Below are positions 1 through 40,974 of a DNA stretch of 40,974 bases, piece after piece. The stretch spans positions 1 through 40,974 of the forward strand of contig JAGVYP010000068.1 in assembly GCA_018303205.1 (NCBI GenBank). The letters run 5' to 3'. The translations under genes and the position numbers were made by a program. The notes below the pieces were generated by a model. The model was not told the origin of the DNA. It searched no databases and worked only from the letters and a program-made list of their open reading frames with translations. Each line of letters opens with the position of its first letter. Positions within the stretch are counted from its first letter, which is position 1. The DNA comes from Candidatus Woesearchaeota archaeon. GTDB lineage: Archaea; Nanobdellota; Nanobdellia; Woesearchaeales; JAGWAF01.

Positions 1-156
1 ACAATGTAACTACTTCTCATATATAATGATTTGTATACTACAGAATATATAATTTATCAGACGAGAACCAATTACTTATCGACTAAGCTTTCCACATACG
101 GAATACCAGAAGATTAATATATGCCTATTCTTGAAAAAACAAAATGAGGTGAAATC

Positions 157-519
157 ATGGAAGACCAATCCAACTTTATCATATTAACAGTTGTTGGGAT
201 AGTTGCTATTATAGCATTAGTAGTATTGGTCATACCTGGGAAAACTCAAGATTTAACAGGACGCACTACGGTTACATCTGTTGGTAATTTAGATCCACGA
301 TGGGGTCCAGGTTATCCACCTCAGCCAACGCATATTCCACGACTAACCCCATTTAATCCTGATCTTGTGTGTGGTGGACCATGTACACCAAAATTTCAAA
401 CCGGAGGTGCTTGCCCTGAGGAATGCCCAACTTGTGTCATGCCTTATTGGATTTATCCAGATGACGGGTCAGAAAGAAGAAGACCAAATCCTTTCAGACC
501 GGAAGGTAGATGTCAATAA
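157..519 (+). CDS. small membrane-anchored exported protein (N-terminal TM, Pro/Cys-rich ectodomain)
   Basis: ORF; N-term MEDQSNFIILTVVGIVAIIALVVLV similar to 10172..11161; GAGGTGAAATC just before ATG. Confidence 0.7.
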   Translation: MEDQSNFIILTVVGIVAIIALVVLVIPGKTQDLTGRTTVTSVGNLDPRWGPGYPPQPTHIPRLTPFNPDLVCGGPCTPKFQTGGACPEECPTCVMPYWIYPDDGSERRRPNPFRPEGRCQ

Positions 520-532
520 CTGAGGTAAAATC

Positions 533-638
533 ATGGAAGAAAAATCAAACTTTATCATAATCAGTGAATATACTTTCTTCAATAGTGATACTTGCGATTG
601 TGGGAATGCTCTTTTTATTTTGGAGAAGTAACAAATAA
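533..638 (+). pseudogene. frameshifted remnant paralog of the 157..519 N-terminal module
   Basis: GAGGTAAAATCATGGAAGAAAAATCAAACTTTATCATAATC repeats the start of the upstream ORF; frame 0 reads MEEKSNFIIIS, then the +1 frame reads VNILSSIVILAIVGMLFLFWRSNK*. Confidence 0.5.
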
Positions 639-808
639 TTTTTTATTGAATGTTCCTGGTTCTTTCTTTTTGTTCGTAGGTATAGTCATTTTTTGTTTTT
701 TAAAAAAAAATCCAAAGAAAAATTCAAAAAAGAGAACCAAAGATCCCAATTTTGTAATTACTCATTAGGGACTCCATCTTTATAAAGAAAGAACTTTTTA
801 AGTCCTCT

Positions 809-1810
809 ATGAAACGCACGAGTATTCTCTTAGGCATGCTAGGAACACTTCTCCTTACAGGAATTACAAGCACAAGCTTAGCACAACTACCCTTCTTAAC
901 TGAAATAACTCTGATAAGCATGGGATTAGTGATCATGCTTTTACTCAGCAAAGGAATCCTTCAAAAAAAACAAGAAAGCCTTGCTTGCAGCTTACTTTTT
1001 TTCAGCGTGATGCTTTTGAATACCCTCTTTCTGTATATCCTGAGCAAACAAGAACTTCTTTTTTTCACAACAATGTTTCTCAGCATCTTAGGAATTTTAT
1101 TTACCCTCTACAATATGAAGAATGATACACCCCTTTCTATTCCAGAAAAGAAAGAGCTCAAGAAAGAAGACAAAAAGGAAAAAACAGAAGAAACCATATA
1201 CCCTTTACAAATTGTAGATCTGCCCATTCTTAAATCTGAAGAAACACCACTTGAAAAACCTCTTCAACCCTTGGCAAGAACCTATGTTGTTACCATGCCT
1301 AAAGAAGAGAAAAAAATAAGACAAGCAAAGAAAAAAACGCGAAGAAAAACACAGAAGAAAAAAATAAGAAGAACCAAGAAAAAAGTTAAAAAAATACGCT
1401 ACCCACAATATGGCCTTACCAAAATAGAAGGCATAGCAAAGATACAAGCAGGAAAACTACGCAAAACAAAAGTACGCAATACTGCCCAGTTACTCAAAAA
1501 AGGAGCAACACCCCAAGGAAGAAAAGACCTTGCAAAGAAAAGCAGGATCAGCCCAAAACTGATTCTCAAATGGGTAAACATGTGTGATTTACTCCGCGTC
1601 AAAGGCATTGGAGAAGAATATTCAGAGTTACTCGAAAGGGCAGGAGTAGATACTGTTCCAGAAATAAAACAGAGAAATGCGGAAAAACTTTTGAAAAAAA
1701 TGGAAACCGTAAACAAAAAGAAAAACTTAGTAAGAACCTTGCCTTCTCTGAACAAAGTAAAAAGTTGGGTTAAACAAGCAAAAGGATTACCCAGAATAGT
1801 AATGTACTAA
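809..1810 (+). CDS. membrane protein with Lys/Arg-rich linker and C-terminal helix-hairpin-helix (DUF4332-like) domain
   Basis: N-terminal hydrophobic helices; KIEGIAKIQAGKL...LKKGATPQGRKDLAKKSRISPKLILKWVNMCDLLRVKGIGEEYSELLERAGVDTV. Confidence 0.7.
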   Translation: MKRTSILLGMLGTLLLTGITSTSLAQLPFLTEITLISMGLVIMLLLSKGILQKKQESLACSLLFFSVMLLNTLFLYILSKQELLFFTTMFLSILGILFTLYNMKNDTPLSIPEKKELKKEDKKEKTEETIYPLQIVDLPILKSEETPLEKPLQPLARTYVVTMPKEEKKIRQAKKKTRRKTQKKKIRRTKKKVKKIRYPQYGLTKIEGIAKIQAGKLRKTKVRNTAQLLKKGATPQGRKDLAKKSRISPKLILKWVNMCDLLRVKGIGEEYSELLERAGVDTVPEIKQRNAEKLLKKMETVNKKKNLVRTLPSLNKVKSWVKQAKGLPRIVMY

Positions 1811-1811
1811 A

Positions 1812-2006
1812 TTACCTTACCTTAATAGCGTATTCGCCTTCTCTTTCAACATTGATCTTTTTTGCGATGCCTGAAAGAGTAGGATCAAGAACATAAATTC
1901 TGCCTTGCCAAGTAGAAGTAAAATCATTTTTGTTGAGATTTTTTTCTTTAATCTGTATCTCAGACATAATCTCCTTCGTATCCTTATGAGCTAATCTTTT
2001 TACCAT
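1812..2006 (-). CDS. spt4: Spt4-like transcription elongation factor (RNAP subunit E'') lacking zinc-ribbon cysteines
   Basis: TWQGRIYVLDPTLSGIAKKINVEREGEYAIKVR matches the archaeal Spt4 C-terminal core; no Cys in the protein. Confidence 0.7.
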   Translation of the reverse strand: MVKRLAHKDTKEIMSEIQIKEKNLNKNDFTSTWQGRIYVLDPTLSGIAKKINVEREGEYAIKVR

Positions 2007-2109
2007 ACTCAGCAGAGCAAAGACTGAGTATATAAAGCTTGTGCTGGTTTTCGTACTCTGTTCCTAAACTGATAAGGAAGAAGAAAGATATAAAAATGTC
2101 AAAAATTTT

Positions 2110-2240
2110 CCACTAGTCACAGACTAGTGGCTGGAAGCCGATTGACTATTCATAGTGAAAAATTTTTGAGCATGCTCAAAAACCACTATTGATAATGGCA
2201 TGTCGCAACATGCCACCAATCTGTGATTGGTGGTTTTTGA
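2110..2240 (+). ncRNA. cluster of perfect hairpins/palindromes, candidate structured leader of downstream ORF
   Basis: CCACTAGTC-ACA-GACTAGTGG; TTTTTGAGCATGCTCAAAAA; GGCATGT-CGCA-ACATGCC; CCACCAATC-TGT-GATTGGTGG; alternative stem TCAAAAACCAC/GTGGTTTTTGA; TATA-like GATATAAAAATG near 2088. Confidence 0.5.
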
Positions 2241-2275
2241 CAAGAGAAAAGAAAAAAAACAAGCTTGGTGAAAAA

Positions 2276-2606
2276 GATGGATATGATTTATGTCAAAGAA
2301 AAAGAAATTACTCAAGAAGAATTTGAAGAATACAAAACTCAACTTGAAGAAGAACAAGAAATTCCTGATTACAATGAAAACATCGTTTTTGGCTATGTAC
2401 TTACCACAGAAGATTTTATTCTCGGAGGAGACGAACTCCCTTGCTGGCCAGTACTCCTCGACTTAGAACAACAAGAGATTTATGAGTTAAAAGGAGACAA
2501 TCCTGTTATGATCACACAAGAAAAACTTGATAGCTTTGAGCTCTATGCGTATGAAGATAGAGAAGAGGACGAAATACGCTGGTATGCAGGAGGAGACATA
2601 TCATAA
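2276..2606 (+). CDS. acidic hypothetical protein
   Basis: ORF track starts at TTG 2265; ATG 2276 preceded by GGTG (SD-like) seems the likelier start. Confidence 0.65.
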
Positions 2607-2640
2607 TATTTATAAAGCAACCCCTGCCTTCCTTCTTTAT

Positions 2641-2724
2641 GCCCTCGTGGCTCAGTGGTAGAGCGTGTCCTTGGTATTCATTTACAAAAAGGACAAGGTC
2701 CCGAGTTCAATTCTCGGCGAGGGC
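2641..2724 (+). tRNA. tRNA-Thr(GGT) with ~13-nt intron after position 37
   Basis: Acceptor GCCCTCG/CGAGGGC, D-arm GCTC/GAGC, anticodon stem TGTCC/GGACA around a 20-nt loop TTGGTATTCATTTACAAAAA, T-arm CCGAG-TTCAATT-CTCGG, U discriminator follows. Confidence 0.85.
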
Positions 2725-2798
2725 TTTGTGAGAAGAAAGTTCTGATTTTTGGATTTTTTATAAAAAAAATAATAAAAATAAAAGAAGAGACTGAAAGA

Positions 2799-3752
2799 TC
2801 ATATTCTTTGTAATGCTTGATCAACAGAAAGAGCAGACCACCCATTTCTTACCAAACTTTGCTTGATCTGTTCTTTGGTCCATCCTTGCGCGAGATATTG
2901 CTTTACATAAGGAAGTAATTGCTGCAGGACATTATTCTCTTGCACTTCCCTCCCTGATTTTGAAAGGAGCTCCTTAAATGTATAAGAAACCAGCTCCATT
3001 CTTTCGAGAGTATCACGATCTACCTGCTGTGCTTTGAGTAACTTGTCAGTAAAAGAAAAAAGAAAAAGAGAAACCAGAGGATGCAAAAAAACAAAGTTCA
3101 GCCAAAGAGTAACAATCAAGGACAATAAAAAAGGAGCATCGCCAAGAAAAGGAACGCTTCTTGCAAAAAAGTTATAGACGATAAAAAAAAGAATCAAGAG
3201 AATACACAAATTTAGAATTTTTAGATGGATAATCTTCTTCATAAGAACATGCTTTGCTTTAAAAAAAAGGATAAAAGCGTCACGCAAACCAACCCCACCA
3301 GGATATTGTACCGCGTACAACAAGAGAGGAAGATCAAGAGAAAGCAAACGAACTAAAAAAACTTGTCGCGCCTTGGTAATTTGTGTCAGAATCTTGAGAA
3401 TCATTTTCCGAGAAGTGAAAAAAGACTGCTTGGTAAAAACTGATTTCCACTTCTGCAAACCCTCATGCACCGGTAAAGAAGACAGCGTTTTTCCTTGCAA
3501 AAAATCTGCAAGAATAACAAGATGAGCACCTTCTAAAAGATAAAAAAAAGATTGATAAATGCCCCTCCAGAGAAAAAAAGAGATGATAAGACCTACCATA
3601 AAAATAAAAAGAGTAATAACGGTATCAGATCTCCTTGTAAACTGAAGAAAAAACCAGAGCACTAATAATAAGAGGAAACAGTACCCTGTGAAAACCATGC
3701 TTTTTAACAATAGGAAAGGCATCGTGTATGAAAAAACTTTCTTAAGCATCAT
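2799..3752 (-). CDS. multi-pass membrane protein with C-terminal soluble helical tail
   Basis: Several hydrophobic segments; tail YLAQGWTKEQIKQSLVRNGWSALSVDQAL. Confidence 0.7.
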   Translation of the reverse strand: MMLKKVFSYTMPFLLLKSMVFTGYCFLLLLVLWFFLQFTRRSDTVITLFIFMVGLIISFFLWRGIYQSFFYLLEGAHLVILADFLQGKTLSSLPVHEGLQKWKSVFTKQSFFTSRKMILKILTQITKARQVFLVRLLSLDLPLLLYAVQYPGGVGLRDAFILFFKAKHVLMKKIIHLKILNLCILLILFFIVYNFFARSVPFLGDAPFLLSLIVTLWLNFVFLHPLVSLFLFSFTDKLLKAQQVDRDTLERMELVSYTFKELLSKSGREVQENNVLQQLLPYVKQYLAQGWTKEQIKQSLVRNGWSALSVDQALQRI

Positions 3753-3897
3753 GTCATTTTTTTGTTCTTATACTTTATAATTCTTTCTTAGAAAGCTATA
3801 GTTAACAGAAAGTGAGGCACGATGAAACTGTTCTATTATTCTGTTATTTTATCTTTTTTATGAAAAAAAAACACAAACAAAAACAAGGTTTTTGAGC

Positions 3898-3920
3898 TTC
3901 GGAAACCTACGGTTTCCGAA
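3898..3920. promoter_or_regulatory. perfect dyad next to TATA-like box, candidate operator
   Basis: TTCGGAAACC-TAC-GGTTTCCGAA followed by ACATTTAAATC, ATG at 3954. Confidence 0.5.
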
Positions 3921-3953
3921 ACATTTAAATCACGAAAAAGAGTTTCCTACCTT

Positions 3954-5171
3954 ATGATCTTTTTTAAAAGAGAAGAAGAGCCTGAATTTAGTGAAGAAGA
4001 CCTCGAATTTCTTGGAAGATTTAATAAGTTTCTTTCCCGAGAAAACATGAAAAGACTTGAAGAGCTCAAATTGTCCCAAACGATCAGTTTTAGGGATGAA
4101 AAAATTGTTATGAAGCTCTTCGGAGTAAAGATTATTCCTCAAATCAAAACCCTAGACAAGGAAATGAAAGGATTTGTTGATGAATGTAATGCTCGTGTGA
4201 AAAGAGAGATTCAAAACATTCTTTTTGAACGTTTCGCAGAAGAAGCACATGAAAAAATACCAGACCTCATAGCACCTCATATTATAGGATACGAAGAGGT
4301 TAAAGGCGCATTAGCACTCCAGCTCTTTGCAAAAGAACCTGTGCACATTCTCTTATTAGGAGATCCCGGTACAGGAAAAACTGACTTGATAAGAGAAGCT
4401 ACTGAACTTGCTCCTCTAAGCACGTTTGGATTAGGCTCAGGAACCACAGGAGTAGGGCTTGTGGGAACCTATAAAGGATTTGAGTTTGTTCCAGGACTTC
4501 TTCCACAAGCTCATAACGGAATTTGTGCTCTTGACGAACTCAATTTACTCAAGGAAGAAAGCAGAGCTGGGCTCTATAATGCTATGGAAAAAGGATTTGT
4601 TACGTATGACAAAGCAGGAGTACATCAGCGCATGGAATCCCATGTCAGCATCGTAGCAACAGCTAATCCAAAAGGAGACAGCTTTGAAAGCAAGGACCTA
4701 AAAGAAATAAAAAAACAAGTTCCCTTTGATCCTGCCTTAATGACCAGGTTCCATGTGGTTTTTCTCATGAATAAACCTTCACAACTTCAATTTGAAAACA
4801 TAACAAAAGCAATAACCAGCAATGAAGGAGATGAAATAACCCCCGGAGATAAACAGTTTATACAACACTATATCACCCTTGCAAAAAAGAAGACAGTACA
4901 CTTTCCAAAAGAATATGAAACAGATGTCGTTACTTATATACAACAGCTCAAACAAAAAGAAAATATGCTGCTCACAGAAATAACTCCGCGCACAGTTGTG
5001 GGATTTATGAACATGGTAAAAGCTTCTGCACGCATGAATTTGCGCAGCAGAGTAGAAAAAGTGGACATTGATCGTGTAAAACTTATCTTTGAGCACGCTT
5101 TGCACATTCCTTTTGAAAATATCAAGTCTGAGAAAACACCTATTCGTAATGTACCAAGAGGATACCAATGA
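3954..5171 (+). CDS. MCM-like AAA+ ATPase without MCM N-terminal OB domain
   Basis: IAPHIIGYEEVKGALALQLF, LLLGDPGTGKT, GLLPQAHNGICALDELNLL, VATANPKG, ALMTRFHVVF. Confidence 0.8.
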   Translation: MIFFKREEEPEFSEEDLEFLGRFNKFLSRENMKRLEELKLSQTISFRDEKIVMKLFGVKIIPQIKTLDKEMKGFVDECNARVKREIQNILFERFAEEAHEKIPDLIAPHIIGYEEVKGALALQLFAKEPVHILLLGDPGTGKTDLIREATELAPLSTFGLGSGTTGVGLVGTYKGFEFVPGLLPQAHNGICALDELNLLKEESRAGLYNAMEKGFVTYDKAGVHQRMESHVSIVATANPKGDSFESKDLKEIKKQVPFDPALMTRFHVVFLMNKPSQLQFENITKAITSNEGDEITPGDKQFIQHYITLAKKKTVHFPKEYETDVVTYIQQLKQKENMLLTEITPRTVVGFMNMVKASARMNLRSRVEKVDIDRVKLIFEHALHIPFENIKSEKTPIRNVPRGYQ

Positions 5172-5172
5172 T

Positions 5173-5239
5173 TATGGTTTTCTAAAAAACCATATGGTTC
5201 TAAAAAAAGCTATATGGTAACCAAAAGATTTATATAGTT
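5173..5239 (+). promoter_or_regulatory. iteron-like operator: TATGGTT-type units every 20 bp
   Basis: TATGGTT 5173, TATGGTT 5193, TATGGTA 5213, TATAGTT 5233; last lies in the TATA region. Confidence 0.55.
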
Positions 5240-5258
5240 CTCTATATTACTATTTACT

Positions 5259-5870
5259 ATGGAGCAACAATTGAAAAAGAGAGAAATCCTGAAACTAGAG
5301 AAAGGATACTTGAGAGAGTTAGATGATGCTTATGCACAGGTGTTACACTGGTTTTTTTCTTTTCCCACAAGAGAAATAGGACTCAATGACCTCGCTGCAG
5401 AGACTAAACTTGCTAAAGTAACCGTAAGTGGTATTATCGATGATTTGGAAAAAGAAGGTTTTGTAAAGAAAAGAGTATATGGAAAAGCATGGAGTTTACG
5501 ATGTGATGTTACACACCCTTATAATTTTACATATAAAGTTTCTTTTAACTTACTTATGATTTATACTGCCTATCTCAAAGGATTAGCAAAACTCATTTTT
5601 AAGGAGGTAGGAAACGCAAAAGCTATTATACTTTTTGGAAGCTACAGAAAGGGAGATGACACTGAAGAAAGTGACATAGACTTGGCAGTTGAAGTAGATG
5701 ATCATAAAGACATGAGGATCATTGAATTGGGAGTGATACCGGAATTCGGATTTAGAGAAAATGTAAAAGTAAACTTGCATATCTTTTCTAGAAACAAAAT
5801 TGATTTAAACGTATTTGCTAATATAGCAAATGGTATTGTTTTAGAGGGATTTTTAGAGGTACACCCATGA
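5259..5870 (+). CDS. HTH + MNT-type nucleotidyltransferase (antitoxin-like)
   Basis: N-terminal HTH (LNDLAAETKLAKVTVSGIIDDLEKEGFVKKR) and GSYRKGDDTEESDIDLAVEV. Confidence 0.85.
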   Translation: MEQQLKKREILKLEKGYLRELDDAYAQVLHWFFSFPTREIGLNDLAAETKLAKVTVSGIIDDLEKEGFVKKRVYGKAWSLRCDVTHPYNFTYKVSFNLLMIYTAYLKGLAKLIFKEVGNAKAIILFGSYRKGDDTEESDIDLAVEVDDHKDMRIIELGVIPEFGFRENVKVNLHIFSRNKIDLNVFANIANGIVLEGFLEVHP

Positions 5871-6301
5871 TCCGTCATAAAAGACCTGATCAGAAAAATG
5901 CGTTAAGTATTCTAGAAGCTGCTGAGAGTGAAATGAAGTTCACGTTAACTATAAAACCTAGTGAGCAAGCAGGATCAACGATTATAAGAAACATTTATGA
6001 ATGTTATAGGATGGTTGGCGATGCATTATTAGTTTCTAAAGGAATTGAATCAGACGACCATGTTACCCCTATAAAAGAGATTACTCAACTTAAAGTTCAA
6101 ACAACAAGACCATTACAAGTAATAGACAACCTTAGAAGATTGAGGCATAACATCAATTATTATGGATACAAACCAAAAATTGAGGAAGTAAAAGATACGA
6201 TTTCTATTGCGAAAGCTACCTTTGAACCTATCTTAAAAGAGATCAAGAAGGAAGTAACACAAAAAATTACTCTAGAAAAAGATAAAAATGAAGAAAAATA
6301 A
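5867..6301 (+). CDS. HEPN-domain-like protein
   Basis: Overlaps the MNT stop; all-helical; DNLRRLRHNINYYGYKP. Confidence 0.7.
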   Translation: MIRHKRPDQKNALSILEAAESEMKFTLTIKPSEQAGSTIIRNIYECYRMVGDALLVSKGIESDDHVTPIKEITQLKVQTTRPLQVIDNLRRLRHNINYYGYKPKIEEVKDTISIAKATFEPILKEIKKEVTQKITLEKDKNEEK

Positions 6302-6375
6302 ATAACTCTCTTTTTCCCGCACTTGATTAACATTCTAAAATATGAAAAATAAAAAGTTAAAAAATAAAAAAGATC

Positions 6376-7440
6376 TTACAATGTTTCAATTCCTAGATCG
6401 TCATTTAATCTTACCGTTTGGAAAGAAGTCTTTTTATTGTCCCTCTTACCAAGAATCCAAGGACTATTTACACCTGTGATAATGGTCATAACGGTAAGCT
6501 TATTTTTCATGTCATCAGTAATTCTTGCTCCCCAGATGACATTAGCTTCAGGATCCATTTCTTCAGTAACTAATTCTCCAACCCTATTGATCGCATCCAA
6601 GGTTAAATCTGGTCCACCATGAATATGGATAATAGCACCTGTTGCTCCTTTGTATTCAATATCCAAGAGTGGATTTGCGAGAGCTCCTTTGACAGCTTCT
6701 TCTACTTTGTTATTCGTATCAGAGGCACCAATACCAATAGCAGCTACACCACCATTGGTCATGATAGCTCTAACGTCTGCAAAGTCAAGATTAACTAAGC
6801 TTGGGATTGCAATGGTTTCCACAATACCTTTGATCATGGTTGAAACAAGTTCATTAGCGACAGCAAAAGCTTGTTGTACGGGAAGATTTCCGGCAATTTG
6901 CACAAGCCTATTGTTATCAACGACAATAACGGTATCAGAAACTTCTCTCAATAATTGTAAACCATGTTCTGCTTTGTCTATTCTCGCTCTTTCAATATTA
7001 AAAGGCATTGTTACTGTTCCAATGACAATTGCTCCTGTTTCTTTTGCAGCATGTGCAACAACATGGGCAGCTCCTGTTCCTGTTCCTCCACCCATACCTG
7101 CGCAAATAAAGACCATGTCTGAGTTTTTGAGGGATTGTTTAATCTCATTAATGGATTCTTGTGCAGCTTCAGTTCCTTTGGTTGGAAAACCACCACAGCC
7201 TAAACCGCGAGTAAGGTCTTTTCCGATAAGGAACTTACGATCTGCTTCAGTAAAGTCAAGATGCTGTAAGTCAGTATTACATGCAATAATCTCTGCTCCC
7301 TTGATTCCTTTTTTATAGAGCCAGGAAACCATGTTGTTTCCAGCACCGCCAACACCGACTACTTTGATGTTAGCTTTTCCTACATTAGAAGAATATTCTT
7401 GTTGTGGTTGTTTGACCGCGTTTTGTACAATGAAATCCAT
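6376..7440 (-). CDS. ftsZ: cell division protein FtsZ
   Basis: VVGVGGAGNN, AGMGGGTGTGAAHVVA, NTDLQHL. Confidence 0.98.
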   Translation of the reverse strand: MDFIVQNAVKQPQQEYSSNVGKANIKVVGVGGAGNNMVSWLYKKGIKGAEIIACNTDLQHLDFTEADRKFLIGKDLTRGLGCGGFPTKGTEAAQESINEIKQSLKNSDMVFICAGMGGGTGTGAAHVVAHAAKETGAIVIGTVTMPFNIERARIDKAEHGLQLLREVSDTVIVVDNNRLVQIAGNLPVQQAFAVANELVSTMIKGIVETIAIPSLVNLDFADVRAIMTNGGVAAIGIGASDTNNKVEEAVKGALANPLLDIEYKGATGAIIHIHGGPDLTLDAINRVGELVTEEMDPEANVIWGARITDDMKNKLTVMTIITGVNSPWILGKRDNKKTSFQTVRLNDDLGIETL

Positions 7441-7471
7441 GTTCCTTCCTCCTTGTTGAACGATAAGAAAA

Positions 7472-7532
7472 AAGGGTCTCCGTTAATTGTGGGGTGGGGG
7501 GTGGTTATAGAATATTAGCTATGGAGACCCTT
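7472..7532. promoter_or_regulatory. inverted repeat around ftsZ promoter/leader with G-rich loop
   Basis: AAGGGTCTCC (7472-7481) / GGAGACCCTT (7523-7532); loop contains GGGGTGGGGGGTGG; minus-strand TATA-like CTTATAAGG abuts. Confidence 0.5.
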
Positions 7533-7685
7533 ATAAGCGTGATATGCTCTTTTCCTCTCGATCACCTGCCTTAGTGTATACCTTTTGTATACTGGTATTT
7601 TTTTAAGTATACTTATATATAAATGTTTCGATTTAGTGTGCTATGTATGGTAATTCACTCTATTTTAAAAGAAAAAACGATAAGA

Positions 7686-7696
7686 TTAGGCACAAG
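7686..7696 (+). repeat. dispersed intergenic motif TTAGGCACAAG copy 1
   Basis: exact 11-mer. Confidence 0.9.
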
Positions 7697-7864
7697 AAAA
7701 AACTAAGCTATGGTTTGTTTACTCTTATCTTTTTTTATGAAAAATCTTCAAACAAAATACAAAATAAACAGAAAAATAGACGATAAATTAGAACTTATAA
7801 AAAATATATGAAAAAAATAAAACGACAGAAAAAACAAACAGAAATAAGAGTAAATATCAAAAAA

Positions 7865-7875
7865 TTAGGCACAAG
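7865..7875 (+). repeat. dispersed intergenic motif TTAGGCACAAG copy 2
   Basis: exact 11-mer. Confidence 0.9.
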
Positions 7876-7938
7876 AAAATGCTAAAAGAAAAATAGGTGA
7901 ATAAATAGGAAAGTTATAAAAAAGAAGGAACTTTTTTC

Positions 7939-8445
7939 ATGAATATGCTTGGAAACCCTATTCCCGAATATACTCAGTATACTGATGCTGATGCTGAAAA
8001 ATTGTACCTTCCTTTAATAGTAGACAATCTCAATGACCAAGGTCTAGGAGCACTTCTGGAGGGTACTATCATTGATCTTGGATGCGGAACTGGAAAAGTA
8101 CTCTCAGAGATCAGAAAAAAACATCCTCGAGCAAGACTTATAGGAGTTGATCTTGCACCCCGACAAGACCATGAAGGAATAGAATATGTGACTGCAAGTG
8201 TAACAGCAACAGGACTCCCTCCGGAAATTGCTGATCTAGTATTTATACTCGGTCTCGCAGGTTCTAGTCCAGGTGCAAGTGTCATACATGTTGTTCAAGA
8301 AATAGATAGGCTCCTCAAACCTGGAGGAGTTGCTGCTATATTAAGCATATCTGAAAAATGGGAATATCAAACTCTTTTTCAAGTGTTTGCGTATACCTCT
8401 TTAGCTACTTGTGATTTTATTCACCAAAAACCAAGACCAGTATAG
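7939..8445 (+). CDS. class I SAM-dependent methyltransferase
   Basis: IIDLGCGTGKVLSEIRKKHPRARLIGVDLA. Confidence 0.85.
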   Translation: MNMLGNPIPEYTQYTDADAEKLYLPLIVDNLNDQGLGALLEGTIIDLGCGTGKVLSEIRKKHPRARLIGVDLAPRQDHEGIEYVTASVTATGLPPEIADLVFILGLAGSSPGASVIHVVQEIDRLLKPGGVAAILSISEKWEYQTLFQVFAYTSLATCDFIHQKPRPV

Positions 8446-8503
8446 GAAAACGATATCTTTATATATCTTGAGAGGAAGAAAGCCTGGGGGATGGTAAGAA
8501 AAA

Positions 8504-8905
8504 ATGGTAATACTTTTTGATAGATTCAATTTACCAGAAGATATTTTTGAAATCATCTTTGCAACAGACCAGCAGAAAATTGTTGCAAAAGAACTGATTA
8601 AATACATTTCTGAAAACAAAGGAGAAATAACAAAGACAGAAATGAGCCTCTTTGCAACTCAATTACATGACGGAAAATACGAATGTATCCTGGATATCCC
8701 TCCTTACAAAGGGAAACATGTAAAGCTAAGCTATAACAAAAGACAATTTTATGATAGGATCTTAACACCTATGAAAAGCATGGGCCTCATTGACTATGAC
8801 ATGTACAAGAAAACGTATAAGATCTCAGTAAAATTCCAACAAGACGTCATGAGAATAGGCATGATGTGGAAAAGAGAGTTAAAGAAGTTTGGATTTGAAT
8901 TTTAA
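8504..8905 (+). CDS. hypothetical protein, possible winged-helix
   Basis: ORF with helical N-term and LTPMKSMGLIDYDMYKKTYKIS wing-like region. Confidence 0.55.
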   Translation: MVILFDRFNLPEDIFEIIFATDQQKIVAKELIKYISENKGEITKTEMSLFATQLHDGKYECILDIPPYKGKHVKLSYNKRQFYDRILTPMKSMGLIDYDMYKKTYKISVKFQQDVMRIGMMWKRELKKFGFEF

Positions 8906-9798
8906 TCCTCGCCAGGATCTGAAGTTAACACTTCAACCTTATCGTCAATAAGAAATGTATTCTCCGCTTGAGAAACCAGGCCTTTAGCATCTTCCACAAG
9001 AGGAAGATAACAGGTAATGACTTTTGCTTGCATCAGTTCTCGTAAACCCAAATTAACTTTCATTGCAGGCAAGTGCTTAAGCAAATTCCTCGTCGTAAAA
9101 ACAAGACCGTTATGCTCTTTTACCAAGTTAAGGATTTCACGTGCACTCTGGCTGCGCACCGGATGTTTTCCTGTTACCGAGAACAGATTTCCTTTTTCTA
9201 TCTCGTGAATCATACCCTTTCCATTCGTTGCAAAAGGCTCAATAGCAATGATTTGTCCTTTTTTTAAAGTGATTTTGCTTCCATTATTAAAATTAGGAAT
9301 AGAAGGAGGAGCATGGATCATAAAACGTTCAATGCCATGACCACATAAATTTTTTACAGGTCTATATCCATAACTTTCAATGGTTTCCTGAATCGTTTTT
9401 CCAATTTCACCTAATGTTGTACCTATCTGAAGAATTTTTGTTGCATTTTCAAGCGCTTCTTTACTAGCCTTCACAAGATCAGTATATTTTCCACTTAAGT
9501 CTACACTTAAAGCATTATCACCAATAGCGCCATTGACACTCACGCCGACATCAACACAAAACAATTGATCTTGCAAAATTATTTTATCATCAGGCTCTGC
9601 ACAATAATGCGCTGCAATCTCATTTGCGTTGATTTGTGAAGGCCAAGCCGGAAAACCACCTAAATCAAGAATCTTCTGATCCACTTTTTCACTTACTTCT
9701 AACAAAGATACACCTGGTTTGATCAAACTTTCAGCATATCTTAAACATTTCTTTGCAAGCAAGCCTGCCTTACGCCAATCATCAAAGTTATCTTCCAT
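8902..9798 (-). CDS. map: methionine aminopeptidase type II
   Basis: HYCAEPDD, DVGVSVNGAIGDNALSVDL, GHGIERFMIHAPPSIPNF. Confidence 0.95.
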   Translation of the reverse strand: MEDNFDDWRKAGLLAKKCLRYAESLIKPGVSLLEVSEKVDQKILDLGGFPAWPSQINANEIAAHYCAEPDDKIILQDQLFCVDVGVSVNGAIGDNALSVDLSGKYTDLVKASKEALENATKILQIGTTLGEIGKTIQETIESYGYRPVKNLCGHGIERFMIHAPPSIPNFNNGSKITLKKGQIIAIEPFATNGKGMIHEIEKGNLFSVTGKHPVRSQSAREILNLVKEHNGLVFTTRNLLKHLPAMKVNLGLRELMQAKVITCYLPLVEDAKGLVSQAENTFLIDDKVEVLTSDPGED

Positions 9799-9913
9799 GC
9801 TTTTAAAGAAAGAATGAACCTATTTAAAAGTGTTTATTTTTTTTGATGGGAAGCATGTAACTTGAAAAGAAAGGATAAGAAATAAAGAAAAGATCAAAAA
9901 AGAATAGGAAAAA

Positions 9914-10111
9914 CTAAAGAAGTTCATAATTATCATAATAAGCGACACATTGAGGATCTGCCGGATAATCTATAAACGTATCTCCATCATTATCACCATT
10001 ATCATTACACTCAAATTCATATTCAAGATCATCACCTAGGCTTGTGCAACCAAAATCTGCAGGATGATTTATTCTCGTATCCATGTCGTTCTCCATCACT
10101 CCATTCGTCAA
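9914..10111 (-). pseudogene. detached DNDGD/DYPADPxC repeat fragment, degenerate tail paralog of 10172..11161
   Basis: MTNGVMENDMDTRINHPADFGCTSL...NDNGDNDGDTFIDYPADPQCVAYYDN, no signal/TM. Confidence 0.5.
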
Positions 10112-10171
10112 TATCTAAAGGAGAAGTTTCGCTCAGAGCGGTATTTAGGTTAAGAAATTAAGAAGAAACAA

Positions 10172-11161
10172 TTAAATAGATTCATCGTTATCAATATAAT
10201 GCCAACATTGAGGATCTGCAGGATAATCAATAAAGGTATCACCATCATTATCTATTTGGTCATCACATTGTGTTTGTCCTGCCTCATCAGTATCATAATA
10301 ACTCCCACATCCAGGGTCATTTGGATAGTCAATAAATGTGTCAGCATCATTATCCAATCCATCCACACATTCAGGTCTATATGCTCCGGGAGTAGCCAAC
10401 TCACTATCATCTTGTAGACTAGTACACTCGGGGTCTGCAGGATAATCTGTATATGTGTCTCCATCATTATCCACACCGTCATTACATTCTCCAGTAGCTA
10501 TTGGAGGAGGGAGCGTACAAGAACCAGGGCAATGAAGACGAGGAATGAATCCTACAATAAATGAAGCAATGTATGCAGAGTCATAAACGACATGAACTTG
10601 ACCATTCCCATCTGCATCTCCGGCACAAGTATTTCCATAAACAGGAAGGCTCCAAGCTGATTTTACAGCAATTAACCACGCATCCCTATACTCTAAAATA
10701 CCATTTCCATCAACGTCTCCACATTCTAAACTTGGCAAATACATGGGAGGGCAATTACAAGGAGCTGGACAACGAGGAATAGGAGGAGTAGCTGTTATAG
10801 GAAATGCGTATGTACTCCATCTTGAGGCGTCATTAACATCTTGGAAATTAACTAGACCATCCCTATTAGAATCAGCTACACAAGTATTTCCAGTAAACAA
10901 TAAACGCCTCATCGCTACTTGCTCAATAAGTTTTACATCTGCTGTATTAACTCTATGATTACCATCAACATCCAAACAATCTGTACTTGTAATAGGGTAT
11001 GTTGGAATTATTCTCCTACTCCATGAAGCTTCCCCCACAACATCTTCAGACAACCCAATACTATTTGTTCTTGTTGAAGTTTCTGTAATAGATATGATTA
11101 TAGCGAAAATAGCTACAATTCCTACTACCGATAAAATAATAAAGTTTGATTTTTCTTGCAT
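10172..11161 (-). CDS. surface protein: N-terminal TM anchor, two dockerin-like segments, three CxDGxDNDGDTxxDYPADPxC repeats
   Basis: CLDVDGNHRVNTADV...ADSNRDGLVNFQDV; CGDVDGNGILEYRDA...GDADGNGQVHVVYD; three DYPxDPxC repeats. Confidence 0.8.
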   Translation of the reverse strand: MQEKSNFIILSVVGIVAIFAIIISITETSTRTNSIGLSEDVVGEASWSRRIIPTYPITSTDCLDVDGNHRVNTADVKLIEQVAMRRLLFTGNTCVADSNRDGLVNFQDVNDASRWSTYAFPITATPPIPRCPAPCNCPPMYLPSLECGDVDGNGILEYRDAWLIAVKSAWSLPVYGNTCAGDADGNGQVHVVYDSAYIASFIVGFIPRLHCPGSCTLPPPIATGECNDGVDNDGDTYTDYPADPECTSLQDDSELATPGAYRPECVDGLDNDADTFIDYPNDPGCGSYYDTDEAGQTQCDDQIDNDGDTFIDYPADPQCWHYIDNDESI

Positions 11162-11304
11162 TTTGTAACATTTACAAATGTGTAATTATAAACTTGTCGT
11201 TTTAGAAAATAGATTCTCAAGATAGAGGTCTCAATAATCCTCTCAAAATTTGACCAATACTTGTGTTCATTTTATGTTAAAAAAAAACTATCAAAAGAAT
11301 AGTG

Positions 11305-14300
11305 TTAAGAACAATACAATTCTTGAGTAACACCTTGATATGTGCACTGCCATGCACCTTCATAAGCACAAAGAAGCACTCGCAAGGATTCCTCTGGAGC
11401 GTCATCAGGCAAAACAAAACTTGCTCCTGTCTCTTGATGCACACAGGTAATCACATGCTCCTGCAAATACGCTTGCCCTGTAGTATCACTTGCTAATCCC
11501 ACACTTGTTTCTCCGGGAAGGGAAACAGTAATAATCATCGCAAGACCTATGAGACTTACACCTATCAAAAGCGCAATGAGAGCAATATCTTTTGTATTTT
11601 TCTTTTGTTGTTTCCACCATGCAAGATAATTTGCATACCATTCAGGATAATGCTCCTTATAATATGCTAATGTTTGTTTCCATTGTTCTTTCGTATACCC
11701 TTCAGGTGCAGGCATGTCTTCTTCAGCTTTGTGCTTGCGCATGACCCACCAGGAAGCTCCACCCGCTCCACCTATAAGAATGATTCCTACAAGAATCCAA
11801 ATCCACCCCTTACTTTTTTCTTCTTGCACAACTTCAGGATTAATCTCTTGTTGAGGAGGAGACACAGGAGGAACTACGACATCTGTTTCATCACCATCTT
11901 GTGCACTACTACAACCGGGATCAAGAGGATAATCTATTCTCCCATCACCATCATTATCTGTTCCATCACTACAAAGAGTCTGAACAAGAGGAGGAACATC
12001 ATCTTGTCCATCATCGCCATCTCCTTCTCCTAAGTCAGCAAGAAACTGAGATTCCCAAGTAGCAATAGACAGTGGTGCTGTAATAGGTTGAGCTTCTGTT
12101 CCTGTTACTGCAAGAAGAGTACCTTGCATAGGTTGGAACAAAGTGAGTACCTTTGCTGCCTTAGCAATATCCTCATCGGTTTTTCCTGCAACAAGAATTT
12201 GATAATTTGCACCTGTATTGAAAAGGCGTATAATTCCTGTGCCCTCTCTAAAACCCGCATCACATTTTGATGGCTCATTTAAAAGTTTTGCAGCAATACG
12301 ATTAGTACAAGGATTACCCATCACAATAAAGTTATCGCCTGTAGCAGAAAAGATGGACGTATCAATTGCAGTAGGTTGTTGTAGAAATGCAGTAAGATCC
12401 ACAGATGATGAACTACTGCTCTGCTGTTCTTGAGTTGTTTTGATAATACTGACAGTTTCCCTAACCTGCGTTTCAGGAACTTCAAGAACTAACTCTCCTG
12501 CTTCTCCTGACTCATCAGTATACGTGTATAAAACACCATAAGGACTCATACCTTTATTCACATCAGGTTCTTCTCCTGACTGAAGCTTAAGATGACTCTG
12601 ATCTTGAATAAGAAGATCAACTTTATTACTACTCTTTCGTATAAAACTAAAAGTAACAGATTCATCTCCTCCAAAATCAAAAGGACCAGATTCGTCAAAT
12701 AATTCTTCTTCTATAGAAAGATTAACCGTAAATCCCTGGTCTATACTTGGGAGAGGAGTGTTTGTACTTCCCAAATCAATGAGCAAACCTCCTTGAGTAA
12801 CAATAACTGCTTTGTCCAGACTCTCTATATTGCCATCTTTATTCTGATCAACAGCAAGCGTTCCATTTGCTCCTATGGAAAAACGAAAGTCTTGCCCGCC
12901 GAGAGTAATGTCACCACTAGCGTTTCCCAATGAGCCCGTATAACTTTCCTCAAAGGTTTGATCTGTACAAAGATTTTTGAAAGTAACCTTCTTACTGGTA
13001 TCTGAATAACTTTTATACTCGAGAACTGTAGTAAGACCTGTATGATCACGGTCATCAGTTAAGAAGAGATAAGACTCTCGTTCAATACAGCTTGTTCCTG
13101 TTGCACATTCCACAAAATACAACTTGTTATCATCATCGCCTAGAGTAAATCCTAAGCCGCTATCATTAGAATTATCAAGCAAAGGAACTTCACAGGTATC
13201 TCCATCTGTATTGAGAAATTTTAAGGTATACAATTCATCATTGCTTGGCTCAAAGTGTACTTCAGAAGTTTCTCTTTCCTCACTTTCTTCAAAAACAATA
13301 TCCCACATTGTACTAAGCATACTTTCAGGTTCTTCTAAATGTTCTCGTACTCCTTCTCCTTCTTTTGCATACAGATCATTTCCTTCTGCAGGATCTATTT
13401 TAAGATGATATAAGATCTTGTCAAGCCTGAACTCATTTCCTTCTTTGTTTCCTATCATTTTAACACTTGCATCATCAAGAGTATTCCCATTGATTTTAGC
13501 GGTGTTAGAAAAAATATTATCGGTATAAGTATCTTTAAACTCAAGAAGTATTTTTCCCATTTGCACTTTTGCAACATCTTCTCCCCTTAATGTTGTGCTT
13601 TGTGCAAGATACGCACGTATTTGGGATTCACTCATACTCTGGAATTGGGAAGTGTCAAAAGAACTCGTTGTTGCAGTATCCCTGCTGCCTTCCTGAGCTT
13701 CATTGAGAAGTATTTCTGCAACCGCAATATAAAGATCACCTATTTTATCTCTTTCTCCCACACCAAGAGTATCACTTGTTTCACCATCAATTGCAAGAAT
13801 CACTTCAGAGCTTCCATCTAGGATACTTTGTGCAGTAATCGTATAGCTTTCTCCATCTATTACAATATTTTGAGGATGCCCCTCTAATAAGTACAGTTCT
13901 TGTTCTTTACTGAGCAAGGAGAGCTCAAGATCATTTCCTGTTACTTTTGCTTGGGTAATCACCATGTCTGTTCCTAAAACATTAAATTCTTCATCAAGGA
14001 TATCTTCCAAGATCGTATTTTCAATATCTGAAGCAAGATAACGATCAAAGTCGATCTCCCATTCAAAGAGGATCTCATCTTTTTCACCCAAGAGGTAAAG
14101 ACCCTGCTGTTCATCATACACATCATAGACAAATCTGACTCCCTTGACAAGACCATCAGCAGTTTCAAAACGAAGGTATTGTTCATAATCCGTATCCCCT
14201 TTTGAATTAGAAATAGTTCCTGAAGAAAGAAGTTCTGGAAAATCACTTTCAGTAACCGTTTCTTGCTCATCTCCAATATACTCTTCCAATTCAAGGTCTT

Positions 14301-14562
14301 CTATAGAAAAACTCTGGATTTCTTCATCATCAACATCGGTATCTGTTGAAATTGCTCCTTGTGAAAAGCGAGTACGTAAACTGTCTACAAGCGCATAGGC
14401 TGCTCCTGTTACTCTGCCACTTGCTTGTTCACCATAAACGATAGTAACATCTAGCGCATTGTTTTTAACAAAGAGTTGAGGATACTCTTCAAGCCCTTCT
14501 TGTGCTCCCGCAGTCAGAAGAAGGAGAACTGTCAGAGTAACAACTATCCAAATACGCCTCAT
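11305..14562 (-). CDS. large surface/S-layer-like protein with C-terminal TM segments
   Basis: signal peptide MRRIWIVVTLTVLLLLTAGAQ; YPQLFVKNNALDVTIVYGEQASGRVTGAAYALVDSL; one DGTDNDGDGRIDYPLDPGC repeat; two C-terminal TM segments. Confidence 0.75.
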   Translation of the reverse strand: MRRIWIVVTLTVLLLLTAGAQEGLEEYPQLFVKNNALDVTIVYGEQASGRVTGAAYALVDSLRTRFSQGAISTDTDVDDEEIQSFSIEDLELEEYIGDEQETVTESDFPELLSSGTISNSKGDTDYEQYLRFETADGLVKGVRFVYDVYDEQQGLYLLGEKDEILFEWEIDFDRYLASDIENTILEDILDEEFNVLGTDMVITQAKVTGNDLELSLLSKEQELYLLEGHPQNIVIDGESYTITAQSILDGSSEVILAIDGETSDTLGVGERDKIGDLYIAVAEILLNEAQEGSRDTATTSSFDTSQFQSMSESQIRAYLAQSTTLRGEDVAKVQMGKILLEFKDTYTDNIFSNTAKINGNTLDDASVKMIGNKEGNEFRLDKILYHLKIDPAEGNDLYAKEGEGVREHLEEPESMLSTMWDIVFEESEERETSEVHFEPSNDELYTLKFLNTDGDTCEVPLLDNSNDSGLGFTLGDDDNKLYFVECATGTSCIERESYLFLTDDRDHTGLTTVLEYKSYSDTSKKVTFKNLCTDQTFEESYTGSLGNASGDITLGGQDFRFSIGANGTLAVDQNKDGNIESLDKAVIVTQGGLLIDLGSTNTPLPSIDQGFTVNLSIEEELFDESGPFDFGGDESVTFSFIRKSSNKVDLLIQDQSHLKLQSGEEPDVNKGMSPYGVLYTYTDESGEAGELVLEVPETQVRETVSIIKTTQEQQSSSSSSVDLTAFLQQPTAIDTSIFSATGDNFIVMGNPCTNRIAAKLLNEPSKCDAGFREGTGIIRLFNTGANYQILVAGKTDEDIAKAAKVLTLFQPMQGTLLAVTGTEAQPITAPLSIATWESQFLADLGEGDGDDGQDDVPPLVQTLCSDGTDNDGDGRIDYPLDPGCSSAQDGDETDVVVPPVSPPQQEINPEVVQEEKSKGWIWILVGIILIGGAGGASWWVMRKHKAEEDMPAPEGYTKEQWKQTLAYYKEHYPEWYANYLAWWKQQKKNTKDIALIALLIGVSLIGLAMIITVSLPGETSVGLASDTTGQAYLQEHVITCVHQETGASFVLPDDAPEESLRVLLCAYEGAWQCTYQGVTQELYCS

Positions 14563-14749
14563 GGCTTTAAAAACCGAATATTTATTTAAAATACTTCATA
14601 GACACTCCACAGGAGTAACGAGAAAGCATTCCCTCTTTTTTTCTCTTTTTCCGCTCTTCTATTATATGTTAAAAAAAAGTTGAGACTAGAATTAAAAAAT
14701 CCAAAACAAAAATCAAAACCTTTTTATAACAGAGAAACAAAAAAGAGCT

Positions 14750-15094
14750 ATGGCTGATTTCGATTATACCCTCTTAAGTATGGTTTGCATTATTGCTATC
14801 GTAGCATTAGTGGTTATCATTTCTCATGACTCATTTACGTTTTCCTTTTCTGATGATATGGCCGGAGAAGCTGTACGTTGGAAACCCGGAGCAGAACAGC
14901 ATTGGTGCTTATGCAAAGCGGGAATAAGAAACTCATTAGATGTTTGGCATGATGATCAGGACAATCCAGAACCCCAGTTGTATGGCGAAGCTTGCGGAAG
15001 TTCATTTATCATTGGATTATGCCAATTTGATGCGGAATGGTATGGATTTCCCAATCCCCAACAAGCAATAACGGTAGAAGTATCCCGTGAATAA
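14750..15094 (+). CDS. small membrane-anchored exported protein, Cys-containing
   Basis: MADFDYTLLSMVCIIAIVALVVIISHDSFTFSFSDDMAGEAVRW. Confidence 0.65.
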   Translation: MADFDYTLLSMVCIIAIVALVVIISHDSFTFSFSDDMAGEAVRWKPGAEQHWCLCKAGIRNSLDVWHDDQDNPEPQLYGEACGSSFIIGLCQFDAEWYGFPNPQQAITVEVSRE

Positions 15095-15153
15095 ATGATT
15101 CTTTCTTAGCTTTTATTATTTTTGAAAAAAAATATGAAAAAAGAAAAGATAAA

Positions 15154-16515
15154 TTATCCTTTAATAGTTCCATAACCAATTAAGCGCCATCGATTACCTA
15201 CTCTCCTAGACAGGGTCATACGAGAACCTGCTGCTGCGCACACCGGTAATTTTAATTTGAGTTCAGCAATATTTTTTTGCAGTTTAACAATGAAACCAAC
15301 CGTTGCTGCACTATTTACATTTAACATGAGAATCTCATTCATACGCAGAGGATCAATAACCAAAGCGTCTTTTAAGCCAACCATTCTTTCAAGAAGATGC
15401 ACTTCCAATTTGATTTCATACCAGACAGGCGGAAGTTTTCCCGGTTTTCCCACTAATGCTCCCGTAAGCCTATCTGATTTGACAATAGAAGGATCTAACC
15501 CTGTCAAAAGAGCAACACTTCCGCCAGGAACAATAACTTTTACTTTTTCTCCTCCTGTCATTAAACTAATAATCTTTGTTTTGAGAGGCTTGTGCACCTT
15601 TTGATTTTTTTCTTCAACAGAATATCCTGGAAGGATTTCAATTTCATCACCTTCCTGAAGCGTACCTTGCTGAAGTGAACCTCCTAAGACTCCCCCAACA
15701 AAATTATCAATGGGAGACCCTGGTTTATTGATATCAAAGCTTCTTGCAACAAAAAGAACAGGATCTTTTGTGGCATCCCTCTGAGGAGTAGGCATAACAC
15801 GCTGTATGGCTTCAATGAGATAAGTAACATTAATGCCATGCTGGGCACTCATAGGTATAATAGGAGCATCTTTATATTCTGTGCTTTCAAGGAATGCTTT
15901 GATTTCCTGATAATGTTGTTTTGCTTTTTCCTCAGTCACCAAGTCAATCTTATTTTGTACAATGACCACATTTTTGATACCGATAATTTGCAATGCCTGC
16001 ACGTGTTCTTTGGTTTGTGGTTGCGGACAAGACTCTATCGCACTGATCATAAGAATAGCGCCATCCATAATCGTCGCACCTGACAACATCGTTGCCATCA
16101 GACTTTCATGACCAGGAGCATCAACAAAACTTACTTTTCTCAGCGGAGTTGCATGACCCATGCAGGTTATACATTTTGAAGCAACACTATACTCATCACA
16201 TTTTTCACAATGATAAAAAATAGCATCAGCATAACCTAAACGGATCGTAATACCCCTTTTCATTTCTTCAGAATGCGTATCTGTCCACTTTCCGGAGAGT
16301 GCTTTTACTAATGTTGTTTTTCCATGATCAACATGACCAACTAAGCCAATATTAATCTCTGGCTGCCCCAGTGTGTCTTTTTTTTCTGTTTTTTTTGATT
16401 TTTCTTCTTTTTTTTCAGATTTTTTAGCTTCTTTTGTTTTTTTCTTTTTAGTATGCTCTTCAGATAGTGCTTCTTCAGACACTTTTTCTTCAACTTCCTT
16501 CTTTTTTCTTGGCAT
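15154..16515 (-). CDS. translation initiation factor aIF2 subunit gamma with Lys/Glu-rich N-terminal extension
   Basis: NIGLVGHVDHGKTTL, DAPGHESLMATMLSGA, NKIDLV, zinc-knuckle CEKCDEYSVASKCITC. Confidence 0.97.
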   Translation of the reverse strand: MPRKKKEVEEKVSEEALSEEHTKKKKTKEAKKSEKKEEKSKKTEKKDTLGQPEINIGLVGHVDHGKTTLVKALSGKWTDTHSEEMKRGITIRLGYADAIFYHCEKCDEYSVASKCITCMGHATPLRKVSFVDAPGHESLMATMLSGATIMDGAILMISAIESCPQPQTKEHVQALQIIGIKNVVIVQNKIDLVTEEKAKQHYQEIKAFLESTEYKDAPIIPMSAQHGINVTYLIEAIQRVMPTPQRDATKDPVLFVARSFDINKPGSPIDNFVGGVLGGSLQQGTLQEGDEIEILPGYSVEEKNQKVHKPLKTKIISLMTGGEKVKVIVPGGSVALLTGLDPSIVKSDRLTGALVGKPGKLPPVWYEIKLEVHLLERMVGLKDALVIDPLRMNEILMLNVNSAATVGFIVKLQKNIAELKLKLPVCAAAGSRMTLSRRVGNRWRLIGYGTIKG

Positions 16516-16570
16516 TCCCCAAAGAAACCGAGAGGGGTTTATAAAGGTAACGAAGGAAGAAAGCGTTCGT

Positions 16571-16699
16571 TTAATTCAAGATGAGAACATACAAATTTGG
16601 AATGCTTTCAAAACTTTTGTCAAGAGTAACTAAGGTCATATTGTTATTCAAAGTAATTGAAGCGATAAGGAGGTCAAAAGCAGAAAGCGTGGTTCCCAT
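16571..16699 (-). pseudogene. C-terminal remnant of VapC-like PIN-domain protein
   Basis: MGTTLSAFDLLIASITLNNNMTLVTLDKSFESIPNLYVLILN*; in-frame stop just upstream. Confidence 0.6.
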
Positions 16700-16741
16700 T
16701 TTTTAAGGATAATAAAACCCGTTTTTGGGGATAAAGTATTC

Positions 16742-17653
16742 TCATGCTGCCTTTCTAGTCGTTTTTGCAGTTTTGCTTCTCCTTTTTCCAGATTTATTTT
16801 TTTGTTTATTTCGAGCTTTTACTTGCTTCATTACTGCTTTTTCTAAATCTTTCATGTAATACTCTTGTATGATGCCTGTTGCTTGATCAATAATGTACAT
16901 AGTATTATTTCTTGTTCTTATTCTTTTTTTTGAGTTTCTCACAATTTTTTCTAAATCACGTTCAGAAGAAACATATGTTTTTTCATCATCTTGTGCAATA
17001 ACCATTGATACATAACTTGCTAATTTAACTGTTCGTGCCTCATTTGGTTCGTAAGAACAAACAACAATAACTTTTCCTTGTTTTTTTGCATAGAGCATCA
17101 AATTCAATAGCATATAGCGAGATGAAGGTCTTACAATTTTGTCAATAATTGTTCTTTCAATGTCTCTTGGGTTCAAGGAACTATCACGCGCTATATAACT
17201 ATTCATAACACGCATAACTGTTTGTGAATCGCTTTTATCTCCCTCTGCAATACCTTCGACTGTTCCATTGTGTGTTCCTACAACATAATCTAAATTAAAT
17301 GGTTGATTATTTTGCACATTTTTACTTCCTGAAGACGTCATTCTAGCATGTACAAAACTAACCTTAGACCTCGTTGGACTCACTTCTGCTATTTTTGATG
17401 CATCTTGCTCGTATAGTGGTTCTATACTTTTAGTTATTACTTCTCTCTCCCCATAGGCATAGAATCCATAACCATCTTTGTGCAATCGGGGTGCACGCAA
17501 ATTTTTTGTAGGGTCAGTAGTAAAATCTCCTACAACATAAGGAATATCGTTTCTACTAGTAGCCATGTCTTGCACGTGCATTATTTGACTTTGTATACTG
17601 CTTCGTGTAAGATAATTACTTCCTGTGGCTACTAAGATGGACATCCTACACAT
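16742..17653 (-). CDS. class II glutamine amidotransferase (Cys2 nucleophile)
   Basis: MCRMSIL start; VHARMTSSGSKNVQNNQPFN; VVGTHNGTVEG; Lys/Arg-rich C-terminal tail. Confidence 0.85.
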   Translation of the reverse strand: MCRMSILVATGSNYLTRSSIQSQIMHVQDMATSRNDIPYVVGDFTTDPTKNLRAPRLHKDGYGFYAYGEREVITKSIEPLYEQDASKIAEVSPTRSKVSFVHARMTSSGSKNVQNNQPFNLDYVVGTHNGTVEGIAEGDKSDSQTVMRVMNSYIARDSSLNPRDIERTIIDKIVRPSSRYMLLNLMLYAKKQGKVIVVCSYEPNEARTVKLASYVSMVIAQDDEKTYVSSERDLEKIVRNSKKRIRTRNNTMYIIDQATGIIQEYYMKDLEKAVMKQVKARNKQKNKSGKRRSKTAKTTRKAA

Positions 17654-17681
17654 TTTTTCTACCTCTATACTTTTTCATTTT

Positions 17682-18962
17682 TTATCTCACCTCATATATA
17701 GTCTTATTTTCTCTCAAACATGTTGCAAGGGTTGCGATGATATCTTTGCCTCCTTTTACCATTGCTCTTATCTCTTTTGCAGGAGGATTTTCAAAACGCT
17801 GTATCAAAAGATCCGCATATCTGCCATCTGCTCCATCTAAAAGAACACTTGCTATCTGTTTTGCATACTCAGGTAATAGCATACGTTGAGTACCGATCAT
17901 AACATTTCCTCGATCTCCATACCAAGTTGCTTCTCTTACATTTGCTCTTAACTGCGATCCATTAAGAGAAAGCAATTCATCTAACTCAGTACCTGCTGTT
18001 GCAACTCTTTCTCCAAGATAAGATAACGCTGCAGTAGCTTTTATGCACTCTTGTGCATCTATACATCTTGTTTCAAGAAAGGTACCATCTCTTCCGCCTA
18101 AATTAAAACGAATCACTTGATCAGTTCCTAATTTAAGAAAGCCCCAATCTGATCCGCGATATCGAGCAACGACTTCTCGTGGGTTCATTCCTTCTTGGCA
18201 AAAGAAAGTAGGGTTTTGATCTGCTAATGCACCTTCTATCTGACGGGCAGTTTCTTCTAAACAAAGAAGATATTGTTGCATACTCGCTAAGGGAAATGAT
18301 TCGGGATAAACAATTCCAGATCGTATTCCTTTAGAATTAATAATCTGCTGTCGTCTATTCCAAGTCGTGGTTAATACACCATTCAACGTTGGAGATGTTG
18401 AAAAGGCATAAATCAAAGCAGGTGCTAATCCCGTCATTCTATTATATAATTTTATTAATGCACTTTCAGAACCCTTTGCACTGAGGTCTAACTGATCTGC
18501 GCTTGTCCAACGAGTGCTAGCATCGGCTGGAAAAACTAAGTTAAACTCAGACCAAAAAACATTTGGGCCTAACGTATCTTGTTTTTGTCCAAGATCTAAT
18601 GGGGGTTCATCTTTTCCTTGATAAGTTCCAGAACTAAAAATAATCGCGTCAGGAATCGTCGCTTGTAATAATCCTACTTTTTCTTGTAAGGATATTTCAG
18701 CACCAGATGGTCCTTGTTCTTCTTCTCCATTACGCGTTCTTAATTCAAATTGATTTTGCGCATATTCAAAATCTCCATCTAATTGAAATAAAAGTTTGCA
18801 AAATTCAGGTTTGTCACGAATAGATTCAGCTCTATAACCATCGGGTGTTTTTTTAACAACCCATAATTCTTTTTCAATGCCTCTACGTAAGTCATTACCA
18901 ATGAATACCTTGTGCAGTTTTGCTCCTTGTTGATGTACCTTGCCTTTCTTTTGTGTTTTGTT
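17682..18962 (-). CDS. GCS2-family glutamate-cysteine ligase-like (gamma-glutamyl ligase); 5' part lacks an ATG/GTG/TTG start in frame
   Basis: My reading extends the 251-aa ORF upstream in the same frame: VFIGNDLRRGIEKELWVVKKTPDGYRAESIRDKPEFCKLLFQLDGDFEYAQNQFELRT; plus IRFNLGGRDGTFLETRCIDAQECIKATAALSYLGERV. Confidence 0.7.
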   Translation of the reverse strand, partial: NKTQKKGKVHQQGAKLHKVFIGNDLRRGIEKELWVVKKTPDGYRAESIRDKPEFCKLLFQLDGDFEYAQNQFELRTRNGEEEQGPSGAEISLQEKVGLLQATIPDAIIFSSGTYQGKDEPPLDLGQKQDTLGPNVFWSEFNLVFPADASTRWTSADQLDLSAKGSESALIKLYNRMTGLAPALIYAFSTSPTLNGVLTTTWNRRQQIINSKGIRSGIVYPESFPLASMQQYLLCLEETARQIEGALADQNPTFFCQEGMNPREVVARYRGSDWGFLKLGTDQVIRFNLGGRDGTFLETRCIDAQECIKATAALSYLGERVATAGTELDELLSLNGSQLRANVREATWYGDRGNVMIGTQRMLLPEYAKQIASVLLDGADGRYADLLIQRFENPPAKEIRAMVKGGKDIIATLATCLRENKTIYEVR

Positions 18963-19012
18963 TCATTTTTTCTTCACTCCGCGTTTAAAGTCCGCTCGAC
19001 TTTACTTTAAAG

Positions 19013-19084
19013 GGCGATAGTCGGGAATTGAACCCGATCCTGAAGCACCACAAGCTTCAATGCTTCTATTACACTACTATCACC
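19013..19084 (-). tRNA. tRNA-His(GTG), G-1 encoded
   Basis: GGTGATAG/CTATCGCC acceptor, GAAGC-TTGTGGT-GCTTC anticodon arm, TCGGG-TTCAATT-CCCGA T-arm. Confidence 0.9.
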
Positions 19085-19387
19085 ATATGATTTTATTTTT
19101 TCTAACTTCCTTTCCTTTTTGGAAACTTTTGTTATGTTCAAAAGAAAAAATAATTTTTTAATTTTTGAATAAAGGTTGGTCTATGCAAGAATTAACTATT
19201 GATGATGCATATTACCGAGAATTATTGAATTCATCAAACAAATATCAAATAATCCATAATAGAATTTTAGAATATCATTTAATTTAACAATGAATGTAAT
19301 CACCGACGTTAATCGGGGTTTCCTCAATTTTTATTTTTTGATTCATACTACCATATGAGTGAGGGTTATATTTAAAGGTTCGCTTTT

Positions 19388-19864
19388 TCAAAGAAAAAAC
19401 GAGGCAAGAACTCCTCCAAGAATAACGCCAAGAACAGCTCCTGCAAAGACATCACTCCAATAATGTTTTTTCAGATAAATACGAGTATAAGCAATGCATA
19501 CCGCAAACAAGAAAAGAATGATAGTCATCATATAATCAGTATAGGGATGAGTAAGTAACGTTACTAATACAAAAATTCTTGCAGTATGCACACTCGGAAA
19601 TGAGTTTGCTTCTATTTTTTCTAACCACGTCGTATAGGACAAAGCTTCTGGTCTTTTTTTGAAATACACTGAGCGAACAGCAATGACAATGATATGAATA
19701 AGTATAATACCCAGCAAGATACTATTTGCAAGAGCGCTATACCCCACAAGATAAAAAAGAACAACAAGCAACATGCTAAAAAAAATACTTCCTAATGTAG
19801 TTGCATCTCTCATGCCTTCATCAAGCCATTTTTGAAAAATATTTTTTGGCATCACACTTCTCAT
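19388..19864 (-). CDS. PAP2-family phosphatase
   Basis: FKKRPEALSYTTWLEKIEANSFPSVHTAR...KKHYWSDVFAGAVLG. Confidence 0.9.
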   Translation of the reverse strand: MRSVMPKNIFQKWLDEGMRDATTLGSIFFSMLLVVLFYLVGYSALANSILLGIILIHIIVIAVRSVYFKKRPEALSYTTWLEKIEANSFPSVHTARIFVLVTLLTHPYTDYMMTIILFLFAVCIAYTRIYLKKHYWSDVFAGAVLGVILGGVLASFFL

Positions 19865-19945
19865 ATGCTTATGAATTCTTTCCCTCTTTATAACTTTTTG
19901 TTTTTTTGCACCTTAACCCTGTTTTGGAATGTCTTTTCTTTTTTC

Positions 19946-19956
19946 CTTGTGCCTAA
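19946..19956 (-). repeat. dispersed intergenic motif copy 3
   Basis: exact 11-mer CTTGTGCCTAA on +. Confidence 0.9.
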
Positions 19957-20110
19957 CTTTTTCAAATATTTTTTATGTATTTTTTTCTATTTTCTTATGT
20001 TTTCCTGTATATTTCATAATGATTATTTTATCGTCTTTTTTAGAATTTTTGTTTGTGTTTTTATAAAAAAAAGATAAGAAATAACGAACAAAAAAAATAA
20101 CGACATTTTC

Positions 20111-20121
20111 CTTGTGCCTAA
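20111..20121 (-). repeat. dispersed intergenic motif copy 4
   Basis: exact 11-mer CTTGTGCCTAA on +. Confidence 0.9.
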
Positions 20122-20208
20122 CTTTTAAGAAAAGACTTCGGAAAATAAAGACGAAAACAGATACACAATGTTTATAAACAAAACACTCTTATGGGAAAGT
20201 GATGATAA

Positions 20209-20682
20209 ATGAATAAGAAAATAGCCTGGTTTGTGGTACTCCTTGCTTTTCTTGGAATATTGCTCACGTTTTACCTTACTTGGCTTCACTATAATCCTCC
20301 TGCTCCTGATGAAGAAATCCTCGGCTGCCTGACAGGATCAGGATGCAGCGCAGTAACCACGAGCGAGTACAGTTATTTTCTTGGAATACCTGTTGCAGTG
20401 CTTGGTTTAGTTACGTATATCATTATTTTTTTACTAAGCATCCTTTTTTTATTTTTGAAGAGCGAAGAAAAAAGAAAAGAACAGGTAAGTATGATTATTC
20501 TCTTGTTGAGTTTTATAGGAACACTCTTCCAAGCATACTTAACCTATCTTTCAGCTACGATTATCCGCGCATATTGCTCACTCTGCATAACGTCTGAAGT
20601 ATTTATCACACTTATTTTTGTCTTATCTTGTATTCTTAACAAAGAAAAATTAAAAATGATTTGGGAACGTTATGTTGAATAA
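20209..20682 (+). CDS. vitamin K epoxide reductase (VKOR) family membrane protein
   Basis: four TM-like segments, LTGSGCSAVTTSEYS, AYCSLCITSEVF. Confidence 0.9.
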   Translation: MNKKIAWFVVLLAFLGILLTFYLTWLHYNPPAPDEEILGCLTGSGCSAVTTSEYSYFLGIPVAVLGLVTYIIIFLLSILFLFLKSEEKRKEQVSMIILLLSFIGTLFQAYLTYLSATIIRAYCSLCITSEVFITLIFVLSCILNKEKLKMIWERYVE

Positions 20683-20683
20683 C

Positions 20684-21058
20684 CTAGTGAGAGAACATTT
20701 CTAAAACTGTATCTAAATCAGAATCAACTTCAGAATCAGGCAGAGCATAGCGTAATACCAATTCAACGAATAACAAAGAAGAACTCATGTCTTTTTGTGA
20801 CTGCCTCACAGGAATTTCCCCTTCTCCTTCATCCCGGGGAACTTTCTCCCAAACCGTTACAGGATGAAAGACACCTTCTCTATATTCTATACCTATTCTT
20901 TGTCCACGTTCAACAAGACCTATCTCAGCAGAAGTAATTTGTCCTCCCTCAGGAAGATACGTCTCAATAGAAAGAACAGGACCCTCAACAGAAGAGCAAG
21001 TGAGCTGAACTGTGTTTCCTCTCCTTTGTTTGGTAAGGGTGTATAAAGATGCACTCAT
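20684..21058 (-). CDS. hypothetical protein
   Basis: ORF with TATAAAGAT upstream. Confidence 0.55.
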   Translation of the reverse strand: MSASLYTLTKQRRGNTVQLTCSSVEGPVLSIETYLPEGGQITSAEIGLVERGQRIGIEYREGVFHPVTVWEKVPRDEGEGEIPVRQSQKDMSSSLLFVELVLRYALPDSEVDSDLDTVLEMFSH

Positions 21059-21094
21059 CCGAAGAATAGAATGACGGAAATATATAAAGATTTG

Positions 21095-21694
21095 CTAACT
21101 CCTGATCATCCTTGCAGCGACACGCTCTGCTTTGTCTAAACGCTCTCGCAATTCCTGCTTTTCCTGCTCATACTGCGCAATCTTATTCATCACTTTTGTA
21201 AACTCAAAATCTTCCTGGCTAATATGGGAAACAATCTTTTTGAGCTCTGCTATCTGGATATTTAAGGAAGCAAGATGGGTTACTGATTCATTAATCTGTG
21301 ATTTAATATGCTGATAATTACCAACATCAATTTTTAATTCTTCCTTGTGCTTGAGCAACTGATTTTGCAATTCAGTGTCAAATTTTTCTAAAATCTGACT
21401 TTGCATTTGACTTTTGAGCATTTTAAAATTGTATAATTCCTGTTTCAGATCATCTACGTGCTCTGCGAGAGTAAGCTTATCCTTTTGAAATTCACTAATA
21501 ATCCTTTTTTGTTCATTGATAATCTGCTTTTGCTTGTCTATAAAATCTTCTACTCCATGCTGCATCTCAGCAATTTTTACACTTAACTCATCAACGCTCT
21601 GCGACTGAATGTCCAGCTTTTCCTTTACCTTATCGAGTTCTTCTTTAACTTGTATAACCGCTTTTATTTTATCGAACATACTTTTTGAGAACAT
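21095..21694 (-). CDS. coiled-coil protein
   Basis: MFSKSMFDKIKAVIQVKEELDKVKEKLDIQSQSVDEL...; internal ATG chosen to avoid overlap with the upstream CDS. Confidence 0.65.
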   Translation of the reverse strand: MFSKSMFDKIKAVIQVKEELDKVKEKLDIQSQSVDELSVKIAEMQHGVEDFIDKQKQIINEQKRIISEFQKDKLTLAEHVDDLKQELYNFKMLKSQMQSQILEKFDTELQNQLLKHKEELKIDVGNYQHIKSQINESVTHLASLNIQIAELKKIVSHISQEDFEFTKVMNKIAQYEQEKQELRERLDKAERVAARMIRS

Positions 21695-21719
21695 GACAGA
21701 GTTTAAAAGGGTTTTGGAA

Positions 21720-23093
21720 TTAATCTCCGCCGAAGAGATTATCAACGGTATCTTCAGCTGAAGCAGAAAAAGCTGCATCAAGCCCTATATCATCAACTGT
21801 TCCTGTAGGTTTATTTACTTCTCTAGTTTCTCTTGCTGTTAAGATTCCATGGATAACATACAGCTCTTCAGGAGAATAATTCTTTGACAAGCCTTTTCTC
21901 TGATCACCGTTAAATATCTCTGTGATGACAGCAAAATTTTCTAAACTAACATGTTGTTCAGGATACTGTCTTGCTACCTCTACAATTTCAAATAAAAGTT
22001 TTCTTCCTTCTTGAGCTTTTTCTTCCAATAAAGGATCTAAGTCAGGAACAGGGCGTGGTAATCTGCTTAATTGGATAACCTCACTGAGGTATTGCCACTC
22101 TTTAGTTGGTTTTCTCACCTGTGTTAATTCAGCCATCACTCTTTCTGCTAAAGCACTTCCCACCTCTTTAGGATTTTGTACTGCTAACATGAAAAGTAAA
22201 TGATATACTCTTTCTGGAACTTCTTGCGTAATAATTTCTGCTAATCCATGGGGAGTTACCTTATGGAGCACACTTTTTACACCTTGCTCTGAAAGACCAG
22301 ATTTATATGTTGCAACAAAAGATCTTAAGTTTTCTTGTACTCTCAAGATAGCAACATCCATATTTCTCCTATGAGCCTCAGAGAGAAGTATTCCCATACC
22401 ATCTAATTCCTTGAGTGTATTTGCTAAAACGCTATACCCACTTAATACTGCTTTAGGATAATAACGGTCTTGCTCACTTGGAAATGCAATGTCTACCAAT
22501 TTTTCTAAGCGCGTAATGTCTCTCAAGACGTCTTGAGGATGATACGCAAATTCATATCTTCCTTCATGTTCAAGAATAGTGTACATAAGACTGAAGCGGT
22601 GCATTCTTCGCGAGAAATCCACTTTTGCATCAAGAATATCACTTGGTTTAGGTCTCAAGATATGATGAGCAACAGTAGTATCCCCTGTTATCATTTTTGC
22701 TAATTCTGCATATACTTCGACGGTTTCTCTCCTATCCTGCCCTTCTGGAGTAAGAGCAACAGTAAGTCTTGTCGTAAGATTATCATCGACTAATGCTGTC
22801 TTCATTGCTCCGTCATGTTGTGGGAGCTCATGAGCTAACCAGGTAAGAACATCCCGTCTTAAGGTGTATTGGGATACAAGCTGAGAAAGAGGGATTTTCC
22901 TTCCTTGAAAGGGAAAAGTTGTATTTCCTTGAACTGCTAATGAACGAAAATAATCAAGATCGGATGAAAGTTGCGTAATGCCTTCTTGAACTGTAGAAAA
23001 TTGTCCTCTTCCTAAAGCTTGAGCTGTCGCTACATAAAGATTATACATACTCTTGTATCGCTGAACAGCTTCAGGATTGGGTCTATGGATCAT
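21720..23093 (-). CDS. hypothetical helical protein with acidic C-terminus
   Basis: long ORF, TATA-like box at 23142-23153. Confidence 0.7.
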   Translation of the reverse strand: MIHRPNPEAVQRYKSMYNLYVATAQALGRGQFSTVQEGITQLSSDLDYFRSLAVQGNTTFPFQGRKIPLSQLVSQYTLRRDVLTWLAHELPQHDGAMKTALVDDNLTTRLTVALTPEGQDRRETVEVYAELAKMITGDTTVAHHILRPKPSDILDAKVDFSRRMHRFSLMYTILEHEGRYEFAYHPQDVLRDITRLEKLVDIAFPSEQDRYYPKAVLSGYSVLANTLKELDGMGILLSEAHRRNMDVAILRVQENLRSFVATYKSGLSEQGVKSVLHKVTPHGLAEIITQEVPERVYHLLFMLAVQNPKEVGSALAERVMAELTQVRKPTKEWQYLSEVIQLSRLPRPVPDLDPLLEEKAQEGRKLLFEIVEVARQYPEQHVSLENFAVITEIFNGDQRKGLSKNYSPEELYVIHGILTARETREVNKPTGTVDDIGLDAAFSASAEDTVDNLFGGD

Positions 23094-23155
23094 AGTTTTG
23101 CCTAGTCTCCCCAGAAATCATAAGCTAAAGAAAGAACATCATTTATATAGGTTAG

Positions 23156-24766
23156 CTAGTCCAAATCATCTTCAGGAACATCGTCATTGCCTACAACTAA
23201 AGCAGAAACAGCTTGTCTTTCACCTACATCTGACTTGTGTGAAGCATTTTCTGGTTGATCCACATGTTCATCAAAACTATCTAAGCCAACTGGAACTTGA
23301 TCTCCTGATAAAGTCTCTTCTGCAGAAACATCTATAGGAACATAAGGAATAAGAGCCGTGAGCACATGACGTATATCTGCTGCATTACTTTCTAATGCTA
23401 TATGTTGTTTTTTAAGTTCCCTTTCAAAAAAGATACTTTGACCATCAAGGATTCCAAGAATACTCCTAATCATTCTTTGAGTATCATTACCATAATTAGT
23501 ATGCATATATCGAAAAGTTCTTACAACTTCTTCTGGATTATCAAGACTTTCTAATGCTTTGAGAATATTGTAGACTTTGGCACCATTTCTTTTTGGATCA
23601 GTACGAACTGATTCTGGAAGAAGAGCGTCTTTAAATGCTGTAGCGCTGTCTTGATTTAGTAAATCTTCAATTGTTGCGCCTTTGAGAACATTACCTTCTT
23701 TTATATGTCTTGATTCTGCTCTCCTAAAATCACCTAAGAAATCAGTGAGAGAATATTCATTTCGAAATGATTCTAAACCATAAGATGGTGATGTGGATCT
23801 CCAATCAGAGCTTGTATCCTCTAATTCTATACCACCAGAACTTACAGGAATTGATGGACTAACAACTGAAAGTGGTACTGGAGCAGAACTTGCATAAGAA
23901 CTCATAAATCTTCCAGCAATATCATCGTAAACACGCTCAACCTCAGCTGTGTAATCATTTTCATATCCAATTAATCTTTTATTTTTTGCAAGACCTTTTT
24001 GTACGACACTTTCTACAATATCATCTCTAAGATTTGCGACAACCTTTTCTACAGTAAACTTCTTACGTTGATTGTGTTCTGCATTTTTTCTAATTAAGGA
24101 AAGAATTCGTGTTCTTCGATGGTAGTCACCAACTACACTTTGCACTGTTGCTCTTGAATCACTTAATCCTTCATTAAAGTCAACACCATACGCGTTTTTG
24201 AAAACTCTTTGCATTTCTCCAACTTGTTGTTTTAAAGCTGCAGATTCTATATCAAAGGTAGTATAATCTCGACCATGAATTGCTTCTTCTAAACGAGTAT
24301 ATCCCTCTTGTACTTGTTCATGCATAAGATGAAAAAGATCGTCTGCTTGTTCAAGATCTTGGTCTATTTCTGTTTTGCTAAACGCTTTTTTTCTTGTAAG
24401 AACCTGAAACTCACCTTCAGTAACTTCTCCATTACCATGTTTGATTCTAAATTCTCTTGATTCAATATGAGAAGGCCCATATGCTTTGGCAACACGATTT
24501 TCTAGATAACCCCTTTGTAATGCTTTAATATCCTCCTTTTTTTGACTTCGAAAATTACTAGTATCAAAATAATGAAGAAGCGTCCCCGCTCCTAAAACAG
24601 CAGCACCACCGACAAACCACCCTGCTGGACCTGAAAAGAAGCTGATAGCAGCAATAGTTCCTAAAATAGTAGTATAGACCTTGTTTTTTAGCCCAAACAA
24701 AGGTGCAGTTGCCTCCGGATTTATTGTTGCGTATACTGATTTATAGACCATCTTTAGTTTCTCCAC
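23156..24766 (-). CDS. hypothetical protein with N-terminal TM region and acidic C-terminus
   Basis: long ORF; GTG start or internal ATG 24751; hydrophobic TILGTIAAISFFSGPAGWFVGGAAVLGAG. Confidence 0.7.
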   Translation of the reverse strand: MEKLKMVYKSVYATINPEATAPLFGLKNKVYTTILGTIAAISFFSGPAGWFVGGAAVLGAGTLLHYFDTSNFRSQKKEDIKALQRGYLENRVAKAYGPSHIESREFRIKHGNGEVTEGEFQVLTRKKAFSKTEIDQDLEQADDLFHLMHEQVQEGYTRLEEAIHGRDYTTFDIESAALKQQVGEMQRVFKNAYGVDFNEGLSDSRATVQSVVGDYHRRTRILSLIRKNAEHNQRKKFTVEKVVANLRDDIVESVVQKGLAKNKRLIGYENDYTAEVERVYDDIAGRFMSSYASSAPVPLSVVSPSIPVSSGGIELEDTSSDWRSTSPSYGLESFRNEYSLTDFLGDFRRAESRHIKEGNVLKGATIEDLLNQDSATAFKDALLPESVRTDPKRNGAKVYNILKALESLDNPEEVVRTFRYMHTNYGNDTQRMIRSILGILDGQSIFFERELKKQHIALESNAADIRHVLTALIPYVPIDVSAEETLSGDQVPVGLDSFDEHVDQPENASHKSDVGERQAVSALVVGNDDVPEDDLD

Positions 24767-24907
24767 TCGTCCCCAGAAATCCTGTACTCTTGAGAGGATA
24801 GAAGTTTATATAGGTTTGCATGGGATTTCCGAAAATTATTTGTTTGCTATATTGTAATAATATTTTGTTATACTTTTTTTCATTTTTGATATTTAAAAAA
24901 AAAATAC

Positions 24908-25132
24908 TTGGTAGAATTTCAAAAACAAAAAATACATATACTAGAAAAACAAAACAAGATTATGCAAACCAGCTTGATTGCTATTCTCAGCATCATTGGA
25001 CTCTTTGCATTATACTGGGTACTTTTTGGTCAAGCAAAATACAACAAAATGATAAGACAAACAGATGACCTGGTTTCTAACTTAGGAAAAGAACCGGGAA
25101 GGATAGAAGAGAAAAAAGAATTAAAAAGATAA
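24908..25132 (+). CDS. small single-TM protein
   Basis: IMQTSLIAILSIIGLFALYWVLFG. Confidence 0.5.
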   Translation: MVEFQKQKIHILEKQNKIMQTSLIAILSIIGLFALYWVLFGQAKYNKMIRQTDDLVSNLGKEPGRIEEKKELKR

Positions 25133-25193
25133 AGAAAACTCTTGGTGATTTTTCCACAAGTTATAAAAAGGACTATCCTACTTTATCCTACCT

Positions 25194-26504
25194 ATGAGCG
25201 CATTCAAAGCATATGATATTCGAGGAATCTTTGGAACAGAGATAACTGAAGATCTTGCTTACAAACTCGGAAGAGCTTTTGTACAACTTCTCCAATGCAA
25301 AGAGGTTGTAATAGGGCATGACATGAGAACATCCTCCAAAATACTAGCAACAGCTCTGATCAAAGGCATTACAGAACAAGGAGCAAACGTAATCATGATC
25401 GGACTTACCGATACTCCTTTGTTTTATTTTGCATGCAAAAACACTCCCGGAATTATGATAACAGCATCCCATAATCCTGCAGAATATAACGGATTCAAAC
25501 TTGTTAACAGTGAAGGAATGCCACTGTACGAAGACAATGGGATGAAAACACTACAAACACTTGTAGAAAAAAATAATTTTCCCAAAACAGAAAAAAAAGG
25601 AGAAATAACAAAAAGATCCTATGTTCAAGACTGCCTTTCCTTTTTTCTCAAACAAGCAAAAAATATCAAACCCTTAAGAATAATATTTGACGGTGGCAAT
25701 GGCATGGGAGGCTTAACGCATGCTGTATTTTACCGCGAGATAGGATGCAAAGTGATTTCCCTCTTTCCAGAACCAGACGGCACCTTTCCCCATCACGAAC
25801 CTAACCCCATGAAAGAAGAAAACAGAAAACATGCACGAGAAGCAGTGCTCTTACATCATGCAGATCTTGCAATATTAACAGATGGTGATGCTGATAGAAT
25901 CATGTTTTTAGACGAAAAAGGAAACTACGTGCACCCCGATCACCTCATTGCACTTCTTGCAGAATATTTCTTAGAAAAAAAACCAGGAGCATCCTTTGTC
26001 TATGACCTGAGATGCTCAAGAATAGTCCCAGAAACCATTCAACAAAAAAAAGGAAAAGCCTATCCCTGCAGAGTAGGAAATCCTTTTTTGAAAAAAATGA
26101 TGAAAGAAAACAATGCGATCTTCGGAGGAGAAGTCTCTGCACACTTCCTGTTTAAAGAAACAAATGATCACGAATCACCACTCCTTACCGCTCTTACAGT
26201 TTTAAAGATCATGTCTGAAAAAAATAAAAAACTCTCAGAACTCATCCTCCCTTTTCAAAAATATGCAAAAATAGAAGAGGAAAACTTTTCTGTAAAAGAC
26301 AAAGAAAAAGTGATCAAAACACTTACAGAAAAATACAAGCAAGGAAACCTTTCTCTAGAAGATGGCATTAAGGTTGATTTTGAAGATTGGTGGTTTAGCG
26401 TAAGAGCATCAAATACTGAACCTCTTCTGCGTTTGAACATGGAAGCAAAAAATAAAACTATTCTGGAAGAAAAGAAAAAAGAAGTGCTCCGCTTTTTTGA
26501 GTAG
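25194..26504 (+). CDS. phosphomannomutase/phosphoglucomutase family
   Basis: FKAYDIRGIFGTE, MITASHNPAEYNGFKL, LTDGDADRIMF, GGEVSAHFLF. Confidence 0.95.
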   Translation: MSAFKAYDIRGIFGTEITEDLAYKLGRAFVQLLQCKEVVIGHDMRTSSKILATALIKGITEQGANVIMIGLTDTPLFYFACKNTPGIMITASHNPAEYNGFKLVNSEGMPLYEDNGMKTLQTLVEKNNFPKTEKKGEITKRSYVQDCLSFFLKQAKNIKPLRIIFDGGNGMGGLTHAVFYREIGCKVISLFPEPDGTFPHHEPNPMKEENRKHAREAVLLHHADLAILTDGDADRIMFLDEKGNYVHPDHLIALLAEYFLEKKPGASFVYDLRCSRIVPETIQQKKGKAYPCRVGNPFLKKMMKENNAIFGGEVSAHFLFKETNDHESPLLTALTVLKIMSEKNKKLSELILPFQKYAKIEEENFSVKDKEKVIKTLTEKYKQGNLSLEDGIKVDFEDWWFSVRASNTEPLLRLNMEAKNKTILEEKKKEVLRFFE

Positions 26505-26594
26505 TCTATAGAAACTTTTAAAAAAAATAAAAAAGTTTTACTTCCCAAAAAGTATTTAAACAGTGCTCATATCCTTTTTTTACGGTGATAACGC

Positions 26595-26813
26595 ATGCAA
26601 GTCTGCTATGACAAAGAAGGAGATATTCTTGAAATAAGAACAGGAACAAACAGCAAAGGAAAATACAAAGATCTGGGAGAAGGCATCTTTCAAAAGATTG
26701 ATGAGAAAGGAGACACCAAAGGCATAGCAATATTTACATTCAAGAAACGCCTAGAATCAGGAATGCCCATAGATATCCCTGTAACGCTTAAGATAAAAAT
26801 AGATCGTTCTTGA
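26595..26813 (+). CDS. DUF2283-like protein
   Basis: MQVCYDKEGDILEIR... Confidence 0.65.
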   Translation: MQVCYDKEGDILEIRTGTNSKGKYKDLGEGIFQKIDEKGDTKGIAIFTFKKRLESGMPIDIPVTLKIKIDRS

Positions 26814-27104
26814 TTATTTTTTATACAACTTTTTTATCCAATATTTTTTTATGACTCCTAGAGAGAGTGTTGACAAGAAATAGCCTCCTGTAGGGATTAA
26901 TGCCTGCAACCAAGGATGACCCAGGTTCAAGGAATACATAAACCAAACAGCAATAAGATACGTCATGATACCAATAATGAGCCTTCTCGTATAACTTGTT
27001 TCCCAAGCCTTGTCTACCTCAACTCTTTTATTTCGTTCTTTAATTCCTTCAATTTCAGTCTCCATCTCTTTCTTCAGAGGGTAAAGACTATAAAAGCTTT
27101 TCAT
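26814..27104 (-). CDS. small two-TM protein
   Basis: DKAWETSYTRRLIIGIMTYLIAVWFMYSL...YFLSTLSLGVIKKYWIKK. Confidence 0.65.
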   Translation of the reverse strand: MKSFYSLYPLKKEMETEIEGIKERNKRVEVDKAWETSYTRRLIIGIMTYLIAVWFMYSLNLGHPWLQALIPTGGYFLSTLSLGVIKKYWIKKLYKK

Positions 27105-27287
27105 AATCTTTATATACCTCCCTTCTTCTCTTTTGGTTATGTTTCATAAAAAAACAAAAGAAGTAAGTCCTGTAATTGCTAGTTCTCTTATTATTTAGTG
27201 CATCCAGCTTCAATACAGAAGTTGGAAAAAGAAATGAGCTAGAATGAAGGACGAAATGTTTTTATAACAGTGGAGAAATAAAACACC

Positions 27288-30200
27288 ATGCCAGAAAAAT
27301 ATGAAGAACAAGCAGTAGAAAAGGAAATCTTGCAGTTTTGGGAAAAAAACAAGATTTATCCTAAACTCAAAAAGAAAAATAAAGGAAAAAAACATTTTTA
27401 CTTCTTAGAAGGACCACCGTATACTTCTGGAAAAGTACATCTGGGTACTGCATTGAATCTTGCATTGAAGGATTCTATCATTCGATACAAACGTATGCAA
27501 GGCTTTGATGTCTTTGACAGATGGGGATACGACGTGCATGGATTACCTACAGAACACGCTACCGAAAAAAAGCTCGGCATCTCAGGAAAAAAAGCAATTC
27601 AAGAATTTGGAGTTAACAAATTTATTGACGAATGCAGAACACTTGCCTTAGAAAATGCTGCAGAGATGAACAAAGACTTCTGGCGTTTAGGAGGATGGTT
27701 TGATTACGAAAACGCTTACATGGCTCTCACCAAAGAATATATCGAAGGAGAATGGTGGCTTGTAAAACAAGCGCATGAAAAAGGAAGGCTCTACGAAGGA
27801 GAACGTTCCATGTCCTGGTGCGCTTCCTGCGGAACAGCATGTGCAAAACACGAGTTAGAATATAAAAAAGTAAAAGACAATTCAATATATGTCAAATTAA
27901 AATTAAAAAACAAAAAAGATGAATATCTGATCATTTGGACAACAACACCCTGGACCATACCTTTCAATCTAGCAGTGATGGCTCATCCTGATCATGAATA
28001 TGTCAGAGCAAAAGTTGGAAATGAAACTTGGATTCTTGCAAAAGCATTGGCAGATGATGTTATTGTCCATAAAGCAGAAACAAGCTACACTATACTCGAA
28101 ACATTTCCAGGAAAAAAACTAGAAGGAACCTCTTACGAAGGAGTTTTTGAAAACGAAATTCCCCAAATCAACACCTGGAAAAGAGAATGCCCCAAGACAT
28201 ATACCGTAGTTCTTTCTTCTGAGTATGTGGATGTTGTTTCAGGAACAGGATTAGTACACTGCTCACCCGGATGCGGACCTGAAGATTATGAAGTAGGACA
28301 TAAAAATAAGATCAAACCCTTTAATACACTGAATGATCAAGGCATTGTTCAAGACATTCCCTTTTTTGAAGGCATGCGTGCGAAAACAGATGACAAACAT
28401 TTTATTGAAAAAATAAAAGACAAAAATGCACTCATTGCACAAGCCTTTATTGATCACGATTATGCACATTGCCAGCGTTGCCATAAGCCCATTATCTATA
28501 AAACAACGAAACAATGGTTTTTCAAAGTAGAAGATATGAAAGAAAAGCTGATCAAAGAAAATGATAAGATACACTGGACACCCAAAAGTGCTTATAACGC
28601 TTTTGATTCTTGGTTACAAAACTTAAGAGATAACTCTATTACCAAACAACGCTATTGGGGAACACCCGTTCCTATCTGGAGAAATGTAAATAATCCTGCG
28701 GATTATCTTGTGATCGGTTCTGCAAAGGAATTAGAAGAATTGAGCGGAAAAAAACTGAAAGATCTTCATAAGCCAAGTGTGGATCCTGTTGAAATAAAAA
28801 AAGACGGAAAAACCTACAAGAGGATTCCTGACATCTTAGACGTATGGGTAGATGCAGGCTGTGCTTCTTGGAATGCATTAGACTTTCCTGCAAAAAAAGA
28901 AGCATTTGAAAAACTATTTCCCGCAGACCTTATCATGGAAGGTATAGACCAAATCAGGGGATGGTTTAACCTCTTACATGTTGCTTCAATGATTAGTCAT
29001 GAAAAACCCTCTTTCAAAGCAGTGTACATGCATGGATTTATCAATGATAGCCTAGGAAGAAAAATGTCAAAATCATTAGGGAATTACATTCTCCCCCAAG
29101 AGGTGATTGACAAACAAGGAGTAGATACCTTGCGTTACTACATGATCGGAGGAGCAAACCCTGGTTTAGATTTGAATTATAATTTTGATGATCTCAAATT
29201 AAAATACCGTAACCTCATGCTCTTGTGGAACTTGCAGAATTACCTCCTTGATTTTGCAGAACAATTAACTATCAATCCTAAAAAATTGAAATATGAAAAA
29301 CAAAAAAAGTATTTTGACATTCCTGAACAATATCTTCTTTCTAAGGTGCATTCTACCATAAAAAAGATAACAGAACTATATGATCAGTATCATCTCAACG
29401 AAACTCCCTTAGCAGTAGAAGAATTATTCTTAGAATTATCAAGAACCTATATCCAACTTGTAAGAGAAAAAACAACGACAGGAAAAAAAGAAGAAAAAGA
29501 AGCAGTACTCTATGTGGTGTACGAATCTTTTTTGACCATTCTCAAACTCTTTGCCCCTACCTGCCCATTTATCTGCGAAAAAATCTATCAAAATGTAAAG
29601 AAAGCATGGAAGTTGAAAGAAGAGAGCATTCATCATTACTCCTGGCCAACAGAAGATTCTTCCTTAATCAATGAAGAACTTGAGAAACACATGCAAAACA
29701 CGCAAGAGATCATCGCTGCTGTTCTGTATGCTCGAGAAAAAGCCAAGTTAGGAATACGATGGCCCCTGAAAAAACTCATTGTTGTGACAACGACAAAACA
29801 AAGCAAGGAAGCAGTAAAAAATCTTTGTGCTTTAATGCAAACCCAGACCAATGTGAAGGAAATAGAAGTAGTTTCGCAATTTTCGCAATGCAAAATAATT
29901 GTTGAACCTCAGAAAGGAGCGTTAGGAAAAAGCTTTGGAGAAGATACTCCTCAGGTACTAAAGGCATTAGCAAAAACAAAACAAGAAGAAATATTAAAGT
30001 CATTAGAAGAAAAAGGATCCTATGATCTTATTTCTGGAAAAGAACCTTTTGTTTTGAAAAAAGAACATGTGGTTATAACCAAAAGTGTTCCTGAACCCTT
30101 TGTGTTAGCAGAATTCAAAGAGGGGGTAGTTATCCTTGACACGTCGAGGAATGATGAGCTCGAAGGAGAGGGATTTGCAAGAGAATTAGCAAGAAGAATT

Positions 30201-30437
30201 CAAGACTTGCGAAAAAAAGCAGGATTAGTAAAATCTGATGGGATTACGTTACAAATACAAGTCAGTGAACGTCTTGCAGCGTTACTTGAAGGCTGGCATG
30301 AACATATTAAAGAAAAAGTAGGAGCAAAGGAAATGCAGGTTAATTCCAAGCATGTTTTTGAGTATCAACATACTTCTACAGAAAAAATAAAAGAAGAAGA
30401 GCTCAATATTGCATTGGAAAAAAGAGAAAGTATGTGA
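27288..30437 (+). CDS. ileS: isoleucyl-tRNA synthetase
   Basis: EGPPYTSGKVHLGTALN, RWGYDVHGLPTE, GRKMSKSLGNYI. Confidence 0.97.
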   Translation: MPEKYEEQAVEKEILQFWEKNKIYPKLKKKNKGKKHFYFLEGPPYTSGKVHLGTALNLALKDSIIRYKRMQGFDVFDRWGYDVHGLPTEHATEKKLGISGKKAIQEFGVNKFIDECRTLALENAAEMNKDFWRLGGWFDYENAYMALTKEYIEGEWWLVKQAHEKGRLYEGERSMSWCASCGTACAKHELEYKKVKDNSIYVKLKLKNKKDEYLIIWTTTPWTIPFNLAVMAHPDHEYVRAKVGNETWILAKALADDVIVHKAETSYTILETFPGKKLEGTSYEGVFENEIPQINTWKRECPKTYTVVLSSEYVDVVSGTGLVHCSPGCGPEDYEVGHKNKIKPFNTLNDQGIVQDIPFFEGMRAKTDDKHFIEKIKDKNALIAQAFIDHDYAHCQRCHKPIIYKTTKQWFFKVEDMKEKLIKENDKIHWTPKSAYNAFDSWLQNLRDNSITKQRYWGTPVPIWRNVNNPADYLVIGSAKELEELSGKKLKDLHKPSVDPVEIKKDGKTYKRIPDILDVWVDAGCASWNALDFPAKKEAFEKLFPADLIMEGIDQIRGWFNLLHVASMISHEKPSFKAVYMHGFINDSLGRKMSKSLGNYILPQEVIDKQGVDTLRYYMIGGANPGLDLNYNFDDLKLKYRNLMLLWNLQNYLLDFAEQLTINPKKLKYEKQKKYFDIPEQYLLSKVHSTIKKITELYDQYHLNETPLAVEELFLELSRTYIQLVREKTTTGKKEEKEAVLYVVYESFLTILKLFAPTCPFICEKIYQNVKKAWKLKEESIHHYSWPTEDSSLINEELEKHMQNTQEIIAAVLYAREKAKLGIRWPLKKLIVVTTTKQSKEAVKNLCALMQTQTNVKEIEVVSQFSQCKIIVEPQKGALGKSFGEDTPQVLKALAKTKQEEILKSLEEKGSYDLISGKEPFVLKKEHVVITKSVPEPFVLAEFKEGVVILDTSRNDELEGEGFARELARRIQDLRKKAGLVKSDGITLQIQVSERLAALLEGWHEHIKEKVGAKEMQVNSKHVFEYQHTSTEKIKEEELNIALEKRESM

Positions 30438-30538
30438 ATTTTTTATGGTTTTTTTATTTTTGAATACTAGTTTTATCGTCTATTAATAGTTTATTTTGTA
30501 TTTTTTTTTTGAATTTTATAAAAAGAAAATAAAGCTTT

Positions 30539-31378
30539 TTACGCTGCTCTTGGCATTACTCTTAGCATTGCTTCAGCATCAGGAAAACGCGCTCTTGGAT
30601 CTTTTTGTGTTGCTCTTCTTACCAGGTCCCTTATCCATCGCGGTATTTTTGGATTTAAGAAAAAAACAGGAGGCATTTCATCTCTTACCTGAGCTTTTAA
30701 GACCTGCATTGTTGAAACCGAATTGAAAGGCACAGCTCCTGTTGCCATTTCATAGAGAGTTATGCCTAAAGAGTAAATATCTGTTGCTGGTGTGAGTGGT
30801 CTTTGACAGGCACAGACTTCTGGCGCTGCATACTCAGGTGTTCCAAGAAATTCATAACCATTTTTGCCTCTTTCTCTTAAGAGATCCTCTCTTTGATACA
30901 TTGTACCTAAATCAATAACCCATGCTCTTTCTCCACCGAGTTCTACCAAAATATTTGCAGGCTTCACATCCCTATGAACAATACCATAGCCATGAAGCTC
31001 AGCTAAGCCTTCAAGAGCATCTCGCAAAATAGGAACAATATCTGATTCACCTAACTCTCTACGGGGAGATGTCGCAATTGCTGCTTCTAATGTTTCACTT
31101 GTAATATAAGGAAAGAGTATTCTTGCAGCATCCTCAGTTTGTATGACTTGAGCTCCTGTGACAACATGAGTACTCCCTCTTAGTATTGCCATAGCTGCTT
31201 TTTCATGATAGAATTCATCTTTTTCCCAAGGATCTGTAAGATCGTATCTTTTCCTAACCCATCGTTTTCCTGTTGCTATTTCAATTACTTCTTGAGTTCG
31301 TGCTATGCCATCCTTGCCTATTCTTCCTCCTAACATGGCACCTGTTCTATATCCAGGAAAGATTTCAGTTTCAGACAT
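30539..31378 (-). CDS. Hanks-type Ser/Thr protein kinase
   Basis: GIVHRDVKPANILVE, AWVIDLGTMYQ, GTPEYAAPE. Confidence 0.92.
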   Translation of the reverse strand: MSETEIFPGYRTGAMLGGRIGKDGIARTQEVIEIATGKRWVRKRYDLTDPWEKDEFYHEKAAMAILRGSTHVVTGAQVIQTEDAARILFPYITSETLEAAIATSPRRELGESDIVPILRDALEGLAELHGYGIVHRDVKPANILVELGGERAWVIDLGTMYQREDLLRERGKNGYEFLGTPEYAAPEVCACQRPLTPATDIYSLGITLYEMATGAVPFNSVSTMQVLKAQVRDEMPPVFFLNPKIPRWIRDLVRRATQKDPRARFPDAEAMLRVMPRAA

Positions 31379-31614
31379 CTCAACTCACCTCGAGAATAAA
31401 ATGACGAGTACGTATAAAGATGGGTATATGCTTTTTTTGTAAAAAGGGGATATAAAGAGTAGGGATTACCATTCCTATCACCGCGTTAGTATATATTAAG
31501 GTATACTAATATATAAATATACACTATATACTAGCTCTGATAGACCCTCTTTTTGATTTGTTTGTATTTTTATAAAAAAAATAAGGAATAACGAATAAAA
31601 AAAAACGATATTGC

Positions 31615-31625
31615 CTTGTGCCTAA
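31615..31625 (-). repeat. dispersed intergenic motif copy 5
   Basis: exact 11-mer CTTGTGCCTAA on +. Confidence 0.9.
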
Positions 31626-31732
31626 CTTTCTTACGACAGATGACATAAAAAACGAAAAAGTAATGTCTAGAGAAGATTAAAGTAAATCTCAAGAAAACAA
31701 CCTTTATAAACCCATCCCAAAAAAAGAAGGAT

Positions 31733-32743
31733 ATGGGTATCAAGGCAGCAGACGAGTGTGTCTATGTAATCTGGAAGCGAATACGGGGTCTGCGCTATGT
31801 AAATCCGATCAATCAAGATCAAGAAAAGAAGAAATTCTTTGCTTCACCTTCTTATAATCCTCACTTTCAGTACCCTCCTCTTAAATTTGATGCAGACTAC
31901 TACAAAAAAAAATTAAGAGAATGCAAAAAACATTTAGATCAAAGTGGCATAGCTCATCTTATCAATGCAAAGATTGACAAGCTTATTCTTTGGATTGAGC
32001 TCTTGGAAAATAGAGGCAAGGAACCTTACACCAAATGCGGTATTGCCTACTATGGCAAGCCCTCTCCAGAACTGGTGGAAACCGCAAAAAAAATTCTCGC
32101 TAAAAAAATAAAAGACAATGAGCAATACACCTTATCTGCTAAAGAGGTTGCTGAGTTTCTCAGACGACAAGCAAAGCGATGGAACATTCCTTGGAGTATA
32201 GAAATAAAGAAACATCTTGGAGCGCGAGCAGATAATGTAACTTCTGAAAAGACTATTTACTTGAAACACGGAGAGCAGTTCTCTGTAGAAGATGCAAAAC
32301 GATTAGCAATTCATGAACTGGGAGTTCATGCGCGAAGAGCATTGATGGGAGAACAGCAATCTTATAAAATATTTCTTATCGGAACAGCAGAATACGAAGC
32401 TACAGAAGAAGGTTTGGCAGCAGCGGTAGAAGAAATAAAGCAAGTGTCTACTCCCAAAGTCCTCAAAAGCTATGCAGGAAGGGTTTTAGCAGTGCACTTA
32501 AGCTTAAAGCATTCCTTCAGAGCAGTGTACTCTCATCTCGTAGAATACTTTGCTCCTCAGGAAGCATACCAGCTTACGATGAGGGCAAAAAGAGGAATGC
32601 TAGACACTTCCCAGCCAGGAGCTTTTACCAAAGATTATATCTACCTTAAGGGTATGGAAGAAGTAAAGAAAATAAAAGACATCAAAAAACTCTTTTCAGG
32701 AAGAATTGGCATAGAAGACATGCCTAAGGAGTATTTCGATTAA
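31733..32743 (+). CDS. DUF1704 / MATCAP-like metallopeptidase
   Basis: LAIHELGVHARRALMGEQQ (HExxH) followed by TAEYEATEEGLAAAVEE. Confidence 0.75.
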   Translation: MGIKAADECVYVIWKRIRGLRYVNPINQDQEKKKFFASPSYNPHFQYPPLKFDADYYKKKLRECKKHLDQSGIAHLINAKIDKLILWIELLENRGKEPYTKCGIAYYGKPSPELVETAKKILAKKIKDNEQYTLSAKEVAEFLRRQAKRWNIPWSIEIKKHLGARADNVTSEKTIYLKHGEQFSVEDAKRLAIHELGVHARRALMGEQQSYKIFLIGTAEYEATEEGLAAAVEEIKQVSTPKVLKSYAGRVLAVHLSLKHSFRAVYSHLVEYFAPQEAYQLTMRAKRGMLDTSQPGAFTKDYIYLKGMEEVKKIKDIKKLFSGRIGIEDMPKEYFD

Positions 32744-32767
32744 AAAAAAAGTTATCTTATCAAAAAG

Positions 32768-32778
32768 TTAGGCACAAG
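32768..32778 (+). repeat. dispersed intergenic motif copy 6
   Basis: exact 11-mer. Confidence 0.9.
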
Positions 32779-32963
32779 AAATACTCCTCTTTTTTCTCAA
32801 AAAGCGTATCTGCCTCTACTTGAAGAGTAGATCCTATTTTGCGCTCCCCTAGATGATGAGTTTGAAGAGCCCCCCCCTTCTTTTAAAACCAAATAGAAAT
32901 CTTTTTATAGGCTAGGGATTAAAACAAGGTATTCCCGCATATTGTGGAAAAGAGGATGATAGC

Positions 32964-33185
32964 ATGGCAAAAACAAAAAGTTCAGATATGGCTTCAGGGA
33001 CATGCCCTACTAGCGGATGTCCAAAGCAGTGTAAAATGTTCTGTGGTGCAGTTTTACTTCTTGTGGGTATACTCTATCTGCTCCAAGAAAATGGAAGCAT
33101 TAGCTGGTGGACCTATAATTGGTGGACAGTAGTATTCATTTTATTCGGTTTGAAAAAAATTGTATGTTCTATGAAGTGCGGATAA
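32964..33185 (+). CDS. small Cys-containing two-TM protein
   Basis: CPTSGCPKQCKMFCGAVLLLVGILYLLQENGSISWWTYNWWTVVFILFGLKKIV. Confidence 0.65.
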   Translation: MAKTKSSDMASGTCPTSGCPKQCKMFCGAVLLLVGILYLLQENGSISWWTYNWWTVVFILFGLKKIVCSMKCG

Positions 33186-33369
33186 GCACATTTTTTATTT
33201 TTTCTTGTTTTATCCTTCTATATCCTATTGTTTATTTTTGAAATTTTTATTGATTTTTGTTTTTAAAATTTGATAAAAAAGAAGACAAAAACTAAAAAAA
33301 ACAAGGCTTAATTTTTTAATGTTCACATTGCCTCATCTTTAAAAATACTGAGGAATGACCCTCCTGTAG

Positions 33370-33897
33370 ATGGTTACACTACGACTCATGATTTTGTTAG
33401 GAAGCATCTTTTTCCTAGGAGGACTACTAGGTATGCTACTCAGTGAAAGTTTTCCTGTAACACCCCAATTTCAGAGCGCTGCTGTTTTGGATACACCACA
33501 AAAATCTTCTTTCTCTCAACCCTCACCTAAAGTTATGCCAAAAGATAGAATAAGCGAACAAGAGATTAAAGTGTATCCTGATAGTGTCGTGATAGAAGCA
33601 CCCCATGCCGTTTGGGCTACCTTTGCAGACACTGGCAGCATGGAACCATTGCTATTTCAGGGAGCAAACGCATTACAAATGAAACCAAGCAAACAAGACG
33701 ATATTCAAGTAGGAGACATCATTTCCTATAAACCTTTCTTTCTTAATGACACCATTCTTATTCATCGCGTTGTTGCAATAGAAGGAACAGGAGAAAATTG
33801 GAGAGCATACGCACAAGGAGATGCAAATCCCTTCCAAGATCCAGAACCTATTACCTTTGATCAAATTGAAAGAGTCACATTTGCAGTGGTGTACTAA
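33370..33897 (+). CDS. signal peptidase I (S26)-like protein
   Basis: N-terminal TM; DTGSMEPLLFQGA; QVGDIISYKP; LIHRVVAIEG. Confidence 0.8.
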   Translation: MVTLRLMILLGSIFFLGGLLGMLLSESFPVTPQFQSAAVLDTPQKSSFSQPSPKVMPKDRISEQEIKVYPDSVVIEAPHAVWATFADTGSMEPLLFQGANALQMKPSKQDDIQVGDIISYKPFFLNDTILIHRVVAIEGTGENWRAYAQGDANPFQDPEPITFDQIERVTFAVVY

Positions 33898-34395
33898 ATG
33901 AGGAGCTTATTAGAAAGTTACTTAGAAGCAGGATTGATTACCTGTTTTCCCAGACGATATGATAAAACGAGCATAGGGAATTTTTTGAGAGGTTTAGATA
34001 CTTTCAAGACAGAACTTGTTGTTGAAGGATTATGCGCGAAATTAGCAAATCCTAACTTGATTCAGGTTGGCAATGACAGGGTAGCATTAACCAGCCAGCG
34101 CGGTGATGCACTTATTCTGCAGCCAACAGATCTTAAAATTAGCACCTACACAAAATCAGGAAGAGATATTTGGTTTGCATTGATCACCGATCAAGGAGAA
34201 ACATGCACAACCCAGCCTCCTGAAGAAGAAAGAATGATTACAAGCTCTGACGGAGCTGGATATGTACAACAATACATACGCGGTTATCTCGAGCCTTGGT
34301 TTTTATACAGTAGAGAAAATCCTATGTCCCAAGACGTAACACAAAAAGTTTTAAGGATGTTATTTGCATTATGGAACCCTCAACAAGCCAGATGA
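33898..34395 (+). CDS. hypothetical protein directly following signal peptidase-like gene
   Basis: TAA-ATG junction, probably co-transcribed. Confidence 0.65.
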   Translation: MRSLLESYLEAGLITCFPRRYDKTSIGNFLRGLDTFKTELVVEGLCAKLANPNLIQVGNDRVALTSQRGDALILQPTDLKISTYTKSGRDIWFALITDQGETCTTQPPEEERMITSSDGAGYVQQYIRGYLEPWFLYSRENPMSQDVTQKVLRMLFALWNPQQAR

Positions 34396-34399
34396 CATT

Positions 34400-34410
34400 C
34401 TTGTGCCTAA
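34400..34410 (-). repeat. dispersed intergenic motif copy 7
   Basis: exact 11-mer CTTGTGCCTAA on +. Confidence 0.9.
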
Positions 34411-34536
34411 CTATTTCTATTTTTTGAAAAGTTTTCAGAAAAAGAGTATAGGTTCGAAATATTTTTAGAAAAAAAGAGAATATTTTCGGAAAAAGAGAAG
34501 ATAACCATATGAACATCCTGTTTAATTCTTTCTTCT

Positions 34537-34788
34537 ATGAAAATAGCTTACACCCCCTATGCTCTAACAACTCTTGCAGAGAGAAAGATAAACAAAAAAA
34601 GTATAGAAGAAGCACTCTTATTTCCTGACGAGCCAATAAATGGAAAGAAAGGAAGAAAAATAGCTCATAAAAGAGAATATCCTAAACTTTTGAGAGTCAT
34701 CTATGAAGAGGAAGAGAATGTTTATATAGTTATAACTGCGTATTATACTGAACCAAAGAGGTATATGAACCATGAACGTCAGTTATGA
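34537..34788 (+). CDS. DUF4258-like protein
   Basis: YTPYALTTLAERKINKKSIEEALLFPDE...RVIYEEEENVYIVITAYYTEPKRY. Confidence 0.75.
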   Translation: MKIAYTPYALTTLAERKINKKSIEEALLFPDEPINGKKGRKIAHKREYPKLLRVIYEEEENVYIVITAYYTEPKRYMNHERQL

Positions 34789-34972
34789 CAAGAAAAGGGA
34801 TATCATGCGCATCAAGTTTCAAGAAGGGGAGTATGATATCAGCAAAGAAACAGATGAAGGTCTTATTATTGATATGACCAAAGACCATAAGATTATCGCA
34901 ATAGAAATTCTCGACGCATCTGAAAAGATCCCCAGAAAAAGTCTGAATGAAGTAAATATTATTGCAAGCTAA
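34772..34972 (+). CDS. DUF2283-like protein
   Basis: MNVSYDKKRDIMRIKF...IIDMTKDHKIIAIEILDASEKI; overlaps upstream CDS. Confidence 0.8.
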   Translation: MNVSYDKKRDIMRIKFQEGEYDISKETDEGLIIDMTKDHKIIAIEILDASEKIPRKSLNEVNIIAS

Positions 34973-35077
34973 AGCATACCCTAGTTCTTTTTTCATGTAT
35001 TTTTTGTTTTAAATTTTTTTATCTTGTTTGATTTTTTTTATAAAAAAAGATAAGAATAAACGAAAATACCTTTTTTC

Positions 35078-35088
35078 CTTGTGCCTAA
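35078..35088 (-). repeat. dispersed intergenic motif copy 8
   Basis: exact 11-mer CTTGTGCCTAA on +. Confidence 0.9.
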
Positions 35089-35204
35089 CTTTTTTTTATT
35101 TGTTTTTTTTATATTTTTTAATTTTAGTTAATATTTTTTTTATAAAAAGTAAAATAATAAACGAAAAAAAGAACAAAGAGAAGGTGACATAAAAAAGAAC
35201 AAGA

Positions 35205-36053
35205 TTAAGAGAGAATATGCAACTGTGAAGTTCCTACCAACATACCACAGGCAGCAGAAATATCCTCTCCTCGAGGTTCCCTCAAGAAAGTTTTAAAACC
35301 CGCACGAAGAAGATACTCTTTGCAAAACTGCGCTCGTTCACTCCGCAGAAAATGAGCAAAAGCATGAGGATTATAAGGAATAAAATTAATGACGTAAGGA
35401 AAAGGATGTTTACGCAATACGTGAATCAATTGGTCCATATGCTCTTCTTGATCATTAACCCCTTTGATGAGCACGTACTCAATCATCAAAGGCTTATGCT
35501 TTCTAAAAGAAAAGACAGAACATGCTTGGAAGAGTTCATCAATCGTACTCTGTTGTGCAAGAGGTATTAGTTTTCTTCTCAAATCATCCGTAGGAGCATG
35601 CAATGAAAGAGCAAGATTTACTCCTGTTTTACTCGCTGCTTCAAAAGCATGAAGAATGCCAACCGTGCTTAAAGTCATTTTCTTTTTTGCTAAACCCTTC
35701 TTATGAAAATAAGTGATAGCCTTACTTACCTCTTGCATATTTAAAAGAGGTTCGCCCATGCCCATAAAAACAATATTCGGAAGTTCTTTGAGCCCTTGAT
35801 CTTGCACAATCAGATCATATTGCAAAATGATTTCTTCATGCGTAAGATTTCTTTTAAACCCCAGAGCTCCTGTTGCACAAAAAGAACACTTCAATGCACA
35901 CCCTACCTGGGATGATAAGCAAATAACCTGGGTTCTTTTTTGAGGGATAAAAACAGCTTCTATCCTAGACTTGTCAGAAGTAAAAAAGAGGTATTTTACA
36001 GTCTGATCAGCTGCAATTTGCTTTGTATATTCCATGATTTTCCAAAAAGACAA
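35205..36053 (-). CDS. RlmN/Cfr-family radical SAM RNA methyltransferase, short form
   Basis: VICLSSQVGCALKCSFCATGALGFKRNLT, FMGMGEPLLN, EDISAACGML. Confidence 0.92.
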   Translation of the reverse strand: MSFWKIMEYTKQIAADQTVKYLFFTSDKSRIEAVFIPQKRTQVICLSSQVGCALKCSFCATGALGFKRNLTHEEIILQYDLIVQDQGLKELPNIVFMGMGEPLLNMQEVSKAITYFHKKGLAKKKMTLSTVGILHAFEAASKTGVNLALSLHAPTDDLRRKLIPLAQQSTIDELFQACSVFSFRKHKPLMIEYVLIKGVNDQEEHMDQLIHVLRKHPFPYVINFIPYNPHAFAHFLRSERAQFCKEYLLRAGFKTFLREPRGEDISAACGMLVGTSQLHILS

Positions 36054-36155
36054 CCATAAAAAAGTTCAGCTCCTTTATAAAGCAGGCTTTTTTCTTTTCC
36101 TTAGAGAGCGTAAGATATATAAAGAGGACGTTCTTAGAGAGCGTGTTGGGGGAAC

Positions 36156-36287
36156 ATGAGGGTAGGTGCTAATTTTAGCAAAACAAAAAAGGAAAAAATC
36201 TTAGCATTACTTGAAGTTTCCAAACAAGAACCCTTGCTTTGGCAAGAAGAGCCAAGAAAAGCTGGGGTAAGCATAAGTAGTAGGTGA
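36156..36287 (+). CDS. 43-aa micro-ORF MRVGANFSKTKKEKILALLEVSKQEPLLWQEEPRKAGVSISSR
   Basis: TATA-like ATATATAAAG ~35 nt upstream; stop overlaps next ATG (TGATG). Confidence 0.45.
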   Translation: MRVGANFSKTKKEKILALLEVSKQEPLLWQEEPRKAGVSISSR

Positions 36288-36448
36288 TGGCAATGGTAAA
36301 GGGTCGTTGTATGAAATGTCAAAAAGAAGTCGAAATTCAGAATGGCAAAGAAGTAGTAACAAAGAATAAAATGCGCATGATGAAAGGAACATGCGGAAAA
36401 TGTGGAACCATTGTTTGTAGAATGATGGGAAAAGCTGGAAAAAAATAA
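36287..36448 (+). CDS. small zinc-finger protein (DUF5679-like)
   Basis: MAMVKGRCMKCQKEVEIQNGKEVVTKNKMRMMKGTCGKCGTIVCRMMGKAGKK; below ORF-track size. Confidence 0.75.
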   Translation: MAMVKGRCMKCQKEVEIQNGKEVVTKNKMRMMKGTCGKCGTIVCRMMGKAGKK

Positions 36449-36492
36449 ACAGCTTTTTTAATTTTTTTTCTTTTCATAAAGGGGGTGGAAGC

Positions 36493-36609
36493 ATGAGACA
36501 TCAACAAATCCAGCTTATGCAGGACATTAAGTTCAGACTCATGGTGTCTGGCATTGAGAATGAACATCTTGCAGAACAAATAGCACGCGAGTGGGTAACA
36601 AAAAGATAA
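36493..36609 (+). CDS. 38-aa micro-ORF MRHQQIQLMQDIKFRLMVSGIENEHLAEQIAREWVTKR
   Basis: GGGGGTGG upstream of ATG. Confidence 0.4.
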   Translation: MRHQQIQLMQDIKFRLMVSGIENEHLAEQIAREWVTKR

Positions 36610-36648
36610 TTACTTTTTATAGTTCTTTTCTGTGTATAATTTAATCCC

Positions 36649-37416
36649 TCACCTTAAAGCCGATTGAAAAATTTCTAAATAGTTTTCCATTCCATGATGC
36701 AGCATTACGTGTTGTATTGTTCCAGCATCAGTGTCACATACCAAATGGTCTATCTGCACCAAATCAGGCTTGCCCTCGTTCTCGATATCAATTTTTTCCC
36801 ATCGTGCAGCATCCCTATGGAACCTTGTCATAGCACCATGGTACATTTTTCTATCCCCTCTTGAATTCATTCTTTCTCTAGCTGTTCCCTCAGAGCAAAC
36901 ACATTCCATAACGATCACGCCATTTTTTGTTTGAGCAGCGATTTTGTATAATTCCTGTCGCTCTTTTTTTGTTGCATGAATATCATCCACAATAACACTC
37001 TTGCTAAAACGTAAATATAACTCTGTTCTTTCCAACAGACTTTTTCCACTAAAAAGTTCGTGAAGAGGCATACTTTCTTGATTCTGATCAATGCCCCTGC
37101 TATGGATCCAATACTGCTCAGGAAGGCCTCTTTGAAGTGCCTTTGCAATTGTAGTTTTTCCTGTCGCAGGAAGACCCGCCATGATTATTAATGGCCAGTA
37201 CAAAGTAGTTGCAATAAGTTGGTATATTCTTTCATACTTTTCAGGCATGTATGTTGAACGTTCTGATTCAATTTTTTTAAGAAGTTCTTGCTGATATCCC
37301 TGTCGTTTTTTATAAGCTTCCTCTCGATATACTTCTTCTAATAATCTAAGCAGTTCACCTCTATTGCTAGACGTTTCTCTTTGTTCTTCTTCTCTTTCTT
37401 GAAATGTAAAGCTCAT
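36649..37416 (-). CDS. P-loop kinase-like NTPase
   Basis: IIMAGLPATGKTTIAKAL, SVIVDDIHATKKERQE. Confidence 0.75.
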   Translation of the reverse strand: MSFTFQEREEEQRETSSNRGELLRLLEEVYREEAYKKRQGYQQELLKKIESERSTYMPEKYERIYQLIATTLYWPLIIMAGLPATGKTTIAKALQRGLPEQYWIHSRGIDQNQESMPLHELFSGKSLLERTELYLRFSKSVIVDDIHATKKERQELYKIAAQTKNGVIVMECVCSEGTARERMNSRGDRKMYHGAMTRFHRDAARWEKIDIENEGKPDLVQIDHLVCDTDAGTIQHVMLHHGMENYLEIFQSALR

Positions 37417-37428
37417 AATTCCAACCTT

Positions 37429-38010
37429 TTAGTCAATGGCACCCTTACTTTTAGCTTTGTCCGATACTGGATAATCTCTCATTGAAAAAGAGGTTTTCCC
37501 CTCCAGATAAAAAATATAGAATACCATCATTTCAGCAGGAGAATAGTCTACTTTCATATGTTCCAAATTTTTGCTAGGAAAAACTTGTGCATCTCGTCTT
37601 ACTTGGTCATCATCAGGTTGAGGTACGCCTATACTCAAAAGCCATGCTCTTTCTTCTTTTTGTAATCCACTATCATCATATTTTTCAGTAAGATACGCAA
37701 CATGTTCCCCTAGATCCCTAAATTTTTTTAATAACCCTAAGAATCTTTGCGAGCTGACAGTATCATTATACCAAGATGACCAAGTGGTTGTTATACTTTG
37801 ATAATCTAACAATTTTCTTCCTATGTTTTGATATATTTGTTGTTTTGAAAGACGTGCTTCAAGACCATCTTCCATTGTGCCATCATAGATAAGTCTAAGA
37901 TCTCCTTCAAGCATTTCTCTTTCATCATGGAGTTGTCTTCCCCATTCTCGAGGATCAAGATAGATATTGCCTTGTGGTCTTCTCGGTTCTTCGTTTGATC
38001 GTCTTATCAT
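37429..38010 (-). CDS. hypothetical protein
   Basis: ORF adjacent to kinase-like gene, same strand. Confidence 0.6.
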   Translation of the reverse strand: MIRRSNEEPRRPQGNIYLDPREWGRQLHDEREMLEGDLRLIYDGTMEDGLEARLSKQQIYQNIGRKLLDYQSITTTWSSWYNDTVSSQRFLGLLKKFRDLGEHVAYLTEKYDDSGLQKEERAWLLSIGVPQPDDDQVRRDAQVFPSKNLEHMKVDYSPAEMMVFYIFYLEGKTSFSMRDYPVSDKAKSKGAID

Positions 38011-38141
38011 GGTTTCAACTCCTTTGGCTTTTATTTGTTGAACAGAGAAAATATATATACTTTAGTCAATTATAATTATTATTTGTAATTACATAATTAC
38101 TTTACGAAAAGTATTTATACAAGCTCTACTTATACCTTGCT

Positions 38142-39128
38142 ATGAAGCGAAAAGTCAATCGGGTAGGAACCCATACGTTAACTGTCAGTTTGCCTAGTAA
38201 ATGGGCAAAACAGCAAGGAATCAAACAGGGGGATGAGATTGAGGTTAATGAAGAAAATGCAAATTTAGTGATCACCCCCCATCAGAATAAAAAAGCAGCA
38301 AAAAATTTCAAAATTGCTATTAAAGATTTGTTCCAGTTAGATCCAAATTTCCATGCCAAAAAACATATGTTCAAGATGGATCCTAGTTACATCGATGCTT
38401 ATCTTGACGGAGTATACATTTATGGATTTGATAGCTTAGAAATAGACTTACCTAACATAGAAGCACTCAGCTATGTCCAATCATATGTAAAAGACCATTT
38501 TTTAGGGTATGATCTCACAAAGATTGAAAATCTTAAATGCAAAATTGAAAATATTTCAGAGATAGGAGATGAAAAATTTGATATTATGCTCAGACAACTC
38601 TTTCTCATGACTAAAAAACTCTTAGAGGACTTCTCTCTTGATATGCATAATAAAAGCCTATCAAATTTGAAATTTCATGAAGCGCAAATGAACCATGTGC
38701 ATCACTATTCAAATTATTGCCTTCGTATTATTGCAAACCAGATGCAAGGTCCTTCTTCTTATGCACTTTGGTCTTTTATCATAAGATTACTTCAACTCTA
38801 TAGAAATTTTTCATCATGTTATATAGGTATAAAAAAATTTAAACCAGATCTTAAATTTTCAAAAGAAGTATTAAAAGTTTTAGATTACACGATAGAGATG
38901 TTTAATCTCATTTACTTAAATTTTTATAATTATAAGATTGAGCATATAGAAAAAATTCATCACATCTTTTATGATCTTCAAAAACCCTTATTCCATGATC
39001 TGCTTGGGAATACCCAAGGCGGAGAAACTTACCTATGGTATATGCTAGGAAAAGCAAAGATCATGCTCATTTATCTTACTCAGTTTACCATTTATATGAA
39101 TTTAGCCGAAGAACTAAAAGATGCATAA
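38142..39128 (+). CDS. AbrB-domain + PhoU-like helical protein (phosphate regulator-like)
   Basis: RKVNRVGTHTLTVSLPSKWAKQQGIKQGDEIEV. Confidence 0.8.
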   Translation: MKRKVNRVGTHTLTVSLPSKWAKQQGIKQGDEIEVNEENANLVITPHQNKKAAKNFKIAIKDLFQLDPNFHAKKHMFKMDPSYIDAYLDGVYIYGFDSLEIDLPNIEALSYVQSYVKDHFLGYDLTKIENLKCKIENISEIGDEKFDIMLRQLFLMTKKLLEDFSLDMHNKSLSNLKFHEAQMNHVHHYSNYCLRIIANQMQGPSSYALWSFIIRLLQLYRNFSSCYIGIKKFKPDLKFSKEVLKVLDYTIEMFNLIYLNFYNYKIEHIEKIHHIFYDLQKPLFHDLLGNTQGGETYLWYMLGKAKIMLIYLTQFTIYMNLAEELKDA

Positions 39129-39331
39129 ACTTTCTTTTACCACTTCTTCGCCGTATGGTGTGTTAGGAGTGATTCTCCAATAAAGACTGATGTCTCATTT
39201 TTGAGAAACCTTAGGATCATGTTTTTCATAAAAAGATTTGGCTGTTATCGCATGTTTTTTTCATATTTTTAATTTGAGTTGTATTTTTTATAAAGAATAA
39301 TGAAAATCAAAGATAAAAAATAATATAAAAT

Positions 39332-39895
39332 CTAGGAATCTACAAATAAGTTATGCTTTTCCTCACCAATGATTTCTTGGAGAATTCTTTTTGCAACAGC
39401 TTTTTCTGGATCAGGCATGAGTTTTACTCTTGTTTTGATGTCCTGATAACTTACAAAAGGCTTGTCACGTCTTGTTTCAATAATCTCCCACATGTGCTTT
39501 TTTCCTAATCCTGGTAAAAGTTCTAATTGGTGCATTCGCATTGTTAAGGGTTGTGCAGTGTTAAAAAAAGCAACAAAGCGCTGCTCATTTTTTTTCACAT
39601 ACTCAGCTACCACAAACTCGATCTCAGACTTTGCAGTCATCGTAAGCTTGCCTACTTCAAGTTTGCCCAGAATATGATGGACCTTATCTCTTTTCCCTTC
39701 TCCTAGGTAGACTTCTTCATACGGTTGTAAGAAAACACCTTCTTTAGGTGCTAATTCAAGAAGAGTAAAATGCTCTTTACCTAAAGCCTGGATAATAGGA
39801 GTCTTTCTGTGGCTTGGTCGTTTATCAAAGGGATAGCCGTTTGGCAAAAAGTCAAGTACAATAGCATAATCCTCACGTACCGGCTTTTTTTCCAT
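39332..39895 (-). CDS. DUF655 family protein
   Basis: REDYAIVLDFLPNGYPFDKRPSHRKTPIIQALGKEHFTLLEL...LELLPGLGKKHMWEIIETR; start at MEKKPVRE. Confidence 0.88.
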   Translation of the reverse strand: MEKKPVREDYAIVLDFLPNGYPFDKRPSHRKTPIIQALGKEHFTLLELAPKEGVFLQPYEEVYLGEGKRDKVHHILGKLEVGKLTMTAKSEIEFVVAEYVKKNEQRFVAFFNTAQPLTMRMHQLELLPGLGKKHMWEIIETRRDKPFVSYQDIKTRVKLMPDPEKAVAKRILQEIIGEEKHNLFVDS

Positions 39896-40014
39896 AGTAA
39901 TCCACTCATGTTTACTTTCCTTAAAGGAAGCTAGTATAAATAGCTTTGTGTTTAAAAACTTCAAAGATGAGTCTTATTTCTCTTTTTCAATAAAAAAAAA
40001 ATTAGAGAAAATGC

Positions 40015-40266
40015 TCACTGCGAAAAAGGATGATGCTCTGGAGATTCTTCTTTTCTTTGAGAAGGATATTTCAAAGGGTCAGAATCATCTCGCGAGGTAT
40101 ACCAAGCTCCTACAACCATGCCAATACCTCCTGCTAAAAAATCAAGGGTATATTGGGAAGTGACATCTAGTTTAGCATAACGTCCTATAAGCTCTGCGAC
40201 AAGAACACCAAGACAAAAACCAAGAACAGGAATTCCCACATCATGAAGAAGACCTTTATCAGACAT
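40015..40266 (-). CDS. small membrane protein
   Basis: IPVLGFCLGVLVAELIGRYAKLDV...LAGGIGMVVGAWYTSRDD. Confidence 0.55.
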   Translation of the reverse strand: MSDKGLLHDVGIPVLGFCLGVLVAELIGRYAKLDVTSQYTLDFLAGGIGMVVGAWYTSRDDSDPLKYPSQRKEESPEHHPFSQ

Positions 40267-40288
40267 GCCACTTGGGAAAATAAAAGAA

Positions 40289-40543
40289 CTATAAAAAATG
40301 ATAGGAATTAAACGTGTTGAGCAACAACATCATATCTTTCAATCTTGGAATTTGCAAGTCTTCCAATGCCTTATACAAATCCTTGGCCTTTTTAGGAGAA
40401 ATTTTAACAATGGTATTTAGATAATCTTCTGTTTTATTTGCTCTAAAGTTAAGTTCTCCATCCCTCTTCTTAATTTTTGCAAGTTCGTCTTTCACTTCAA
40501 CCAAACTGATGGCATGCTCTTGTATGATTTGGGGTTTGTTCAT
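40289..40543 (-). CDS. rpoF: RNA polymerase subunit Rpb4/RpoF, C-terminally short
   Basis: VKDELAKIKKRDGELNFRANKTEDYLNTIVKISPKKAKDLYKALEDLQIPRLKD; follows L21e. Confidence 0.7.
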   Translation of the reverse strand: MNKPQIIQEHAISLVEVKDELAKIKKRDGELNFRANKTEDYLNTIVKISPKKAKDLYKALEDLQIPRLKDMMLLLNTFNSYHFL

Positions 40544-40833
40544 AGTTTCCTCATATGCACAGGGTGCACAATTAGTGTTTTTTCTTTTTTTCCATCTTTA
40601 ATAAGAACATGATAACAGCTTCCTTTTTTCGTGCTTATCACACCCATTTTACCATGAAAACGAGGAAAATACAAGCCCTCATGAACTCTGCTCGGTTCGC
40701 CCTTTAAGACCACACGATCCCCCTCTTGGTAGTGTAAAAGATACTTGGTTAAACTTAACTTTCCCTTTTTTCTTTTCGGATTCGTAAAAAGGTATCGTGT
40801 TTTTCTTCTGCTACTTCCAATACGCTTAACCAT
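40540..40833 (-). CDS. rpl21e: 50S ribosomal protein L21e
   Basis: MVKRIGSSRRKTRYLFTNPKRKKGKLSLTKYLLHYQEGDRVVLKGEPSRVHEGLYFPRFHGKMGVI. Confidence 0.92.
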   Translation of the reverse strand: MVKRIGSSRRKTRYLFTNPKRKKGKLSLTKYLLHYQEGDRVVLKGEPSRVHEGLYFPRFHGKMGVISTKKGSCYHVLIKDGKKEKTLIVHPVHMRKL

Positions 40834-40949
40834 ACCAAGCTGGAAAAAGAAGGGATTTAAAAAGCTATCGGAAGAGAGACGTGCTTTCTGGAGCTGTGCA
40901 GGAATCTTTTTCATGAAAAAATGAGTTAAAAAAAAGGTTTTTTAGTTTC

Positions 40950-40960
40950 CTTGTGCCTAA
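40950..40960 (-). repeat. dispersed intergenic motif copy 9
   Basis: exact 11-mer CTTGTGCCTAA on +; 29-nt identity with copy 3 region. Confidence 0.9.
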
Positions 40961-40974
40961 CTTTTTCAAATATT

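Follow-up and report, generated by a model that had tools for sequence, protein, structure and literature searches.

The 11-mer TTAGGCACAAG, nine exact copies of which lie in the 40,974-nucleotide stretch of DNA analysed here (the window), is the core of a 16-17 nt direct repeat, R (AAAAGTTAGGCACAAGG); in the form AAAAG-TTAGGCACAAG-G, R stands at both ends of a non-coding, AT-rich unit of about 180 bases in all, built as R-body(~165 nt)-R. The unit is discrete and dispersed, it ends in direct repeats, and where units adjoin they have one end in common. With some reserve, we regard it as probably a miniature mobile element, non-coding and non-autonomous, that has direct repeats at its ends and whose mobility we infer. 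The window is contig C17 of G000, the 85% complete genome of a probable DPANN archaeon of the order Woesearchaeales (1.42 Mb in 74 contigs).

Copies of the 11-mer and anatomy of the unit

The preliminary description of the window had listed nine copies of a rare, intergenic 11-mer. An exact-match scan reproduced all nine positions and strands, and a 29-nt identity reported between copies 3 and 9 is real. The rarity was borne out by dinucleotide shuffling (mean of 0.01 per window; none of 100 shuffles reached nine), and no copy lies inside a called gene of the window, whose coding fraction is 0.82. What had not been recorded is that copies 1-2 and 3-4 are direct-orientation pairs, 179 and 165 nt apart. 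A genome-wide count, proposed there as a check, gave 67 exact copies in the 1.42 Mb (28 forward, 39 reverse) against 0 for the reversed control pattern. The intergenic enrichment also extends to the genome: 65 of the 67 are intergenic by dicodon gene calls made in this analysis, the genome context having been taken from stretches around the copies in a fragmented and incomplete assembly; the other two (L034:2092 and L024:89) probably reflect a mis-called start and a contig-edge call. Spacers with R are longer than those without, by medians of ~210 nt (divergent), ~275 nt (tandem) and ~150 nt (convergent), and in tandem spacers there is no preferred orientation relative to the genes (10 sense, 14 antisense). 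Three genes terminate at a TAG inside R (L010:2347, L020:2232 and L023:4142), and thus their last codons may have been changed by the unit. Contigs also end inside or beside copies (window 40950-40974; L024:89; L033:147; L016:2431), so that the assembled copy number is probably too low.

The following features were recognised in the window:

7681-7875, plus strand: complete unit; left R core 7686-7696, body 7697-7864, right R core 7865-7875
19946-20126, minus strand: complete unit; left R core 20111-20121 (AAAAG before it), body 19957-20110, right R core 19946-19956
30439-30532, minus strand: possible relic; weak body match without R
31491-31630, minus strand: single-ended unit; left R core 31615-31625 (GAAAG before it), partial diverged body 31491-31602
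32763-32778, plus strand: solo R (AAAAGTTAGGCACAAG), 24 nt past the stop codon of gene 31733-32743 (+)
34400-34410, minus strand: solo R core, 4 nt past the stop codon of gene 33898-34395 (+); no recognisable body
34984-35093, minus strand: R with weak partial body; core 35078-35088 (AAAAG before it), body match 34984-35068
40950-40974, minus strand: right end of a unit truncated where the contig stops; usual body end AATATTTGAAAAAG, then R core 40950-40960

Both complete units lie in divergent spacers. The first, in which R is exact on both sides and the left R is preceded by TAAGA instead of AAAAG, separates an FtsZ-family gene (6376-7440, -) from a methyltransferase-domain gene (7939-8445, +) and has a body E of 8.8e-18 (body model 38.5 bits, E 1.3e-9); the second, which takes in the stretch singled out in the preliminary description, has a PAP2-family gene (19388-19852, -) on one side and a VKOR-family gene (20209-20682, +) on the other, with a body E of 3.1e-19 (body model 64.1 bits, E 1.4e-17). 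The single-ended unit (body 23.8 bits, E 4.8e-5) has no recognisable right R, the best match carrying 5 mismatches, and the solo R at 32763-32778 has no recognisable body on either side. The body match at 34984-35068 is weak (E 1.5e-6; model 18.9 bits, E 0.0017). The possible relic (E 3.8e-4; model 23.5 bits, E 6.6e-5), with no R at ≤3 mismatches on either side, fills the spacer between genes 27288-30437 (+) and 30539-31378 (-). Neighbouring genes of the window (31733-32743 and 30539-31378) encode a protein of the MATCAP (microtubule-associated tyrosine carboxypeptidase) family and one with a protein-kinase domain, and R copies lie in the spacers around the two.

Throughout G000, 28 direct-orientation pairs of sites (0-1 mismatch) lie ≤300 nt apart on one strand, mostly at 145-190 nt, and the bodies between paired R are homologous to one another. 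The consensus starts with AAAAG-TTAGGCACAAG-GAAAA, passes through a pyrimidine-rich left half (TTCGTTTATTCTTATCTTTTTTTATAAAAA) to a middle of CACAAACAAAAAT followed by ATAGACGATAAAA, and closes with a purine-rich right half that finishes in ATATTTGAAAAAG, upon which TTAGGCACAAG appears again. A body-only model, from which R was excluded, found 55 places in G000 at E ≤0.001; it scored 150 of 3160 first-look candidates, and as the alignments are of AT-rich sequence the weakest matches may be chance. The best 29 bodies carry an exact R on the left in 18 cases and on the right in 20, while most weak body matches are without R. Where both ends are recognisable, mean identity is 92% for the R ends and 73% for the bodies, two internal blocks of which are nearly as conserved as R. 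A free-standing regulatory 11-mer is not the whole story, as 51 of the 67 exact copies adjoin a recognisable body; some of the others are solo R.

Borders, dispersal and relatives

Bodies of the nearest units (C53, C33, C59 and C74) are 85-94% identical at unrelated loci, and those on C8, C64 and C59 are 82-87% identical. In most close pairs the similarity is confined to the stretch from the A-run in front of the left R to just past the right R; an exception is the C53/C68 pair, which shares ~50 nt to the left of R (L025:1139-1193 and L032:2195-2249), including the palindrome GTTACTATAAAGTAGTAAC, upstream of unrelated genes. Target duplication outside the R pair was not apparent, direct repeats numbering 73 against 72.4 in shuffled pairings; R itself could be the duplicated target. 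Genes lying between same-orientation R copies on C21, C59 and C53 were considered as coding cassettes and rejected, since by eye they look like ordinary chromosomal genes (HIT-like, LemA-like, HtpX-like, malate-dehydrogenase-like). Paired R did not occur in IMG/VR, and plasmids and phages gave no match; 36 viral contigs with a single 15-mer match each suggest chance rather than viral carriage, and so do most of the matches in genome contigs, which are scattered over unrelated phyla.

Among 359 genomes of the order, GTTAGGCACAAG is enriched in only two, G000 (61) and G002 (22), all others having 0 or 1. G002 represents a second genus of the same family, of which two further members, G001 and G003, have 0 exact copies. 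The core in G002 is AGTTAGGCACAA(G/T)G and bounds 15 units of 48-241 nt, the bodies of which differ in length and sequence and share the plan of a pyrimidine-richer part followed by a purine-richer one; GACGATAAAA (≤1 mismatch) is found on the sense strand of 8 of the 15 units and on the other strand of none. Contig C37 of G002 carries an array, R-86-R-89-R-127-R, in which neighbours share one R, and the third body of this array is 87% identical over 113 nt to that of a single unit on C26, the flanks being unrelated. A body match in C74 of G002 (E 3e-4), with no R at ≤2 mismatches, was taken as chance.

Other repeats accompany R in G002. A second direct repeat, TTTAGGGAGTACAA, surrounds the motif GACGATAAA and is nested inside two R units; TTAGGGAGTACAA, of the same family, has seven exact copies in G002, which form pairs, at a distance of 68 or 105 nt, on either side of a GACGATAAA-like motif. 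The TTTAGGGAGTACAA repeat occurs in seven copies in G002 and in one in the other 60 genomes scanned; its family occupies the loci L252, L254, L256 and L258 (on C11, C21, C32 and C70, respectively). A further dispersed repeat, which has the inverted parts AGAGAACTTTGCAAA ... GCAAAGTTCTCT, closely follows two R copies (L054:2326-2524 and L061:2009-2220) and looks like an ordinary inverted-repeat element. In G020, which belongs to another family, one divergent spacer (C39, L066:1696-2018) contains six same-strand copies of TTAGGCAC or its one-mismatch form at irregular spacing; five of them, in direct orientation, read TTAGGCAC and one reads TTGGGCAC. This array adjoins a probable surface-protein gene; elsewhere in G020, on C52, a recombinase is flanked by two R-like words without the AAG context.

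Origin of the unit

The case for a mobile element is made by the intergenic bias, the longer spacers with R, the R-to-R ends at unrelated loci, the better conservation of R than of the body overall, the presence of the same R on other bodies in a second genus and the shared-R arrays. Weak bodies are mostly without R, which is what decay of old copies would produce. A recombination or transposition enzyme might recognise R in trans, and a body-plus-R unit would then enter at or beside an existing R; alternatively, the whole R-body-R unit might be copied into a new AT-rich spacer. Solo R would be the product of deletion between direct repeats, and immobile copies would decay, ends included. Recognition of R by an enzyme would account for R being kept in two genera while the bodies differ. 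Of four options raised in the preliminary description, the evidence speaks most for a remnant of a small non-autonomous element, except that the 11-mer marks where the unit ends and that in many units both ends are intact. Against a mobile element it may be held that miniature transposons do not usually have direct repeats at their ends in place of inverted ones, that solo R without a body exist and that one pair of units shares 50 nt beyond the left R; the internal blocks in which conservation nearly reaches that of R might also point to a role of the complete unit in the host. A search of this 85% complete genome for Y1 transposases and tyrosine recombinases, the two classes covered, brought up no transposase that could be linked to R, and no Y1 transposase was found in the four family genomes.

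It is possible, if unlikely, that R is the core site of a XerA/IntI-like tyrosine recombinase, at which non-coding circles of body and R integrate and excise in the manner of integron cassettes. Neighbouring units do have one R in common, and the same body is seen in more than one array setting. R also contains GTTAGGC, which fits the integron GTTRRRY box, a likeness taken solely as a lead. The only tyrosine recombinase found in G000 (C2:43376-44218, 281 aa) scores nearly equally against the models for integron integrase (216 bits; TIGR02249 cut-off 265) and archaeal XerA (215.5 bits; cut-off 220); both scores lie just under the cut-offs, and the protein did not qualify as an integron integrase with the additional domain. 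Each of the three genomes that carry R or an R-like array encodes a related recombinase (in G002 on C33), and none was found in G001 or G003; however, such proteins are also found in 74 of 100 genomes of the order and are therefore not specific and no marker of R. Moreover, the units are dispersed and not clustered beside the recombinase gene. A RYYYAAC partner box upstream of R was seen at 0 of 63 sites in G000 and 3 of 39 in G002, where 6.0 and 5.2 were expected by chance; with this box not enriched and no consensus fold, R was rejected as an integron attC. The XerA/IntI-like recombinase of G000 is a candidate enzyme, no more. A wider form of the same idea is an array-forming system of archaea in which a recombinase, perhaps an XerA/IntI-like one, would insert, exchange and stack non-coding mini-cassettes at a core that is a short direct repeat without structure, while a sister family with the same body plan would use another core (TTTAGGGAGTACAA in G002); this is likewise doubtful.

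No better placed is the proposal that R is bound by a nucleoid, segregation or regulatory protein and maintained by selection, with the AT-rich body as a functional spacer or as a bidirectional terminator that is T-rich both ways; we consider it improbable. R is almost invariant while the bodies vary, the same core is present in a second genus, and the body contains conserved motifs; in addition, with pyrimidines prevailing in the left part of the body and purines in the right, both strands offer incoming transcription a T-rich stretch. Yet two family members are without any copy, R is mostly gone from weak, probably old, bodies, and the units are not enriched in convergent spacers (7 of 43 spacers with R against 21 of 122 without), where terminators would be expected. 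A binding site also leaves unexplained the conserved body and the high identity of whole units at unrelated loci, the R-to-R borders and the shared-R arrays. The suggestion of a host site, made in the preliminary description, retains a small share of the probability.

That each unit is a paralogous RNA gene or a processed RNA bounded by R is very improbable: the polarity is fixed and internal motifs are conserved, but a Rfam search of the window, with its curated covariance models, matched two tRNAs only, no consensus fold emerged on either strand, folding was no better than in shuffled sequences (mean z 0.0 and -0.5 for the two strands) and the G002 bodies vary greatly in length and sequence. 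A structured RNA was accordingly rejected, and the small-RNA suggestion made earlier is disfavoured. A DNA uptake signal, also proposed then, is unlikely with about one copy per 21 kb and a conserved body attached.

Comparison with known systems

Taken as a miniature mobile element, the unit resembles the prokaryotic MITEs (PMC10969869) in being short (<500 bp), AT-rich, non-coding, multicopy and intergenic, in lacking a transposase of its own and in having sharp borders at unrelated loci. It differs from them in that its ends are direct and not terminal inverted repeats, no target duplication is seen outside the ends, neighbours share an end and no parent element was found. The inverted core TTGTGCC was present within 150 nt upstream of R at 0 of 63 sites in G000 and 0 of 39 in G002. 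With REP and REPIN sequences (PMC3116915) the unit has in common short repeated ends, an intergenic position and pairs at a typical spacing, whereas its pair is direct and not inverted, it forms no hairpin and a RAYT-type Y1 transposase is absent from the four family genomes, which argues against an IS200/605 or REPIN origin. Integron cassette arrays, including archaeal ones (PMC9668308), likewise stack in one orientation with a single core site between neighbours, and the recurrence of a body in different arrays, a related recombinase in the genome and a core that fits GTTRRRY are shared features; unlike integrons, the units have no folded attC partner box and no coding content, are scattered chromosome-wide and form no platform by the recombinase. 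CRISPR and other direct-repeat arrays also consist of short direct repeats with intervening sequence, and insertion would duplicate the repeat; there, however, the likeness to CRISPR ends, the bodies being mutually homologous (G000), the unit lengths ranging over 48-241 nt (G002), one or two units standing at each of dozens of sites and the repeat being only 11-17 nt long.

A limited search of the open-access literature on Woesearchaeota repeats, MITEs and terminal direct repeats returned nothing on such repeats. To our knowledge, descriptions of the mobile elements of DPANN archaea are few. A miniature element that ends in direct repeats and forms shared-end arrays matches neither MITEs, REPINs nor integrons, and its copies at contig ends mean that it affects the assembly of these genomes. 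A comparison of the two genera, which have the core in common but not the bodies, could lead to the enzyme that recognises R.
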